A stretch of 64,000 nucleotides of DNA from Thauera terpenica 58Eu (lineage in GTDB: Bacteria; Pseudomonadota; Gammaproteobacteria; Burkholderiales; Rhodocyclaceae), in the NCBI RefSeq assembly GCF_000443165.1, contig NZ_ATJV01000125.1, forward strand, positions 1 to 64,000, read 5' to 3'. Under the pieces are notes generated by a model. It was not told the DNA's origin. It saw only the letters and a list, made by a program, of their open reading frames with translations, and searched no databases. Of this stretch, positions 1 through 64,000 are shown one piece after another; within the stretch, counting starts at the first letter, position 1, and every line of letters starts with the position of its first letter. The position numbers were made by a program, and so were the translations under genes.

Positions 1-933
1 ATCGCCGTCGGTCTGGACGAAGCGGGCGTGCCGCTGATCGAGGTCACCCACGGCGACGGCCTCGGTGGCAGCTCGGTGAACTACGGTTTCCCGGCCCACA
101 GCGACGAGGAATACCTCGGCGCGGTGATCCCGCTCATGAAGCAGGCCAAGGTCTCGGCGCTGCTGCTACCGGGCATCGGCACCGTCGAGCACCTGAAGAT
201 GGCGCATGAGCTGGGGGTATCGACGATTCGCGTCGCCACCCACTGCACCGAAGCCGACGTCTCCGAGCAACACATCGGCTATGCGCGCAAGCTGGGCATG
301 GACACCGTCGGCTTTCTGATGATGGCGCACATGAACAGCCCCGCAGGCCTGGTGCAGCAAGCCAGGCTGATGGAAAGCTATGGCGCCAACTGCATCTACG
401 TCACCGACTCGGCCGGCCACCTGCTGCCCGACTCGGTCAAGTCGCGCCTGTCCGCCGTGCGCGACGCCCTCAAGCCCGAGACCGAGCTCGGCTTCCACGG
501 TCACCACAACCTCGCCATGGGCGTGGCCAACAGCCTCGCCGCGCTCGAAGTGGGCGCCACCCGCATCGACGCTGCGGCCGCCGGTCTGGGCGCGGGCGCG
601 GGCAACACGCCGCTGGAAGTGTTCATCGCGGTGTGCGACCTGATGGGCATCGACACCGGGGTGGATGTGTTCAAGATCCAGGACGTGGCCGAAGACCTGG
701 TGGTGCCGATCATGGACTTCCCGATCCGCATCGACCGCGACGCACTGACCCTGGGCTATGCCGGCGTGTATGGCTCCTTCCTGCTGTTTGCCAAGCGCGC
801 CGAGAAGAAGTACGGCGTGCCGGCACGCGAGATTCTGGTCGAGATGGGCCGGCGCGGCATGGTCGGCGGTCAGGAAGACATGATCGAGGATACGGCGCTC
901 AATCTGGCCAAAGCCAAAGGGATTGCGGCATGA
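1..933 (+). CDS. dmpG: 4-hydroxy-2-oxovalerate aldolase, 5'-truncated
   Basis: This enzyme cleaves 4-hydroxy-2-oxovalerate to pyruvate and acetaldehyde, the last carbon-splitting step of the catechol meta-cleavage pathway. The frame is open from base 1, so the start lies outside the window. 310 residues are visible against about 345 in the family, so roughly 35 N-terminal residues are missing. The segment [18 protein letters not shown] near the visible start and the metal-binding HGHHN (bases 496-510) are typical of the DmpG/BphI/MhpE group. In known relatives it forms a channelling complex with acetaldehyde dehydrogenase DmpF, which is not in the window and would be expected just upstream. 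The tautomerase gene follows 80 bases later on the same strand. Confidence 0.95.
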
Positions 934-1013
934 AACTGTCAGGTGTGTAGTGCTGTGACATCCAGCAGCGCTGAACGCGACTATTCACCCCCACACCCTT
1001 ATGGGAGAAAACA

Positions 1014-1205
1014 ATGCCGTTTGCGCAGATTCATATTCTTGAAGGTCGTACCGAAGAGCAGAAACGCGCGGTGATCGAAAAGGTCACCCAGGCGTTGATC
1101 GAGGCCCTGGATGCGCCGCAACAAGCGGTCCGCGTGCTGATCAGCGAAGTGCCGAAAACCAACTGGGGCATTGGCGGGGTGTCGGCGAAAGACCTTGGAC
1201 GCTGA
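1014..1205 (+). CDS. dmpI: 4-oxalocrotonate tautomerase
   Basis: This small enzyme converts the enol form of 2-hydroxymuconate (4-oxalocrotonate) to its keto form in the oxalocrotonate branch of the meta pathway. The 63 codons match the family size. After Met removal the catalytic Pro1 is exposed (sequence MPFAQIHILEGR). An arginine at the end of that motif and a second in AVRVLI fit the two substrate-binding arginines of the family. GGAG about 10 bases before the ATG supports the start. The neighbours dmpG, dmpC, dmpE and dmpH belong to the same pathway. Confidence 0.93.
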   Translation: MPFAQIHILEGRTEEQKRAVIEKVTQALIEALDAPQQAVRVLISEVPKTNWGIGGVSAKDLGR

Positions 1206-1312
1206 CCGAGCGCTGAAGAAAATCAAATTCTTGCCGCGGGCCCCGCAGAGGGCGCCGGCCTTGACGCAGCAAACCTACACCACAGCAGCATCACCATTGA
1301 GGAGAGAAGGAC

Positions 1313-2233
1313 ATGAAGATCAGAAGGATTGTTGCGGCGCTGGGCCTGGGCCTGGTCATGTGTGCGGGTGCTCAGGCCAAGGACGGGGGCGATCAATACC
1401 CGAACGGCGCAGAAACCTGGCTAGGAGGGGCAGTCCCGCCCCCGGGAAACTACTTCATCAACTACTTCGGCTATTACGGTGGCGAGCTCCGCGATGGCAA
1501 CGGCAACAAGGCCGCCTCGGGGGAGGTCGATGCCTGGTTCAACGCCTTCCGCTTCGTGCAGACGACCGAGCACAAGATCATGGGTGGCAACTGGGGCTGG
1601 CATGTGATCGTCCCCTTGGTGCACCAGAAGGTTGATCTGTTTGGCTCGAAGTCGGCGGATGGCCTCGGCGACATCACGATCAACCCATTCATCGTGTCCT
1701 GGCATGCCAAGAACTGGCACTGGGCAGTCGGTCTTGACGTCAACCTGCCGACCGGGCGCTACAAGGAAGGCGATGCGCGTCAGAGCATCGGCGCCAACTA
1801 CTGGAGCTTCGAACCCTTGTTCGGGGTCAGCTACATGGGTGACACCGGCTGGGAGCTTTCGTCCAAGCTGATGTACAACATCAAGACCAAGAACAAGGAC
1901 TACGCCGGCCCTGCTGGAGTGGGCAGCTACGCTTCGGGCGACGAGTTCCACCTGGATTACCTGGTCGGCAAGCGCATCGGTCCGTGGGGCGTGGGCCTGT
2001 CGGGCTATTACCTGAAGCAGACCACGGACGACAAGATCAACGGCCAGACTGTTGCCGCACTCGGCGGTTTCTGGTCCGAAGGGCGCCGCGGACAGGTCTT
2101 TGCCATCGGGCCGACGGTGAGCTACACCACGCCGTCAGGGGTTCATCTTACCGCCCAGTGGAATCACGAGACCCAGGTCGAGAACCGCTTTGAAGGCGAC
2201 AAGTTCATTCTGAAACTGATCATGCCTCTGTAA
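1313..2233 (+). CDS. Outer-membrane meta-pathway (phenol degradation) protein
   Basis: This 306-residue exported protein resembles the Phenol_MetA_deg group (COG4313), often found in aromatic-degradation clusters and thought to form an outer-membrane channel for hydrophobic substrates. The N-terminus is a clear signal peptide (MKIRRIVAALGLGLVMCAG, cleavage near AQA-KD). The mature part alternates aromatic and polar residues as in a beta-barrel and ends in hydrophobic KLIMPL without a terminal aromatic residue. GAGGAGAGAAGG lies before the ATG. The substrate is not readable from sequence; a role in uptake of the aromatic substrate is inferred from the neighbours. Confidence 0.8.
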   Translation: MKIRRIVAALGLGLVMCAGAQAKDGGDQYPNGAETWLGGAVPPPGNYFINYFGYYGGELRDGNGNKAASGEVDAWFNAFRFVQTTEHKIMGGNWGWHVIVPLVHQKVDLFGSKSADGLGDITINPFIVSWHAKNWHWAVGLDVNLPTGRYKEGDARQSIGANYWSFEPLFGVSYMGDTGWELSSKLMYNIKTKNKDYAGPAGVGSYASGDEFHLDYLVGKRIGPWGVGLSGYYLKQTTDDKINGQTVAALGGFWSEGRRGQVFAIGPTVSYTTPSGVHLTAQWNHETQVENRFEGDKFILKLIMPL

Positions 2234-2540
2234 GCCTCCAGGGCTGGAAGCTCATCAATTGACCGACAACATCCCGGCATGCCTCATACGCCGGCCGGGT
2301 TTGTCGAAATAATCTAAAAATCTCGAGTTTATTGTGCTATAAATATTGCCGAGCTTGTAGCCGCAAGCTCAGCTACAGGTGGAGCTGCCGCAAGCAGTTG
2401 AGCGGCCTGGACAGTGCGGCCTGCGTGCAGCGCCGAGCGTGCTCCCACATCGTTCCGGTGTGCGCGTTCGGTCGTAAAGGATCCAAACGGAGATGAACCG
2501 GATTCACACACGTGATTCGGATAGATGAAGGGGCACGCAC
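2234..2540 (+). promoter_or_regulatory. 307-bp intergenic region with candidate promoter and hairpin leader
   Basis: No convincing gene is present. An AT-rich patch at about 2302-2348 stands out in GC-rich DNA. It holds an extended -10 (TGC at 2335-2337, TATAAA at 2338-2343) without a clear -35. Immediately after it, at the predicted transcript start, is a perfect 7-bp inverted repeat GAGCTTG-N6-CAAGCTC (2351-2370). A competing stem GTAGC/GCTAC overlaps it. A weak stem with T's (CCGGC/GCCGG near 2274-2303) could end the upstream transcript. The downstream gene would then have a leader of about 190 bases. Confidence 0.4.
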
Positions 2541-5500
2541 ATGTCATCGGGCAAGAACACGGTCAACGCATTCACACAGGAAGAGGGTGACATCCATCTG
2601 GGCGGTATCGATGCCATCGTCCGCCTCACGCTCGATCAGGTGCGTACCGATGCGCGTCGCGGGCTGACCACCGGGATGTTCGTGTCCGGCTATCGTGGCT
2701 CGCCAGTCGGCATGCTGGATGCGGCGCTCATCAAGCAGCAAAAGCTGTTGTTGCAGCATCACATCCATTTCGTCGATGGCGTGAACGAGGACCTTGCGGC
2801 CACCGCAGTGTGGGGCACACAGATGTTGCATACCGTCGGCAAGCAGAAGTTCGATGGTGTCACCGGCATGTGGTACGGCAAGGCGCCGGGTGTGGATCGC
2901 TCGGGGGACGCGCTCAAGCACGCCAACTACACTGGCATCGGCAAGAACGGTGGCGTGCTGGCGATTGCGGGTGATGACCCGAGTTGCAAGAGTTCGTCGC
3001 TGTGCTCGCAGTCCGAGCCGATGCTCTATCACGTCGGCATTCCCTCGCTGTATCCGGGCAACGTCCAGGAAATCCTCGACTTCGGCCTGCACGGCTACCA
3101 GATGTCGCGCCTTGCCGGCCTGTGGGCGGGGATGAAGATCGTCACCAATGTTGCTGATGGCAGTGGCACGGCCTGTGTCTCGCCTGAACGGCTCAATTTC
3201 ATTACCCCCGACCTCAGCTTTGATGGCGAGATCTTCACGCCCACCATGAACATGGGCATGAACGTACGTGCCGAGGCGCTGCAGATGGAGCAGTCGCTCT
3301 ACACCCGCCGCCTGGAAGTGGCCAAGCGCTACGCACGTGCCAATAATCTGAACAACGTCGTCTTTTCCAATCCGGACGCCTGGATCGGCATCATCACCGC
3401 GGGCAAGACCTACAACGATCTCAACCAGGCCTTCCTCGAGATGGGTCTGGACGACGCCGCCTTGCGCCACTACGGCATCCGTATCCTGAAGATGGGCATG
3501 CTGTTCCCGATGGAGCCGACCATCGTGCGCGAATTCGCACAAGGTCTGGAAGAGATCTTCGTCATCGAGGAAAAGCGTCCCTTCCTCGAGATGTTCGCCA
3601 AGCAGGTGCTGTACGGCATGAGCAATGCGCCGCGCATTGTCGGCAAGTTCGACGAAGAGGAAAGGGAACTCCTGCCGCACTACGGCGAGCTCGAGTCCGA
3701 CATCATCGTGCGCGCACTGCTCAAGCGTCTGTCGCGCAAGACACGTATCGAATCGGCCGAGAACTGGCTCAAGCGCCTGGACGAGATCCATTCGCGCAAC
3801 AAGCTGCCGACCGCGGTACGCACCGCCTGGTACTGCTCGGGCTGTCCGCACAATACGTCCACCACCGCGCTTGATGACAGCATCGTGTCAGCGGGTATTG
3901 GCTGCCACACGATGGCCATGTGGATGGGGCGCAATGTGGTGATGGGCACGCACATGGGTGCCGAGGGCACGCAGTGGATCGGCATGGCGCCCTTTACCGA
4001 AGCCCAGCACATCTTCCAGAACATGGGCGACGGTACCTATGCGCACTCGGGCAGCCTGGCGATCCGCTATGCTGCATCGACCGGAGTCAACATCACCTTC
4101 AAGCTGTTGCGCAACGCCCACACCTCGATGACGGGTGGTCAGGCCATCCAGGGCGAAGTGCCGGTGGTCAATATGGTCGCCGAGCTGCTCGCCAATGGCG
4201 TCAACAAGGTCATCGTCACCACCGACGACCCGTCGCGCTTCAATGCCGTGCAGCTGCCTGGTGGCACCGAAGTCTGGCACCGCGACCGTCTGGATGAGGC
4301 ACAGCGTGTGCTGGCCGCGATCGCGGGTACCACCGTGTTGCTGCACGATCAGGAATGCGCCGCTGAGCTGCGCCGCGCGCGCAGCCGTGGCAAGGCCGAT
4401 GAGCCGGCTGAGGTCATCGTCATCAACGAGCGTGTGTGCGAAGGCTGCGGCGATTGCGGCGAGAAGTCGAACTGCATGAGCGTCGAGCCGGTGCACACCG
4501 AGTTCGGACGCAAGACGCGCATCCATCAGTCGTCGTGCAACAAGGACTACAGCTGCGTGAAGGGCTTTTGCCCGTCTTTCCTCACCATCACACCGCACCC
4601 CGCGCCTGCCACCGATGGCGCGCCCCGGAAGAAAAAGGGCCGTATCCCGGCGCTCGAGCGCGCGCTGCCCGCGCCAGTCAAGAAGGTCGATGACAGCCTG
4701 GGCTTCGGCATTCACGTCATGGGTATTGGCGGTACCGGTTCGGTCACCGTGGTGGCAACGCTGGCCAAGGCCGCGCGTCTCGAAGGCAAGCACGTCATCG
4801 GTCTCGACCAGACCGGTCTGGCGCAAAAGGGCGGAGCGGTGATCTCCGACATCAAGATCACCCACGCGCCGTTCAAGGGCTCGAACAAGATTTCGGACGG
4901 CCGCGCCGATCTGTACCTTGGCTTCGACATCCTCAACGCGACCGATCCGAAAAACCTCGACAAGTGCAACCCGGAGCGCACCATCGCCGTGGTGTCGACC
5001 ACGGAGACGCCGACCGGGCAGATGGTTGCCAACCGCAAGGTGCTGTTCCCGGCGAGCGGTGGTCTCACTGCAGGCATCGACCGCGTAACGCGCAAGTCGG
5101 ACAACGTCTTTCTCGACGGCCAGGCGCTGGCCGAGGGTCTGTTCGGTGATGCGATGGCGACCAACAATTTCATGGTCGGCGTGGCATTCCAGGCCGGCAC
5201 GATTCCCCTTCAAGCCGAATCGATCGAAGCCGCCATCCGCGAGTCCGGGGTAGCGGTGGACATGAGTCTGGCGGCGTTCCGCTGGGGCCGCATGGCGGTG
5301 ATCGATCGTGGCTTCGTGGACGCCGAAATCGTACGGCAGCACGCGAGCGGCGCTGTGCTCACGCTGCACAGGGCGCCGCAACTGTCAGCGGTCGCACGCA
5401 ACATCGTCGATTCGATCGGGGCTGATGCCGAGGTCAGGCGCCTGGTCGAAGTGCGGGTGCCCGAGCTCATCGCCTTCCAGGACGAAGCCTATGCGCGGCG

Positions 5501-6083
5501 CTACGCAGACGCGATCAAGCGCGTCGTCGCCACCGAGCAGCGCGTCTTCCCAGGTAGCGCGTTGTCAGAGGCGGCTGCGCGCTACCTGTACAAGCTGATG
5601 GCCTTCAAGGATGAGTACGAGGTCGCTCGCCTGCACACCGACCCGGCCTTCATCGCCGAGCTCGATGCGCAGTTCCCGCACGGCTATTCGGTCAAGTACA
5701 ACCTCGCACCTCCGCTGCTGGCGAAGACCGATCCGGCCACCGGCCATCTGCAGAAGAAGCAGTACGGCGAGTGGATGTTCAAGGCGTTCAAGCGTATGGC
5801 TGGCCTCAAGCGCTTCCGTGGCTCTGCGCTCGACGTGTTTGGCAAGACCGCTGAGCGACGCATGGAGCGCCAGCTGATCGAGGACTACCTCCAGTTGCTC
5901 GAGCAGATCATCGCCCAGCTCAGTCCGGTCAATCATGGCGCTGCCGTCGCCCTGGCCAGCGTGCCTGACGAAATTCGCGGCTATGGTCACGTCAAGGAAA
6001 AGAGCCTGGCCGTCGCGCGCGAACTGCAGGCAACCCGTCTGCGGGCCTTCCTCGCGCCGCAGCAAGAGAGACAGGTGGCCTGA
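2541..6083 (+). CDS. Indolepyruvate:ferredoxin oxidoreductase-like fused 2-oxoacid oxidoreductase
   Basis: This is an 1180-residue fused thiamine-diphosphate/iron-sulfur enzyme of the indolepyruvate ferredoxin oxidoreductase type. Such enzymes oxidatively decarboxylate aryl- or other 2-oxo acids to acyl-CoA and reduce ferredoxin. The visible order is an N-terminal pyrimidine-binding domain, a TPP domain with GDGTYAHSG near residue 496, and an iron-sulfur insert with CEGCGDCGEKSNC and SCVKGFCPSF (about residues 632-675). A gamma-type domain starting GIGGTGS (about 729) and a C-terminal extension of about 240 residues follow. The ATG at 2541 has AAGGGGCA before it. Two bases separate it from a [2Fe-2S] ferredoxin, so co-expression is likely. 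Its substrate here is unknown; placement inside a meta-cleavage operon is unusual. Confidence 0.88.
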   Translation: MSSGKNTVNAFTQEEGDIHLGGIDAIVRLTLDQVRTDARRGLTTGMFVSGYRGSPVGMLDAALIKQQKLLLQHHIHFVDGVNEDLAATAVWGTQMLHTVGKQKFDGVTGMWYGKAPGVDRSGDALKHANYTGIGKNGGVLAIAGDDPSCKSSSLCSQSEPMLYHVGIPSLYPGNVQEILDFGLHGYQMSRLAGLWAGMKIVTNVADGSGTACVSPERLNFITPDLSFDGEIFTPTMNMGMNVRAEALQMEQSLYTRRLEVAKRYARANNLNNVVFSNPDAWIGIITAGKTYNDLNQAFLEMGLDDAALRHYGIRILKMGMLFPMEPTIVREFAQGLEEIFVIEEKRPFLEMFAKQVLYGMSNAPRIVGKFDEEERELLPHYGELESDIIVRALLKRLSRKTRIESAENWLKRLDEIHSRNKLPTAVRTAWYCSGCPHNTSTTALDDSIVSAGIGCHTMAMWMGRNVVMGTHMGAEGTQWIGMAPFTEAQHIFQNMGDGTYAHSGSLAIRYAASTGVNITFKLLRNAHTSMTGGQAIQGEVPVVNMVAELLANGVNKVIVTTDDPSRFNAVQLPGGTEVWHRDRLDEAQRVLAAIAGTTVLLHDQECAAELRRARSRGKADEPAEVIVINERVCEGCGDCGEKSNCMSVEPVHTEFGRKTRIHQSSCNKDYSCVKGFCPSFLTITPHPAPATDGAPRKKKGRIPALERALPAPVKKVDDSLGFGIHVMGIGGTGSVTVVATLAKAARLEGKHVIGLDQTGLAQKGGAVISDIKITHAPFKGSNKISDGRADLYLGFDILNATDPKNLDKCNPERTIAVVSTTETPTGQMVANRKVLFPASGGLTAGIDRVTRKSDNVFLDGQALAEGLFGDAMATNNFMVGVAFQAGTIPLQAESIEAAIRESGVAVDMSLAAFRWGRMAVIDRGFVDAEIVRQHASGAVLTLHRAPQLSAVARNIVDSIGADAEVRRLVEVRVPELIAFQDEAYARRYADAIKRVVATEQRVFPGSALSEAAARYLYKLMAFKDEYEVARLHTDPAFIAELDAQFPHGYSVKYNLAPPLLAKTDPATGHLQKKQYGEWMFKAFKRMAGLKRFRGSALDVFGKTAERRMERQLIEDYLQLLEQIIAQLSPVNHGAAVALASVPDEIRGYGHVKEKSLAVARELQATRLRAFLAPQQERQVA

Positions 6084-6084
6084 G

Positions 6085-6408
6085 ATGACGATGGTTGCGA
6101 CCAAGACTTTCTTTGCGGTAACGATTGCCGACACTGGCGAGGTGTTCCGTTGCCGCGCGGACGAGACGCTGCTGTCCGGCATGGAGCGCCTTGGCAAGCG
6201 CGGCATTCCGGTGGGCTGCCGGGGCGGTGGCTGCGGCGTGTGCAAGGTCCAGCTCGAGGCGGGTGAGTGCAGCAAGCGTGTGATGAGCCGCGACCACGTC
6301 AGCGCCGAGGAAGAGGCCAACGGCATCGTCCTCGCGTGTCGGGTGAAACCCTTGTCGGACATCCGCCTGCGGGTGCTGGGAAAGATGAAGATCAAGGTCT
6401 GCGCCTGA
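6085..6408 (+). CDS. dmpQ: XylT/DmpQ-type [2Fe-2S] ferredoxin
   Basis: This 107-residue plant-type ferredoxin closely resembles XylT/DmpQ. In known meta pathways that protein reduces and reactivates catechol 2,3-dioxygenase after oxidation of its active-site iron. The cluster ligands are visible in GCRGGGCGVCKV plus a later cysteine in LACRV. I chose the ATG two bases after the upstream stop codon; an in-frame ATG at 6091 is also possible. It is tightly coupled to the oxidoreductase gene, so it may accept electrons from that enzyme. No catechol dioxygenase gene is visible in the window. Confidence 0.85.
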   Translation: MTMVATKTFFAVTIADTGEVFRCRADETLLSGMERLGKRGIPVGCRGGGCGVCKVQLEAGECSKRVMSRDHVSAEEEANGIVLACRVKPLSDIRLRVLGKMKIKVCA

Positions 6409-6588
6409 GCCCGGGTGCAGATCAGCAATCCGTTTCAGCAAGCGCGCAAGCTCAACGGGCGCCTCTTCGAGGCCGTCGTCCGAGTGCGTGCTGCGTGAAC
6501 CTGCACAGCCAGTTCGTGGCCTTTTCGGTCCGCGAGCTGAGACTGCCAATCAACATTTAAGCGCTCCTCGGAGCTGGGGGAAGTAACC

Positions 6589-8049
6589 ATGCTTGCAGAC
6601 AAGATCCTCAATTTCATCGACGGCGAATTCGTTGCCACCGACAAGTGGTTCGATAACCGCACGCCGATCTCCAACGCCGTCATCGGCCAGGTCGCCGAGG
6701 CTGGCAAGGCCGAAGTGGATGCGGCTGTTGGCGCCGCCCGGGCCGCACTGAAGGGACCCTGGGGGACGATGACGCTGGCACGCCGCGTCGAGCTGCTTGA
6801 GGCCCTGGTGGCCGAGATCAACAACCGCTTCGACGAATTCCTCGAGGCCGAATGTGCCGACACCGGCAAGCCGAAGAGCCTCGCCTCGCACATCGACATT
6901 CCGCGCGGCGCAGCAAACTTCAAGATCTTTGCCGACATGGTGAAGAACGTGCCCAGCGAGTTCTTCGAGATGGCTACGCCTGACGGCAGCTCCTGCATCA
7001 ATTACGGCTATCGCGGCCCGGTGGGCGTGATCGGCGTGATCTGCCCGTGGAATCTGCCGCTGCTGCTGATGACGTGGAAGGTCGGTCCGGCGCTGGCTTG
7101 TGGCAACACGGTGGTGGTCAAGCCCTCGGAAGAGACGCCGCGAACCGCTGCGCTGCTCGGTGAAGTCATGAACAAGGTCGGCATCCCTAAGGGGGTGTAC
7201 AACGTGGTGCATGGCTTCGGCGCGAACTCGGCAGGTGAGTTCCTGACCTCACACCCGGGTGTTGATGCGATCACCTTCACCGGTGAAACCCGCACCGGCG
7301 AGATCATCATGAAGGCGGCGGCCAACGGCTCGCGCCCGGTCTCGCTCGAGATGGGCGGCAAGAACGCCGCGATCGTGTTCGCCGACTGCGACTTCGATGC
7401 TGCGATCGAGGGCACGCTGCGTTCGGCTTTCGCCAACTGCGGCCAGGTCTGTCTGGGTACCGAACGGGTGTATGTCGAGCGTCCGATTTTCGACAAGTTC
7501 GTGGCGGCGATGAAGGCCGGTGCCGAGGCGATGAAGGTGGGTGTGCCCGACGACCCCGCCACCAGCATGGGACCGCTGATCAGCAAGGAGCACCAGAACA
7601 AGGTGCTGTCCTACTACCGCCTCGCGGTGGAAGAGGGCGCGACGGTCGTGAGCGGCGGTGGTGTGCCTGAGATGGCGGGCGAGCTGAGCGAGGGCTGCTG
7701 GGTGCAGCCGACGATCTGGACGGGGCTGCCCGAGAGCGCACGCGTCATCAAGGAGGAGATCTTCGGCCCCTGCTGCCATATCGCCCCCTTCGACACGGTC
7801 GAGGAAGTGCTGGAGAAAGCCAACGACAACCAGTACGGCCTGGCCACCGCGATCTGGACCACCAACGTGTCGCGTGCCCACCGTGTGGCGCAAAAGATGG
7901 AAGTGGGCATTGCCTGGGTCAATAGCTGGTTCCTGCGTGACCTGCGCACGCCTTTTGGTGGCTCCAAGCAGTCGGGCATCGGCCGTGAGGGCGGTGTGCA
8001 CTCGCTTGAGTTCTATACCGAACTCAAAAACATCTGCATCAAGCTGTGA
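6589..8049 (+). CDS. dmpC: 2-hydroxymuconic semialdehyde dehydrogenase
   Basis: This NAD-dependent aldehyde dehydrogenase oxidises 2-hydroxymuconate semialdehyde, the ring-cleavage product of catechol, to 2-hydroxymuconate. At 486 residues it has the length of DmpC/XylG. The general-base glutamate lies in SLEMGGKNAAIVF and the catalytic cysteine in NCGQVCLGTERVYVERP, a hallmark of this subfamily. CPWNLPLLL and the FGGSKQSGIGREGG end motif are also typical. A 180-base gap separates it from the ferredoxin gene, and a GGGGGAAGTAACC ribosome site precedes the ATG. dmpE follows after 11 bases. Confidence 0.95.
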   Translation: MLADKILNFIDGEFVATDKWFDNRTPISNAVIGQVAEAGKAEVDAAVGAARAALKGPWGTMTLARRVELLEALVAEINNRFDEFLEAECADTGKPKSLASHIDIPRGAANFKIFADMVKNVPSEFFEMATPDGSSCINYGYRGPVGVIGVICPWNLPLLLMTWKVGPALACGNTVVVKPSEETPRTAALLGEVMNKVGIPKGVYNVVHGFGANSAGEFLTSHPGVDAITFTGETRTGEIIMKAAANGSRPVSLEMGGKNAAIVFADCDFDAAIEGTLRSAFANCGQVCLGTERVYVERPIFDKFVAAMKAGAEAMKVGVPDDPATSMGPLISKEHQNKVLSYYRLAVEEGATVVSGGGVPEMAGELSEGCWVQPTIWTGLPESARVIKEEIFGPCCHIAPFDTVEEVLEKANDNQYGLATAIWTTNVSRAHRVAQKMEVGIAWVNSWFLRDLRTPFGGSKQSGIGREGGVHSLEFYTELKNICIKL

Positions 8050-8060
8050 GGGGCGCAAAC

Positions 8061-8843
8061 ATGGACCAGAAAATCATCGAAGCCCTGGGCGACAGGCTGT
8101 TCGACGCGCTGAGCAGCCGTACCCCGATTGCACCGCTGACGGCGACGCATCCGGAGATGACGATCGAGGACGCTTATCACGTCCAGCAGCGCATGATCGC
8201 GCGTCGCCTGGAGCAGGGCGACCGCGTCATCGGCAAGAAAATCGGTGTCACCAGCACGGCGGTGATGAACATGCTGGGTGTGCATCAGCCCGACTTCGGC
8301 TATCTGCTCGACAGCATGGTGTACAACGAAGGCGAGTCGGTCGAGATGGACGCGCTGATTCAGCCCAAGGCTGAAGGTGAGATCGCCTTCCTGCTGAAGA
8401 AGGATCTGCAGGGGCCCGGTGTCACCGCAGCCGATGTGCTCGCCGCCACCGAAGGCGTGATGGCCTGCTTCGAGATCGTCGATTCGCGCATTCAGGACTG
8501 GAAGATCCGCATCCAGGACACCGTGGCCGACAACGCCTCGTGTGGCGTATTCGTGCTCGGCGACCAACTGGTCGATATCGCCAACCTGGACCTGGCGCTG
8601 GCCGGCATGGTGCTGGAGAAGAACGGCGAGATCGTCGTCACCGGCGCCGGTGCCGCGACCATGGCCCATCCGGTCAATGCGATGGTGTGGCTCGCCAACA
8701 CGCTCGGTGCGCTGGGCATCGCGCTCAAGGCGGGCGACATCGTGCTCTCGGGCGCGATGGGCGCGATGGTGCCGGTGGTCAAGGGCGACAACCTGCGCAT
8801 GACCATCGGCGGCATCGGCGGCTGCTCGGTGCGCTTCATCTGA
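8061..8843 (+). CDS. dmpE: 2-oxopent-4-enoate hydratase
   Basis: This enzyme hydrates 2-hydroxypenta-2,4-dienoate to 4-hydroxy-2-oxovalerate. The 260-residue product aligns by eye with DmpE over its length: VIGKKIGVTS, LGVHQPDFGYL, PKAEGEIAFLL, SRIQDWKIRIQDTVADNAS. The ATG at 8061 is preferred over an in-frame GTG at 8046 because it follows GAGGGG and starts MDQKIIEALGD as in the family. It is paralogous to dmpH just downstream; in characterised pathways the hydratase and decarboxylase form a complex, consistent with their adjacency. Confidence 0.95.
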   Translation: MDQKIIEALGDRLFDALSSRTPIAPLTATHPEMTIEDAYHVQQRMIARRLEQGDRVIGKKIGVTSTAVMNMLGVHQPDFGYLLDSMVYNEGESVEMDALIQPKAEGEIAFLLKKDLQGPGVTAADVLAATEGVMACFEIVDSRIQDWKIRIQDTVADNASCGVFVLGDQLVDIANLDLALAGMVLEKNGEIVVTGAGAATMAHPVNAMVWLANTLGALGIALKAGDIVLSGAMGAMVPVVKGDNLRMTIGGIGGCSVRFI

Positions 8844-8873
8844 TCCCCATAACCTCTGACAGGAAACACCCCC

Positions 8874-9662
8874 ATGAAGCTCAATCAGAAGACGATCGAA
8901 CAACTCGCCGAACTCCTCGAGAACGCCGAACTGCAAGCGCATGAAGTGGTGAAGATCACCGACGCCCATCCCGACATGGACTGGGATGATGCCTACGCGA
9001 TCCAGGCTGAGATCCTGCGTCGCAAGCTGGCGCGTGGCAATCGTGTGGTCGGTCTGAAGGCCGGCCTGACCTCACGCGGCAAGATGAAGCAGATGGGCGT
9101 CGACACGCCGGTATTCGGCTGGCTGGTCGACTACTTCAGCGTGCCCGACGGCGGCGAAATCAAGACCAGTGAGCTGATCCACCCCAAGGTCGAGCCCGAG
9201 ATCGTGTTCGTCACCAAGCGTGCGCTCAAGGGCCCGGGCTGCCACATCGCTGCCGTGCTGGCGGCGACCGACTTCGTCATGCCCGGCATTGAAATCATCG
9301 ACTCGCGCTACAAGGATTTCAAGTTCGACCTCAAGAGCGTGATCGCCGACAACTGCTCGTCGACGCGCTTCGTACTCGGCGGTCAGCTGACGCCGGTGAC
9401 GGGGCTGGACCTGCGCACCCTGGGCGTGGTGCTGGAGAAGAATGGTGAGGCGGTGGCCATCGGTGCCGGTGCCGCCGTGCTCGGCCACCCGGCGGCGGCG
9501 ATCGCAGCGCTGGCGAACCACCTCGGCGCACGTGGCGAGGAGATTCCGGCCGGCACCATGATCCTGTCCGGCGGTGTGACCGAGGCCGTCGCGGTGAGCG
9601 CGGGCGACAACGTGACGCTGCGTATCCAGTCACTTGGCAGCGTGAGCACCCGCTTCATCTGA
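8874..9662 (+). CDS. dmpH: 4-oxalocrotonate decarboxylase
   Basis: This enzyme decarboxylates 4-oxalocrotonate to 2-hydroxypentadienoate, which the preceding hydratase uses. It has 262 residues, as in DmpH/XylI, with GLKAGLTSRGKMKQMGVD, PKVEPEIVFVT and DSRYKDFKFDLKSVIADN. It shares the fumarylacetoacetate hydrolase-related fold with dmpE and clearly arose by duplication. The metal-binding glutamates are visible in EPEIVF. AGGAAACACC precedes the ATG. It is the last gene of the operon; rpiA converges on it 44 bases later and no strong terminator is visible between them. Confidence 0.95.
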   Translation: MKLNQKTIEQLAELLENAELQAHEVVKITDAHPDMDWDDAYAIQAEILRRKLARGNRVVGLKAGLTSRGKMKQMGVDTPVFGWLVDYFSVPDGGEIKTSELIHPKVEPEIVFVTKRALKGPGCHIAAVLAATDFVMPGIEIIDSRYKDFKFDLKSVIADNCSSTRFVLGGQLTPVTGLDLRTLGVVLEKNGEAVAIGAGAAVLGHPAAAIAALANHLGARGEEIPAGTMILSGGVTEAVAVSAGDNVTLRIQSLGSVSTRFI

Positions 9663-9706
9663 GTGCTGGACGCAGGCCCTCGTCAGCTCCATCTCCCGTT
9701 GCTGCC

Positions 9707-10369
9707 TCAGGGCCTTGGAATGCGCTCGACGCCGGCTTTGCCGGCAAGCAACAGGAGGTCCGCGCCGCGCCGGGCAAACAGACCATTGGTGACGACGCCG
9801 ACGATCTGATTGATGCGCGTCTCGGTGTCGACCGGGTCGCTGATCGTCAGGCCATGCACGTCCAGGATCAGGTTGCCGTTATCGGTGACGAAGCCCGCGC
9901 GCAGGCGAGGCTCGCCACCGAGGCGGGCGAGTTCGCGGGTGACGTGGCTGCGCGCCATCGGGATGACCTCGACCGGCAGCGGAAAGTGGCCCAGGGTGGG
10001 CACGCGCTTGCTGGCGTCGCAGATGCAGATGAAGCGCTCGGACACCGCGGCCACGATCTTCTCGCGCGTGAGCGCGCCACCGCCGCCCTTGATCATCGCG
10101 AAGCTGCCATCGATCTCGTCGGCCCCGTCGACGTAGACCGGGATGCGGTCGATGTCGTTGAGATCGAACACGGGTATGCCGAGTGCCGCGAGACGCTTTG
10201 AGCTCGCCTCCGAACTGGACACCGCGCCGCGGATGCGCGCACGCACGCTGGCGAGGCCGTCGATGAAATGGTTGACCGTTGAGCCGGTACCGACGCCTAC
10301 GATGCTGCCGTCTTCGATGTAGTCGAGCGCGGCGAGCGCGGCCGCTTTCTTGAGTTCGTCCTGAGTCAT
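9707..10369 (-). CDS. rpiA: Ribose-5-phosphate isomerase A
   Basis: This enzyme interconverts ribose 5-phosphate and ribulose 5-phosphate in the pentose phosphate pathway. The 220-residue product has the RpiA signatures [32 protein letters not shown] and [13 protein letters not shown], which include the catalytic Asp, Glu and Lys. The open frame extends upstream into moeA, but the ATG at 10369 (MTQDELKKA) gives the family length. It lies 16 bases after the moeA stop, so the two genes probably form one transcript. Confidence 0.95.
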
Positions 10370-10385
10370 GGGTGCATCCTGGTCT

Positions 10386-11636
10386 TCAGACCAGGCCGTT
10401 GAAGGGTTGAATGAAGACCATGTCGCCCGGTTGCACCGCAGTGCAGTCTTCGGGCAGCACGACGAAACAGTCCGCGTCGGACATCGAGCGCAGCACGCCC
10501 GAGCCCTGTGCGCCGGCCATCGCCACCGTGAGCTCGGCACCATCACGCTGCAGGCGCCCGCGCAGGTATTCGACGTGGCCGGGGCGCTTGCGCAGGACGA
10601 AGTCGGCACGGACTGCGAAGTGCTCGGCCGGTGGCAGGGGGTTGACGCCCAGGAGCTTGAGCAGTGCGTCCTGCACGAACTGGTAGAAGCTCACCAGCAC
10701 CGCGACCGGATTGCCGGGCAGGCCGAACAGCACGGCATCGCCGATGCGACCGAAGGCCATCGGCCGGCCGGGCTTGATGGCCAGCTTCCAGAAGGACACC
10801 TCACCCATGCGCGCCATCATCTCGCGAATGAAGTCGGCCTCGCCGACCGACACGCCGCCGCTGGTGATGATGACGTCCGCCGCCTGCGCGGCATCGCGCA
10901 ACGCGGCCTCGAGCGCCGCGGCCTCATCCGGGATGACGCCCATGTCGAGCAGCTCGCAACCCAGGCGCGAGAGCGCGCCGAACAGGGTGTAGCGGTTGCT
11001 GTCGTACACCTTGCCTGGGGCGAGGGGCAGGCCGATGGAGGTGATCTCGTCGCCGGTAGAGAAGAAGGCGACGCGCAGTGGCCGGTGCACCACCACTTCG
11101 GCAATGCCGAGGGAGGCAATCAGGCCCAGCTCGGCCGGGCCGCAACGCGTCCCGGCGGCGAGCGCAATGCTGCCGGCGGCAAGGTCTTCGCCAGCACGGC
11201 GCAGATTCTGACCTTTCTTCAATCCTGCAGGAACACGCACCTGCTCGCCTTCGCGGCGGGTGAGCTCCTGCATGACGATGGTGTCAGCGCCCTCGGGGAC
11301 GGGCGCGCCGGTCATGATGCGGACCGCCTCGCCAGCGCCCACGGTGTGCGCGAAGGGGTGGCCGGCGAAGGCGGTGCCGACCAGCGCCAGCGCGGTCTCA
11401 GCGTCGCTGGCCAGATCCGCTGCGCGCACGGCGTAGCCGTCCATGGCCGAGTTGTCGTAGGCCGGCACGTTGCAGGGGGCGATCACGTCGCGGGCCAGCA
11501 CGCGATCGAGTGCAGCGCGCACCGCCACGCACTCCCAGCCCTCGATGGGTGACAGGGTGTCGAGGATCAGGCTGCGCGCGGCGCCAACGCTCAGCAGCGC
11601 GCGCTCCGCGTCGCCGCCTGGGGAGGACTGAGTCAT
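10386..11636 (-). CDS. moeA: Molybdopterin molybdenumtransferase
   Basis: MoeA inserts molybdenum into adenylylated molybdopterin in the last step of molybdenum cofactor synthesis. The 416-residue product shows [13 protein letters not shown], the MoeA signature [11 protein letters not shown] in the MoCF fold, and [13 protein letters not shown]. The start at MTQSSPGGD (11636) is preferred over the longer open frame to 11744 because it gives the usual family length. It is divergent from the DUF455 gene, with 126 bases between the two starts. Confidence 0.94.
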
Positions 11637-11745
11637 CTGTGAGAGTCCAGGGAAATACGACCCGTCCGGGTCGTGACGAAGGGCATTTTCCCACATCGGG
11701 GCCGATGTTGTGGCGCTGCCGCAATGCCCTTGTTCCCTCGGCATT

Positions 11746-11754
11746 TGCTAGACT
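11746..11754 (+). promoter_or_regulatory. Extended -10 element before the DUF455 gene
   Basis: TGC followed by TAGACT forms an extended -10. The predicted transcript start falls one or two bases before the ATG at 11763, so the mRNA could be almost leaderless. No good -35 is visible. The same TGCTAGA core occurs upstream of glyA, aroC and fimV in this window. Confidence 0.4.
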
Positions 11755-11762
11755 TCGCGCCC

Positions 11763-12578
11763 ATGCATGCCTGTGTCCATGAGGCGGCCCTCGCCGCCCT
11801 GATGATCTGCGATCCGTCACGGAAGTGTGCGGCGACAACTGCGCTGCGCGAACACTGGTTGGCTGGAGGGCTGGATCGGGTGACGGCGGCCGATATCGAT
11901 GCACCCTTGCGTGCGCCTGGCCGTCCCACGCGGCCACAGCTGGTCGCGCCGGCGCAACTCGCCGGGCGCAAGACCGCTCATCGTGAAGGTCATGCTGCGC
12001 TGCTGCATGCGATCGCGCATATCGAGTTCAACGCGATCAACCTCGCGCTCGACTGCGTGTACCGTTTCCGCTCGCAGGCGCGGGCTTTTCACGATGACTG
12101 GATCAAGGTGGCGGCGGAGGAGGCCTATCACTTCGATCTGGTGTGCGAGCGCCTCGCCGCGCTGGGATTCGCTTACGGTGATTTTCCCGCGCACGATGGG
12201 CTGTGGGACATGGCATGCCGCACTGCGCACGACTTGCTGGCGCGCATGGCGCTGGTGCCGCGCGTGCTGGAGGCGCGTGGGCTGGACGCCACGCCACCGA
12301 TCATGAACAAGCTGCGCGCGGCGGGCGATCAGGCCAGCGTCGCGGTGCTGGAGATCATCCTGCGTGACGAGATCGGCCATGTGGCCATCGGTGATCGCTG
12401 GTTTCGTGCGCAGTGCGCGGTGCGCGGGCTCGAGCCGGAAGCCACCTATGTGCAGCTGATCGACGATTTTCGCGCACCGCGTCCGCAGCCGCCGCTGCAT
12501 ATTGAAGCGCGACTGGCGGCGGGCTTCAGCGCTGCCGAACTGGAGCACTTGTCACGTCCGCGCCAGCGCCGCGAATGA
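11763..12578 (+). CDS. Ferritin-like DUF455 protein
   Basis: This 271-residue protein belongs to the DUF455 group with a ferritin-like four-helix fold. Its biochemical role is not established; some databases label it a rhamnosyltransferase without good support. Likely di-metal ligands lie in HIEFNAINLALD, EEAYHFDLV and RDEIGHVAIG, an E-ExxH-E-ExxH-like arrangement. The start at MHACVHEAAL is the first ATG after the predicted promoter; the open frame reaches back to 11673 but that part overlaps the moeA promoter side. The gene stands alone, convergent with cytochrome c4. Confidence 0.75.
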   Translation: MHACVHEAALAALMICDPSRKCAATTALREHWLAGGLDRVTAADIDAPLRAPGRPTRPQLVAPAQLAGRKTAHREGHAALLHAIAHIEFNAINLALDCVYRFRSQARAFHDDWIKVAAEEAYHFDLVCERLAALGFAYGDFPAHDGLWDMACRTAHDLLARMALVPRVLEARGLDATPPIMNKLRAAGDQASVAVLEIILRDEIGHVAIGDRWFRAQCAVRGLEPEATYVQLIDDFRAPRPQPPLHIEARLAAGFSAAELEHLSRPRQRRE

Positions 12579-12605
12579 AAAAGGGGGTGGAATGCTCCAC
12601 CCCCT
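12577..12605 (-). terminator. Rho-independent terminator of the cytochrome c4 gene
   Basis: A perfect 10-bp stem (12582-12591 with 12596-12605) and a 4-base loop are followed, reading the minus strand, by TTTTTC. It sits 35 bases after the cytochrome stop codon and overlaps the stop region of the convergent DUF455 gene. Confidence 0.88.
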
Positions 12606-12639
12606 CGGGTCTCAGCGCTCGCAGCGAAAACCGCAACGC

Positions 12640-13269
12640 TCAGCGCAGGCCGGCGGCGTAGTCTGAAACCGCATTCATCTCGGCGTCGGTCATCTTCAAC
12701 GCGATCATGCGCATCATGCGGTTCGGGTCGTTCGCCCGTCCGCCGTCACGGAAGGCCTTGAGTTGGGCTGCGCTGTAGTCGGCAAACTGGCCGGACAGGC
12801 GCGGATATTGCGCCGGCAGGCCGGCGCCTGCCGGGCCGTGACAGGACGCACAGGCTGGCACGCCCTTGGAGGCGATGCCGCCACGCCATATCTTCTGGCC
12901 GAGTTCCATGGTCTCGAGGTTCTTCGAGGTCTCGGGCTGGAGTTCGAAGGAGGCGAAATACTTGGCCAGTCCCTTCATGTCCTCGTCTTCGAGGCCAGCA
13001 ACCATGGCGCCCATGATCGCGTTCTCACGAACCGGTGCTGCGCCATTCCAGCCCTTGAATTCGCGCATCTGTTTGTAGAGGTAGTCCTCGTGCTGCCCGG
13101 CAAGCTTCGGGTTTTCCGGTAGCAGGCTATTGCCATCTGCGCTGTGACAGGCGACGCAAACCGATTCGGCAGTCTGTTTTGCCTTGGCGAGGTCCGGGGC
13201 CTGGTCCTGGGCCAACAGGCCTCCGGAGACAAGCAGCAGGGACGAGAGCAGCAGGGAACGCTTGATCAT
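12640..13269 (-). CDS. Di-heme cytochrome c4
   Basis: This 209-residue periplasmic cytochrome carries electrons, usually from the bc1 complex to a terminal oxidase. A signal peptide (MIKRSLLLSSLLLVSGGLLA) is followed by two heme-binding motifs, CVACH and CASCH, each in a cytochrome c domain with downstream methionines (for example NAIMGAM and RMMRMIAL) as axial ligand candidates. The length fits cytochrome c4. It is divergent from engB, a neighbour it also has in other proteobacteria. Confidence 0.92.
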   Translation of the reverse strand: MIKRSLLLSSLLLVSGGLLAQDQAPDLAKAKQTAESVCVACHSADGNSLLPENPKLAGQHEDYLYKQMREFKGWNGAAPVRENAIMGAMVAGLEDEDMKGLAKYFASFELQPETSKNLETMELGQKIWRGGIASKGVPACASCHGPAGAGLPAQYPRLSGQFADYSAAQLKAFRDGGRANDPNRMMRMIALKMTDAEMNAVSDYAAGLR

Positions 13270-13390
13270 GATGTCCTCGGAAAGCCGTGAGTGATTGTTT
13301 CAAACGCGGTATTCTATAACAGGAATCCCGCGTTGCGCGATGCGGCGTGGGCTTTGTAGCGCATTCAGCCGGCCTTTTGTCCTTCTTTTC

Positions 13391-14044
13391 ATGCCCATTT
13401 TCCGCAACGCACAATTCGAGATATCGATCGCCAAGCCGTCCGGCTTGCCGCCCCCGTCTGGCGCGGAGATCGCCTTCGCGGGTCGGTCCAACGCCGGAAA
13501 ATCGAGCGCGATCAACACGCTGGCAGGTCATGTTCGCCTGGCTTATGTTTCCAAGACCCCCGGCCGCACCCAGCTGATCAATTTTTTCCGCCTCAACAGC
13601 GGCGCCTTGCTGGTTGACCTCCCCGGTTACGGCTATGCCGCAGTACCGGAAAAGGTGAGGCGTGATTGGCAGGGCCTGATCGAGCATTACCTCAAGCACA
13701 GGGAAAGCCTGGCGGGGCTGGTGCTCATCATGGATTCGCGCCACCCACTCACGCCTCTGGACCGCACGATGATCGACTGGTTCGTGCCCTCGGGGCGGCC
13801 CATGCATGTGCTGCTGACCAAGAGCGACAAGTTGTCACGCGGCGCGGCCACGGCCACCTTGCAGGATGTGCGGCGTCAGTTGGCCCCGCTTGGGCCTCAG
13901 GTGACGGTGCAGCTCTTCTCCAGCCTGAAAAAGACCGGCGTGGAAGAAGCCGAGCACGTCATCGCCGGCTGGCTCGGTCTGGGCCCGGTGGCGCAGGCGC
14001 AGGAAGTCCCGCTCCCGCCCCTTGGTCACGATACATCCGACGCA

Positions 14045-14050
<6 letters not shown>
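13391..14050 (+). CDS. engB: Ribosome biogenesis GTPase EngB (YsxC/YihA)
   Basis: This GTPase is needed for assembly of the large ribosomal subunit. The 219-residue product has the G1 loop [10 protein letters not shown], the TPGRT G2 segment, G3 DLPGYGYA and G4 TKSD. The ATG at 13391 ([12 protein letters not shown]) matches the usual EngB start; the open frame runs further upstream but that part is not conserved-looking. The stop codon sits just before a terminator that works on the opposite strand. Confidence 0.95.
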
Positions 14051-15818
<1,768 letters not shown>

Positions 15819-15821
15819 GGA

Positions 15822-16469
15822 TCAGCCTGTCAGGCGTCCGACCTGGCGCCTGAGGTCGAGAATCGATGCCAGCTTCACGTCCACATACGCTGGCGTGCGC
15901 AGGTTGCGGCCGACCAGCACGGTGCGCATGCCGAGGCGTTTTGCGGTGCGCAGGTTCACCGCCGAGTCTTCCAGCATGATGCAGCGCGCCGGGTTGAGAC
16001 GACGTGACGAGAGCAGCTTGCGATAGCCGCGGATACCCGGCTTGGGGTGGTAATCGAGGTCTTCGATGCCGATCACGTCGTCGAACAGCGCGTGTATTCC
16101 CATGACGTCGAGCACGGCCAGGGCGTAATGGCGCGGGGCATTGGAGAACACGAAGCGGCGCCCGGGCAGCTTGCGCAGCATGCCGTGCAGGGCGCGCTCG
16201 AACACCATCATCTCGTGCAGGCGCTCGAAACGATGGGTTTCGGCGAGGAAGTGCTGGGGGTCGGTGCCGTGGTGGCGCATGAGGCCTAGCAAGGTGGCGC
16301 CGTAGCGATGCCAGTACTGCATGCGCAGCGTGTTGGCCGCTTCTGGAGAGAGCGCGAGGTGCTTTTCCAGATAGCTGCCCATGCTGCGGTGGATGTGCGG
16401 AAAGATGTGCGGGCTGGCGTTGTGCAGGGTGTTGTCCAGATCGAACAGCCAGACGGGATGAGCGTGCAT
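15822..16469 (-). CDS. HAD-family pyrimidine 5'-nucleotidase-like phosphatase
   Basis: This 215-residue HAD hydrolase has motif I FDLDNTLHNA, motif II FSNAP, the motif III lysine in DYHPKPGIRGY and motif IV MLEDSAVNL. The helical cap after motif I resembles the pyrimidine 5'-nucleotidase group (YjjG/SDT1-like). The substrate is an inference. ATG at 16469 is chosen over a TTG one codon earlier. It converges on the GNAT gene and lies 27 bases after bioC, likely in one transcript with it. Confidence 0.82.
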   Translation of the reverse strand: MHAHPVWLFDLDNTLHNASPHIFPHIHRSMGSYLEKHLALSPEAANTLRMQYWHRYGATLLGLMRHHGTDPQHFLAETHRFERLHEMMVFERALHGMLRKLPGRRFVFSNAPRHYALAVLDVMGIHALFDDVIGIEDLDYHPKPGIRGYRKLLSSRRLNPARCIMLEDSAVNLRTAKRLGMRTVLVGRNLRTPAYVDVKLASILDLRRQVGRLTG

Positions 16470-16496
16470 CAATGAGGTCCTTGCCGGCAGCCGTGC

Positions 16497-17417
16497 TCAG
16501 CGCGCGGGCGGGCGGGGCTGGAAGTGGACGATGCTGCGGCCATCATCCAGGGTTTTGGGAGCGGGTTTCCAGGCGTGGCCCTGGATGATCTCGAAGGTGG
16601 CAGGAAGCCGGCCATCCCGACGCAGGCTTTCGTAGCTTGCGCGTGCCCTGGCCCACCCCTGGCGTCCGGCAAGTCCGCGCGCACGCGTGCTGGCTGCGTT
16701 GTTGGCGCCGGTGGCGCGCAGGTCAAGCAGCAGTCCGTCCAGCTCAGTGTAGGTCAGGGTCAGCATCTCCATGTCCATCACCGGGTCGGCAAAGCCGGCC
16801 TTGACCAGGGCATCGCCCACATCGTGCATGTCGATGAAGCGATGCACACGTTCGCCTGCGTCGGTGGGCAGTGCAGCGCGCAATTCGCGCAGCGAATCGG
16901 GGCCGAGGGTGGAGAACATCAGCAGCCCGCCGACTTCCAGTGTGCGGTGAATTTCCTGCAGCACCGGGAGCGGGTCGTCCACGGCGGGCAGCATCAGGTT
17001 GGACCACACCAGACCGAGGCTGCCGCGGGCAAAGGGCAGGGCGCGGGCATCGGCCACTACGTGCGGCAGCGGCGCGGGGCCACGACCCAGCATGCGCCGC
17101 AGCAGGCCTGGCGCGGACGCTGCGCCACGCTGGCGTGCGCCCGCGCGCGCCAGCATGGCAGGCGCGAAGTCGGCAGCGAGCAAGCAGGCCTGTGGAAAGC
17201 GTTGCGCGAGCCGGGGCAGATCGGCGCCGGTGCCGCAGCCAAGATCGAGCACGCGTCGCGGCTCACAGCGGATGTAGTCGAGACGCTCGTCCATGCGCTG
17301 TGCGACCTCGCGTGCCAGCACATCGGCGCCATCGCTGGTCGCAGCCGCGCGCGCGAAGCGGCGACGCAGCAAGGCGCGATCAAGGCTGAACTCTTTGTTC
17401 ATGGGCGCTGCGGTCAT
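16497..17417 (-). CDS. bioC: Malonyl-ACP O-methyltransferase BioC
   Basis: BioC methylates malonyl-ACP so that fatty-acid synthesis can build the pimeloyl chain of biotin. The 306-residue SAM methyltransferase has motif I VLDLGCGTGADLPRL and the motif around SNLMLPAVDDP. BioC-like features are the N-terminal RRRFARAAATSDGADVLAREVAQRM and the C-terminal region. Start MTAAPMNKEF (17417) has GAGG nine bases upstream; an ATG at 17402 lacks such a site. It is divergent from comF. Confidence 0.85.
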   Translation of the reverse strand: MTAAPMNKEFSLDRALLRRRFARAAATSDGADVLAREVAQRMDERLDYIRCEPRRVLDLGCGTGADLPRLAQRFPQACLLAADFAPAMLARAGARQRGAASAPGLLRRMLGRGPAPLPHVVADARALPFARGSLGLVWSNLMLPAVDDPLPVLQEIHRTLEVGGLLMFSTLGPDSLRELRAALPTDAGERVHRFIDMHDVGDALVKAGFADPVMDMEMLTLTYTELDGLLLDLRATGANNAASTRARGLAGRQGWARARASYESLRRDGRLPATFEIIQGHAWKPAPKTLDDGRSIVHFQPRPPAR

Positions 17418-17596
17418 GAGCTTGCCTCGGCAGCCAGGGCCGCCACGATGGCGCTCAGGGCACGCTGCGCAGCGCGCTGACGGGCACCCCCGATGGCGGG
17501 CGTGAGCGCCCGCGCGCGGCCGCTTGGCCGCGGCGCAGGGCTGGCGTCGATTGATGCCATTGTTATTTCCGGCGGCACGCGCTGTAATGACTGGGT

Positions 17597-18343
17597 GTGC
17601 ATGTTCTGCCATTGCCTGAAACCTTGTCAAACCTTGCCCGAAACTCGTGCCGGCTATTTGCCCGCATGCTCGACGTCCTGATGCCGCAGGATTGTCTGGT
17701 CTGTGGTGAGCTGGCTGCCGAGCACGCACTGTGCGCGCCCTGCCTGGCCGAATTGCCGCGCCGTCCGCTGGCGGCCTGTGCTGTGTGCGCCTTGCCCAGC
17801 CTGAATGGCGGGCCTTGCGGGCAGTGTCTGCGTCAGCCACCTGCCTACGACGCCACCCGTGCCGTGTTCGACTATGCGTTTCCGGTCGATCAGCTCGTCC
17901 AGTCACTCAAGTACGGGTGTCAGCTGACGGTGGCCCGCTTCTTCGCGCGCGAAGTGTGTGCGCTTGCCGAGTCACTCCGGGTCGAGGTCGATCTGATCGT
18001 GCCGATGCCACTCCATGCGCGCCGCCTGGCAGAGCGGGGCTTCAACCAGGCAGTGGAAATCGCGCGCGTGTTGAGCCACTCAAACCGCGTGTCGATGGAG
18101 CTGGCAGGGGTGCGCAAGGTGCGTGATACGCCGGCCCAGGCCTCGCTCGGGCGCGAAGATCGCATCGTGAATCAGCACGGGGCACTTGCCTGTGATCTGG
18201 CGTTGGAGGGGCGACATGTGCTGGTGGTCGATGACGTGATGACCACCGGCGCCAGCCTGAACGAGCTGGCGCGTTGTCTGAAGCGTCAGGGGGCGAGTCG
18301 GGTCACCAATCTGGTGGTGGCGCGCACGCCCACTCCCGCCTGA
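17597..18343 (+). CDS. comF: ComF-family amidophosphoribosyltransferase-like protein
   Basis: ComF-type proteins combine a zinc-finger N-terminus with a phosphoribosyltransferase domain and are linked to DNA uptake. The zinc part shows paired cysteines (CLVCGE, CAPCLAE, CAVCALP, CGQC). The PRPP loop is VLVVDDVMTTGAS, and PMPLHARRLAERGFNQA is a family hallmark. I give the GTG at 17597 as start; an ATG at 17666 (MLDVLMPQDC) would also give a complete protein, and neither has a strong ribosome site. The next gene, trmL, follows after 50 bases. Confidence 0.88.
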   Translation: MHVLPLPETLSNLARNSCRLFARMLDVLMPQDCLVCGELAAEHALCAPCLAELPRRPLAACAVCALPSLNGGPCGQCLRQPPAYDATRAVFDYAFPVDQLVQSLKYGCQLTVARFFAREVCALAESLRVEVDLIVPMPLHARRLAERGFNQAVEIARVLSHSNRVSMELAGVRKVRDTPAQASLGREDRIVNQHGALACDLALEGRHVLVVDDVMTTGASLNELARCLKRQGASRVTNLVVARTPTPA

Positions 18344-18393
18344 GCTACAGTGCCGGCTTCGCGCCCAAGGCGCTCCTCGGTAATTCTGTTTCG

Positions 18394-18858
18394 ATGTTCG
18401 AGATCGTTCTCTACCAGCCCGAAATTCCCCCCAACACCGGCAACATCATTCGTCTTGCGGCCAACACCGGTAGCGCCCTGCACCTGATCGAGCCGCTGGG
18501 CTTCGATCTGACGGACAAGCATCTGGCCCGCGCGGGGCTGGACTATCACGACCTGACCCGGGTCACCGTGCATCCGAGCTGGGAGCAATGTTGCGCGGCG
18601 CTGCAGGGCCGGCGCTTTTTTGCGCTCACCACGCGCGCATCGCGCCGCCACGATGATGTCGAATACCGCAGCGGCGACGTATTCGTGTTCGGACCCGAGA
18701 GTCGCGGTCTGCCCGCGCAGGTGCTGGAGTGCTTCGCGCCCGATGCCCGCATCCGTATCCCGATGCAGCCGACCAACCGCAGCCTGAATCTGTCCAACGC
18801 GGTGGCGGTCGTGGTGTACGAAGCCTGGCGGCAGCAGGGCTTTGCCGGTGCGTTGTGA
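18394..18858 (+). CDS. trmL: tRNA (cytidine(34)-2'-O)-methyltransferase
   Basis: TrmL methylates the wobble ribose of certain leucine tRNAs. The 154-residue SPOUT-family protein has the trefoil-knot motifs QPEIPPNTGNIIRL, FGPESRGLP and IPMQPTNRSLNLSNAVAV. The ATG at 18394 begins MFEIVLYQPEIPP as in relatives. It converges on gpsA with 47 bases between stops and no clear terminator. Confidence 0.94.
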   Translation: MFEIVLYQPEIPPNTGNIIRLAANTGSALHLIEPLGFDLTDKHLARAGLDYHDLTRVTVHPSWEQCCAALQGRRFFALTTRASRRHDDVEYRSGDVFVFGPESRGLPAQVLECFAPDARIRIPMQPTNRSLNLSNAVAVVVYEAWRQQGFAGAL

Positions 18859-18905
18859 TGCAGCGCTGAAGCGGCGGGCCTGGAGTGGCGGCGGGGGCGT
18901 GGCGC

Positions 18906-19907
18906 TTATTCGTGGCGGGGGTCGCGCGCCAGGAGTCTTTCTACCGCGGCGCGTGCGTCCAGACCCTGATGCAATAGCGCGTCCACTGCTTCGCAGATGG
19001 GCATCTCGGCTGCGCTGCGCTGGGCAAGCCTGACCACTTCGCGTGCGGTCGATACGCCTTCGGCGACATGACCGAGCGTGCGCAAGATGTCGTCCAGCGT
19101 GCTGCCCCTGGCCAGTTCCAGGCCTACGCGACGATTGCGTGAGAGGTCGCCGGTGCAGGTCAGGATCAGGTCACCCATGCCGGCCAGGCCCATCAGGGTC
19201 TCGCCGCGCCCGCCGAGAGCGACGGCAAGACGGGCGATTTCCGCCAGTCCACGGGTGATCAGCGCGGCGCGGGCGTTGAGGCCAAAGCCCATGCCGTCGG
19301 ATACGCCGGCGGCGATGGCGATGACGTTCTTGATTGCGCCGCCGATTTCACAGCCGATCAGGTCGGTGTTGGCGTAGATGCGTAGGTGCGGCTGATGCAG
19401 GGTGGCCACCCAGTGGCGGGCGAAGCCTTCATCCTCCGCAGCGAGCGTGATCGCCGTGGGCTGGCCGCGTGCGACCTCGACGGCGAAGCTGGGGCCGGTG
19501 AGCACGCCGCTGGCCGAGCTCGGGCCCAGCTCTTCGGCGATGATCTCATGCGGCAGGCGGCCGCTGCCCGCCTCCAGTCCCTTGCACGCCCACAGCAAGG
19601 GGGTGGCGGGCTGCACACGGTGCAGTTGGCGTACGGTGTCGCGCAGGCCGCCGAGCGGGGTGACGACCAGGTGCAGGTCGGCGGTTTGCGCTGCGCGCGT
19701 GAAGTCGCTCTCCACGCGCAGGCTTTCGCGCAGACGGACGCCGGGCAGGTAGCGCTGGTTTTCGCGCGTGTGTGCGATCGTGTCCAGATGCGCGCGGTCG
19801 CGACCCCACAGGCAGACCTCGTGGGTGGCGCTGAAGGCTTGTGCCAGCGCCGTTCCCCACGCGCCCGCGCCGAACACCGCGATACGTCGCGGCCTGGGGG
19901 TGTGCAT
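18906..19907 (-). CDS. gpsA: Glycerol-3-phosphate dehydrogenase [NAD(P)+]
   Basis: GpsA reduces dihydroxyacetone phosphate to sn-glycerol 3-phosphate for phospholipid synthesis. The 333-residue product starts with the nucleotide-binding loop IAVFGAGAWGTALA and contains GGAIKNVIAIAAG with the catalytic lysine, plus GDLILTCTGDLSRNRR. The ATG at 19907 overlaps the upstream stop by one base (TGATG). It ends an apparent minus-strand series: regulator, rhodanese, grxC, secB, SH3 protein, gpsA. Confidence 0.95.
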   Translation of the reverse strand: MHTPRPRRIAVFGAGAWGTALAQAFSATHEVCLWGRDRAHLDTIAHTRENQRYLPGVRLRESLRVESDFTRAAQTADLHLVVTPLGGLRDTVRQLHRVQPATPLLWACKGLEAGSGRLPHEIIAEELGPSSASGVLTGPSFAVEVARGQPTAITLAAEDEGFARHWVATLHQPHLRIYANTDLIGCEIGGAIKNVIAIAAGVSDGMGFGLNARAALITRGLAEIARLAVALGGRGETLMGLAGMGDLILTCTGDLSRNRRVGLELARGSTLDDILRTLGHVAEGVSTAREVVRLAQRSAAEMPICEAVDALLHQGLDARAAVERLLARDPRHE

Positions 19908-20371
19908 CACAGGCCCCAGACGTCGCTGGCGCGGATGTAGCCCTCGAGTCCGTCCGCGTGGCGCACCCTGGCCCAGCCGAGCGTGGGCGCCTCGATCAGT
20001 TCGACGACGACGTTACGCGCGGCTTCGAAGCTCAGTGGGGCATCGTCACGCGCTTCACGCCTGATTGCCGCGCGCTCGGCGGTGACCAGCAGGGTGCGGC
20101 GTTTGGCCAGCACGCGGCGTTCGATCCAGCTCAGTGAGCCGCTCGGTTCGCGCACCTTGATCCACTGATCCAGCGTCACCACGATCTCGACCGGTGTGCC
20201 CGGGCGCAGGATGAAAAGACGTCTGCCTTCTGTCGACGGCGCGTCATAGACGATGGCCGCTTCGGTCAGCGAGCGAAATTCGATCGCCTGTGCCGCACCT
20301 GCCGTCAGGCCGCTGAATGCGAGCAATGTCGTGGCGAGACTGGGCAGGAGCTTGCGGCGCAGGAGGGGCAT
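19907..20371 (-). CDS. Exported SH3-domain-like protein
   Basis: This 154-residue protein has an N-terminal signal peptide (RRKLLPSLATTLLAFSGL) and two SH3-like repeats, one around YDAPSTEGRRLFILRPGTPVE and one around GWARVRHADGLEGYI. Such bacterial SH3 modules often bind cell-wall material. I prefer the ATG at 20371; a GTG at 20389 overlaps the secB stop (GTGA) and would add six residues. It is sandwiched between secB and gpsA. Function is unknown. Confidence 0.75.
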   Translation of the reverse strand: MPLLRRKLLPSLATTLLAFSGLTAGAAQAIEFRSLTEAAIVYDAPSTEGRRLFILRPGTPVEIVVTLDQWIKVREPSGSLSWIERRVLAKRRTLLVTAERAAIRREARDDAPLSFEAARNVVVELIEAPTLGWARVRHADGLEGYIRASDVWGL

Positions 20372-20385
20372 GACAGCAGGCCTTG

Positions 20386-20850
20386 TCACTGGATAGGAAC
20401 GTCGCCCGCTTCTTGTTGCACCGCCTGCTGGCGCTGCGACTGATACAGGGTTTCGAAGTTGACCGGCGACAGCAGCACGGGCTGGAAGCCGGCGCGGGTC
20501 ACTGCGTCGGACACCGCTTCGCGCGCATAGGGGAAGAGGATGTTCGGGCAGCCGATCATCATCACCGGCTCGAGGTCGGCCTCGGGCACGTTACGGATCT
20601 GGAAAATGCCGCCTTGTGCGACCTCGACCAGGAACAGCGTGCGGTCTTCACCGATCGAGGCGGATACGGTGACGGTCAGGACGACCTCATACACACCTTC
20701 ATCGATGTTCTGTGCTTCGGTGCGCAGTTGCACGTTGACTTGCGGGGCTTCGCGTTCGAGGAAGATCTGCGGGGCGCCGGGGACTTCGAGCGACAGATCC
20801 TTGACGTACAGCTTTTCGATCGAGAAGACGGGTTGCGCGTTTTCAGACAT
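20386..20850 (-). CDS. secB: Protein-export chaperone SecB
   Basis: SecB is a tetrameric chaperone that keeps preproteins unfolded and delivers them to SecA. The 154-residue product starts [20 protein letters not shown] and contains [11 protein letters not shown] and [17 protein letters not shown], both highly typical. The open frame extends upstream, but the ATG at 20850 fits the family. grxC lies 38 bases upstream and the SH3 gene follows closely. Confidence 0.96.
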
Positions 20851-20888
20851 GGGGTGTGATCCGGTAGAAATGGAAGGGGGGTGAGGCT

Positions 20889-21164
20889 TCAGGAAGCAGT
20901 GCCGCACAGCAAGGGTTCGAGCTTGCCGGCACGGTCGAGGGCGAAAAGCTCGTCGCAACCGCCGACATGGTAGTCGCCAATGAAGATCTGCGGAACCGTA
21001 CGCCGCCCCGAAACCTTGATCATGAGCGCGCGCTGCTCGGGGGCGAGATCGGTGCGGATCTTTTCAAGGTCGACGACACCGCGTTCGCGCAGCAGTTGCT
21101 CGGCACGGATGCAGTAGGGGCAGGACGCGGTGGCGTACATGCGGACAGGAGGTTTGCTGCTCAT
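20889..21164 (-). CDS. grxC: Glutaredoxin 3
   Basis: This 91-residue glutaredoxin reduces disulfides with glutathione. The active site is CPYC in [16 protein letters not shown], with [18 protein letters not shown] for glutathione binding. The ATG at 21164 overlaps the rhodanese stop (ATGA), indicating coupled translation. The order rhodanese-grxC-secB-gpsA recurs in many beta- and gammaproteobacteria. Confidence 0.94.
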
Positions 21165-21577
21165 TTTTTCTTGCGGCTGATCGGTTGACCGGCCTTTTCC
21201 CACTCCATCATGCCGCCGCGCAGGTTGTAGACCTTGTCAAAGCCCGCCTTGCGCAGCTGCGCGCCTGCTGATTCCGAGCGCCCGCCGCTGGCGCAGCAAA
21301 GAATCAGCGGCTGCCCCTTCCATTTTTCCATTTCGGCGCTGCGGCGCGCGAATTCGCTGAGCGGGATGTGGCGGGCATTGGGAATGTGGCCCTTGGCGTA
21401 ATCGCCCTGTTCGCGTACGTCGAGGATGATGGCGTCCTCGCGATTGATCAGCAGGGTGGCCTGGACCGGCGACAGTTGGCTGGTGTCGCCACGGCTGCGG
21501 ATCAGCTCGACGCTGAGCCAGCCGCCGCTTGCCACGGCCAGTGCGGCCCAATACCAGTTATGTTGCAGAAATTCCAC
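21161..21577 (-). CDS. Membrane-anchored rhodanese-like sulfurtransferase
   Basis: This 138-residue protein has one N-terminal membrane segment (WYWAALAVASGGWLSVELI) and a rhodanese domain. The active-site loop is CCASGGRSESAG with DVREQGDYAKGHIPNA before it. It could bind or transfer sulfane sulfur at the membrane. It lies just downstream of a two-cysteine ArsR-type gene, a pairing that recalls ygaV-ygaP of E. coli. It is translationally coupled to grxC. Confidence 0.85.
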   Translation of the reverse strand: MEFLQHNWYWAALAVASGGWLSVELIRSRGDTSQLSPVQATLLINREDAIILDVREQGDYAKGHIPNARHIPLSEFARRSAEMEKWKGQPLILCCASGGRSESAGAQLRKAGFDKVYNLRGGMMEWEKAGQPISRKKK

Positions 21578-21612
21578 GGAAAGGGGTGCTCCGGTTGGGG
21601 GTGGGGATTGAA

Positions 21613-21942
21613 TCAGTCTTCTTCGCGGTCGATGCCACAGAACAGCTCGCGCATCAACACGATGAGCTGCAGGGTGCGACGGTCACCGACGCGGTAGTAG
21701 ACGCGGTTTGCATCCTTGCGTGTTTGCAGGACCTCCTTGTCACGCAGGATCGCGAGATGCTGGGAGATGTTGCTCTGCGAGGTGCCGACGGCTTCGACGA
21801 TGTCCTGCACGCACAGCTCGCTCTCGCCCAGCACGCACAGGATCTTGAGGCGCAGCGGATGGGCGATCGCCTTGAGGGCGCGCGCGGCCGTCTCGATATG
21901 CTCATTCTTGTCGATCAGGGAGAAGTTGTCGTCTTGGTTCAC
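21613..21942 (-). CDS. ArsR-family regulator with SqrR/BigR-like cysteine pair
   Basis: This winged-helix repressor of about 109 residues has the recognition helix TSQSNISQHLAILRDKEV and the wing RKDANRVYYRV. Numbering from the GTG start, cysteines lie at 36 (RLKILCVL), 44 and 102 (ELFCGID). From memory, the 36/102 pair has the same positions and spacing as the persulfide-sensing cysteines of SqrR, YgaV and BigR. The GTG start (21942) is uncertain because no strong ribosome site is seen and the open frame runs to 22287. The rhodanese 35 bases downstream fits a role in sulfane-sulfur sensing; that is inference. Confidence 0.75.
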   Translation of the reverse strand: MNQDDNFSLIDKNEHIETAARALKAIAHPLRLKILCVLGESELCVQDIVEAVGTSQSNISQHLAILRDKEVLQTRKDANRVYYRVGDRRTLQLIVLMRELFCGIDREED

Positions 21943-21959
21943 GGCCGGGCCGATGGAGA

Positions 21960-21995
21960 TAAAGCAGTAGTATAAAATAAGGTGTTGTAGTCTTG
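21960..21995. promoter_or_regulatory. AT-rich divergent promoter region between regulator and envC-like gene
   Basis: The AT-rich patch TAGTATAAAATAAGG stands out. On the minus strand it reads TTATACTAC, giving a -10 like TATACT for the regulator. On the plus strand TATAAA (21971-21976) could serve the EnvC-like gene. Neither has a good -35. An ArsR autoregulatory site would be expected here. Confidence 0.35.
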
Positions 21996-22128
21996 TTTGA
22001 TCGATGCCGGATTGATCGCCCGCTGCGGCGTATTGACGGCTCTCTGCCCTTGCGCCGGGCGCTTGCTGATCGCAGCGGGCGCCGTGGCCTTCATCATTCC
22101 TCGCAATCTCACTCGGAATCATCGCTTC

Positions 22129-23505
22129 ATGAGCTTCGCTGGTCGTCGCTACCTGGCAGCCCTCGTCCTTGGCTGTGTGCTGGCGTCGGGCGCAGTCACT
22201 GATCCGGCTCACGCGCAGGCGGGTGACGACATTGTCGACAAGCGCTCCGACCTCGATGAGCTGAAGCAGCGTATTCGTGAGTTGCAAAAGGAGATGTCAC
22301 GGACAGAGGCTGATCGCTCCGATGCGGAGAAGGTACTTGCCGCGTCCGAGCGCGAAGTGTCGCGGGTGCGGCGGCGCGTGATGCAGTTGCAGCGCGAGCG
22401 CGCCGAGGCCGAGGCGCAACTGGCCGGGCTGGAGCGCGAGCAGCGTGAGGCGCAGGCGGGGATTGCATCGCGCCGCGATGAGCTGGCGCAGTGGCTGCGT
22501 CGGCACTACGTCCATGGCGCCTCCGATGGCGTCGCGCCGCTGCTGTCGGCACGCGACCCGAACCAGATCGCACGCGATGTCTACTACCTTGAGCAGCTCG
22601 GTCGTGCGCGCCTGAGCCTGATCGAGGGCATGCGCGCCGCGCTGCGTGAAACCGAACAACGTACGCAGGAAATTGCGCGCCGGCGTGATCGCGTGGCTGC
22701 GCTGGAGGCCGATCAGAGCGCTCAGCGTGCGCAACTCGAGCTGAGCCTGGTGCAGCGCAAGGACGCGGTGGCTGCGCTGTCGCAGCGCCTGAAAACGCAG
22801 AAGCGCGAGGTGACGACGCTGCGTGACGATGAGCAGCGTCTGGCGCGCGTGATCGAGACGCTGGTGCAGCGGGCGCGGGCGGCGGCAGCGCGCGAGGCTG
22901 CGCGTCTGCTGGCGGCGCAGCGTGCGGCAGAGCTGCGCGCAGCCGAAGAGCGGGCCGCGGCTGCGCAGGCACAGGCCCGGATCCAGGCGCAGGAAAGCGG
23001 TGTTGCGGTCGCGCCTGAACGCAGTCCCGAGCGTACCCCCGCGCGTCGTGCCGAGCCGGTGGTGGGTGAGGCGCGCAGCAGTGCGGGCGCGACGCCGACC
23101 GGCGTGCGCTTTGCCCAGTTGCGGGGGCAGCTGCGTTTTCCGGTGCGTGGCGAACTCGTGGGGCGTTTTGGTGCTCCAAGGGCGGAAGGTGGCACGACCT
23201 GGAAAGGTGTCTTCATCCGCGCAGGGGGGGGAGCAGATGTGAAAGCGGTCGCAAGCGGCGAAATCGTCTATTCGGACTGGTTGCGCGGCTATGGCAACCT
23301 GATCATCGTCGACCATGGTGGCGACTATCTTTCGGTGTATGGCAACAACGACGCATTGCTCAAGGAAGTAGGCGATTCGGTCTCCGGTGGCGATGCAATT
23401 GCCAGTGTGGGCAGTAGCGGAGGGGGCGGGGAATCAGGTTTATACTTCGAGCTCCGTCATCAGGGTCGCCCTCTCGACCCGATGCAATGGGTGCGACTCA
23501 ACTAG
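22129..23505 (+). CDS. envC: EnvC-like murein hydrolase activator
   Basis: This 458-residue exported protein has a signal peptide (YLAALVLGCVLASGAVTDPAHA), a long coiled coil (about residues 30-290), an Ala/Arg/Glu-rich linker and a C-terminal LytM/M23 domain. The zinc ligands of active M23 peptidases are replaced: TTWKGVF where HxGxD is expected, and GLYFEL instead of HLHFE. This matches EnvC, which activates cell-division amidases rather than cutting peptidoglycan. ATG 22129 gives a proper signal peptide. ctpA follows after 46 bases. Confidence 0.88.
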   Translation: MSFAGRRYLAALVLGCVLASGAVTDPAHAQAGDDIVDKRSDLDELKQRIRELQKEMSRTEADRSDAEKVLAASEREVSRVRRRVMQLQRERAEAEAQLAGLEREQREAQAGIASRRDELAQWLRRHYVHGASDGVAPLLSARDPNQIARDVYYLEQLGRARLSLIEGMRAALRETEQRTQEIARRRDRVAALEADQSAQRAQLELSLVQRKDAVAALSQRLKTQKREVTTLRDDEQRLARVIETLVQRARAAAAREAARLLAAQRAAELRAAEERAAAAQAQARIQAQESGVAVAPERSPERTPARRAEPVVGEARSSAGATPTGVRFAQLRGQLRFPVRGELVGRFGAPRAEGGTTWKGVFIRAGGGADVKAVASGEIVYSDWLRGYGNLIIVDHGGDYLSVYGNNDALLKEVGDSVSGGDAIASVGSSGGGGESGLYFELRHQGRPLDPMQWVRLN

Positions 23506-23551
23506 ACAATCCGGCGTGAAGGGCAAGAGCCGCTTCCCCGATGGAGTTTTC

Positions 23552-24928
23552 ATGCGTAGCAAGCTGAAGCAGCTCGGCCTCGTCATGACCGGTGTGTTCG
23601 CCGGCGTGATGCTAAGTCTCAATTTTTCCGCGAACGCCGATCGTACGACCCAGGTTCCCCTGCCGGTCGAGGAACTGCGTGCGTATGCCGACGTTTTCAA
23701 TGCGATAAAACAGGGTTATGTCGAACCGGTCGAAGACAAGAAGCTGATCGTTGATTCGATCAGCGGCATGCTGTCCGGCTTGGATCCGCATTCGGCCTAC
23801 CTCGACACCGAAGCTTTCAAGGATCTTCAGGTTGGCACTCAGGGCGAGTTTGGCGGCCTCGGTATCGAGGTCGGCATGGAGGACGGCTTCGTCAAGGTGA
23901 TCTCGCCGATCGAGGACACCCCAGCCTTTCGTGCCGGGGTTAAGGCCGGCGATCTGATCGTCAAGCTCGATGAAACGCCGGTCAAGGGCATGAGCCTGAA
24001 CGACGCGGTCAAGCGTATGCGTGGCAAACCTGACACCGACATCGTGTTGACGATAATGCGCAAGGGCGAGGCGCGACCCGTCGTGCTGACGCTGAAGCGC
24101 GAAATCATCAAGGTGCAGAGTGTGAAGTCCAAGCTGCTCGAGCCCGGCTATGCTTACCTGCGCGTCGCCCAGTTCCAGGAGAACACGGCGGCAGCGGTGG
24201 TGCAGCATCTGACCAAGCTGACGGCCGAGGCCCCGCTGATGGGCCTGGTGCTTGACCTGCGTAACGACCCCGGTGGCCTGCTCCATGGTGCGGTGGGCGT
24301 GTCTGCGGCCTTCCTCCCTGCGGGCGAACTGGTCGTATCCACCGACGGGCGCACTGAAGATGCCAAGCGCGAGTACCGTGCGACGCCCGAGGATTACCTG
24401 CGTGGCACGCGTGAGGATTTCCTGCGCAAGCTTCCGGAGGGTGCGAAGGACATGCCCATGGTCGTGCTGGTCAACGCGGGCTCGGCCTCGGCTTCCGAGA
24501 TCGTCGCTGGCGCGCTGCAGGATCACAAGCGTGCGGTGGTGATGGGTACTCAGACCTTTGGCAAGGGTTCGGTGCAGACCATCCTGCCGCTCAACAACAA
24601 TACTGCGATCAAGCTCACCACCGCGCGCTACTACACGCCGAGTGGGCGTTCGATCCAGGCCAAGGGGATCGAGCCGGACATCGTCGTCGAAGAGAGCGCC
24701 AACGGTTCCAGCCGTCGGGTTCGCGAGGCCGACTTGCAGGGGCACCTTGGAAATGACAAGGACCCGGAGGCTGAACGCGCGGCCAAACAGGCTGGCGGAG
24801 ATAATATTCCGGCCGACGAAGAGGCGGAGCCGGTGCGTTTTGAATTGGCAGGCAAGGACGATCATCAGCTGACGCAGGCGATCAACCTTCTCAAGGGCCT
24901 GCAGATCGTCCAGAATAAAAAACCATAA
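23552..24928 (+). CDS. ctpA: C-terminal processing (S41) peptidase
   Basis: This 458-residue periplasmic serine protease has an N-terminal signal or anchor segment, a PDZ domain (about residues 90-170, GEFGGLGIEVGMEDGFVKV) and an S41 protease domain. The Ser/Lys dyad is visible in NAGSASASEIVAGAL and TFGKGSVQT. It probably trims or degrades envelope proteins. GGAG stands seven bases before the ATG at 23552. The order envC-ctpA is conserved in many proteobacteria. Confidence 0.93.
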   Translation: MRSKLKQLGLVMTGVFAGVMLSLNFSANADRTTQVPLPVEELRAYADVFNAIKQGYVEPVEDKKLIVDSISGMLSGLDPHSAYLDTEAFKDLQVGTQGEFGGLGIEVGMEDGFVKVISPIEDTPAFRAGVKAGDLIVKLDETPVKGMSLNDAVKRMRGKPDTDIVLTIMRKGEARPVVLTLKREIIKVQSVKSKLLEPGYAYLRVAQFQENTAAAVVQHLTKLTAEAPLMGLVLDLRNDPGGLLHGAVGVSAAFLPAGELVVSTDGRTEDAKREYRATPEDYLRGTREDFLRKLPEGAKDMPMVVLVNAGSASASEIVAGALQDHKRAVVMGTQTFGKGSVQTILPLNNNTAIKLTTARYYTPSGRSIQAKGIEPDIVVEESANGSSRRVREADLQGHLGNDKDPEAERAAKQAGGDNIPADEEAEPVRFELAGKDDHQLTQAINLLKGLQIVQNKKP

Positions 24929-24946
24929 CAGCGTCGGGGGTAGGTC

Positions 24947-25396
24947 ATGCGCCGGGAGACTGCCTACAAACTGGCTGGCAGACGCCACGACCATCCAGCG
25001 CCCGGAACAGGAATTGCCAAGGAGCGGGAGATCCGCTTCAAGGCCTTGCCGCCCGGGCAGCTGGAGCGTGCGTGGGAAGTCCTGCATGTGCTGAAAGGGC
25101 TGCAGATCGAGCGCACGGGCGACCCACTCTGTCTGCGCGTGCGCTATTCGGTGCTGGACTATTCGCTCGAGGCGCTGGAAGACGCCTTGCGTGATGCGGG
25201 CTGTGCACTGGACAACGCGCTCTATACCAAGCTTGTGCGTGCCTTGATCTATTTTTGTGAAGAGACCCAGCGCCACAATCTCGACTCGCCGGAGCGCCTG
25301 ATCAAGCAGTCCCAGGAGGTCTATATCCAGGCCTGGGATCAGCATCCGCATGGCGATCGTGACGACACCCCGGTCGAACTGCGCGAGTACAAGTAA
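24947..25396 (+). CDS. Conserved protein of unknown function
   Basis: I do not recognise this 149-residue protein. It has no signal peptide or membrane segment. It contains RAWEVLHVLKGLQIERTGDP followed by a predicted small alpha/beta segment (CLRVRYSVLDYSLEALEDAL) and a cysteine in LIYFCEETQ. It sits 18 bases after ctpA with GGGGGTAGG before the ATG, and 10 bases before the ThiF/MoeB-like gene, so it is likely in their transcript. A role with the ThiF-like protein is possible but not shown. Confidence 0.7.
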   Translation: MRRETAYKLAGRRHDHPAPGTGIAKEREIRFKALPPGQLERAWEVLHVLKGLQIERTGDPLCLRVRYSVLDYSLEALEDALRDAGCALDNALYTKLVRALIYFCEETQRHNLDSPERLIKQSQEVYIQAWDQHPHGDRDDTPVELREYK

Positions 25397-25406
25397 AGCA
25401 GACCTC

Positions 25407-26180
25407 ATGAACGACGACCAGCTGCTGCGCTACAGCCGCCACATCCTGTTGCCCGAGATCGGCGTGGAGGGGCAGGAGGCCATTCTTGGCGCCAGGGTGC
25501 TCATCATCGGTGCCGGCGGGCTGGGCTCTCCGGTGGCCATGTATCTGAGCTCGGCGGGCGTCGGCACGATCGTGATTGCCGATGACGACACCGTGGACCT
25601 GACCAATCTCCAGCGTCAGATCCTGCACTCGGCGGATACGGTCGGCCTGCCCAAGGTCGAGTCGGCGCGCATCAGCCTGCACCGCATCAACCCGCTCGCC
25701 AATATCATTCCTCTGCAGATGCGTCTCGAGGGCGCTGCGATGGATCAGCACGTGGCAGCGGCAGACCTCGTGCTCGATTGTTGCGACAATTTTGCCACCC
25801 GCCACGCGATCAACCGTGCCTGCGTGAAGCATCGCAAGCCGCTGGTGTCGGGGGCGGCCATCCGTTTCGATGGCCAGGTGTCGGTGTTCGATCTGCGTGC
25901 GCCTGACGCGGCCTGCTATCACTGCCTGTTTCCGGAAGGCGAGGACATCGAAGAAGTGCGCTGCGCAGTGATGGGCGTGTTTGCGCCGATCGTGGGCATG
26001 GTCGGCACTACCCAGGCGGCAGAAGCGCTCAAGCTCATCCTCAATTGCGGTACGCCGCTGGCTGGGCGGCTGTTGCTGCTGGACGGCCTGGCGATGGAGT
26101 GGCGCAGCGTCGCCTTTGGCCGTGACTCGGGCTGTGCAGTGTGCGGCGGCCGGGGTGAGGGAAGTGGCGTGGCGCTCTAG
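25407..26180 (+). CDS. moeB: ThiF/MoeB/HesA-family adenylyltransferase
   Basis: This 257-residue E1-like enzyme adenylates the C-terminal Gly-Gly of a ubiquitin-like sulfur carrier (ThiS or MoaD) for thiamine or molybdopterin synthesis. The nucleotide loop is IIGAGGLGSPVA, followed by DDDTVDLTNLQRQILH. Two zinc cysteine pairs appear as CYHC and CAVC. MoeB and ThiF cannot be separated reliably from sequence alone; moeA in the window and no thiamine genes nearby favour MoeB weakly. It converges on ribD with a 4-base overlap of coding ends. Confidence 0.85.
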   Translation: MNDDQLLRYSRHILLPEIGVEGQEAILGARVLIIGAGGLGSPVAMYLSSAGVGTIVIADDDTVDLTNLQRQILHSADTVGLPKVESARISLHRINPLANIIPLQMRLEGAAMDQHVAAADLVLDCCDNFATRHAINRACVKHRKPLVSGAAIRFDGQVSVFDLRAPDAACYHCLFPEGEDIEEVRCAVMGVFAPIVGMVGTTQAAEALKLILNCGTPLAGRLLLLDGLAMEWRSVAFGRDSGCAVCGGRGEGSGVAL

Positions 26181-27271
26181 GCGCTGATGCAGCGTGCAAG
26201 GATGCGGATGTCGCGTCCCACCTGGCGCAGGTCGTGTATGTCCAGCCGGGTCGCGTCTTCCAGTCGGGCCAGTGGTGCGAGATTGAACAGGCCGTTCGCT
26301 GCGTCGCCGACCAGCATCGGCGCCAGATAGAGCAGCAGCTCGTCCACGCAGCCTGCGCGCAGCAGCGAGCCGTTCAGTTTGAAGCCGGCCTCGGCATGCA
26401 CCTCATTGAGCCCAAGGCTGCCGAGCGTGCTCATCAGGCCTTGAAGGTCAACCTTGCCGGCGGCATTGGGCAACACGAGCACGCGGTGCCCTGCAGCCGA
26501 CAGGCGGGCAATGCGCTCCGTGTCGGTACTCGCGGTGGCGATCAGGATTGGATCACCCTGCATGATGCGAGCGCTGTCCGACACCTCGAGTCTTGCGTCC
26601 AGCAGGATGCGCAGGGGCTGTCGCTCGCAAGGGAGCTCGCGCACATTGAGCTGGGGGTCATCGGCTTTCACCGTGCCGATGCCGGTCAGGATCGCGCACG
26701 CGCGCGCGCGCCAGACGTGGCCGTCGCGGCGCGCCTCCGGCCCCGTGATCCACTGGCTGACACCATTTTCCAGTGCAGTCTTGCCGTCGAGGGTGGCGGC
26801 GAGCTTGAGTCGTAACCAGGGGCGGCCTCGGGTCATGCGTGAGGCGAAGCCGATGTTCAGTTCGCGCGCCTCGCTTTCCAGCAGACCATGTTCGGTGATG
26901 ATGCCGGCCGCGCGCAGCCGCGCCATGCCACGTCCGGCGACGAGCGGGTTGGGGTCTTCCATCGCGGCGACGACACGCGCCACGCCAGCTGCGATCAGCG
27001 CATCCGCGCAGGGCGGGGTAAGGCCAAAATGCGAGCACGGTTCCAGCGTCACATAGGCGGTGGCGCCGCGTGCGCCCGCTCCCGCCTGGCGCAGGGCGTG
27101 GATTTCGGCGTGGGGCTCGCCTGCACGGTGATGCCAGCCTTCGCTGGCGACCGCTCCGTCACGCACGAGCACACAGCCCACGCGCGGATTGGGCGAGGTC
27201 GTGTTCAGCCCTTGCGCGGCAAGCTGCAGTGCGCGCGCCATGGCAGCATGATCAGCTGCCGAAAAGGTCAT
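26177..27271 (-). CDS. ribD: Riboflavin biosynthesis deaminase/reductase
   Basis: RibD carries out the second and third steps of riboflavin synthesis. The 364-residue protein has an N-terminal deaminase domain with zinc motif HAEIHAL and [11 protein letters not shown], then a reductase domain starting near [16 protein letters not shown]. The ATG lies 20 bases inside the end of nrdR, so translation is coupled. The pair nrdR-ribD is a common bacterial arrangement. Confidence 0.95.
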
Positions 27272-27764
27272 GTTCGGGGTCCTGGCCGGGCTTTTCGGCC
27301 TTGTTGCGGCGGGGGCGGGTCTGTACCTCGCGGATGACTTCGGAAAACTCGTCCACGTCGGTGAAGTTGCGGTACACCGAGGCGAAGCGGATGTAGGCGA
27401 CCTTGTCGAGCTTCTTGAGCTCCTTCATCACCATTTCACCGATCTGCGCGCTGGGAATCTCGGGTTCGCCCAGGGACAGCAGGCGCGCCTCGATGCGGTC
27501 GACGGCGGCGTCTATGGCCTCGATCGTCACCGGACGCTTGCGCAGCGCGAGCTTCAAGCTGCCCGCGAGCTTGTTGTGGTCGAATTCGGTACGATTACCG
27601 TTGCGCTTGACGATGTGAGGCATCTTGAGATCGATGCGCTCATAGGTGGTGAAGCGCTTGTCGCATTTCACGCAGCGCCGCCGCCGCCTGACGACGTCGC
27701 CATCTTCATTTTCGCGCGTGTCGGTGACCTGCGTGTTCGGGTCAGCGCAGAAAGGGCATTTCAT
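27252..27764 (-). CDS. nrdR: Transcriptional repressor NrdR
   Basis: NrdR represses ribonucleotide reductase genes in response to ATP/dATP. The 170-residue protein has an N-terminal zinc ribbon ([17 protein letters not shown] and [14 protein letters not shown]) and an ATP-cone domain starting near [18 protein letters not shown]. The Lys/Arg/Gly tail is a little longer than usual (E. coli NrdR is 149 residues). It lies 70 bases after glyA; the gap holds a modest hairpin (GGTGTC/GACACC) without a T-run, so glyA-nrdR-ribD may be one transcript. Confidence 0.96.
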
Positions 27765-27834
27765 GGCGGGAGGACGGAAGCGGTCCGGAGGTGTCGGTCA
27801 CGTGGAAGCGGACTGACACCCCCGGCGCGTCGCC

Positions 27835-29085
27835 TTACTTGCCGTACACCGGGAAGCGAGCACACAACTCGGACACTTCGCCGCGTACGCGCTCGATCAC
27901 CGCTTGATCTTCAGGGGCGTCGAGCACGTCGGCGATGAGGTGAGCAACCTTCTCGGCTTCGATCTCGGTGAAGCCGCGGGTGGTCATCGCCGGCGAGCCG
28001 ATACGAATGCCTGAAGTGAGGAAGGGCTTTTCCGGATCGTTCGGGATCGAGTTCTTGTTTGCGGTGATGTGGGCGTTGCCCAGCGCCACCTCGGCCGCCT
28101 TGCCGGTGATGTTCTTGGGGCGCAGATCGACGAGGAAGAGGTGGCTCTCGGTGCGCCCGGAAATGATGCGCAGGCCGCGCTCGGCGGACAGCACACGCGC
28201 CATCACCCGGGCGTTGGCGATCACCTGCTCCTGATAGTTGCGGAATTCAGGGCTGGCCGCTTCCTTGAAGGCGACTGCCTTGGCGGCGATGACGTGCATC
28301 AGCGGGCCGCCCTGCAGGCCAGGGAAGATGGCTGAATTCAGCGCCTTCTCGTGTTCGGCCTTCATCAGGATAATGCCGCCGCGTGGGCCGCGCAGGGTCT
28401 TGTGGGTGGTGGAGGTGACAACGTCGGCGTGCGGCACCGGGTTGGGATAGAAGCCCGCAGCGATGAGGCCGGCATAATGCGCCATATCCACCCAGAAGAT
28501 GGCGCCGATTTCCTTCGCGACCTTGGCGAAGCGCTCGAAGTCGATGCGCAGCGAGTAAGCAGAGGCGCCGGCGATGAGGATCTTCGGCTTGTGCTCGCGC
28601 GCCAGCGCTTCCATCTGGTCGTAGTCGATCTCTTCCTTGTCGTTCAAGCCGTAGGCGACGACGTTGAACCACTTGCCCGACATGTTCAGCGGCATGCCAT
28701 GGGTGAGGTGGCCGCCTTCGGCCAGGCTCATGCCCATGATGGTGTCGCCCGGCTTGGCGAAAGCCATCAGCACCGCCTGATTGGCCTGCGATCCGGAGTT
28801 CGGCTGCACGTTGGCCGCTTCAGCGCCAAACAGTGTCTTCAGGCGTTCGATGGCCAGTTGTTCGGCAATATCGACATGCTCGCAACCGCCGTAATAGCGT
28901 TTTCCCGGGTAGCCCTCAGCGTACTTGTTGGTGAGCTGGGTGCCCTGGGCTTCCATTACCGCGTGGGAGACGTAGTTTTCGGAGGCGATCAGTTCGATGT
29001 GGTCTTCCTGGCGCTTGTTTTCGGCCTGGATGGCGGACCACAGTTCGGGATCAACTTTGGCGAGAGAGTCTTGGGAAGAGAACAT
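27835..29085 (-). CDS. glyA: Serine hydroxymethyltransferase
   Basis: GlyA converts serine and tetrahydrofolate to glycine and methylene-tetrahydrofolate. The 416-residue product has the family length and the PLP lysine in [12 protein letters not shown], plus [14 protein letters not shown] and [12 protein letters not shown]. The ATG at 29085 ([12 protein letters not shown]) is chosen over a much longer open frame. A promoter-like element lies about 40 bases upstream. No glycine riboswitch fits in the short leader. Confidence 0.97.
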
Positions 29086-29125
29086 TGCGAGCGTACCTGA
29101 AAGGGAGATGAGGCTACGGCGATGG

Positions 29126-29163
29126 ATTCTAGCATGCAGGCGCGCCTGAATAGGCGGCGCGCC
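29126..29163 (-). promoter_or_regulatory. glyA promoter with extended -10 and repeated GGCGCGCC
   Basis: On the minus strand TGC TAGAAT (29134-29126) forms an extended -10; the leader to the ATG would be about 34 bases. Just upstream the palindrome GGCGCGCC occurs twice (29139-29146 and 29156-29163) with nine bases between. It can fold as an 8-bp stem and might end the TRAP transcript or bind a regulator. Confidence 0.45.
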
Positions 29164-29188
29164 AGGAGCGGCGCTGCTGCGCTCGGTC

Positions 29189-30994
29189 CTACCATCCACG
29201 CTGCGTGTTGCCGAAGCCAGTGCTGCCTCCGTCTCCACTGTCGGGCGGAGTTTCGCCATCTTGCGGGCGCTTGCTGTCGAGCGCTGGGTCACCCTCCGGC
29301 CGAGGGCTGCCACCGCCCCAGGCGTCCTCTTGCTGCCCCCAGCCACCGTCGTCGCCGCTCTGGACATTGATCTCGATGGTGTCCAGATCGACCTTGACCG
29401 CCTTGTCGAGACCGGATGTCACCAGTCCGGGGAAGGCGATGAGCGCTGCGACCATCGCGATCTGGATGATCACGAAGGGGATGGAGCCGCGATAGATGTC
29501 CATGGTCTTCACGCTCGCGACATTCTTCCCCGTGATGCGATCGAGATAGTCCTTCGCGGGCGCGACGCTGCGCAGATAGAACAGCGCGAAGCCGAAAGGC
29601 GGCGTGAGGAAGGAGGTCTGCAGGTTCATTGCCAGCAGCACGCCGAACCACACCAGGTCGATGCCCAGCTTGTCGGCCACCGGCGCCAGCAGCGGCACGA
29701 GGATGAAGGCGATCTCGAAGAAGTCGATGAAGAAGCCCAGGAAGAAGATCACCACGTTCACGAACACCAGAAAGCCGATCTGGCCGCCCGGGAGTTTGTC
29801 GAACAGGTGTTCGACCCAGATCTGGCCATCGACCGCGGTGAAGGTGAAGCTGAAGATGGTCGAGCCGATGAGGATGAAGAGCACGAAGCAGGACAGGCGT
29901 GCGGTGGATTCAAGTGCATTGCGGAGCAGGGGCAGGTCGAGTTTGCCGCGTGCAAAAGCCATGGCCATGCCGCCGATCGCGCCCATTGCGCCGCCTTCGG
30001 TCGGCGTGGCGATGCCGAGGAAAATCGTGCCGAGCACAAGAAAGATCAGCGCCAGTGGCGGGATGAGCACGAAGGTGACGCGTTCGGTGATGCGCGACAG
30101 CAGGCCAAACCCCAGGGCCTTGTTGATGAGGGCGCCGAAGAAGGCGAGCAGGGTGCCGCAGGTGAGCGCAAGGACGATGGTTTCATCCAGCGGTGCCGAG
30201 ATCTCCTCGCCCTTGAATGCGCTCAGGATCTCGCTGTAGTTCAGACCGAAGACCACCGACACGGTCGTGACCAGGGCGCCGAACACGAGCAGCGAGCGCA
30301 TCCCGGAGTGGCCGTTCGGTTCGCGGTAGTGACGGGCTTCGGGTGGCAGGGCCGGGACCAGCTTTGGCTTGAAGATCGCCAGCCCGATGATGAACAGGGC
30401 ATAGAGTGCAACGAGCGCGAACGCCGGGATGAAGGCGCCCTTGTAGAGGTCGCCCACGCTGCGGCCGAGTTGGTCCGCCATCACGATCAGCACCAATGAG
30501 GGCGGGAGGATCTGTGCCAGCGTGCCCGAGGCAGTGATGGCGCCGGATGCCACCGCCGGGCTATAGCCGAAGCGCAGCATGATGGGCAGCGAAATGAGCC
30601 CCATCGAGATCACCGAGGCGGCGACGACGCCGGTGGTGGCAGCCAGCAGCGCACCGACGAAGAGCACGGCAAGGGCCAGACCGCCGCGAATGGGTCCGAA
30701 CACCTGGCCCACCGTGTCGAGCAGGTCTTCGGCCATGCCGCTGCGCTCGAGGATCAGCCCCATCAGGGTGAAGAAGGGAATGGCGAGCAGGGTCTCGTTC
30801 TGGATGATGCCGAATACGCGCAAGGGCAGGGCCTGGAACAGGCTGGCCGGCAAAAGACCGAACTCCATGCCCAGGAAACCGAACAGCAGGCCGCAGGAGG
30901 CGAGCGAGAACGCCACCGGGAAGCCGGTGAGCAGGAACAGGATCAGCGACCCGAACATGAGTTCGGGGACATGGGCGGCAAAGAGCTCTGTCAT
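29189..30994 (-). CDS. dctM: TRAP transporter large permease (DctM-like)
   Basis: This 601-residue multi-span protein is the large membrane subunit of a tripartite TRAP transporter, which uses a sodium or proton gradient to import organic acids. It contains [38 protein letters not shown] and [12 protein letters not shown], all typical. It is longer than classic DctM (about 430) because of an insert in the middle and a soluble Gly/Asp/Pro-rich tail of about 65 residues. The ATG overlaps the dctQ stop (ATGA). Its binding protein gene lies upstream in the same operon. Confidence 0.92.
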
Positions 30995-31581
30995 TTCGGC
31001 TCCTCCACCGTGCTGTCCGTGTGCGCAGCCACTGCTGCGGCCTGGTCGTCATGTCCGCCCAGCAGCAACGGGTTCGGTCCCTTGCCGTGCAGGAAGGCGA
31101 TGCGCTTGATCAGTTCGGAAACGGCCTGCAGTCCAAGCAGCGCGAAGCCTGCGGGCACCAGGGCATAGACTGGCCAACGGATCAGTCCGCCGGAGTTGGA
31201 AGACATCTCGCCCGAAATGTAGGCGCCTTTGACGATGGGCCAGGCAAAGTCGATCATGAACCAGCACAAGGGCAGCAGGAAGACGAGGATGCCGACGATG
31301 TCGATGAACATGCGCGTGCGCATCGACAGCCTGGAGGCGACGACGTCGATGCGCACATGGGCGTTCTGCAGGAAGGTGAAGCCCGCGCCGAGCAGGAATA
31401 CAGCGCCAAACAGGTACCACTGGATCTCGAGGAAGGCGTTGGAGCCGAGGTTGAATGCCTTGCGCGCAATGGCGTTTCCAGCGCTGATCACGGTGGCGGC
31501 GAGCACCAGCCAGATGATGAATTTGCCAAAGAGTCGGCTCACGGCATCGATGACGCCTGAGAGGCGGAGGAGGGTGTCCAT
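30991..31581 (-). CDS. dctQ: TRAP transporter small permease (DctQ-like)
   Basis: This 196-residue protein has about four membrane segments and is the small membrane subunit of the TRAP transporter. NAFLEIQWYLFGAVFLLGAG and FLQNAHVRIDV are hallmarks of DctQ proteins. The ATG at 31581 (MDTLLRLSGVID) follows a GGTTCCAGGTC leader. It lies 133 bases after dctP, with a strong stem-loop between, and overlaps dctM. Confidence 0.9.
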   Translation of the reverse strand: MDTLLRLSGVIDAVSRLFGKFIIWLVLAATVISAGNAIARKAFNLGSNAFLEIQWYLFGAVFLLGAGFTFLQNAHVRIDVVASRLSMRTRMFIDIVGILVFLLPLCWFMIDFAWPIVKGAYISGEMSSNSGGLIRWPVYALVPAGFALLGLQAVSELIKRIAFLHGKGPNPLLLGGHDDQAAAVAAHTDSTVEEPK

Positions 31582-31674
31582 AGGAATGACCTGGAACCTT
31601 TCGAGCACAAAAATGCCGAGCTGGGCGTGTGGCGCGCTCGGCTGCGAGAATTTTTGCGCTGCGGAAACGGGAAG

Positions 31675-31707
31675 ACCATCGAGAGCCGGCGCGTGGCTCT
31701 CGATGGT
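31675..31707 (-). promoter_or_regulatory. 13-bp perfect stem-loop between dctP and dctQ
   Basis: ACCATCGAGAGCC pairs perfectly with GGCTCTCGATGGT across a 7-base loop. It starts seven bases after the dctP stop. No T-run follows on the minus strand, so it is more likely an mRNA-stabilising or partial-termination element that keeps dctP expression above dctQM. Confidence 0.6.
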
Positions 31708-31714
31708 CAGGGTG

Positions 31715-32797
31715 TTACAGCTTCTGTGAGGCCAGATACTGCGAGTAGTTGCTCTCTGCGACCGACTCCCACTGGACCTGCTCGGCCAGGAAGCGACTGA
31801 AATCGGGGTAGATCTTCTTCCAGTTCGGGTTCTTGTCGTTGAGCTCGGCATAGACCTCGCGCGAAGCCTTGAAGGCGGCGTCCATGAAGTCCTTCGGGAA
31901 GCGCGAGAGCTTGGCCCCTTCGGCGATCAACTGCTTGAGTGCGCTCGGGTTGCGGGCATCGTAGCGCGCCTGGCAACCCACGTGAGCCGCGGCCGCCGCC
32001 TGCGAAACGATGGCCTGATACTCGGGTGACAGGCTGCTCCACTGTTTGTCGTTGATGTAGAGCGAGAACTGCGTGCTGCCTTCCCACCACGCCGGGTAGT
32101 AATAGTTCTTGGCGACCTTGTGCAGACCCAGTTTCAGGTCATCGTAGGGGCCGATCCATTCCGCGGCATCGATCGTGCCTTTTTCCAGTGCCTGGTAGAT
32201 GTCACCGGCCGGGATGTTCTGCGGTACGGCGCCGAGCTTGGCCAGCACGCGCCCACCAAAGCCCCCGACGCGGAACTTGAGGCCGTCGATGTCCTTCACC
32301 GAATTGATTTCCTTGCGGTACCAGCCGCCCATCTGGGCGCCGGTGTTGCCGCAGGGGAAGTTCACGATGTTGTACTGGGCGTAGAACTCACGCAGCAGCT
32401 TCAGGCCGTTGCCTTCGTACATCCACGCGGTCATTGCGCGCGAGGTCATGCCGAAGGGAATGGTGCAGTCGAAGGCGAAGGTTTCGTCCTTGCCGAAGAA
32501 ATAGTAGGGCGCAGTGTGTGCGCATTCGACGGTGCCTTGCTGGACGGCGTCGACCACGCCAAAAGCGGGAACGAGCTCGCCGCCGGGGTGAACCGAGATG
32601 ACGAACTTGCCGCCGGTGGCGTCCGCTACATGTTTGGCAAAGGCCTCGCTCGCGCCAAATACGGTATCGAGCGACTTCGGGAAGCTCGAGGCCAGGCGCC
32701 AGCGAATCTGCTGCTGGGCGTGGACGATGGCTGGGGCGGTGCCTGCAGCCAGAATGCCGGCGATGCCGGCGCCGTGCAGAAATTTGCGACGTTCCAT
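31715..32797 (-). CDS. dctP: TRAP transporter substrate-binding protein, TakP-like
   Basis: This 360-residue periplasmic protein captures the substrate for the TRAP permease. A twin-arginine signal (MERRKFLHGAGIAGILAAG) is visible. The segments RVGGFGGRVLAKLGAVPQ and EWIGPYDDLKLGLHKVAKN followed by YYYPAWWEGS closely resemble TakP of Rhodobacter, which binds 2-oxo acids with a metal ion. Hence pyruvate-like or other 2-oxo acids are likely substrates (inference). ATG 32797 has GAGGAGACACC before it. It leads the dctPQM operon. Confidence 0.88.
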   Translation of the reverse strand: MERRKFLHGAGIAGILAAGTAPAIVHAQQQIRWRLASSFPKSLDTVFGASEAFAKHVADATGGKFVISVHPGGELVPAFGVVDAVQQGTVECAHTAPYYFFGKDETFAFDCTIPFGMTSRAMTAWMYEGNGLKLLREFYAQYNIVNFPCGNTGAQMGGWYRKEINSVKDIDGLKFRVGGFGGRVLAKLGAVPQNIPAGDIYQALEKGTIDAAEWIGPYDDLKLGLHKVAKNYYYPAWWEGSTQFSLYINDKQWSSLSPEYQAIVSQAAAAAHVGCQARYDARNPSALKQLIAEGAKLSRFPKDFMDAAFKASREVYAELNDKNPNWKKIYPDFSRFLAEQVQWESVAESNYSQYLASQKL

Positions 32798-32842
32798 GGT
32801 GTCTCCTCGTTGCGTGCGGGTGGAATCGAATCGTTGAATTGA

Positions 32843-32881
32843 ATTATAGGAAGCATTGATCCGTGCTCGTAATCCACGGAT
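32843..32881 (-). promoter_or_regulatory. dctP promoter with overlapping inverted-repeat operator candidate
   Basis: A perfect TATAAT (32848-32843, minus strand) lies about 46 bases before the dctP ATG. Over the -35 position sits the inverted repeat ATCCGTG-N9-CACGGAT (32859-32881), a likely repressor or activator site. No regulator gene is adjacent, so the binding protein is unknown. Confidence 0.55.
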
Positions 32882-32928
32882 AACCCTAATGCTCGCCGTA
32901 TTTGTCATATTCGCGCCCGGATTCAGGC

Positions 32929-33597
32929 CTACGGGAGTTCGTCAAGTGCGTCGCGCAGATGGGTTTCATCGGCCCAGGCGAGCAACTGCCATTGCCCGGC
33001 AGTGTGCTCGATCCAGTTCAGTGCAGCGTTCGGGATCGCCACTCTGCGCGCGGCGGCCATTGATCCGCCCGTGACCAGGCGATGCACGATGTCGAGCACG
33101 CCGCCATGGGTGACCACCAGAACCCGCTCGCCCGCATGCCGGCGTGCGATTTCGTGCATTGCCTCATGCACCCGCCGGGAGAATGCGGCCAGGCTTTCCC
33201 CCTGTTCTGGAAAGGCGAGCTCGAACTCGCGCTGCCTGAAGCGGTGATAGAGCTCGGGGTGCAGGCGCTCGGCTTCGGCGTGGGTCAGGCCCTGAAAGAG
33301 ACCATAGTGACGCTCACGCAGGCGTAGGTCGTGGGTCGCGACCAGTCCTTGCCTGCGCATGAGCGCGGTGGCGGTCTGGCGCGCGCGCTGCAGATCGCTG
33401 CAGTACAGGGCGTCAAAGCGTTGCCCCTGGAGCTCAAGGTGGCGCGCAGTGTTTTCGGCCTGGGCAAGCCCCCTGTCATTGAGCGGGATGTCGATATGGC
33501 CCTGGAGTCGGCGCTCTGCGTTCCAGGCGGTCTCGCCGTGGCGTACGAGGCAGATCGTGCAGCGCGCGGCGTGGACTGTTGGCTGTGTCGTTTTCAT
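32929..33597 (-). CDS. Histidine phosphatase family protein
   Basis: This 222-residue protein belongs to the phosphoglycerate mutase-like histidine phosphatases. The catalytic motif LVRHGETAWN and the second histidine in VVTHGGVLDIVHR are present, as are YCSDLQRARQTA and the acid residue in LRLRERHYG. It could be a broad phosphatase or a CobC/GpmB-like enzyme; the substrate cannot be told. The ATG at 33597 (MKTTQPTVH) is preferred over an upstream in-frame start. It sits between the two TRAP loci and diverges from the second. Confidence 0.85.
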   Translation of the reverse strand: MKTTQPTVHAARCTICLVRHGETAWNAERRLQGHIDIPLNDRGLAQAENTARHLELQGQRFDALYCSDLQRARQTATALMRRQGLVATHDLRLRERHYGLFQGLTHAEAERLHPELYHRFRQREFELAFPEQGESLAAFSRRVHEAMHEIARRHAGERVLVVTHGGVLDIVHRLVTGGSMAAARRVAIPNAALNWIEHTAGQWQLLAWADETHLRDALDELP

Positions 33598-33610
33598 CGA
33601 TTCTGGCAGA

Positions 33611-33631
33611 GCCACTGCACGCGGCAGTGGC
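33611..33631. repeat. Palindrome between histidine phosphatase and second TRAP locus
   Basis: GCCACTGC-N5-GCAGTGGC is a perfect 8-bp inverted repeat. It begins 14 bases upstream of the phosphatase ATG and 95 bases before the TRAP start, so it could be an operator for either gene or a 5' hairpin. Confidence 0.4.
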
Positions 33632-33725
33632 ATGCTGTGGAATAATCCGGATTTGCTGAGGTACCGTCGCGCCTTTTCATGCGTCTTCGGCCGTTAAGGT
33701 CACGGTACGGTTTCTGGAGTTCTCC

Positions 33726-34352
33726 GTGCCCTTTTTGCTGCGTATTTCCCGCTTGATTGACTGGATCAACGAGCGGGTCGGCCGTAGTGTCATGTGGCTG
33801 GTGCTGATTGCGGTCCTGATCAGTGCCGGCAATGCGCTCGTCCGCAAGCTGTTTAACACAAGCTCCAACGCCCTGCTCGAAATCCAGTGGTACCTGTTTG
33901 CCGCGATCTTCATGCTCGCCGCAGGCTACACCTTTCTGCGCAACGAACATGTGCGCATCGACGTTCTGACCAGCCGCCTGTCGCCGCGCATGCAGAACAT
34001 CGTCGACATCGTCGGCATCATCCTCTTTCTGATGCCGATGGCGGCGCTGATCCTGTGGCTGTCATGGCCGATCGTGATGAATTCGCTGCAATCGGGTGAA
34101 ATGTCGCAGAACTCGGGCGGCCTCATCCGTTGGCCGGTGAAGATGATGCTGCCGCTCGGTCTGGGGCTGTTGCTGCTCCAGGCCCTGTCGGAGCTCATCA
34201 AGCGCATCGCCTTCCTCTCCGGCCATGGGCCCAATCCCTTGCTCAAACGCGGTGCGGCAGTCGCTGCAGCCGAGGAGCTGATGGCCGCGATCAAGGCTCA
34301 GGACAAGCTTGGAGGCAAGGAAGGGGGCGGGAGCGGGGGCGTCGTGAAATGA
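33726..34352 (+). CDS. TRAP transporter small permease (DctQ-like), second copy
   Basis: This 208-residue small TRAP subunit is clearly paralogous to the dctQ at 30991-31581: NALLEIQWYLFAAIFMLAAG and FLRNEHVRIDV match almost word for word. It has about four membrane segments and a Lys/Gly-rich tail. Start is a GTG with GGAG seven bases upstream. It overlaps the following large permease (ATGA). No substrate-binding protein gene is adjacent, so it may share the dctP at 31715-32797. Confidence 0.88.
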   Translation: MPFLLRISRLIDWINERVGRSVMWLVLIAVLISAGNALVRKLFNTSSNALLEIQWYLFAAIFMLAAGYTFLRNEHVRIDVLTSRLSPRMQNIVDIVGIILFLMPMAALILWLSWPIVMNSLQSGEMSQNSGGLIRWPVKMMLPLGLGLLLLQALSELIKRIAFLSGHGPNPLLKRGAAVAAAEELMAAIKAQDKLGGKEGGGSGGVVK

Positions 34353-35995
34353 CGGAGTTCCTGATCGCCAACATGGCGCCGCTGATGTTCGCGTCGCTGG
34401 TCGTGTTCCTGCTGTGCGGCTTTCCGGTTGCTTTTTCCCTGGCCGCCAACGGCATCCTGTTCGGACTCATCGGTATCGAACTCGGTCTGCTGCACGGCGC
34501 CCTGTTCCAGGCCCTGCCCGAGCGCATCTTCGGCATCATGGCCAATGACACACTGCTTGCCGTGCCCTTCTTCACCTTCATGGGCCTGATACTCGAGCGC
34601 AGCGGCATGGCCGAAGACCTGCTCGATACCATCGGGCAGTTGTTCGGTCCGGTTCGTGGCGGTCTGGCTTTCGCGGTGGTTTTTGTCGGCGCGCTGCTGG
34701 CGGCCACCACCGGCGTGGTGGCGGCGTCGGTGATCTCGATGGGGCTGATCTCCTTGCCCATCATGTTGCGTTACGGTTACGACCATCGCCTGGCAACCGG
34801 CGTCATCGCGGCCTCCGGTACGCTGGCGCAGATCGTTCCGCCCTCGCTGGTGCTGATCGTGATGGCCGATCAGCTCGGGCGTTCGGTGGGCGACATGTAC
34901 CAGGGTGCGCTGCTGCCCGGCCTGATCCTGACCGGCATGTACCTGGGCTATGTCGGGCTGGTGGCGATTTTCCGCCCCGCGTTGGCGCCAGCGATGCCGC
35001 TCGAGGCGCGCACGCTGAGGGAGGACAGCGGCGCGAGCGGGCTGCGTTCGCTGGCCTGGTTGTTCGCCATCGCGGTCGCCGGCGCGTGGCTGTTTGCCAA
35101 CCGGGTCTACAGTGCGGACGCGCCGCGCGATAAGCTGGTGGTGGTGTCGTCAATGGTCGGCATCGGCATCGCCTTCGTCATCGCGATTCTCAATCGCATC
35201 CTTGGCCTCGGGCTGCTGTCGCGCATGGCAGAGCGCATCACCTTCGTGCTGATCCCACCGCTGGGGTTGATCTTCCTTGTGCTTGGCACCATCTTCATCG
35301 GTGTCGCCACGCCGACCGAAGGCGGGGCCATGGGCGCGAGCGGTGCGCTGTTGATGGCCTTGTTGCGTGCGCGCCTGTCGCTCCCGCTGCTCAAGCAGGC
35401 GATGGACTCGACCACCAAGCTGTCCTGCTTCGTGATCTTCATCCTGATCGGCTCGAGCGTGTTCAGTCTGACCTTTCGCGGGGTGGACGGAGATCTCTGG
35501 GTCGAGCATCTGATGACCTCCTTGCCGGGGGGGCAGACGGGCTTCCTGATCGCGGTGAACATCCTTGTGTTCATCCTTGCCTTCTTCCTCGATTACTTCG
35601 AGCTTGCCTTCATCATCGTCCCCTTGCTGGCGCCGGTTGCGGACAAGCTCGGCATCGATCTGATCTGGTTCGGTGTGCTGCTGGCGGTCAACATGCAGAC
35701 CTCCTTCCTGCATCCGCCGTTCGGGTTCGCCTTGTTCTTCCTGCGCTCGGTCGCGTCGGAGAAGGTGAAGACTGCCTCGATCTATTGGGGGGCCGTGCCT
35801 TTCGTCATCATCCAGCTGCTTGCGGTGGGGCTGATCATCATGTTTCCGGGCTTGGTCTCGCATGATGGGGGGCATGTGAAGCCCGGCGTGCAGCAGGAGC
35901 TCAATCTCGACCAGTTGCTGCACGGTGGCGGTGGCGCGGCCGCGCCGGAAGACCATGGTGCCAGCGATCTGATGCGCCAGTTGCAGGGCAATTAG
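34349..35995 (+). CDS. TRAP transporter large permease (DctM-like), second copy
   Basis: This 548-residue large TRAP subunit is a close paralogue of the dctM at 29189-30994 ([52 protein letters not shown]). It also carries the middle insert but has a different, shorter hydrophilic tail. It is co-translated with the small permease. The absence of its own binding protein is odd for a TRAP locus. Confidence 0.9.
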   Translation: MTEFLIANMAPLMFASLVVFLLCGFPVAFSLAANGILFGLIGIELGLLHGALFQALPERIFGIMANDTLLAVPFFTFMGLILERSGMAEDLLDTIGQLFGPVRGGLAFAVVFVGALLAATTGVVAASVISMGLISLPIMLRYGYDHRLATGVIAASGTLAQIVPPSLVLIVMADQLGRSVGDMYQGALLPGLILTGMYLGYVGLVAIFRPALAPAMPLEARTLREDSGASGLRSLAWLFAIAVAGAWLFANRVYSADAPRDKLVVVSSMVGIGIAFVIAILNRILGLGLLSRMAERITFVLIPPLGLIFLVLGTIFIGVATPTEGGAMGASGALLMALLRARLSLPLLKQAMDSTTKLSCFVIFILIGSSVFSLTFRGVDGDLWVEHLMTSLPGGQTGFLIAVNILVFILAFFLDYFELAFIIVPLLAPVADKLGIDLIWFGVLLAVNMQTSFLHPPFGFALFFLRSVASEKVKTASIYWGAVPFVIIQLLAVGLIIMFPGLVSHDGGHVKPGVQQELNLDQLLHGGGGAAAPEDHGASDLMRQLQGN

Positions 35996-36088
35996 CGACA
36001 GGGTCGTTGCTGGCATCGCCGAGCGCTCGTTTCGGTCGCGCTCGTCACGATGCTGGCACCCTGGCGATTTATCCGCTAAAGTCGTGGA

Positions 36089-36106
36089 CCATACGCAGCG
36101 GTATGG
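36089..36106. repeat. Inverted repeat upstream of the 3-hydroxyacyl-CoA dehydrogenase
   Basis: CCATAC-N6-GTATGG is a perfect 6-bp inverted repeat 56 bases before the ATG at 36163. It could be an operator. The 167-base gap otherwise shows no clear promoter. Confidence 0.3.
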
Positions 36107-36162
36107 GCTTCGATGCCTGACAATCGCTGTGTCGACCAAATTCCATGCGGAGAACGAGCGCG

Positions 36163-37014
36163 ATGACTATTGGCAAGATCGGTGTAGTGGGTGCTGGAAC
36201 GATGGGCAACGGCATCGCCCAGGCGTTTGCCGTCGCAGGCCAGGACGTGGTGATGATGGACGTCAGCGAAGCGCAGGTGCAGCGCGGGCTGGCGACGATC
36301 GGTGCAAGCCTGGACCGACTGATCAAGAGAGACAGGATGACGGCCGCGCAGAAAGATGCCGCCATGGCCCGCATCTCGACCGCTACCGACACGTCAGCGC
36401 TGAGCGACAGCGATCTGGTGATCGAGGCGGCGACCGAGGACCTCGCGCTCAAGCTCAAGATCTTTGCTGATCTCGATGCGGCGATGAAGCCCGATGCAAT
36501 CCTCGCCAGCAACACTTCCTCGATCTCGATCACCAAGCTCGCTGCGGCCACGAAGCGACCGAGCCAGGTCATCGGCATGCACTTCTTCAATCCGGTGCCG
36601 ATCATGGCCCTGGTGGAATTGATCAGCGGTCTGCAGACCAGCGCAGCCACCTACGCCAGGGCGGAAGAGATTGCGAAGGCAGTGGGCAAGACGGCGGTGA
36701 AGGTTCGCAACCATCCGGGCTTTGTGGTCAATCGCATGCTCTGCCCGATGATCAACGAGGCAATCTTTGCCCTCGGCGAGGGCTTGGCGACAGCGGCAGA
36801 AATCGATGAGGCCATGAAGCTGGGCTGCAATCATCCGATCGGTCCGCTCGCGCTGTGCGATCTGATCGGGCTCGATGTGGAACTGGCCGTGATGCAGGTG
36901 CTGTTCGACGGCTTCAAGGACCCGAAATACCGCCCAGCACCGCTGTTGGTGGAGATGGTTGAGGCAGGCTACCTGGGTCGCAAGTCGGGCAAGGGCTTCT
37001 TCGACTATAGCTGA
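36163..37014 (+). CDS. 3-hydroxybutyryl-CoA dehydrogenase
   Basis: This 283-residue NAD-dependent enzyme interconverts 3-hydroxyacyl-CoA and 3-oxoacyl-CoA, as in butyrate/PHB metabolism or aromatic beta-oxidation (Hbd/PaaH type). It starts with the dinucleotide loop [16 protein letters not shown]. The catalytic His is in [15 protein letters not shown], and [11 protein letters not shown] is the family signature. Length fits Hbd. The ATG at 36163 has GGAG ten bases upstream; an ATG at 36145 lacks this. A terminator shared with rho follows. Confidence 0.93.
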
Positions 37015-37052
37015 GGTCAACTCAGTCGTACCTGCGCCGCTACCGGGCGCAG

Positions 37053-37087
37053 AAAAAAACGCCACCTGCGAGGGTGGCGTTTGTGTT
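37053..37087. terminator. Bidirectional terminator between the dehydrogenase and rho
   Basis: The stem AACGCCACC/GGTGGCGTT (37058-37066 with 37073-37081) has a 6-base loop. On the minus strand it is followed by a T-run (TTTTTTTCT overlapping the stem end), ideal for rho. On the plus strand TTTGTGTTT follows, usable by the dehydrogenase gene. Confidence 0.88.
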
Positions 37088-37108
37088 TCAGATATCCCGA
37101 TCTTCTGC

Positions 37109-38563
37109 TCAGCCGCGACCGGTACGCATGGCGTCGAAGAATTCGGCGTTGCTCTTGGTGGCCTTGACCTTGTCGAGCAGGAATTCCATCGCATCGATGT
37201 CATCCATGCCGTAAAGCAGCTTGCGCAGGATCCACACCTTCTGCAATACGTCGGACTTGAGCAGCAGTTCCTCGCGCCGGGTGCCGGAGCGATTGACGTT
37301 GATCGCCGGATAGACGCGCTTTTCTGCCATGCGTCGGTCGAGGTGGAGCTCCATGTTGCCGGTGCCCTTGAATTCCTCGTAGATCACATCGTCCATGCGG
37401 CTGCCGGTGTCGATCAGCGCGGTGGCGATGATGGTCAGCGAGCCGCCTTCCTCGATGTTGCGCGCTGCGCCGAAGAAGCGTTTGGGCTTTTGCAGGGCGT
37501 TGGCATCCACGCCCCCGGTCAGCACCTTGCCCGACGCCGGCACCACGGTGTTGTAGGCGCGCGCGAGACGGGTCAGGGAGTCGAGCAGGATGACCACGTC
37601 ACGTTTGTGCTCGGTCAGGCGCTTGGCCTTTTCGATCACCATCTCGGCGACCTGGACGTGGCGGGTGGCGGGTTCATCGAAGGTGGAGGCGACGACCTCG
37701 CCCTTCACCGAGCGTTGCATTTCCGTCACTTCTTCCGGGCGCTCATCGATCAGCAGCACGATCAGGGCAGCATCGGGGTGATTGGTCGCGATCGCATGCG
37801 CGATGTGCTGCAGCATCACCGTCTTGCCGCTCTTGGGCGGTGCGACGAGCAGGCCACGCTGACCTTTGCCGATCGGCGCAATCATGTCGATGATGCGACT
37901 GGTGATGTTCTCTTCACCGCGGATCTCGCGTTCGAGCTTGAAGACTTCCTGCGGATGCAGAGGCGTCAGGTTCTCGAACAGGATCTTGGTCTTGCATTCG
38001 TCCGGCGGCCGACCGTTGATCTTGTCGAGCTTGGTCAGGGCGAAGTAGCGCTCGCCATCCTTGGGCGTGCGGATCTCGCCCTCGATGGTGTCGCCCGTGC
38101 GCAGGTTGTAGCGTCGGATCTGCGACGGCGACACGTAAATGTCGTCGGTGCCCGCGAGATACGAGGTGTCTGGGGAACGCAGGAAACCGAAGCCGTCAGG
38201 CAGCACTTCAAGTGCGCCATCGCCACAAATAGGTTCGCCCTTGCGCGCGCGATTCTTCAGCAGTGCGAAAACGAGTTCCTGCTTGCGCAGCCTGTTTGCG
38301 CCTTCAACGCCGGTCTCGAGCGCCATCTGCAGCAGTTCGCTGACGTGCAGGGCCTTGAGTTCGGAAAGGTGAAGGGCTGGAACGTTGGCATCACGGGGAG
38401 CGGAAGAGACTTCCTCGCCGGAGTTTTCAACGTCGAACAGATCGTCTTCGGTCTGCGGATTCTGGGGGGAATTACCGTCGCGGTTGCGCGCGCCGCGGCG
38501 ACGAGCGCGCGAAGCACCGCGAGAACGGGCCGGAGCTTGGTCCGGCTTAGATGTTGCTGTCAA
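37109..38563 (-). CDS. rho: Transcription termination factor Rho with N-terminal extension
   Basis: Rho is the hexameric RNA helicase that ends many transcripts. The conserved core runs from [16 protein letters not shown] through the RNA-binding DGFGFLRS and the ATPase P-loop [11 protein letters not shown] to the end. About 65 residues precede the usual start. They are Arg-rich ([16 protein letters not shown]), then acidic. No ATG or GTG exists between this extension and the core, so the TTG at 38563 is the most plausible start. That start lies inside trxA (17-base overlap). Confidence 0.93.
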
Positions 38564-38873
38564 TGAAAGCCGTCAGTTGAGATTTTGAAAGGGCGCCCAC
38601 CTTGGTCGCTTCTACGTTACCACCCTTGAACAGCATCAGCGTCGGAATGCCGCGGATGCCGAACTTGGCGGGAGTGTCCTGATTTTCGTCGATATTGAGC
38701 TTGGCGACCTTGAGTTTGCCGGCATAGTCCTTGGCGACATCGTCCAGGATGGGCGCGATCATCTTGCACGGCCCGCACCATTCAGCCCAGTAGTCGACCA
38801 GCACAGGAGTCTGGCACTGCAGTACTTCGACGTCGAAGTTGCCGTCGGTCACATAGTGAATATGCTCGCTCAT
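38547..38873 (-). CDS. trxA: Thioredoxin 1
   Basis: This 108-residue thioredoxin reduces protein disulfides. The active site is WCGPC in [15 protein letters not shown], and the cis-proline segment is [11 protein letters not shown]. Length is standard. The 3' end overlaps the proposed rho start, an arrangement consistent with the common trxA-rho gene pair. A hairpin (CGAGGCA/TGCCTCG, 38905-38922) lies in its leader. Confidence 0.97.
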
Positions 38874-39164
38874 GATTCCTCACATCAGGGGTGGCGGAGA
38901 TTGGCGAGGCAAAGCTGCCTCGTTGGGTGCTACGGGTAGGGAGGGACAAGGCGGACGGGGCCGTGCGCCTTGAAGAGAGGCAGATGACCTTCTCTGAAGA
39001 ATTCCATGGAAACTTATGCCATGACGCAGCGCACGTCAAGAGAATCAGTGCGGCGAAAACGCTGTCCGCGTGCACATCGTGGCAAAAACGCAAACGTCTG
39101 CACTATATTGCTGTCCACATGCACTCGCCCATCGGCGAGGATGAACCCGGCTGGAGAGAAAACA
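38874..39164. promoter_or_regulatory. Divergent trxA/fdxA intergenic region
   Basis: This 291-base gap has no convincing gene. It contains the hairpin at 38905-38922 and a plus-strand -10 like TATATT (39104-39109) about 56 bases before fdxA. No clear -35 accompanies it. GGAGAG precedes the fdxA ATG. Confidence 0.35.
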
Positions 39165-39488
39165 ATGGCCTATGTGGTAACTGAATCCTGTATCCGCTGC
39201 AAGTACACCGACTGTGTTGACGTGTGTCCGGTGGACTGCTTTCGCGAGGGACCGAACTTCCTCGTCATCGATCCGGAAGAGTGTATCGACTGCACCTTGT
39301 GCGTGGCCGAGTGTCCGGTGGAGGCGATTTACGCCGAAGATGATGTGCCAACCGACCAGCAGCACTTCATCGCTCTGAACGCCGAGCTATCCATGCAATG
39401 GAAGCCGATCGTCGAGCGCAAGGAGGCCTTGGCCGATGCCGAGGAGTGGGCAAAGGTGAAGAGCAAGCTGGGCGAATTGTTGCGCTGA
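39165..39488 (+). CDS. fdxA: 7Fe ferredoxin FdxA
   Basis: This 107-residue ferredoxin carries one [3Fe-4S] and one [4Fe-4S] cluster. The ligands are [18 protein letters not shown] and [17 protein letters not shown], in the order of the Azotobacter/Pseudomonas FdxA type with a C-terminal extension of about 45 residues. ATG 39165 has GGAGAG before it; the open frame upstream is not conserved-looking. It is an electron carrier of unassigned partner; the indolepyruvate-type oxidoreductase in this window is one formal candidate. Confidence 0.95.
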
Positions 39489-39620
39489 GCATTCAGGGCT
39501 TGAACGGCGCACCTTCCCGGTCCTTGCCCTATCCACTAAGATGGGGTGGCGCGGGTACGGCAGCGTCGGCGCGATGGGCGACAACGCAAGTGAAAAACAC
39601 GATCAAGGCAGGAGAGCAAC

Positions 39621-40073
39621 ATGCTGGTCAGCGAAATTCTCGCAATCAAGGGTAAGGTGCTGTTCACCATTTCGCCCAACAAGCATGTCGCCGAAGCGGT
39701 TGAAATCATGAACGAGCAGGATGTGGGCTCGCTTGTCGTGTTTTCCCGTGGCGAGATGGTCGGCATGCTCACCTTTCGTGAGGTGCTGCAAGGGGTTCAG
39801 CGCACGGGCTCGGACTGGCAGACGCTGGCCATCGACGATGTGATGATCCGTAACCCGCAGGTGGCGTCGCCCAACATGGAAATGGACGAGTTGCGACGCA
39901 TGATGGTCGAACATCACCAGCGTTACTTGCCGGTCATGGATGGGCGCACCTTGCTCGGTGTGGTCAGTTTTCACGACGTGGCCAAGGCGGTGCTAGAGGA
40001 GCAGAGCTTCGAGAACCGGATGTTGAAGAACTACATCCGCAACTGGCCGGCGCAGGAAGAGGAAGGGCGCTGA
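39621..40073 (+). CDS. CBS-domain pair protein
   Basis: This 150-residue protein consists of two CBS domains (ISPNKHVAEAVEIMNEQDVG and SPNMEMDELRRMMVEHHQRY). Such stand-alone pairs bind adenine nucleotides and often act as energy sensors. No fused effector domain is present, so its target is unknown. GGAGAG precedes the ATG. fadD follows after 96 bases. Confidence 0.88.
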   Translation: MLVSEILAIKGKVLFTISPNKHVAEAVEIMNEQDVGSLVVFSRGEMVGMLTFREVLQGVQRTGSDWQTLAIDDVMIRNPQVASPNMEMDELRRMMVEHHQRYLPVMDGRTLLGVVSFHDVAKAVLEEQSFENRMLKNYIRNWPAQEEEGR

Positions 40074-40169
40074 AGCGGGGCGCTGCATGAGACGGCAAGA
40101 AGTCTTGTGATGAGGGCGCTGGTCAAGTGAGAGTCGGTAGACGTTTTTCCAACCCAGGGAGGAAATGAC

Positions 40170-41849
40170 GTGGACAAGATCTGGCTGCAGAGCTATCCCG
40201 CTGGCGTGCCTGCCGAAATCGACGTGGATGAATTCCGCTCGATCGGTGATCTGTTCGAGCGCGGGGTGCGCCGATTTGCCTCGCGCACCGCTTATGTCTG
40301 CATGGGCAAGAGCATGACCTATGCTGAACTCGACCGTCTGTCGGCGCAGTTCGCGAGCTATCTGCAGGGCGAGTTGAAGCTGCCCGTGGGTACGCGGGTT
40401 GCGCTCATGATGCCGAACCTGCTCCAGTATCCCGTGGCCTTGTTCGGCGCGCTGCGTGCCGGCTACACGGTGGTCAACGTCAATCCGCTCTACACCGCGC
40501 GTGAGCTCGAGCACCAGTTGAGTGATGCCGGTGCCGAGGTGGTGGTCATTGTCGAGAACTTCGCCCATACCCTCGATCAGGTGCGTGCTCGCGTCGCGGT
40601 CAAGCACATCGTGGTGACCAGCCTTGGCGAGATGCTGGGGTTTCCAAAGTCCTTGCTGGTCAATTTCGTTGTGCGCCGGATCAAGAAAATGGTGCCTGAC
40701 TGGCAGCTCGACGGTGCAGTGAGCTTTTCTGATGCCTTGTCGCGCGGTGCGGCCCATCGCCTGCAGGCGGTTGAGGTCGGGCATGAGGACATCGCCTTCA
40801 TACAGTACACCGGCGGTACCACCGGGGTGGCGAAGGGGGCGATCCTGACCCATCGCAACATCATTGCGAATCTGCAGCAGGCCCACGCCTGGATTCGCCC
40901 CTTCCTGCAAGAGGGCGAGGAGGTCGTGATCACCGCGCTCCCGCTTTATCACATCTTTTCGCTGACGGCGAACTGCCTCACCTTTTTCAAGATCGGGGCC
41001 GCCAACGTCCTCATCACCAACCCGCGTGATATCCCGGGTTTCGTGAAGGAGCTGGGCAAGCACAAGTTCACCGCGATCACCGGCGTGAACACCTTGTTCA
41101 ATGCGCTGCTGAACAATCCTGATTTTCACAAGCTCGATTTCTCCCATCTGCATGTCGCGCTGGGTGGTGGCATGGCAGTGCAGAAGGCAGTGGCGGAAAA
41201 ATGGCGCAAGGTCACCGGGGTTGCGCTGGTCGAGGCCTATGGTCTGACCGAAACCTCGCCTGCGGTCACGATCAACCCGCTCGATCTGCCCGAATTCAAT
41301 CATTCCATCGGCTTGCCCGTGCCTTCGACCGAGGTCAGCATCCGTGACGATGCCGACGTCGAACAGGAAATCGGCCAGCGCGGCGAGCTTTGCGTGCGTG
41401 GACCGCAGGTCATGCGCGCTTACTGGCAGCGCCCGGATGACACCGCGCGCGCCTTCACGCCCGATGGTTTCCTGCGCACCGGCGATATCGCCGTGATTGA
41501 CGACAAGGGCTTCGTCTCGATTGTCGATCGCAAGAAGGACATGATTCTGGTGTCGGGTTTCAACGTCTATCCGAACGAGGTCGAGGACGTCGTCGCCAGC
41601 CATCCCGGGGTGATCGAAGTGGCGGCGATCGGCGTGCCGGATGAGCGCAGTGGCGAGGCGGTCAAGGTGTTCGTGGTGCGCAAGGATCCGCAGCTGACCG
41701 AGGCGGCGCTGCTCGCCTATTGTCACGAGAACCTGACCGCTTACAAGGTGCCGCGTCGCATCGAGTTCCGCGATGAGTTGCCAAAGAGCAACGTGGGCAA
41801 GATCTTGCGCCGTCAGCTGCGTGACGAGGCGACAGCGCAGGAGGCGTAG
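40170..41849 (+). CDS. fadD: Long-chain fatty-acid CoA ligase
   Basis: This 559-residue enzyme activates fatty acids to acyl-CoA with ATP. The AMP-binding motif is [14 protein letters not shown], and the C-terminal [36 protein letters not shown] and the lysine of [10 protein letters not shown] are all present. The start is GTG with GGGAGGAAATGAC before it, a strong site. Chain length cannot be decided from sequence, but the overall match favours FadD. Confidence 0.92.
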
Positions 41850-41880
41850 CGGTCCGGGTGCAAAAAAGCTGCACGCGCGC

Positions 41881-41909
41881 TTGCGTCGATCGAGTTTTTA
41901 TTGTCAAAT
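41881..41909 (+). promoter_or_regulatory. Candidate ilv promoter
   Basis: TTGCGT and TCAAAT are 17 bases apart in an AT-rich patch. The predicted start near 41916 would include the leader-peptide ORF and attenuator that follow. Confidence 0.4.
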
Positions 41910-41936
41910 CCAATTCGTAATTCATTTCGAGCAATC

Positions 41937-42008
41937 ATGAACTCTGTCGCCCGTTTCCTTCTTGCTGTAATCGTACGCGTAGTAGGCGTAGGCATGCGCG
42001 CGTCGTAA
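41937..42008 (+). CDS. ilvL: ilv leader peptide
   Basis: This 23-codon ORF is rich in the regulated amino acids: after MNSVAR it reads FLLAVIVRVVGVG, with six valine, two leucine and one isoleucine codons in all. Five of the six valine codons are GTA. It lies upstream of a strong terminator and the ilvBN genes, as expected for transcription attenuation: ribosome stalling at valine codons would favour readthrough. A weak GAG ribosome site precedes the ATG. Confidence 0.8.
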   Translation: MNSVARFLLAVIVRVVGVGMRAS

Positions 42009-42038
42009 CGGGACAGAACACTCGAACTGCAGGATTCC

Positions 42039-42074
42039 AAACCCCCGTCGGCGCGCAAGCCCGGCGGGGGTTTT
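42039..42074 (+). terminator. ilvBN attenuator terminator
   Basis: A 13-bp stem including one wobble pair (42039-42051 with 42061-42073, arms AAACCCCCGTCGG and CCGGCGGGGGTTT) is followed by T. It lies 30 bases after the leader-peptide stop and 55 before ilvB. Together they form a typical attenuator. Confidence 0.85.
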
Positions 42075-42128
42075 GCATTCTGGAACCGCGCCGGTGATGC
42101 CGCTGAAGTCAAAACCAAGGAGAGCATC

Positions 42129-43796
42129 ATGACTCAACTCACCGGCGCACAATTGCTTGTGCGTCTCCTCGAACGCCAGGGTGTGCGTACCATTGCCGGT
42201 ATTCCCGGTGGCGCCATCCTGCCTTTTTACGACGCCCTCTCGGGCAGCGAGCTGATTCGCCACGTGCTGGCGCGCCACGAGCAGGGCGCGGGCTTCATGG
42301 CCCAGGGCATGGCGCGCGTGTCCGGCGTGCCGCAGGTGTGCATCGCATCCAGCGGCCCGGGCGCGACCAACCTCGTCACCGCGATCGCCGACGCCTCACT
42401 GGACTCGATTCCGATGGTCATCATCACTGGCCAGGTGCCGCTGTCGATGATCGGCACCGATGCCTTCCAGGAGGTGGACATCTACGGCATCACGGTGCCG
42501 ATCACCAAGCACAACTTCCTTGTGCGCTCCGCGCAGGAGCTGCTCACCGTGGTGCCCGAGGCCTTCCGCATCGCCATGTCGGGTCGCCCCGGTCCGGTGC
42601 TGATCGATGTGCCCAAGGATGTTCAGAACCAGCTTGTCGACTTCGACGAGCTGCCGTCGCCAGCCGTGCCCGATGCCGGGCCGAAGCTGGACATGGATGC
42701 CATCGAGGCTGCGGCACAGATGATCAACGCTGCCCAGCGCCCGGTGCTCTACCTTGGCGGTGGTGTGGTGCATTCCGGCGCCGCTGCATTGGCCGTGCAT
42801 CTGGCCGAGCAGAGCAGCTTGCCGACCACAATGACGCTGATGGCGCTGGGCACGATGCCGATGGACCACCCCCTGTCGGTCGGCATGCTCGGCATGCACG
42901 GTGCGCGCTACACCAATCTCGTGCTCGAAGAGGCCGACCTCCTGATCTGCGTGGGCGCACGCTTCGATGACCGTGCGATCGGGCGTACTGCGCAGTTCTG
43001 CCCCAATGCAAAAATCATCCACATCGACATCGACCGCTCCGAGCTGCACAAGATCAAGAACGCTCACGTCGCCGTCAATGCCGATGTGTCCACCGCGCTC
43101 GAGGCCTTGTTGCCGCGCGTCAAGGTGACCCTGCGCACTGACTGGCTGGCGCAGGTCGCCGAGCTCAAGCAGCGTTGTCCGATGCTGTTTCCCGATGTGG
43201 ACAATCCGCGCAGCCACTACGGTCTGATCAAGGCAGTGGCCGATGCGCTTGACGATGAGGCGGTGATCGCCACCGACGTCGGCCAGCATCAGATGTGGGT
43301 TGCGCAGGCCTACCCCTTCCGTCGTTCGCGCCAGTGGCTGACCTCGGGTGGTCTGGGGACGATGGGTTTCGGCTTTCCGACCGCCATCGGTGCCGCGCTC
43401 GCCGAACCGGAGCGCACGGTGGTGTGTTTCACCGGCGACGGTAGCTTCAAGATGAACATCCAGGAGCTCGCCACGCTGGCCGAAGAAGGCCTCAACGTGA
43501 AGATCGTGTTGATGAACAACAACGCGCTCGGACTGGTGTACCAGCAGCAGAGTCTGTTCTATGGCAAGCGGCGGTTTGCCTCGAAGTACCGTACCGAACC
43601 TGATTTCGTCAAGATCGCCGAGGGCTTCGGTGTGCCGGCACTTGACCTCGACAAGGCCGAGGATCTGTGTGCAGCCCTGACTGAGGCGCTCAATACGCCT
43701 GGACCCTGCCTGATCCACGCGACCATCGATCGCGAACAATTCGTCTATCCCATGGTGCCGCCGGGCGGCGCCAACACTGAAATGATCGGAGGCTGA
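42129..43796 (+). CDS. ilvB: Acetolactate synthase large subunit
   Basis: This 555-residue TPP enzyme makes acetolactate (valine/leucine) or acetohydroxybutyrate (isoleucine). [14 protein letters not shown] and [12 protein letters not shown] with the catalytic Glu are present. The TPP motif [15 protein letters not shown] ends in [13 protein letters not shown]. Two candidate genes encode its regulation: the leader peptide upstream and ilvN downstream (overlapping by one base). No ilvC follows, unlike many betaproteobacterial ilvBNC operons. Confidence 0.94.
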
Positions 43797-44113
43797 TGAT
43801 GATGGAACAAGTTGCCGACCCCTTGCCGCAAATCGCTTGCACCAAGGTCATTCTCGAGCTGAGTGTGAATAACCACCCCGGCGTGATGAGTCACATCTGC
43901 AACCTCTTTGCGCGTCGCGCCTTCAACGTCGAAGGCATTCTGTGCATGCCGGTAGCTGACGGCACGCGCTCGCGCATCTGGCTGCTGGTGTGCGAGGATT
44001 CCCGCCTGGAGCAGATGATTCGCCAGCTCGAGAAGCTCGAGGATGTGCTCGGCGTGCGCCGACATGGCGCCGAGCACGAGGTGTTTGAGCGCCTGGAGGA
44101 CTTCTTCCGCTGA
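43796..44113 (+). CDS. ilvN: Acetolactate synthase small subunit (short, IlvN-like)
   Basis: This 105-residue regulatory subunit has one ACT domain ([20 protein letters not shown] and [12 protein letters not shown]). It is short like E. coli IlvN rather than the 160-residue IlvH type, so it probably mediates feedback by valine on IlvB. Three ATG codons in a row start at 43796; the first overlaps the ilvB stop (TGATG), indicating coupled translation. Confidence 0.92.
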
Positions 44114-44160
44114 GCGCCGTGGCGCCCGCTGCGCTGCGGTCGAAGGGGATGGGGCGTGCA

Positions 44161-44169
44161 TGCTAGACT
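44161..44169 (+). promoter_or_regulatory. Extended -10 element before aroC
   Basis: TGC TAGACT forms an extended -10 in GC-rich DNA. The leader to the aroC ATG would be about 67 bases. No good -35 is visible. Confidence 0.45.
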
Positions 44170-44242
44170 CGCGCCCCATCCCTTTTTCGTTCACGCGCGG
44201 CCGCTGAGTTCGCACGTTCATCATTGATCAGGCAGGCAAGCC

Positions 44243-45373
44243 ATGTCCGGTAACACTCTCGGCACCCTCTTCACCGTCACGTCCTTCGGCGAGTCGCATG
44301 GTCCTGCCATCGGCTGCGTGGTCGATGGTTGTCCGCCGGGGCTGGCGCTGACGGCAGCCGACATCCAGATCGAGCTCGACCGTCGCAAGCCCGGAACCTC
44401 GCGCCATGTGACGCAGCGGCGCGAACCGGACGAGGTCGAGATCCTCTCCGGCGTGTTCGAGGGTTTCACCACCGGTACGCCGATCGGTCTGCTGATCCGC
44501 AATCAGGATCAGCGCAGCAAGGACTACGGCAACATCGCCGAGACCTTCCGTCCGGGGCATGCCGACTATTCCTACTGGCAGAAGTACGGCATCCGCGACC
44601 CGCGCGGCGGCGGGCGCTCGTCGGCGCGCGAAACGGCGGTGCGGGTTGCGGCGGGCGCGATTGCAAAAAAATGGCTGCGGGAGCGCTACGGTGTGCTGAT
44701 CCGCGCCTGCATGAGCGCGCTGGGGCCGATCGACATTCCCTTCGTGTGCTGGGACGAGGTCGATCGCAATCCCTTTTTTGCCCCCAACGCCGACATCGTG
44801 CCGCAACTCGAGACCTACATGGACGAACTGCGCAAGTCGGGTGACTCCATCGGTGCGCGCATCGACGTGGTCGCAAGCGGCGTGCCGGTCGGCTGGGGTG
44901 AGCCGGTGTACGGCCGCATCGACGCAGATATCGCCTACGCGATGATGGGTATCAACGCCGTGAAGGGGGTCGAGATCGGCGCGGGCTTTGCCTCGGTCGC
45001 GCAGCGCGGCACCGAGCATGGCGACGAGATCACGCCCCAGGGCTTCTTGTCCAACAACGCCGGTGGCGTGCTGGGCGGCATCTCCACCGGGCAGGACATC
45101 ATCGCCAGCATCGCCATCAAGCCCACCTCCAGTCTGCGTCTGGACCGGCGCTCGATCGATCGCCAGGGCGCGCCAGTGATCGTCAATACCCATGGTCGCC
45201 ATGATCCCTGCGTCGGCATCCGCGCGGCGCCGATTGCCGAGTCCATGCTGGCGCTGGTGCTCATCGATCATGCTCTGCGCCATCGCGCGCAGTGCGCCGA
45301 CGTCCTCACCACAACGCCGCGCATTGCAGCGCTGGCGCCGGACGGGCAGCAGCGCTTGCCCTCGCCGCGCTGA
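44243..45373 (+). CDS. aroC: Chorismate synthase
   Basis: AroC makes chorismate, the precursor of aromatic amino acids, using reduced FMN. The 376-residue protein has the signatures [37 protein letters not shown] and [17 protein letters not shown]. Length and start ([16 protein letters not shown]) are typical. An MFS gene follows after about 110 bases. Confidence 0.97.
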
Positions 45374-45483
45374 GCGCGGCACGCCGCTTGGTGGGCAGGG
45401 CTGCGCGCGCCTGGTGCGTGAGGGCGTGGCGCTCGGCAGGCGCTGGCATCGTGCCCACGCCGGGCAAGGATTGAGCGTCCGCG

Positions 45484-46641
45484 ATGCTCCCCTATTGGCG
45501 CCTGTCGACCTATTACTTCTTCTATTTCGCCTTCGTCGGGGCGTTTTCACCCTATTTCACGCTCTATCTGCAGGCCATGTCGCTGACCGCGACCGAGATC
45601 GCACTGCTCATGTCGCTGATGCAGTTGATGCGCATCCTGGCACCCAACCTATGGGGTTGGCTGGTGGAGCGCTTTGGCGGGCGGGTGACGATCCTGCGTC
45701 TGTCGGCGCTGATGAGTCTGGTCGGATTTGCTGGCTTCTTTCTCAGCACGCAGTTCGGCGGCCTGTTGGCGGCGATGGCCGTGATGGCTTTTTTCTGGAG
45801 TGCGGCGCTGCCCTTGATCGAAGGTCTGACCTTCTCGCATCTGGGCGCGGACACGCATCGCTATGGCAGCATCCGGGTGTGGGGCTCCTGCGGTTTCATC
45901 GTGGCTGTGCTCGGACTCGGTCAGGCGCTGGACAGCGTCCCGATCGAGGCAGTGTTGTGGGTCACCGCGAGCATCCTGGCCGGCATCCTCGCCTGTTCCT
46001 TCACCCTTCCCGAATCGGCTCCACCCGCGCTTGAGCGCAAGCCGTCAAGCATGCTCGAGACCTTGCGCCGGCGCGAGGTGAGAGCCTTGCTTGCAGCCTG
46101 TTTCCTGATGTCGGCGGCACATGGTGCGCTGTATGTCTTCTATTCCATCTATCTGGTCGACAAGGCCTACGACAAGGCGCTGGTGGGCTGGATGTGGACG
46201 CTGGGCGTCGCCGCGGAGATCCTGGTCTTCATGCTGATGCCGCGCCTCACGCGACGCTTCAGCCTGCGCGCGATCCTTGTCTTCTCCTTTGCCTGCGCGG
46301 TGCTGCGTTTCGTGTTGATCGGCTGGGGCGCCGACAGTCTGGCGGTATTGTTGTTTGCCCAGTTGCTGCATGGGGCGACCTTTGGTGCCTATCATGCGGC
46401 CGCGATCGCGGTCGTGAACCTTTGGTTTCCCGGGCGACTCCAATCGAAAGGGCAGGCGCTGTATGGCAGCTTGTCCTTCGGCGCGGGAGGCATGCTGGGC
46501 GGTCTGCTGAGTGGCTACACCTGGGACAGCCTGGGCCCGGAATGGACTTTCACCCTGGGCTCGGGTTTTGCGCTGGCGGGACTGGTCTGCCTGGTGCGCG
46601 GCTGGCCGGCGTCTGCGCCCGCCGAAACGGTGAATTCTTGA
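45484..46641 (+). CDS. MFS transporter (HcaT/nucleoside permease-like)
   Basis: This 385-residue protein has about twelve membrane segments. The start LSTYYFFYFAFVGAFSPYF and the segment GSIRVWGSCGFIVAVLGLG resemble the MFS_1-like group that includes the 3-phenylpropionate transporter HcaT. The substrate is not evident. It could import aromatic acids given the meta-cleavage genes in the window, but those are far away. The M48 gene follows after ten bases. Confidence 0.82.
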   Translation: MLPYWRLSTYYFFYFAFVGAFSPYFTLYLQAMSLTATEIALLMSLMQLMRILAPNLWGWLVERFGGRVTILRLSALMSLVGFAGFFLSTQFGGLLAAMAVMAFFWSAALPLIEGLTFSHLGADTHRYGSIRVWGSCGFIVAVLGLGQALDSVPIEAVLWVTASILAGILACSFTLPESAPPALERKPSSMLETLRRREVRALLAACFLMSAAHGALYVFYSIYLVDKAYDKALVGWMWTLGVAAEILVFMLMPRLTRRFSLRAILVFSFACAVLRFVLIGWGADSLAVLLFAQLLHGATFGAYHAAAIAVVNLWFPGRLQSKGQALYGSLSFGAGGMLGGLLSGYTWDSLGPEWTFTLGSGFALAGLVCLVRGWPASAPAETVNS

Positions 46642-46651
46642 GGAGCAAGCA

Positions 46652-47467
46652 ATGAGTTTGATGTTCAGGCGCGTGTTGCCCGTGCTGCTGGTCGCGCTCA
46701 CCAGCGTTGCCTGTCAGACCGTGCAGACAACCCACGGGGGGGCGGTTGGCGTTCAGCGCTCGCAACTCATGATGGTGTCGGCGCAAGAGGTGGAGCAGGC
46801 ATCGCGCCAGCAGTACGACGAGATGATGGCCGAGGCGCGCAAGAACAAGATCCTCAATCGCGATGCCGCCAGCGTGCAGCGTGTGCGTCGCATTGTGGCG
46901 CGGCTCGCGCAGCAATCCGGGGTGTTCCGTGCCGATGCGCCCGCCTGGCAGTGGGAGGTCAATGTTCTGAGCTCGAAGGAGCTCAACGCCTGGTGCATGG
47001 CGGGTGGGAAGATGGCGATCTATACCGGGCTGCTGGACGGGCTCAAGCTCAGCGACGACGAAATCGCCGCGGTGATGGGGCACGAGATTGCGCACGCCCT
47101 GCGTGAACATGCGCGCGAACGGGTGTCCAAATCGATGGCAACCGGGCTGGGCATTTCGGTCGCGGGAGCCTTGCTGGGCGTCGGCCAGGCCGGACAGGAC
47201 TTGATGGGTACGGTGGCAAAGGTGAGCTTCGAGTTGCCGAACTCGCGCGAGCACGAGACCGAAGCCGATCGCATCGGGGTGGAGCTGGCCGCGCGCGCAG
47301 GCTACGACCCGCGTGCTGCGCTGAGCCTGTGGACGAAGATGGCTTCGCAGTCGGCAGGTGCGCCGCCGCAGTGGCTGTCCACCCACCCCTCGCACACCAG
47401 CCGTCAGCGCGACCTCGCCGCCTACGCGGAGCGTGTGATGCCCTTGTACCAGGCCGCACGACGCTGA
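46652..47467 (+). CDS. M48-family metallopeptidase lipoprotein
   Basis: This 271-residue protein has a lipoprotein signal ending in SVACQTVQ, so it is likely anchored to the outer or inner membrane by the cysteine. The zinc peptidase motif is GHEIAHALREH with a third ligand in HETEADRIGVE. Such BepA/LoiP-like proteases control outer-membrane protein quality. It may be co-transcribed with the MFS gene. Confidence 0.9.
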   Translation: MSLMFRRVLPVLLVALTSVACQTVQTTHGGAVGVQRSQLMMVSAQEVEQASRQQYDEMMAEARKNKILNRDAASVQRVRRIVARLAQQSGVFRADAPAWQWEVNVLSSKELNAWCMAGGKMAIYTGLLDGLKLSDDEIAAVMGHEIAHALREHARERVSKSMATGLGISVAGALLGVGQAGQDLMGTVAKVSFELPNSREHETEADRIGVELAARAGYDPRAALSLWTKMASQSAGAPPQWLSTHPSHTSRQRDLAAYAERVMPLYQAARR

Positions 47468-47492
47468 GCGTGCGCTGCGGCAACTGGCCAGT

Positions 47493-47510
47493 TTTCACGG
47501 CTTTGTGAAA
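47493..47510 (+). promoter_or_regulatory. Inverted repeat in the leuC upstream region
   Basis: TTTCAC-N6-GTGAAA lies 35 bases before the leuC ATG, next to an AT-rich stretch (AAATAATCGATTTC) that may hold the -10. It might be an operator for the leu operon. Confidence 0.3.
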
Positions 47511-47544
47511 TAATCGATTTCTTTTTTTGCGCGGAATACACGGG

Positions 47545-48954
47545 ATGGCAGCTCGAACCCTGTACGAAAAGCTTTGGTCCAGTCACGTCGTCCATGAAGA
47601 GGCCGACGGTACGGCACTGATCTACATCGATCGTCACCTTGTGCACGAGGTCACCAGCCCGCAGGCCTTTGAGGGCCTGAAGCTCGCTGGGCGCAAGCCG
47701 TGGCGAGTCAGCTCCATCGTCGCCACCGCCGATCACAACACCCCGACCGATCACTGGGAGCGCGGCATCGAGGATCCGGTCTCGCGCCAGCAGGTCGAGA
47801 CCCTGGATGCCAACATGCGTGAGATCGGCTCGCTCGCTTACTTCCCGTTCCGGGACGCGCGCCAGGGCATCGTCCATGTCATCGGCCCGGAGAACGGCGC
47901 CACGCTACCCGGCATGACCGTCGTCTGCGGCGACTCCCACACCTCGACGCATGGCGCCTTTGCCTGTCTTGCGCACGGCATCGGCACGTCCGAGGTCGAG
48001 CACGTGATGGCGACCCAGTGTCTGTTGCAGAAGAAGTCGAAGACCTTGCTGGTCAGGGTCGATGGTCAGCCGGGCAGGGGCGTGAGCGCGAAGGACATTG
48101 TGCTGGCCATCATCGGCAAGATCGGCACGGCCGGCGGTACCGGTTATGCGATCGAGTTCGGCGGCAGCGCCATCCGCTCGCTGTCGATGGAAGGCCGCAT
48201 GACGGTATGCAACATGGCGATCGAGGCCGGCGCACGTGCGGGCATGATCGGTGTGGATCAGACGACGATCGATTATCTGAAGGGGCGGGCATTTTCACCC
48301 AAGGGCGAGCTCTGGGAGCAGGCGGTGGCCTACTGGCGCACGCTCAAGAGCGACGATGACGCGCAGTTCGACAAGGTTGTCGAGCTCGACGCGGCCGACA
48401 TCCAGCCCCAGGTCACCTGGGGGACCTCGCCGGAGATGGTCACCACCGTCGATGGACGGGTGCCCGATCCGGCCACGGTTGCCGATCCGGTGCGTCGTGA
48501 AGGCATGGAGCGCGCGCTGAAGTACATGGGCCTGGCGCCCAACACGCTGATCACCGAGATTGCAGTCGATCAGGTCTTCATCGGTTCGTGCACCAACTCG
48601 CGCATCGAGGATCTGCGCGAGGCGGCGGCGGTGGCCAAGGGGCGCAAGAAGGCGGCCAACGTGAAGCGTGTGCTGGTGGTGCCGGGCTCGGGTCTGGTCA
48701 AGCGCCAGGCTGAGGAAGAGGGCCTGCACGAGATCTTCATGGCGGCCGACTTCGAGTGGCGTGAGCCGGGCTGTTCGATGTGTCTGGCGATGAATGCCGA
48801 CCGTCTGGAGCCGGGCGAGCGCTGCGCCTCGACCTCGAACCGCAACTTCGAAGGCCGTCAGGGCGCGGGTGGTCGCACCCATCTTGTCAGCCCCGCGATG
48901 GCCGCGGCTGCCGCCGTGATGGGTCACTTCACCGACGTGCGCCAGCTCAGCTGA
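47545..48954 (+). CDS. leuC: 3-isopropylmalate dehydratase large subunit
   Basis: LeuC with LeuD isomerises 2- to 3-isopropylmalate in leucine synthesis. The 469-residue aconitase-type protein has its [4Fe-4S] ligands in [10 protein letters not shown] and GCSMCLAMN, and [20 protein letters not shown]. The ATG at 47545 (MAARTLYEK) is chosen over a TTG at 47527. A small lipoprotein gene separates it from leuD. Confidence 0.96.
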
Positions 48955-48982
48955 GCGCCGGCGGCAGATTCCGGAGCACGCA

Positions 48983-49111
48983 ATGAAAAAACTTGCACTG
49001 ATTGCCGCCGCGCTGATCGCAGGCTTCGTCTCCATTGCCTGCAACACCGTGCACGGTGTGGGGCGCGACATTGAAGCGGGTGGCGAGGCCATCCAGAGGG
49101 CAGTGAAATGA
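48983..49111 (+). CDS. Entericidin-like small lipoprotein
   Basis: This 42-residue ORF was found by eye. It encodes a signal with lipobox ([11 protein letters not shown]) followed by a short tail [18 protein letters not shown] typical of the entericidin A/B family. GGAG precedes the ATG at 48983. Its stop overlaps the leuD start (ATGATG). Entericidins are small membrane lipoproteins with toxic or antidote roles in E. coli; here its place between leuC and leuD suggests simple co-expression. Confidence 0.8.
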
Positions 49112-49749
49112 TGAATCCGTTTACCCAGCTCGATGGTCTGGTGGCGCCGCTTGATCGCGCCAATGTCGACACCGACGCCATCATCCCCAAGCAGTTCCTG
49201 AAGTCGATCAAGCGCAGCGGCTTCGGCCCGAACGCGTTCGATGAATGGCGTTACCTCGATGTCGGCCAGCCCGGCCAGGACAACAGCCAACGTCCGCTCA
49301 ACCCTGATTTCGTGCTCAATCAGCCGCGCTATCAGGGTGCGCAGATCCTGCTGACGCGCGATAACTTCGGGTGTGGCAGCTCGCGCGAGCATGCGCCGTG
49401 GGCGCTTGAAGACTTCGGTCTGCGCGTGCTGATCGGCCCCAGCTTCGCCGACATCTTCTTCAACAACAGCTTCAAGAACGGGCTGTTGCCGATCAGGCTG
49501 GATGCGGCCGAAGTCGACGAGCTGTTTCTCCAGTGTGAAGCCAATGAAGGCTACCGGCTGGCCGTTGACCTCGCGGCGCAGACCGTCACCCGCCCCGATG
49601 GCAAGGTGATCCACTTCGAAGTCGACGCCTTCCGCAAGGAATGCCTGCTCAATGGCTGGGACGATATCGGCCTGACCCTGCGCCACGAGGACAAGATCCG
49701 CGCCTTCGAAGCCCAGCGTCGCGCCCAGCATCCCTACTACTTCGCCTGA
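49108..49749 (+). CDS. leuD: 3-isopropylmalate dehydratase small subunit
   Basis: LeuD is the small subunit of isopropylmalate isomerase. The 213-residue product has the swivel-domain motif [16 protein letters not shown] and [12 protein letters not shown]. Two ATG codons (49108 and 49111) are adjacent; the first overlaps the entericidin stop. leuB follows after 36 bases. Confidence 0.96.
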
Positions 49750-49785
49750 GTCCCACGGATTCGGTCAAACAAGGAAAACGATTCA

Positions 49786-50850
49786 ATGAAGATTTGCGTG
49801 TTGCCGGGTGACGGCATCGGTCCTGAGATCATGGCGCAGGCGATACGTGTGCTCAATGCGCTCGGCCTGAAACTGGAGATGGAAGAGGCGCTGCTCGGTG
49901 GCTGTGCGGTCGATGCGACCGGCACGCCTTACCCGGAAGCGACGCAGAAGCTCGCGCGCGAAGCGGATGCATTGTTGTTGGGTGCGGTTGGCGGGCCGCA
50001 GTGGGATTCGCTGCCGCGCGAACAGCGGCCAGAGCGCGGTTTGCTCGGCATCCGCAAGGACCTCGGCCTGTTCGCCAACCTGCGCCCGGCCATCCTCTAT
50101 CCGGAGCTGGCCAACGCCTCTTCACTGAAGCCGGAAATCGTCTCCGGCCTCGATATCCTGATCGTGCGTGAGCTCACCGGCGACATCTACTTCGGCCAGC
50201 CGCGCGGGATCGAAGTGCGTGAAGTCGAGGGCACGCAGCAGCGTGTGGGCTGGAACACGATGATCTACGCCGAATACGAGATCCGCCGCATCCTCAAGGT
50301 GGCGTTCGAGGCGGCACAAAAGCGCGGCAAGAAGCTGTGCTCGGTCGACAAGATGAACGTGCTCGAGTGCACCCAGCTGTGGCGCGACATCGCGATTGAG
50401 GTCTCCAGGGACTACCCGGACGTCGAACTCAGTCACATGCTTGTCGATAACGCCGCGATGCAGCTTGTGCGCGCGCCCAAGCAGTTCGACGTGATGGTCA
50501 CCGGGAACATGTTCGGTGACATCTTGTCGGATGAGGCGTCGATGCTCACTGGCTCGATCGGCATGCTGCCCTCGGCCTCGCTGGATGCGAACAACAAGGG
50601 CATGTACGAGCCCTCACACGGTTCGGCGCCCGACATCGCCGGCAAGGACCTGGCCAACCCCCTGGCGACCATCCTGTCTGCAGCCATGATGTTGCGCTAT
50701 ACCTTCAATCATGAAGAGGCCGCACAGCGCGTCGAAGCTGCGGTCAGAAAGGTGCTGGCGCAAGGTTTCCGCACCGGCGATATCTACGAGCCCGGTACCC
50801 AAAAGGTCGGCACGCGGGCGATGGGTGATGCGGTGCTTGCCGCGCTCTAA
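49786..50850 (+). CDS. leuB: 3-isopropylmalate dehydrogenase
   Basis: LeuB oxidatively decarboxylates 3-isopropylmalate to the leucine precursor 2-oxoisocaproate. The 354-residue protein has the NAD loop [12 protein letters not shown], the catalytic Tyr region [13 protein letters not shown], the catalytic lysine in [10 protein letters not shown], and [14 protein letters not shown]. asd follows after 57 bases, probably in the same transcript. Confidence 0.97.
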
Positions 50851-50907
50851 GCGCGCGACGCATCCGCCGGGTTTCAGGACAATCCTTATTTTTTGAGAGT
50901 GATCAAG

Positions 50908-52041
50908 ATGAATCGAGTGGGTCTGGTTGGCTGGCGTGGCATGGTCGGTTCCGTGCTCATGCAGCGCATGGTGGAAGAGGGCGATTTCGCCTTCATCGAG
51001 CCGGTGTATTTCTCCACCTCGAATGCCGGTGGCAGGGCCCCGGCGTTCGGAGGCAAGGACGCGGCCACGTCGCTGCAGGATGCGATGGACATTGACGCGC
51101 TCAAGTCCTGCGACATCGTGATCACCTGCCAGGGCGGTGATTACACCAAGGAAGTCTTTCCCAAGTTGCGCGCCACCGGCTGGAATGGTCACTGGATCGA
51201 CGCCGCCTCGGCGTTGCGCATGAACGACGACGCGGTGGTCATCCTCGACCCGGTCAACCGCGACGTCATCGATGCGGCGCTGGCCAAGGGTGGGCGTGAC
51301 TGGATTGGCGGTAACTGCACGGTTTCGTTGATGCTGATGGGCCTGGGTGGGTTGTTCAAGCACGATCTGGTCGAGTGGATCTCGGCGATGACCTATCAGG
51401 CGGCTTCGGGCGCCGGTGCGCAGAACATGCGCGAGTTGATCAGTCAGATGGGCGTCATTCACGATTCGGTCAAGGATCTCCTTGCCGATCCGGCCTCGGC
51501 CATCCTCGACATTGATCGCAAGGTTGCCGAGACCATCCGTTCGGACGCGTTCCCGAAAAAGAATTTCCGTGACACCCCGCTCGCGGGCAGTTTGATTCCG
51601 TGGATCGATGTGCCGGTCGAGCATGGGCAGAGCAAGGAAGAATGGAAGGGCGGCGCGGAGTGCAACAAGATCCTCGGTAATGCGCCCTTCCGCGCGGCGG
51701 GCTCGATTCCGATCGATGGCCTGTGCGTGCGCATCGGGGCCATGCGCTGCCACTCGCAGGCGCTCACCATCAAACTCAGGAAGGATGTGCCCCTCGACGA
51801 GATCAGCGCGATCATCGCAGCCGCCAACCCATGGGTGAAGGTGGTGCCGAACGATAGGGAGATCAGCGAGCGCGAACTGACACCGACTGCAGTCACGGGC
51901 ACACTGTCGGTCCCGGTCGGGCGTCTGCACAAGATGGCGATGGGGCCGGAGTACCTCGCCGCTTTTACGGTGGGCGATCAGTTGCTGTGGGGTGCGGCCG
52001 AGCCCTTGCGCCGCATGTTGCGCATCCTGCTCGAGCGTTAA
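50908..52041 (+). CDS. asd: Aspartate-semialdehyde dehydrogenase
   Basis: Asd makes aspartate semialdehyde for lysine, threonine, methionine and diaminopimelate. The 377-residue protein has the NADP loop [18 protein letters not shown] and the catalytic Cys in [12 protein letters not shown], matching the gammaproteobacterial-type enzyme. ATG 50908 is chosen over a TTG at 50893. A strong terminator follows 22 bases after the stop. Confidence 0.97.
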
Positions 52042-52063
52042 GAAGCGGCTTGGTCTGCCGTTA

Positions 52064-52094
52064 CCAAGGGGGCCTGAGGCCCCCTTGGCGTTTT
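52064..52094 (+). terminator. Terminator after asd
   Basis: An 11-bp perfect stem (CCAAGGGGGCC at 52064-52074 with 52078-52088) and a 3-base loop are followed by CGTTTT. It ends the leu-asd transcript. The 12-base word GGCGTTTTGCGG occurs twice (52087-52098, 52103-52114), which may extend the pausing region. Confidence 0.85.
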
Positions 52095-52174
52095 GCGGCC
52101 AAGGCGTTTTGCGGAACAAATTCACGACGATACGTGGCGAATCCCGGTGGATTGCTGCGGCTAGTCCCGGAAAA

Positions 52175-52183
52175 TGCTAGATT
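52175..52183 (+). promoter_or_regulatory. Extended -10 element before fimV
   Basis: TGC TAGATT makes an extended -10; the predicted leader to fimV is about 54 bases. This places fimV under its own promoter after the asd terminator. Confidence 0.45.
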
Positions 52184-52243
52184 CCTAACCCAAACGACGA
52201 CGCTGTTCGATATGAGCGCTCGGCACCTGGGGAGAACAGCAGC

Positions 52244-55200
52244 TTGAAGACCATGATGAAGACTTCGCTCAAGGCATCGCTGATCGCGCTTGCGCTTGCT
52301 TCGATACCGCTGGGCTCGCAGGCCGCAGGCCTCGGACAGATCAATGTCTTCAGCGGGCTGGGACAGCCGCTGCGTGCAGAAATACAGGTCACGGCAACGC
52401 CACAGGAATTGCAATCAATGCTGGCACGCATCGGGTCGCCCGATGCGTTTCGACAGGCCAACATCACTTATTCCGCTGCGGTGGCGGCGATCAGGGTCAG
52501 CGTCGATACGCGCGCCGCGCGTCCGGTCATCCGACTGTCCAGCGATCGTCCCATCAATGATCCGTTTGTGGATCTGCTGGTCGAGCTCAACTGGGCCAAT
52601 GGACGCATTGCGCGTGAATATACCTTTCTGCTCGACCCGGTCGATCTCGTCGCGCAACGCCCCCTCGCCGCACCCGTGAATGTGCCGGCGCTGGCGCCAG
52701 CAACCCGCCAGGCGCCAGCACCCAGGCGCTCGGCGGCGGCGGCGCGCTCTGCGCCCGATACCTACGCTGTGGGTCGCGGCGACACCCTGAATCGGATTGC
52801 GGCTGCGCATGCACTGCCGGGGGTGACGCTCGACCAGATGCTGGTGGCTTTGTATCGTGCCAACCGCAATGCCTTTGACGGCGCAAACATCAATCGACTT
52901 CGCGCCGGTGAAGTGCTGACCATTCCTGACGCCGATGCAGCACGCAGCATTGATACGGCACAAGCCAGGCGCGAAATTCGCGCGCAGTCGCTTGACTTCG
53001 ACGCCTACCGGCGTGGCCTGGCGGCGGCAAGCACACGCCGCGCCGCCGCGCCAGAGGTCGCGGGCGAGCAGCAGAGCGCAGGGCGCATCGTGCCGCGGGT
53101 AGAAGAGCCGCGGCCGTCCGTGGATGCGGGTGATCAGCTCAAGGTCTCACGTAGCCAGCCCGAGGGGGGGGCGGGCGATGCAGATGCCGGCGCTCGCTTG
53201 CAGGCGCTCGAAGAAGAGCTCGCGGTGCGGGAAAAGGCACTTGAAGAAGCCTCTGCCAGGCTGGCCCAGCTGGAGGCGAGCATGCGTGACATGCAGAAAC
53301 TGCTGGAGTTGCGCAGCGATACCCTGGCGCAGCTGCAGCAGGGCGCAACCGCCGCACTGACACCCGCTCCTGCCCCCGATCCACAGACCTCGGAGGCTGC
53401 GACGCCGCAGAAGCCCGTATCGGAAGCGCCTGCAGCGCAGACGCCTCCCGCAGAAAAGCCGGCACCTGCTCCCCAGGCTGCCGATGTCACCGCGCCCGTC
53501 CCTGCATCTCCTGGTCCTGGCACGACGCCGGCCACGGAAGCTGCCGCGGCGCCCGAGGCTGCGAAAGTGGCCGAGCCGACTGCGGCGAAGCGCCCGCGTC
53601 GTCCGCCGCCGCCGCCCGCACCAGAGCCGGAACCGAGCATGATGGAGTCGCTCGCGGGTGACCCGACCGTGATCGCAGGGGGCGCCGGCATCCTCGCGCT
53701 GCTGCTTGCTTATCTGGGCATCAAGGCCGCCCAGCGCCGCAAGCAGTCCTTGGCCACCAGCGCGGGCGCGCTGGGTGAGCCGGCGCCGGGCGGGCAGGGG
53801 GTGTTCATTGCGACCGGCGGGCAGAGCGTCGATACCGGCGCCAGCAGCATCATGCAAACCGATTTCAGCCAGTCCGGCTTTGCTCCGATCGACAGTGACG
53901 AAGGTGTCGATCCGGTTGCAGAGGCAGACGTCTATATGGCCTATGGACGCGATATCCAGGCCGAAGAGATCCTGCAGGATGCGCTCAAGGCTGATCCTGA
54001 GCGTGCCGCGATTTATCTCAAGTTGCTCGAGATCTATGCGCAGCGCCAGGACATACGCCAGTTCGAAACCATCGCCAGTGAGCTGTTTGGCCGTACCAAC
54101 GGGCAGGGGAGTGAATGGCACAAGGCCGCTGCGCTGGGACGTACGCTTGATGCGGATAATCTGCTGTACGCAGAGTCGGGTGGCGGGGACGATGTCGGCG
54201 CTCCGCGCACCGAGCTGCCTGCGGGTGCGATATTTGCAGCCGGTGCCGCGGTGGCGGCGGCGAGCGCGCAGACGCGTCGCGGTGATGGGCGGGCGCAGCA
54301 ACCCAGCACCGAGCACGAACCCGACCTTGATCTTGAGCTCGGCGCCGACCACGAGCAGCAGGCAGAGGAGCCGGCAGAGCAGCCGGCTTCACTGGCCAGC
54401 CTGGACTTCACGAGCTCCGCACCGATGGGGCCGAGCCAGTCACAGATGCGCGACACCTGGACCGTGCCGGGCGATCTGCGCCAATTTTCCAGCGACAAGG
54501 AGGGCGATGAGGACACTGGCCTGCCGGACCTGGACATGGCGCTTGCCGCGCTGGAAGCTGAGCCAGTGGCCGACTTTGAAACCGGCACCTCATTCGATGT
54601 CGGCGCGCTCGACTTCGATCTCGACCTGGGAGATGAGGAGCCGGTAGATGAGGAGCCGGTGCCGGAGTCCTCGACTGAGCCGCCATCTTCGCCCGTCGCG
54701 CAGGCGCCTGCGGCACAGCCCACCGAAGATGCCGACCTCAGTTTCGATCTCGAAATCGACGAGCCCGAGGCGGCTGCCAGCGCAGATGAGCTTGCCTTCA
54801 CAGCAGAGGCGGATCCGCGCCCGGACGTGAACACCGATCCAGCTGCCACGGCGGCGTTCGACAGCGCTGCGGTGACGATGGTCGGTGCCGACGGCAACCT
54901 GGCCGCCAGTCTGGAGTTCGAATTGCCCGATCTGGACCTGCAGGCATCTCCCACCAAAGGCATGGACCTCAATCAGACGCTCGTGCAGGCTGATGCACTG
55001 ATGAGCGAGAATGAGTCTGATGGCGCGCAAGGAGAGGGTGTGGCGGAGGCGGCTGCGGTTGTGGATCTCGAGAATACGAGCTTCGACAGTAGTCTTCTGG
55101 ATTTTGATTTCGATATCGACATGCCGATGGAGTCTTCGCCTGCCAGTGCTGCAGGGCTGGATCTGACCTCCATAGATCTCGATCTGGATGGCTTTGGTGA

Positions 55201-55459
55201 GCCCGCAGAAGAGGCGAGTGAAACCAGGCCGGAAGCGGTCAAGACAACTCAAGGTGAGCAGTTCGGGACCGGTCTGAAACCGGCTGAATCGAGCTTCGAG
55301 GCGTCCTCTGACGAGGTCGACACCAAGCTCGAGCTGGCCTGTGCCTACGATGACATGGGTGACAAGGAAGGCGCGCTGGAACTTCTCGAAGAGGCGCTGC
55401 GAGAGGGCTCAGAGGCCCAGCAGGCGCGCGCGCGTGAGATGATTGCACGCCTGTCCTGA
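52244..55459 (+). CDS. fimV: FimV-like polar hub protein
   Basis: FimV is an inner-membrane peptidoglycan-binding protein that helps place type IV pili and polar proteins. The 1071-residue product has a signal peptide ending SQAAGLGQINV and a FimV N-terminal domain. A LysM domain (YAVGRGDTLNRIAAAH, about residues 172-222), a coiled coil (about 320-370) and a membrane helix near 474-492 follow. After a very acidic low-complexity region, the C-terminal TPR-like motif DTKLELACAYDDMGDKEGAL closes the protein. The start is TTG 52244 with GGAG nine bases upstream; ATG 52253 is possible. Confidence 0.93.
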   Translation: MKTMMKTSLKASLIALALASIPLGSQAAGLGQINVFSGLGQPLRAEIQVTATPQELQSMLARIGSPDAFRQANITYSAAVAAIRVSVDTRAARPVIRLSSDRPINDPFVDLLVELNWANGRIAREYTFLLDPVDLVAQRPLAAPVNVPALAPATRQAPAPRRSAAAARSAPDTYAVGRGDTLNRIAAAHALPGVTLDQMLVALYRANRNAFDGANINRLRAGEVLTIPDADAARSIDTAQARREIRAQSLDFDAYRRGLAAASTRRAAAPEVAGEQQSAGRIVPRVEEPRPSVDAGDQLKVSRSQPEGGAGDADAGARLQALEEELAVREKALEEASARLAQLEASMRDMQKLLELRSDTLAQLQQGATAALTPAPAPDPQTSEAATPQKPVSEAPAAQTPPAEKPAPAPQAADVTAPVPASPGPGTTPATEAAAAPEAAKVAEPTAAKRPRRPPPPPAPEPEPSMMESLAGDPTVIAGGAGILALLLAYLGIKAAQRRKQSLATSAGALGEPAPGGQGVFIATGGQSVDTGASSIMQTDFSQSGFAPIDSDEGVDPVAEADVYMAYGRDIQAEEILQDALKADPERAAIYLKLLEIYAQRQDIRQFETIASELFGRTNGQGSEWHKAAALGRTLDADNLLYAESGGGDDVGAPRTELPAGAIFAAGAAVAAASAQTRRGDGRAQQPSTEHEPDLDLELGADHEQQAEEPAEQPASLASLDFTSSAPMGPSQSQMRDTWTVPGDLRQFSSDKEGDEDTGLPDLDMALAALEAEPVADFETGTSFDVGALDFDLDLGDEEPVDEEPVPESSTEPPSSPVAQAPAAQPTEDADLSFDLEIDEPEAAASADELAFTAEADPRPDVNTDPAATAAFDSAAVTMVGADGNLAASLEFELPDLDLQASPTKGMDLNQTLVQADALMSENESDGAQGEGVAEAAAVVDLENTSFDSSLLDFDFDIDMPMESSPASAAGLDLTSIDLDLDGFGEPAEEASETRPEAVKTTQGEQFGTGLKPAESSFEASSDEVDTKLELACAYDDMGDKEGALELLEEALREGSEAQQARAREMIARLS
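54632..54661 (+). repeat. Tandem 15-base repeat in fimV
   Basis: GATGAGGAGCCGGTA is followed by GATGAGGAGCCGGTG, encoding two DEEPV units in the acidic region. It is in frame and suggests recent slippage. Confidence 0.7.
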
Positions 55460-55519
55460 GGACTTCTCACTTTGCCGCCGCAGGGCCCCGGCTCCGCGGC
55501 GGCAAGGGGGTCAACACCC

Positions 55520-56128
55520 ATGCACTCCGGATTTCTACTCTTGCTATGGTTCGCTGGCGTGGCGTCGGTGCAGTTTCTTGCGCCTGTCGCGCTCGCGTGC
55601 GCTGTGCTTGCCAGTCTCCTTCTGGCGCTGGTGTGCGCGCGTTCGAGGGCGCTGCGCCTGCTGCGGCGGGTGAGGGTGCTGATGCTCGCGATCCTCATCC
55701 TGTTCGGCTGGTTCACTCCTGGCGAAGCCTTGCTTGTGCACTGGCCGCAATGGTCGCCAAGCCGTGAGGGTATCGTGCTCGCCGCGCTCCATGGCGGGCG
55801 TCTGCTGGTGGTGGTGTCGGCCGTGGCGCTGTTGCTCGAGCGCTTGTCACTGGAGCGCCTTGTGGGTGGGTTCTACAGCCTGTGCCGTCCGTTTTCCCTG
55901 ATCGGCCTGCGTGCGAGCGAACTTGCGCTGCGTCTGATGCTGGTCTTGCGCTTTGTCGATGCTTCGCCGCGCGGGCAGGGGGCGGTGCACTGGAAGGACT
56001 GGTTGCGCGATGATGAGCACGGCGTCGAGCTGCAGCCGATCGTGCTCATGCGTGAGCGCCTGGGGGCAAGGGATGTGGTGGTCGCGCTCGGTGTGCTCCT
56101 TGTGGTGCTGAGCTGGAGCCTGTCATGA
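55520..56128 (+). CDS. EcfT/CbiQ-like membrane protein
   Basis: This 202-residue protein has several hydrophobic segments and the pattern of EcfT/CbiQ transmembrane components of ECF transporters: SLLLALVCARSRALRLL, then a membrane pair, SREGIVLAALHGGRLLVVV, and a late LGARDVVVALG. No ABC ATPase or S-component gene is next to it. The ATG at 55520 (MHSGFLLLLW) follows GGGGG; an upstream TTG would add 16 residues. Its stop overlaps truA (ATGA). The family call is tentative. Confidence 0.55.
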   Translation: MHSGFLLLLWFAGVASVQFLAPVALACAVLASLLLALVCARSRALRLLRRVRVLMLAILILFGWFTPGEALLVHWPQWSPSREGIVLAALHGGRLLVVVSAVALLLERLSLERLVGGFYSLCRPFSLIGLRASELALRLMLVLRFVDASPRGQGAVHWKDWLRDDEHGVELQPIVLMRERLGARDVVVALGVLLVVLSWSLS

Positions 56129-56922
56129 CGCGCATCGCGATGGGTGTGGAGTACGCCGGTGATGCCTTTTGCGGCTGGCAAAGCCAGGCTCACGGGCGTA
56201 CGGTGCAGGATGTGCTGGAGAAGGCCCTGGCGCAGATTGCTGCTCATCCGGTCAGGCTGCATTGTGCCGGGCGTACCGACACCGGGGTGCATGCGAGTGC
56301 TCAGGTCGCCCATTTCGACACCATGGCGGATCGGCCCTTGACCGCCTGGGTGCGCGGCGTGAACGCACTGTTGCCGTCCGCCGTTGTCGTGCGCTGGGCC
56401 GCGCCGGTCGATGATGCGTTTCATGCGCGCTTTCTTGCTTATGAGCGTCAGTATCGCTACATCCTGCACAACGCGCCCACCCGCCCGGCGATGCTGGCGG
56501 GACGTGTTGGATGGTTCCATGTGCGGCTGGACGAGTTGCGCATGGCCGAAGCAGTGGCCTGTCTGGTCGGGACGCACGATTTCTCGTCCTTCCGCGCCGC
56601 CGGCTGTCAGTCCAAAACCCCGGTCAGGATCATGCGCGAGGCCCGCGTCATGCGCCAGGGTGACTATCTGCTGTTCGACTTTCGCGCCAATGGTTTTCTG
56701 CACCACATGATTCGCAAGCTCGTGGGTGCGCTCGTTTATATCGGCAAGGGGCGCTGTCCGGTAGGCTGGATGCAGGAGGTGCTCGAGGCGCGCGATCGCA
56801 GCGGGGCGGCACCGACCTTTTCACCGGACGGCCTTTATCTGTGCGGTGTCAGCTACCCATCGCGCTGGTCGCTCCCCAACGATGGGCGTATCATCGCGCT
56901 GCCCCAGCTACCCCTCGTCTGA
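56125..56922 (+). CDS. truA: tRNA pseudouridine(38-40) synthase
   Basis: TruA makes pseudouridine in the anticodon arm of many tRNAs. The 265-residue product has the catalytic aspartate in CAGRTDTGVHASAQ and the typical start GVEYAGDAFCGWQ. It overlaps the upstream gene by four bases and trpF starts on the next base after its stop. Confidence 0.96.
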   Translation: MTRIAMGVEYAGDAFCGWQSQAHGRTVQDVLEKALAQIAAHPVRLHCAGRTDTGVHASAQVAHFDTMADRPLTAWVRGVNALLPSAVVVRWAAPVDDAFHARFLAYERQYRYILHNAPTRPAMLAGRVGWFHVRLDELRMAEAVACLVGTHDFSSFRAAGCQSKTPVRIMREARVMRQGDYLLFDFRANGFLHHMIRKLVGALVYIGKGRCPVGWMQEVLEARDRSGAAPTFSPDGLYLCGVSYPSRWSLPNDGRIIALPQLPLV

Positions 56923-57546
56923 ATGTCCCGTACCCGAATCAAGATCTGCGGCCTGACCCGGGCGCAAGATGTGCGTGCGGCTGTCGCCCATGGTGCCGAC
57001 GCGATCGGCTTTGTCTTCTATGCGTCCAGCCCACGTGCGGTGAGCATCGCGCAGGCCGCCGAGCTCGTTGCCTTGCTGCCCCCTTTCGTCGCTTCCGTGG
57101 GCCTGTTCGTGAACGCCACCGCAGACGAAGTAAATTGCGTTCTCGAACGCGTACCCCTGCAACTATTGCAGTTTCACGGTGACGAAGTGGAGGCTGATTG
57201 CGCCCGCTTTGGCCGACCCTGGATCAAGGCGGCGCGAATGCGTGCCGGAGTCGATCTGGTAGAATTCGCGTCCTTACATCCTGGCGCCAGTGGCATCCTC
57301 GTCGACGCCTTTGTCGAGGGCTATGGCGGCGGCGGAAAGACCTTTGACTGGTCGCTGATCCCGCGGGGGTTCGGGCGGCCGCTCGTGCTTTCCGGCGGGC
57401 TCGATGCAGACAATGTGGTCGATGCCGTGCGACGCATCCGCCCGTGGGCGGTCGATGTGTCGAGTGGTGTCGAAAGTGACAAGGGAATCAAGGACACGGC
57501 GAAGATCGCCGCGTTCATAGCCGGAGTTCGAGATGCAGATGGCTGA
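56923..57546 (+). CDS. trpF: Phosphoribosylanthranilate isomerase
   Basis: TrpF carries out the third step of tryptophan synthesis from anthranilate. The 207-residue barrel has the catalytic Cys in [20 protein letters not shown], and the catalytic Asp region [16 protein letters not shown]. Its ATG directly follows the truA stop and its end overlaps trpB by 14 bases. Confidence 0.97.
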
Positions 57547-58744
57547 CACGCCTTACCAGTTCCCCGATCCAAGTGGGCATTTCGGCCCCTATGGTGGCGT
57601 CTTCGTTGCCGAAACCCTGATGCCGGCGCTGACCGAGCTGAGGGAAGCCTACGCGGCCTGCCAGGCCGATGCAGCGTTCGTCGCCGAGTTCGAGCACGAA
57701 CTCAAGCATTACGTTGGCCGCCCTAGCCCGATCTATCACGCCAGGCGGTGGTCGACCTTGCTCGGCGGCGCGCAGATCTACCTCAAGCGCGAAGACCTGA
57801 ACCATACGGGCGCGCACAAGATAAACAACTGCATCGGCCAGGCCATGGTCGCCCGCCGCATGGGCAAGCCGCGTGTGATCGCGGAGACCGGTGCCGGCCA
57901 GCACGGCGTCGCCACCGCGACCGTCGCCGCGCGCTACGGCATGGAGTGCGTCGTGTACATGGGGGCCGAGGACGTCAAGCGCCAGGCCGCCAACGTCTAC
58001 CGCATGAAGCTGCTGGGCGCTACCGTGGTGCCGGTCGAATCCGGCTCGCGTACGCTCAAGGACGCGCTCAACGAAGCGATGCGCGACTGGGTGACGAACG
58101 TCGCGGATACCTTCTACATCATCGGAACGGTGGCTGGCCCGCACCCCTATCCGATGATGGTGCGCGACTTCCAGACCGTGATCGGCAAGGAGTGTCTGGT
58201 GCAGATGCCCGAAATGGCCGGGCGGCAGCCGGACTACGTGCTGGCCTGCGTGGGCGGCGGTTCGAACGCGATGGGCATCTTCCATCCCTACATCGGCATG
58301 CCGGGTGTGAAGCTGGTCGGTGTCGAGGCGGCGGGAGAGGGCCTGGAGACCGGGCGCCACTCCGCCTCGCTGACCGCGGGCCGCGCCGGCGTACTGCACG
58401 GCAACCGCACCTATCTGCTGCAGGACGAGGACGGCCAGATCATCGAGACGCACTCGATTTCTGCCGGTCTCGACTACCCTGGCGTCGGCCCCGAGCACGC
58501 CTGGCTCAAGGACACTGCGCTGGCCGACTACGTTGGCATCACCGACGCCGAAGCGCTGCAGGCCTTTCATGATCTGTGCCGTCTTGAGGGCATCATCCCG
58601 GCGCTTGAGTCCGCCCATGCGCTGGCCTACGCCGCCAAGCTGGCGCCGACCCTGCCTGCGGACAAGATCCTGCTGGTCAACCTCTCCGGCCGTGGCGACA
58701 AGGATATGCATACCGTCGCCGAGCGCTCCGGCCTTCAGTTCTGA
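57533..58744 (+). CDS. trpB: Tryptophan synthase beta chain
   Basis: TrpB joins indole and serine to give tryptophan using PLP. The 403-residue protein has the PLP lysine in [14 protein letters not shown] and the phosphate-binding [15 protein letters not shown], with [13 protein letters not shown]. The start at 57533 has GGAG six bases upstream; ATG 57539 is an alternative. A GGGCCGC/GCGGCCC hairpin separates it from trpA. Confidence 0.97.
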
Positions 58745-58786
58745 ACCTGCCCCGGGCCGCTTTGCGGCCCGCAGTGTGATCGAGAC

Positions 58787-59608
58787 ATGTCAAGAATCCA
58801 GACCGTTTTCCAGCACCTCAAGGCCGATTCGCGCAAGGCGCTGATCCCCTTCATTACTGCCGGTTTTCCCGCGCCGGAGATGACGCTGCCGCTGATGCGT
58901 GCCCTCGTCGACGGCGGGGCGGACATCATCGAGCTCGGCGTCCCGTTCTCCGATCCGATGGCCGATGGGCCCACCATCCAGCGTGCCTCCGAGACCGCGC
59001 TCGCGCAGGGCATGAGCCTGCGCAAGGTGCTCGACATCGTGCGCAGCTTCCGTAGCGAAAATACGGACACCCCGGTGGTGCTGATGGGCTACGCCAACCC
59101 GATCGAGGCCATGGGGGTCGATACCTTTGCCGCGGCTGCACAGGCCGCCGGCGTGGATGGCGTGCTGGTGGTCGACTACCCGCCCGAAGAGTGCGTCAAC
59201 TTTGCCCGCGCGGCCAAGGCCGCAGACCTGGATCCGATCTTCCTGCTGGCACCGACATCGACCGAGCAGCGTTTTACCGACGTGGCCGCGGTGGGCAGTG
59301 GTTATATCTACTACGTTTCGCTCAAGGGTGTGACCGGCAGCGCCAAGATCGATATCGATGAGGTGGCGCGCCGCATACCGCGCATTCGTGAGGCGGTCGG
59401 CATGCCCGTCGGCGTCGGTTTCGGTATCCGCGATGCGCAAAGCGCGCAGCGCGTGGGCGCGGTTGCCGACGCGGTGGTCATCGGCAGCCGGATCATCGAG
59501 GAGATCGAGCTCAGCCCGCGCGGAGAAGAGGCGGCGCGGGTCGCGGCCTTCATGCGTGAGATCCGTGCTGCGCTTGATGCGATCCCGAAAACTGGAGTGA
59601 ACTCATGA
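58787..59608 (+). CDS. trpA: Tryptophan synthase alpha chain
   Basis: TrpA releases indole from indole glycerol phosphate for TrpB. The 273-residue barrel has the catalytic Glu and Asp in [16 protein letters not shown] and the loop [13 protein letters not shown]. Its stop overlaps accD by four bases (ATGA). Confidence 0.97.
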
Positions 59609-60483
59609 GCTGGTTGGAGAAACTGCTGCCGCCGAAGATCAAGCGCAGCGACAGCAACGGACGCGGCAAGTCGTCCATTCCCGAAGGGCTCTGGAGCAAG
59701 TGCGGGGCCTGCGAAGCGGTGCTCTATCGCTCCGACCTGGACAGCAACCAGGGTGTCTGCCCCAAGTGTGGCCATCATCATCGCCTGCGTGCGCGCCAGC
59801 GCCTCGACCTCCTGCTCGATGCCGAACGCCGGTTCGAGATCGGCGCCGAGGTGGTGCCAGTCGATGCGCTCAAGTTCAAGGATTCACGCAAATACACCGA
59901 GCGCCTGTCGGCTGCCGCATCGGACACCGGTGAGGCCGATGCGATGGTGGTGATGCAGGGCTCGATCCAGGGCGTGCCGGTCGTGGTGGCCTGCTTCGAG
60001 TTCGAGTTTCTGGGCGGTTCGATGGGCTCGGTCGTTGGCGAGCGTTTCGTGCGCGGCGCCAAGGCCGCCTACGAGCAACGCGTGCCCTTCATCTGCATCA
60101 CCGCCTCGGGCGGGGCGCGCATGCAGGAGGGTCTGTTCTCGCTGATGCAGATGGCCAAGACCACGGCGGCGATCACGCGCCTGGCCGAGCGTCGCCTGCC
60201 TTTCGTCACCGTGCTCACCGACCCGACCATGGGCGGCGTGTCGGCGAGCTTCGCCTTCATGGGCGACGTCGTGATTGCCGAACCCGGTGCGCTGATTGGG
60301 TTCGCCGGACCGCGCGTGATCGAGCAGACCGTGCGCGAGAAGTTGCCTGAAGGTTTTCAGCGCGCCGAGTTCCTGCTCGAAAAAGGCGCCATCGACATGA
60401 TCGTTGATCGTCGCGAGCTGGGTCAGGAGCTCGCCCGCCTGCTCAACCTTCTGCTGCGCCAACCCGCCGCGTCTACCGCCTGA
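59605..60483 (+). CDS. accD: Acetyl-CoA carboxylase carboxyltransferase beta subunit
   Basis: AccD is part of the carboxyltransferase that makes malonyl-CoA for fatty acids. The 292-residue protein has the N-terminal zinc ribbon (CGACEAVLY and [10 protein letters not shown]) and the oxyanion-type [17 protein letters not shown] and [12 protein letters not shown]. It overlaps trpA and folC, so the series is translationally coupled. Confidence 0.97.
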
Positions 60484-61796
60484 TGGACTCATCGAACCCC
60501 GCTTTGCCGCTCACCCTCGAGGGGTGGCTGGAACTGCTCGAGCAGCGTCACACGCAAACCATTCAGCTCGGACTCGAGCGTGTCGCCGAAGTGCGCACAA
60601 GACTTGGACCCGACCCCGAAGCCGTCGTGATCACGGTCGGCGGCACCAATGGCAAGGGTTCGTGCTGCGCGATGCTCGAGGCCATCCTGCTCGCCGAAGG
60701 CTATCGAGTCGGCTGCTACACCTCTCCCCATCTGTTGCACTACAACGAACGGGTCCGCCTTGACGGCAAGGACGTCGCAGACGACGCGCTGATCGCCGGC
60801 TTTGCTGCGGTCGAGGCCGCGCGTGGTGACACGCCGCTGACCTACTTCGAGCACGGCACGCTGGCCGCATGGTCGATATTTTGCACGGCAAAGCCTGAGG
60901 TCATCATCCTCGAAGTCGGCCTCGGTGGGCGTCTCGATGCGGTCAATGTGTTCGACGCGGATTGCGCGCTGGTGACCAGCATTGCGCTTGATCACATGGA
61001 TTATCTCGGCAGCACGCGCGACGCCATCGGCTTCGAGAAGGCGGGAATCTTCCGTGCCGGCCGGCCGGCGGTGTGTGGTGACCCGCAACCCCCTGCGACC
61101 CTGCTCGCTCATGCTGCGGCCGTCGGCGCGCAGTTGTGGGTGAGCGGGCGCGACTTCGGTTTTGGCGGTGACCGCCAGCAATGGGGCTACTGGCGCTACC
61201 CGGCACCGTCGGTGCACGGCGCGCTGGTCAAGCGCGGTGGCCTGGCCTATCCGGCGCTGCGCGGGGCCAACCAGCTGCTCAACGCAGCGGCGGTCATGAC
61301 CGTGCTCGACAGCTTGCGTGACCGCGTTCCGGTATCGATGCAAGCCATTCGCGAAGGGTTGATGCTGGTCGATGCGCCCGGACGCTTCCAGACCCTGGCC
61401 GGTCGACCCGTGGTCGTGCTGGATGTGGCGCACAACCCGCAGGCGGCGGGTGTGCTCGCGGAGAACCTGGGCAACATGGGCTTCCATCCCGAAACCTGGG
61501 CGGTGTTCGGCATGCTCGAGGACAAGGATGTTGAAGGTGTTGTGGCGTTGATGAAGAATCGGGTTGATCACTGGTTGCTCGCAGCTCTGCCCGCGCCGCG
61601 TGGCCTGGGTGCGGAGGCGTTGGCAGGGCGCATGCGCGCAGCCGGCATCGAGGGCGACATACGCTGCCACGCGTCGCCTATGGAAGCGTATGTTGCGGCG
61701 CAGCAAGGCGCGCAAGAGGGTGATAGAATCGTCGTCTTCGGATCCTTCATGACGGTGGCTGATGTGCTTGCCGCGGTGAAGGCAGCCCGGCACTGA
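60483..61796 (+). CDS. folC: Folylpolyglutamate synthase/dihydrofolate synthase
   Basis: FolC adds glutamate to dihydropteroate and folates. The 437-residue Mur-ligase-like protein has the P-loop VGGTNGKGSCCAML and the sequence YTSPHLLHYNERVRLDG, and DAPGRFQTLAGRPVVVLD. ATG 60483 overlaps the accD stop by one base. The SPOR gene follows after 12 bases. Confidence 0.96.
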   Translation: MDSSNPALPLTLEGWLELLEQRHTQTIQLGLERVAEVRTRLGPDPEAVVITVGGTNGKGSCCAMLEAILLAEGYRVGCYTSPHLLHYNERVRLDGKDVADDALIAGFAAVEAARGDTPLTYFEHGTLAAWSIFCTAKPEVIILEVGLGGRLDAVNVFDADCALVTSIALDHMDYLGSTRDAIGFEKAGIFRAGRPAVCGDPQPPATLLAHAAAVGAQLWVSGRDFGFGGDRQQWGYWRYPAPSVHGALVKRGGLAYPALRGANQLLNAAAVMTVLDSLRDRVPVSMQAIREGLMLVDAPGRFQTLAGRPVVVLDVAHNPQAAGVLAENLGNMGFHPETWAVFGMLEDKDVEGVVALMKNRVDHWLLAALPAPRGLGAEALAGRMRAAGIEGDIRCHASPMEAYVAAQQGAQEGDRIVVFGSFMTVADVLAAVKAARH

Positions 61797-61808
61797 CGAG
61801 ACCTTTCC

Positions 61809-62474
61809 GTGAGCGACGCAGAACATCTCGAAATCAAGAAGCGCGCCCGACGCCGCCTGGTGGGGGCGATTGCGCTTGCGCTGCTGGCTGCGATCGTATT
61901 GCCGGTGATGATGGAGCAGGAACCGCGCCCGACCACGGCCGACATCCAGATCACCATTCCAGACCGCAATGCGGGCGCAGAGCCGTCGCGCCCAGCCACC
62001 GCCTTGCCCGATGGGACGAGCTTTCCAACGGTGGTTCCCGGCCCTGAGGAGCAGATGCCTGGGGCCGTGGCCGAGCCTGCGCCTGCGCCGGCTGAGCTCG
62101 TGCCGCCCACGGCGGCGACGCCAGCCCCCGACGCCGAACCGCCCAGCAAGACCGCCAGGCCCGAAGCCGGAAAGGCCGAAGCCGCCCGCGCCGAGAGTGC
62201 GGCGGCCGAGGCGGCGCGTGCGCGGGCGATCCTTGAAGGCAAGGAAGTTCCACGCGGCGACAGCTTTGTGCTGCAGATCGGGGCGTTCTCCGATGCGGAC
62301 AAGGCCGAACGTCTTGCTGCCGAACTGAAGAAGCAAGGCTTTGCCGCCTACACCGAGCCCGCCGGCAAGGTCGTGCGTGTTCGTGTCGGTCCCGTCGCGG
62401 GCCGATCGGCGGCGGACAAGGCGGCGGTGCAGTTGAAGGCCCTGGGCTTCAGCACCGTCATCACGGCGCGCTGA
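61809..62474 (+). CDS. SPOR-domain inner-membrane protein (DedD-like)
   Basis: This 221-residue protein has a single N-terminal membrane segment (LVGAIALALLAAIVLPVMM), a Pro/Ala-rich spacer and a C-terminal SPOR domain (FVLQIGAFSDADKAERLAAE, about residues 150-221) that binds denuded glycan strands at the division septum. Position between folC and cvpA matches dedD in related bacteria. Start is GTG at 61809. Confidence 0.9.
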   Translation: MSDAEHLEIKKRARRRLVGAIALALLAAIVLPVMMEQEPRPTTADIQITIPDRNAGAEPSRPATALPDGTSFPTVVPGPEEQMPGAVAEPAPAPAELVPPTAATPAPDAEPPSKTARPEAGKAEAARAESAAAEAARARAILEGKEVPRGDSFVLQIGAFSDADKAERLAAELKKQGFAAYTEPAGKVVRVRVGPVAGRSAADKAAVQLKALGFSTVITAR

Positions 62475-62483
62475 TCATTGGCC

Positions 62484-62975
62484 ATGACGGTTTTCGACTA
62501 CGTCTTCCTCGCCATCCTGGGACTCTCCGCGCTTGTCGGTCTGTGGCGTGGCTTGATCAGTGAAGTGATGGCCGTGATCGCATGGGTGGTCGCGCTTTTT
62601 GCCGCCTGGCGCTATAACGAACAGGCGGCCGAGGCCTTTGTCGGGCTCATCGCCGAGCCGCTGTGGCGGCAACTGGCGGGTGCCGCGCTGGTGGTGGTCG
62701 GTGTGCTGATTCTCGCTGGCCTCATCCGTTACCTGCTGCGCCAGTTGTTACAGGCGGCAGGCTTGGGCGCCACCGACCGTTTCTTTGGTGCGCTTTTTGG
62801 TGTCGCACGTGGTCTGCTTGTGGCCGTGGTAGTGGTCTTGATCGGTGGTGTCGCCGGTCTGTCCCGGGCGCCCTGGTGGACGCAGGCGCTGTTCTCTCCT
62901 CCGCTTGAAATGGCGGTCGTTGCCGCTAAACCCTGGCTGCCCGCTGTGGTGGCCGACAAGATTCGATTCAGATAG
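62484..62975 (+). CDS. cvpA: CvpA family membrane protein
   Basis: CvpA is an inner-membrane protein needed for colicin V export in E. coli and linked to envelope and purine functions. The 163-residue product has about four membrane segments, starting FDYVFLAILGLSALVGLWRG with the typical GLWRGLISE. ATG 62484 is chosen over a TTG at 62478. purF follows 11 bases later, the usual neighbour. Confidence 0.92.
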   Translation: MTVFDYVFLAILGLSALVGLWRGLISEVMAVIAWVVALFAAWRYNEQAAEAFVGLIAEPLWRQLAGAALVVVGVLILAGLIRYLLRQLLQAAGLGATDRFFGALFGVARGLLVAVVVVLIGGVAGLSRAPWWTQALFSPPLEMAVVAAKPWLPAVVADKIRFR

Positions 62976-62986
62976 GCGAAATTTCC

Positions 62987-64000
62987 ATGTGTGGAATTCT
63001 CGGGGTCGTTGCCACCTCTCCGGTCAACCAGTTGTTGTACGACGGGCTGCAGGTGCTGCAGCACCGTGGCCAGGACGCGGCGGGCATTGCCACCTCCGAA
63101 GGCGGACGCTTTCACATGCACAAGGGCTCCGGCCTGGTGCGAGACGTGTTCCGAACGCGCAACATGCGCAGCCTCGAGGGTAACTGGGGCATCGGTCACG
63201 TCCGTTATCCCACTGCGGGTTCGGCCAGCCATGCTGCCGAGGCGCAGCCTTTCTACGTCAACTCGCCCTTCGGCCTGCTTTTGGCGCACAACGGCAACCT
63301 GACCAATTCGGAAGCGCTCAAGCGTGAGATGTTCCTGTCGGACCTGCGCCACATCAACACCGGCAGCGACTCGGAGGTGCTGCTCAACGTGCTGGCGCAC
63401 GAATTGCAGGCCTCCTGTAACGGGCTCAAGCTCGACGAGGACGCGGTGTTTCGCGCGGTGGCCGGTGTGCACCGCCGTTGCCGCGGTGCCTATGCCGTGG
63501 TGGCGATGATCGCGGGATACGGCTTGCTCGGCTTTCGTGATCCCTACGGCATTCGGCCGATGGTGATCGGGCGCAAGGACACCGCGGACGGCACCGAATG
63601 GCTGGTGGCGTCCGAGTCGGTGGCGCTCGATGTGCTGGGTTTCAAGCTCTTGCGTGACGTGGCGCCGGGCGAGGCGGTGCTGATCGACACCCAGGGCAAT
63701 TTCCACAGCCGCCAGTGCGCGAGCAAGACCGTGCAGGCGCCGTGCATGTTCGAGTTCGTCTATCTGGCGCGGCCCGACTCGATCATCGACGGGGTGTCGG
63801 TGTACGAGTCGCGCATGAAGATGGGTGAATATCTTGCGGACAGGATGAAGCGGATGATGCCGCAGGTCGAGATCGACGTCGTCATCCCGATCCCCGACTC
63901 GAGCCGGCCGTCGGCCATGCAGATGGCAGAGCGCCTCGGTTTGCCCTTCCGCGAGGGCTTCGTCAAGAATCGCTACATCGGCCGCACCTTCATCATGCCG
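62987..64000 (+). CDS. purF: Amidophosphoribosyltransferase, 3'-truncated
   Basis: PurF commits PRPP to purine synthesis. The first 338 residues are visible; about a third of the family length (around 500) lies beyond the window. The N-terminal glutaminase nucleophile Cys follows Met (MCGILGVVA), and LQHRGQDAAGIAT, GHVRYPTAG and HNGNLTN are present. The PRPP loop is off the window edge. It was located by eye because no stop codon is inside the window. Confidence 0.95.
   Translation, partial: MCGILGVVATSPVNQLLYDGLQVLQHRGQDAAGIATSEGGRFHMHKGSGLVRDVFRTRNMRSLEGNWGIGHVRYPTAGSASHAAEAQPFYVNSPFGLLLAHNGNLTNSEALKREMFLSDLRHINTGSDSEVLLNVLAHELQASCNGLKLDEDAVFRAVAGVHRRCRGAYAVVAMIAGYGLLGFRDPYGIRPMVIGRKDTADGTEWLVASESVALDVLGFKLLRDVAPGEAVLIDTQGNFHSRQCASKTVQAPCMFEFVYLARPDSIIDGVSVYESRMKMGEYLADRMKRMMPQVEIDVVIPIPDSSRPSAMQMAERLGLPFREGFVKNRYIGRTFIMP

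Follow-up and report, generated by a model that had tools for sequence, protein, structure and literature searches.

Genes at the locus

The window, which here means the whole stretch of 64,000 nucleotides of Thauera terpenica 58Eu DNA that was analysed, begins at the start of contig C125, and the features of interest are listed in Table 1. Of the lower meta-cleavage operon, dmpC, dmpE, dmpG, dmpH and a 4-oxalocrotonate tautomerase are present, all passing NCBIfam cut-offs; against the DmpI-named model NF041920 the tautomerase scores 53.5 bits, below the cut-off of 70. It can be seen that a fused 2-oxoacid oxidoreductase (IOR) and a XylT-like ferredoxin are encoded between the outer-membrane protein and dmpC, as a preliminary description of this DNA had stated, and open reading frames, profiles and neighbours agree on this arrangement. 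The two genes are indeed tightly adjacent, although a single base, rather than two, separates the IOR stop codon from the ferredoxin gene. Operon neighbours beyond those described previously are dmpG, dmpI and dmpH.

Table 1. Features of the window in the region of the IOR gene.
Feature	Coordinates	Strand	Basis and remarks
dmpG, 4-hydroxy-2-oxovalerate aldolase	1..933	+	TIGR03217 517.6 bits, cut-off 286; 5' end cut by contig start
dmpI-type 4-oxalocrotonate tautomerase, 63 aa	1014..1205	+	PRK01964 86.8 bits, cut-off 86
MetA-type outer-membrane protein of phenol meta-pathways	1313..2233	+	Pfam Phenol_MetA_deg 222.9 bits
Fused 2-oxoacid (indolepyruvate-type) ferredoxin oxidoreductase (IOR), 1180 aa	2541..6083	+	PRK13030, POR, DUF6537; clade and context
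XylT/DmpQ-like [2Fe-2S] ferredoxin, 107 aa	6085..6408	+	Fer2 61.4 bits
Gap; catechol 2,3-dioxygenase at the same spot in Thauera relatives	6409..6588	.	blastn, no remnant
dmpC, 2-hydroxymuconic semialdehyde dehydrogenase	6589..8049	+	TIGR03216 904 bits, cut-off 693
dmpE, 2-oxopent-4-enoate hydratase	8061..8843	+	TIGR03220 466.6 bits, cut-off 408.8
dmpH, 2-oxo-3-hexenedioate (4-oxalocrotonate) decarboxylase	8874..9662	+	TIGR03218 479.7 bits, cut-off 350.6

The IOR is a full-length match above the NCBIfam cut-offs of both PRK13030 (1604 bits over residues 8-1176, cut-off 816) and PRK13029, and contains a POR domain (69.5 bits, cut-off 27.4) and DUF6537 (229 bits); TPP_enzyme_C scores 20.0 bits, slightly below its cut-off of 21.9. 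Cysteines 432, 435, 633, 636, 639, 645, 666, 672 and 677 are common to the clade of close relatives described below and to its paralogues. CoA-dependent oxidation of a 2-oxo acid, as had been suggested for the operon enzyme, is its likely chemistry. A PDB sequence search with the IOR returned no relatives at 1e-5. When a structural model (mean pLDDT 73) was compared using Foldseek, the top 18 matches were all PFORs (E 9e-16 to 9e-14), and the predicted overall fold is PFOR-like, with weak global superposition (TM 0.31-0.36). The model falls below pLDDT 50 over residues 423-488, and it was unusable for defining a substrate pocket because the TPP region lies below that value.

The ferredoxin and catechol 2,3-dioxygenase

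The ferredoxin in the window is of the small plant-type [2Fe-2S] class (motif C-x4-C-x2-C-x31-C), and no other small homologue was found in the window's genome. XylT reactivates catechol 2,3-dioxygenase, and it had been proposed that the IOR, oxidising pyruvate or another 2-oxo acid, supplies the XylT-like ferredoxin with electrons for this repair. In favour of such a circuit, both are redox proteins and their genes adjoin in the window, as they do in seven of the 29 ferredoxin-bearing loci of relatives. These seven all fall within one 11-row subclade of the IOR tree that holds the window, and in four of them the ferredoxin starts 5 bases downstream of the IOR match, a distance that includes the stop codon. 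However, in 26 of the 29 loci the ferredoxin gene lies 31-139 bp upstream of catechol 2,3-dioxygenase, and it is thus the dioxygenase that the ferredoxin tracks. Each of the two genes also accompanies these pathway genes in the other's absence: twelve IOR loci have a visible dioxygenase with no ferredoxin in view, and among the 12 plasmids viewed of 15 found to carry the ferredoxin, none had an IOR match in the stretch viewed, and in ten the ferredoxin gene immediately precedes that of catechol 2,3-dioxygenase. No IOR match of at least 60% was present in the plasmid records searched. Moreover, reactivation would need few electrons, for which a dedicated enzyme of 1180 residues seems excessive. 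Because the IOR and the ferredoxin occur independently, we reject the repair circuit as the main reading and consider it very improbable. Transfer of electrons from the IOR to the ferredoxin is possible in the Thauera-type arrangement.

In the window the ferredoxin gene is followed by dmpC and not by catechol 2,3-dioxygenase. Blastn matches between the window and seven related loci (L021, L022, L023, L024, L053, L057 and L082) stop at 6397-6426 and resume at 6578-6589, and no dioxygenase remnant was detected at 6409-6588 in these comparisons. This is best read as loss of a catechol 2,3-dioxygenase gene from between the ferredoxin gene and dmpC. The window's genome has a catechol 2,3-dioxygenase on contig C51, which also carries phenol hydroxylase genes. 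The window ferredoxin is most likely the reactivation ferredoxin of catechol 2,3-dioxygenase, which stayed next to the IOR after this spot lost its dioxygenase gene.

The IOR clade and its neighbours

The search for close relatives of the IOR, in which the best 80 of 100 matches were kept, gave 78 loci, 73 of which form a clade at 70-90% identity; the loci are related, so the counts given below are not independent events, and Fisher p-values for gene placement, which take no account of this, were given no weight. The clade includes Thauera, Zoogloea, Variovorax, Paraburkholderia, Rhodoferax, Ottowia and other genera, and in a sample of 300 genomes of the order it was present in two, the window's own and G065, with the next match at 49%. 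Ten short or interrupted loci (L051, L069, L070, L071, L072, L077, L078, L086, L087 and L093) were omitted from the tree and from the residue comparison. In the tree the clade, including L094, forms one side of a branch with support of 100. Four positions only (429, 529, 552 and 734) were clade-specific in a comparison that counted L094, a clade member, with the outsiders, and they were not used as evidence.

At least one of catechol 2,3-dioxygenase, LigB, dmpC, dmpE/MhpD and dmpH was in view at 59 of the 73 clade loci (best 80 of 100 matches), compared with none of 21 loci of paralogues of about 45% identity (9-20 kb each, including the two paralogues of the window's own genome). The association of the IOR with the operon is therefore not due to chance. 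Seven clade loci (L043, L047, L050, L056, L067, L083 and L091) had no meta genes in view within flanks of 1.3-10 kb on both sides. These counts bear on the idea that the IOR is an indolepyruvate or arylpyruvate oxidoreductase that sits in aromatic operons by chance and clears side products. Its closest named family is indeed indolepyruvate ferredoxin oxidoreductase, but it is the paralogues that lie apart from meta operons, and the MaoC, PhaC and phasin neighbours described below suit a C4 acyl-CoA rather than an aryl-CoA; we regard such a role as improbable. Of the earlier suggestion that an aromatic 2-oxo acid is oxidised as a side substrate, 2-oxo acid oxidation comes nearer the mark, whereas the context indicates as substrate the C5 2-oxo acid of the pathway itself and not an aromatic one.

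Within 900 bp upstream of the IOR, the closest scored gene on the same strand was dmpH at 26 of the 73 clade loci, dmpI at 13, BphD at two and dmpE at one. Among 46 well-flanked clade loci dmpH was kept in 39 and the dmpE/MhpD hydratase in 40. At genome level a DmpE/MhpD hydratase (at least 250 bits) was found in 49 of 50 clade genomes, in which all candidates were scored, versus 26 of the 300 genomes of the order sample, in which at most eight candidates per genome were scored. EdcC of Novosphingobium tardaugens and KC8_05315 of Sphingomonas sp. KC8 are IOR-family proteins encoded with an extradiol ring-cleavage enzyme, and excerpts of the report on them state that deletion of EdcC impairs growth on estradiol and propose that it decarboxylates and CoA-activates a 2-oxo acid (PMC7793797). 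By analogy with this member of the same broad family, which works on a ring-cleavage product, the IOR might decarboxylate the ring-cleavage product or 4-oxalocrotonate (the latter to glutaconyl-CoA), bypassing dmpH and dmpE. However, both of these genes are usually kept, and usually immediately before the IOR, and clade members are found behind hca/mhp-type operons too, where ring cleavage gives a different product, which makes this role quite doubtful.

The IOR comes after hca/mhp-type genes at L049, L061 and L065, and at L076, L089 and L090 the IOR lies beside a dmpC-RidA-MhpD-dmpH set like that of the 2-aminomuconate route. The catechol/dmp, hca/mhp and 2-aminomuconate-like routes converge at 2-oxopent-4-enoate and 4-hydroxy-2-oxovalerate.

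dmpF or dmpG lay within the fetched flank at nine of the 73 clade loci (best 80 of 100 matches) and between dmpE and dmpH beside the IOR in one of 51 pairs (50 loci), whereas in the control operons, on plasmids with the same ferredoxin and without an IOR, dmpG was present in 11 of 12 viewed. dmpFG and the IOR share one gene run at L054 and L069, and at L041 dmpF begins 188 bp past the IOR, at the contig end. Nevertheless, 43 of 49 clade genomes (covering 50 of the 73 loci, two of them in one genome) had a dmpG above cut-off at some position, the exceptions being G009 (which has an edge fragment), G021, G038, G042, G043 and G046, several of which are MAGs. This rules out strict genome-wide replacement of dmpG by the IOR and, together with the dmpG that synteny assigns to the window's own operon, means that any replacement is local.

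Downstream of the IOR, a MaoC/PhaJ hydratase gene starts within 23-640 bp at 24 of the 73 clade loci (best 80 of 100 matches), with an (R)-specific enoyl-CoA hydratase (5cpg, 1.2e-32) as its nearest PDB match; among these 24, dmpF/G was seen at L042 only, on the opposite strand. No MaoC was in view at the other 49, some of which are cut by contig ends. A PHB synthase (PDB match 5hz2, 2e-151) lies near the IOR in ten loci and a phasin in six, and a crotonase (at least 67%) is found in seven, five of which also have MaoC. Neither MaoC nor PhaC was found in the window or at the seven Thauera-type relatives with adjoining IOR and ferredoxin genes.

A proposed role and comparison with known systems

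From the gene content, clade, context and controls observed we infer substrate, product, flux, electron acceptor and stereochemistry; to our knowledge no activity is known for any member of the clade. We lean towards the view that the IOR oxidatively decarboxylates, to a C4-CoA, the C5 2-oxo acid that remains once the ring has been cleaved and the product decarboxylated or hydrolysed. The most likely substrate would be 4-hydroxy-2-oxovalerate from DmpE/MhpD, which with CoA and oxidised ferredoxin would give 3-hydroxybutyryl-CoA, CO2 and reduced ferredoxin. The aldolase DmpG and the acetaldehyde dehydrogenase DmpF would be bypassed, with no pyruvate or acetaldehyde formed, and the C4-CoA could yield two acetyl-CoA or, via a PhaJ/MaoC hydratase and PHB synthase whose genes lie nearby in some relatives, polyhydroxybutyrate. 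Because dmpFG is also present in the window's genome, the IOR would be a second branch there. Against this role, genome G021 (L043) encodes IOR and MaoC but lacks both an aldolase above cut-off and a hydratase (best match at E 6e-5). The dmpG genes of most clade genomes, the gene runs shared with dmpFG, the loci with no meta genes in view and those with no MaoC also count against it.

Alternatively, the IOR may act before hydration, on 2-oxopent-4-enoate (2-hydroxypenta-2,4-dienoate), giving but-3-enoyl-CoA or crotonyl-CoA that MaoC would convert to 3-hydroxybutyryl-CoA. The (R)-enoyl-CoA hydratase type of the MaoC that follows the IOR fits this substrate, and it is favoured by L061, where a ring-cleavage enzyme, a hydrolase, the IOR, MaoC and a phasin are encoded with no hydratase in the 19.9 kb locus. 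However, the dmpE/MhpD hydratase, retained in the large majority of well-flanked loci and clade genomes, would then be needless, and we consider this substrate rather unlikely.

Taken together, we think it somewhat probable that a 4-hydroxy-2-oxovalerate (or 2-oxopent-4-enoate):ferredoxin oxidoreductase replacing DmpG/DmpF constitutes a recurrent, undescribed ending of meta-cleavage, which would pass the C4 unit intact and directly into 3-hydroxybutyryl-CoA and PHB. Such an ending would have been recruited downstream of no fewer than three routes (catechol/dmp, phenylpropionate/hca-mhp and 2-aminomuconate-like). If this is true, meta-cleavage would have a second ending that avoids acetaldehyde and places electrons onto ferredoxin within an aerobic pathway; the PHB monomer would arise straight from aromatics, a simple aromatics-to-bioplastic route; and a substrate could be assigned to this clade, whose family takes its name from indolepyruvate alone. 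Degraders of phenol- and benzoate-like pollutants can carry the IOR where their set of ring-opening genes ends.

Among open-licence papers on 4-hydroxy-2-oxovalerate with indolepyruvate or 3-hydroxybutyryl-CoA, titles and opening parts of abstracts contained no description of the proposed route, and nothing was found in that literature on meta-cleavage with PHB synthase or phaJ; excerpts of PMC6710988 and PMC12117332 likewise held no description of an IOR route from C5 to C4-CoA. The preliminary statement that no system of this kind has been described needs qualification, since excerpts of PMC7793797 describe an IOR-family protein of estrogen degradation, EdcC, whose substrate is a meta-cleavage product. 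As far as that description allows a comparison, EdcC is the nearest precedent, an IOR-family enzyme encoded with ring-cleavage genes; it differs in acting, on in vivo evidence only, on a steroid A-ring cleavage product, whereas the context puts the window IOR at a step following dmpE/dmpH, with a C5 acid as substrate. The neighbours of the window IOR are dmp genes, and it is not a member of an estrogen-degradation (edc) cluster.

With the PRK13030/PRK13029 indolepyruvate family the window IOR shares its full-length match and the conserved cysteine set, but it belongs to a discrete clade that has distinct genomic surroundings and, in the order sample, is at most 49% identical to anything outside it. 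The ferredoxin resembles XylT/DmpQ in its Fer2 domain, its size and its place before the dioxygenase in relatives, and differs in that the dioxygenase of the window's genome is encoded elsewhere and the ferredoxin adjoins the IOR. The aldolase and acetaldehyde dehydrogenase ending of meta-cleavage is textbook knowledge, with DmpG-DmpF forming pyruvate and acetyl-CoA via acetaldehyde. DmpG-DmpF (MhpE-MhpF, BphI-BphJ) would act at the same step as the IOR, and their genes hold a similar place in the operon, lying between dmpE and dmpH or behind them in the plasmid controls; they belong to other protein families, and the products of the IOR would instead be a C4-CoA, CO2 and reduced ferredoxin.

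Gene order and contig ends in the window

The preliminary description placed a fused 2-oxoacid (indolepyruvate-type) ferredoxin oxidoreductase (IOR) together with a XylT/DmpQ-like ferredoxin (Fd) inside a meta-cleavage operon, and this was borne out by the gene order and by the full-length family match of the IOR listed below. The two genes do adjoin, although the gap between them is one base and not the two bases originally given. The top 18 structure matches of the predicted IOR fold were pyruvate:ferredoxin oxidoreductases, with weak global superposition.

Genes of the window operon, in order
Feature	Position	Strand	Remark
dmpG		+	cut
dmpI		+	
MetA porin		+	
IOR	2541-6083	+	full-length for NCBIfam PRK13030
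Fd	6085-6408	+	[2Fe-2S] ferredoxin
dmpC		+	
dmpE		+	
dmpH		+	
rpiA		opposite	

The window is the beginning of contig C125 in a genome of 4.15 Mb. Further phenol genes lie at the end of contig C51: those for a XylR/DmpR-type regulator, phenol hydroxylase and catechol 2,3-dioxygenase (C23O), together with genes for a GntR regulator and an HbpS-like protein and a truncated dmpF. Only 12 bases separate the reductase from the C23O ORF there, and they hold no dmpQ; the true C23O start may lie as much as 90 bases further on. The Fd of the window is the sole small XylT-like match found in its genome, the other four matches lying within ORFs of 374-442 aa. The C51-C125 join is not proven, because the assembly is interrupted by a near-identical repeat in two dmpF ends (C51, C70) as well as in two dmpG ends (C125, C61); the two dmpF-dmpG copies are 97.7% and 98.7% identical over 300 bases at these ends (loci L015, L016 and L156, and window 1-300). 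It is nevertheless favoured by the unbroken GntR-HbpS-dmpF-dmpG-dmpI order of a relative (L024), while the gene set on C70 is a different one. The latter (L016, C70:200000-213770) comprises a PRK07121 FAD-binding protein, a flavin-reductase-like protein, an SDR, a hydratase 57% identical to dmpE and the cut dmpF, and we take it to be for steroid degradation. Probably, one dmpF-dmpG copy is that of the phenol operon and the other that of a different set.

The oxidoreductase clade and its meta-cleavage setting

Relatives were sought in one genome per species across 84,980 species, in a scan aimed at close relatives from which the best 80 of 100 matches were kept. These gave 78 loci, 73 with an IOR 70-90% identical to that of the window (the clade) and five at 45-47%. 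The nearest relatives are from Thauera and Azoarcus (90% identity to L021). In the order sample (300 genomes), clade members turned up in two genomes, the window's own included, and the next match was at 49%. A tree of 92 rows placed the clade (64 of them, the window and L094 counted in) on one side of a branch with support of 100, with the caveat of a warning for long branches that meet at this join. Thauera species fall at two places in the tree and T. butanivorans carries both types, which suggests transfer of the gene. One T. butanivorans IOR follows a ben block (L053); the other lies in a short BphD-dmpE-IOR set (L063). Distant IORs (46-48%) on the Rhodococcus plasmids pDK3 and pRho-VOC14-C342 (L149, L150) both have a FAD-linked oxidase gene nearby, a possible partner, and beside one of them is a mandelate/benzoylformate set; this neighbourhood hints at other 2-oxo acid substrates.

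The preliminary description had proposed a search across genomes for co-occurrence of the IOR-Fd pair with dmp/xyl genes, and for the IOR an association with meta-cleavage genes was found: meta genes (C23O, LigB, dmpC, dmpE/MhpD or dmpH) were in view at 59/73 clade loci, against 0/21 loci of ~45% paralogues (9-20 kb each; two from the window's genome and 19 from the top-scoring ones in the order sample). The 14 loci lacking them include some with a contig edge at the start (L034, L052, L071, L077, L078) or end (L070, L087), and others flanked on either side by 1.3 kb or more (L043, L047, L050, L056, L067, L083, L091). Where at least 3 kb was available on both sides (n=46), we found a DmpE/MhpD hydratase in 40, a ring-cleavage dioxygenase in 37, dmpH and dmpC in 39 each and dmpG in six. 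The nearest scored same-strand gene 5' of the IOR (n=73) was dmpH in 26 loci, dmpI in 13, BphD in two, and dmpE, MetA and C23O in one each; 24 had no such gene within 900 bp and five a contig edge. A DmpE/MhpD-type hydratase scoring at least 250 bits was present in 49 of the 50 clade genomes searched (out of the 73 loci; the exception is G021) and in 26/300 order genomes, both clade genomes included. This co-occurrence is an association and not proof, because clade genomes were picked via the IOR and at most eight candidates per genome were scored in the order sample.

Ferredoxin and dioxygenase

It had been suggested that the IOR feeds electrons to the XylT-like ferredoxin in a circuit that reactivates C23O. 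Six Thauera/Azoarcus loci (L021, L022, L023, L024, L053, L082) and one from Dechloromonas (L057) do have the order IOR-Fd-C23O-dmpC-dmpE-dmpH, preceded on the opposite strand by a ben block (benA in 7/7; benABCD by NCBIfam in L021). The window aligns with them through the Fd end and resumes at dmpC; C23O and the ben block are absent from it. Across genomes each partner occurs with meta genes, but they adjoin one another in just 7/29 Fd-bearing loci, whereas Fd directly adjoins C23O in 26/29. Outside the Thauera-type arrangement Fd precedes C23O, usually 2-6 kb away from the IOR. On Fd plasmids (12 of 15 records viewed) C23O directly follows Fd in 10/12, no IOR match was found in the stretches viewed, and no plasmid record among all those searched had an IOR match of at least 60%. 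By its position, then, the ferredoxin belongs with the dioxygenase, and the reactivation circuit is unlikely. C23O also occurred with no XylT-like Fd in view (L025, L037, L038, L059, L060, L066, L068, L072, L075, L084, L088, L094).

A probable alternative pathway ending

Judged by gene neighbourhood, the IOR is most likely an alternative ending of the meta-cleavage pathway that yields a C4-CoA. It would take a substrate from the C5 pool (4-hydroxy-2-oxovalerate or 2-oxopent-4-enoate), bypassing the aldolase DmpG and the dehydrogenase DmpF. Sets of hca/mhp type also end in the IOR: HcaB-(one unassigned ORF)-LigB dioxygenase-MhpD-hydrolase-IOR-MaoC (L049), LigB dioxygenase-hydrolase-IOR-MaoC-phasin (L061) and MhpA-LigB dioxygenase-MhpD-transporter-IOR (L065). 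It further lies beside dmpC-RidA-MhpD-dmpH sets (L076, L089, L090; RidA by Pfam in L076), presumably 2-aminomuconate routes from their likeness to amn/nba genes. The dmp, hca/mhp and 2-aminomuconate routes have in common only 2-oxopent-4-enoate and later steps.

The median dmpE-dmpH gap was 26 bp (51 pairs in 50 IOR loci, L031 being counted twice for a split dmpE match), with dmpF-dmpG in between in one pair (L054). Either gene was inside the fetched flank in 9/73 clade loci: 6-9 kb upstream of the IOR (L021, L022, L023, L024, L082), on the opposite strand (L042), in the same run (L054, L069), or as the beginning of a dmpF that follows the IOR where the contig stops (L041). The 12 Fd plasmids viewed as a control had dmpG in 11 and dmpF in ten; pCT14 (L162) had neither in view, and the L158 stretch begins within dmpG. 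An Achromobacter locus (L163) reads dmpC-hydrolase-dmpE-dmpH-dmpF-dmpG, then dmpI, whereas a Rhizobacter MAG (L085), with no dmpG over the cut-off in its genome, reads dmpC-hydrolase-dmpE-dmpH-dmpI-IOR, then an ABM-type ORF, MaoC, phasin and PhaC; for the missing aldolase this pair of gene orders appears telling. Strict replacement of dmpG by the IOR was rejected, as dmpG occurs somewhere in 43/49 clade genomes. Variovorax sp. Sphag1AA and Ottowia thiooxydans, two isolates with IOR-MaoC-PhaC, are among the dmpG carriers.

MaoC, a PhaJ-type hydratase for which an (R)-specific enoyl-CoA hydratase was the top hit in the PDB, lies at most 640 bp after the IOR in 24/73 clade loci; dmpF/G occur in one of these 24 (L042) versus 8/49 loci without MaoC. 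PHB synthase (PhaC) is present in ten and phasin in six of the 73. A crotonase-like ECH was found in 13 loci, seven at 67% or above and six weak (26-33%), and MaoC with a strong ECH in five (L035, L039, L044, L048, L090). PHB needs the R form of 3-hydroxybutyryl-CoA; to form it from (S)-3-hydroxybutyryl-CoA, one S-specific plus one R-specific hydratase would be well suited. From L043 (Bradyrhizobiaceae AGun1, CP078014.1), a transporter-IOR-MaoC set whose genome gave no hydratase or aldolase in our search, it appears that IOR and MaoC can occur as a pair on their own, perhaps with an imported 2-oxo acid as substrate. In Zoogloea (L026, L027, L029, L030, L079) an opposite-strand block downstream of the IOR carries a CoA-transferase gene and, on contigs long enough to show them, genes for an SDR, a thiolase and an enoyl-CoA hydratase (Pfam in L026), possibly for C4-CoA metabolism.

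We conclude that the IOR in the meta-cleavage operon is real, recurrent and under-described. No report of an IOR acting on 4-hydroxy-2-oxovalerate, or of a meta pathway linked directly to PHB, was found in the open-licence literature, covered mostly as titles and abstracts and with subscription journals largely outside it. The nearest precedent is EdcC: an edcC deletion mutant accumulated a metabolite that is possibly pyridinestrone acid, which arises from the meta-cleavage product as a side product, and addition of edcC gave a compound with a mass fitting the decarboxylated product (PMC7793797). EdcC, as described there, acts at the ring-cleavage product itself, whereas for the window clade the position behind dmpE/dmpH makes a step below it most likely.
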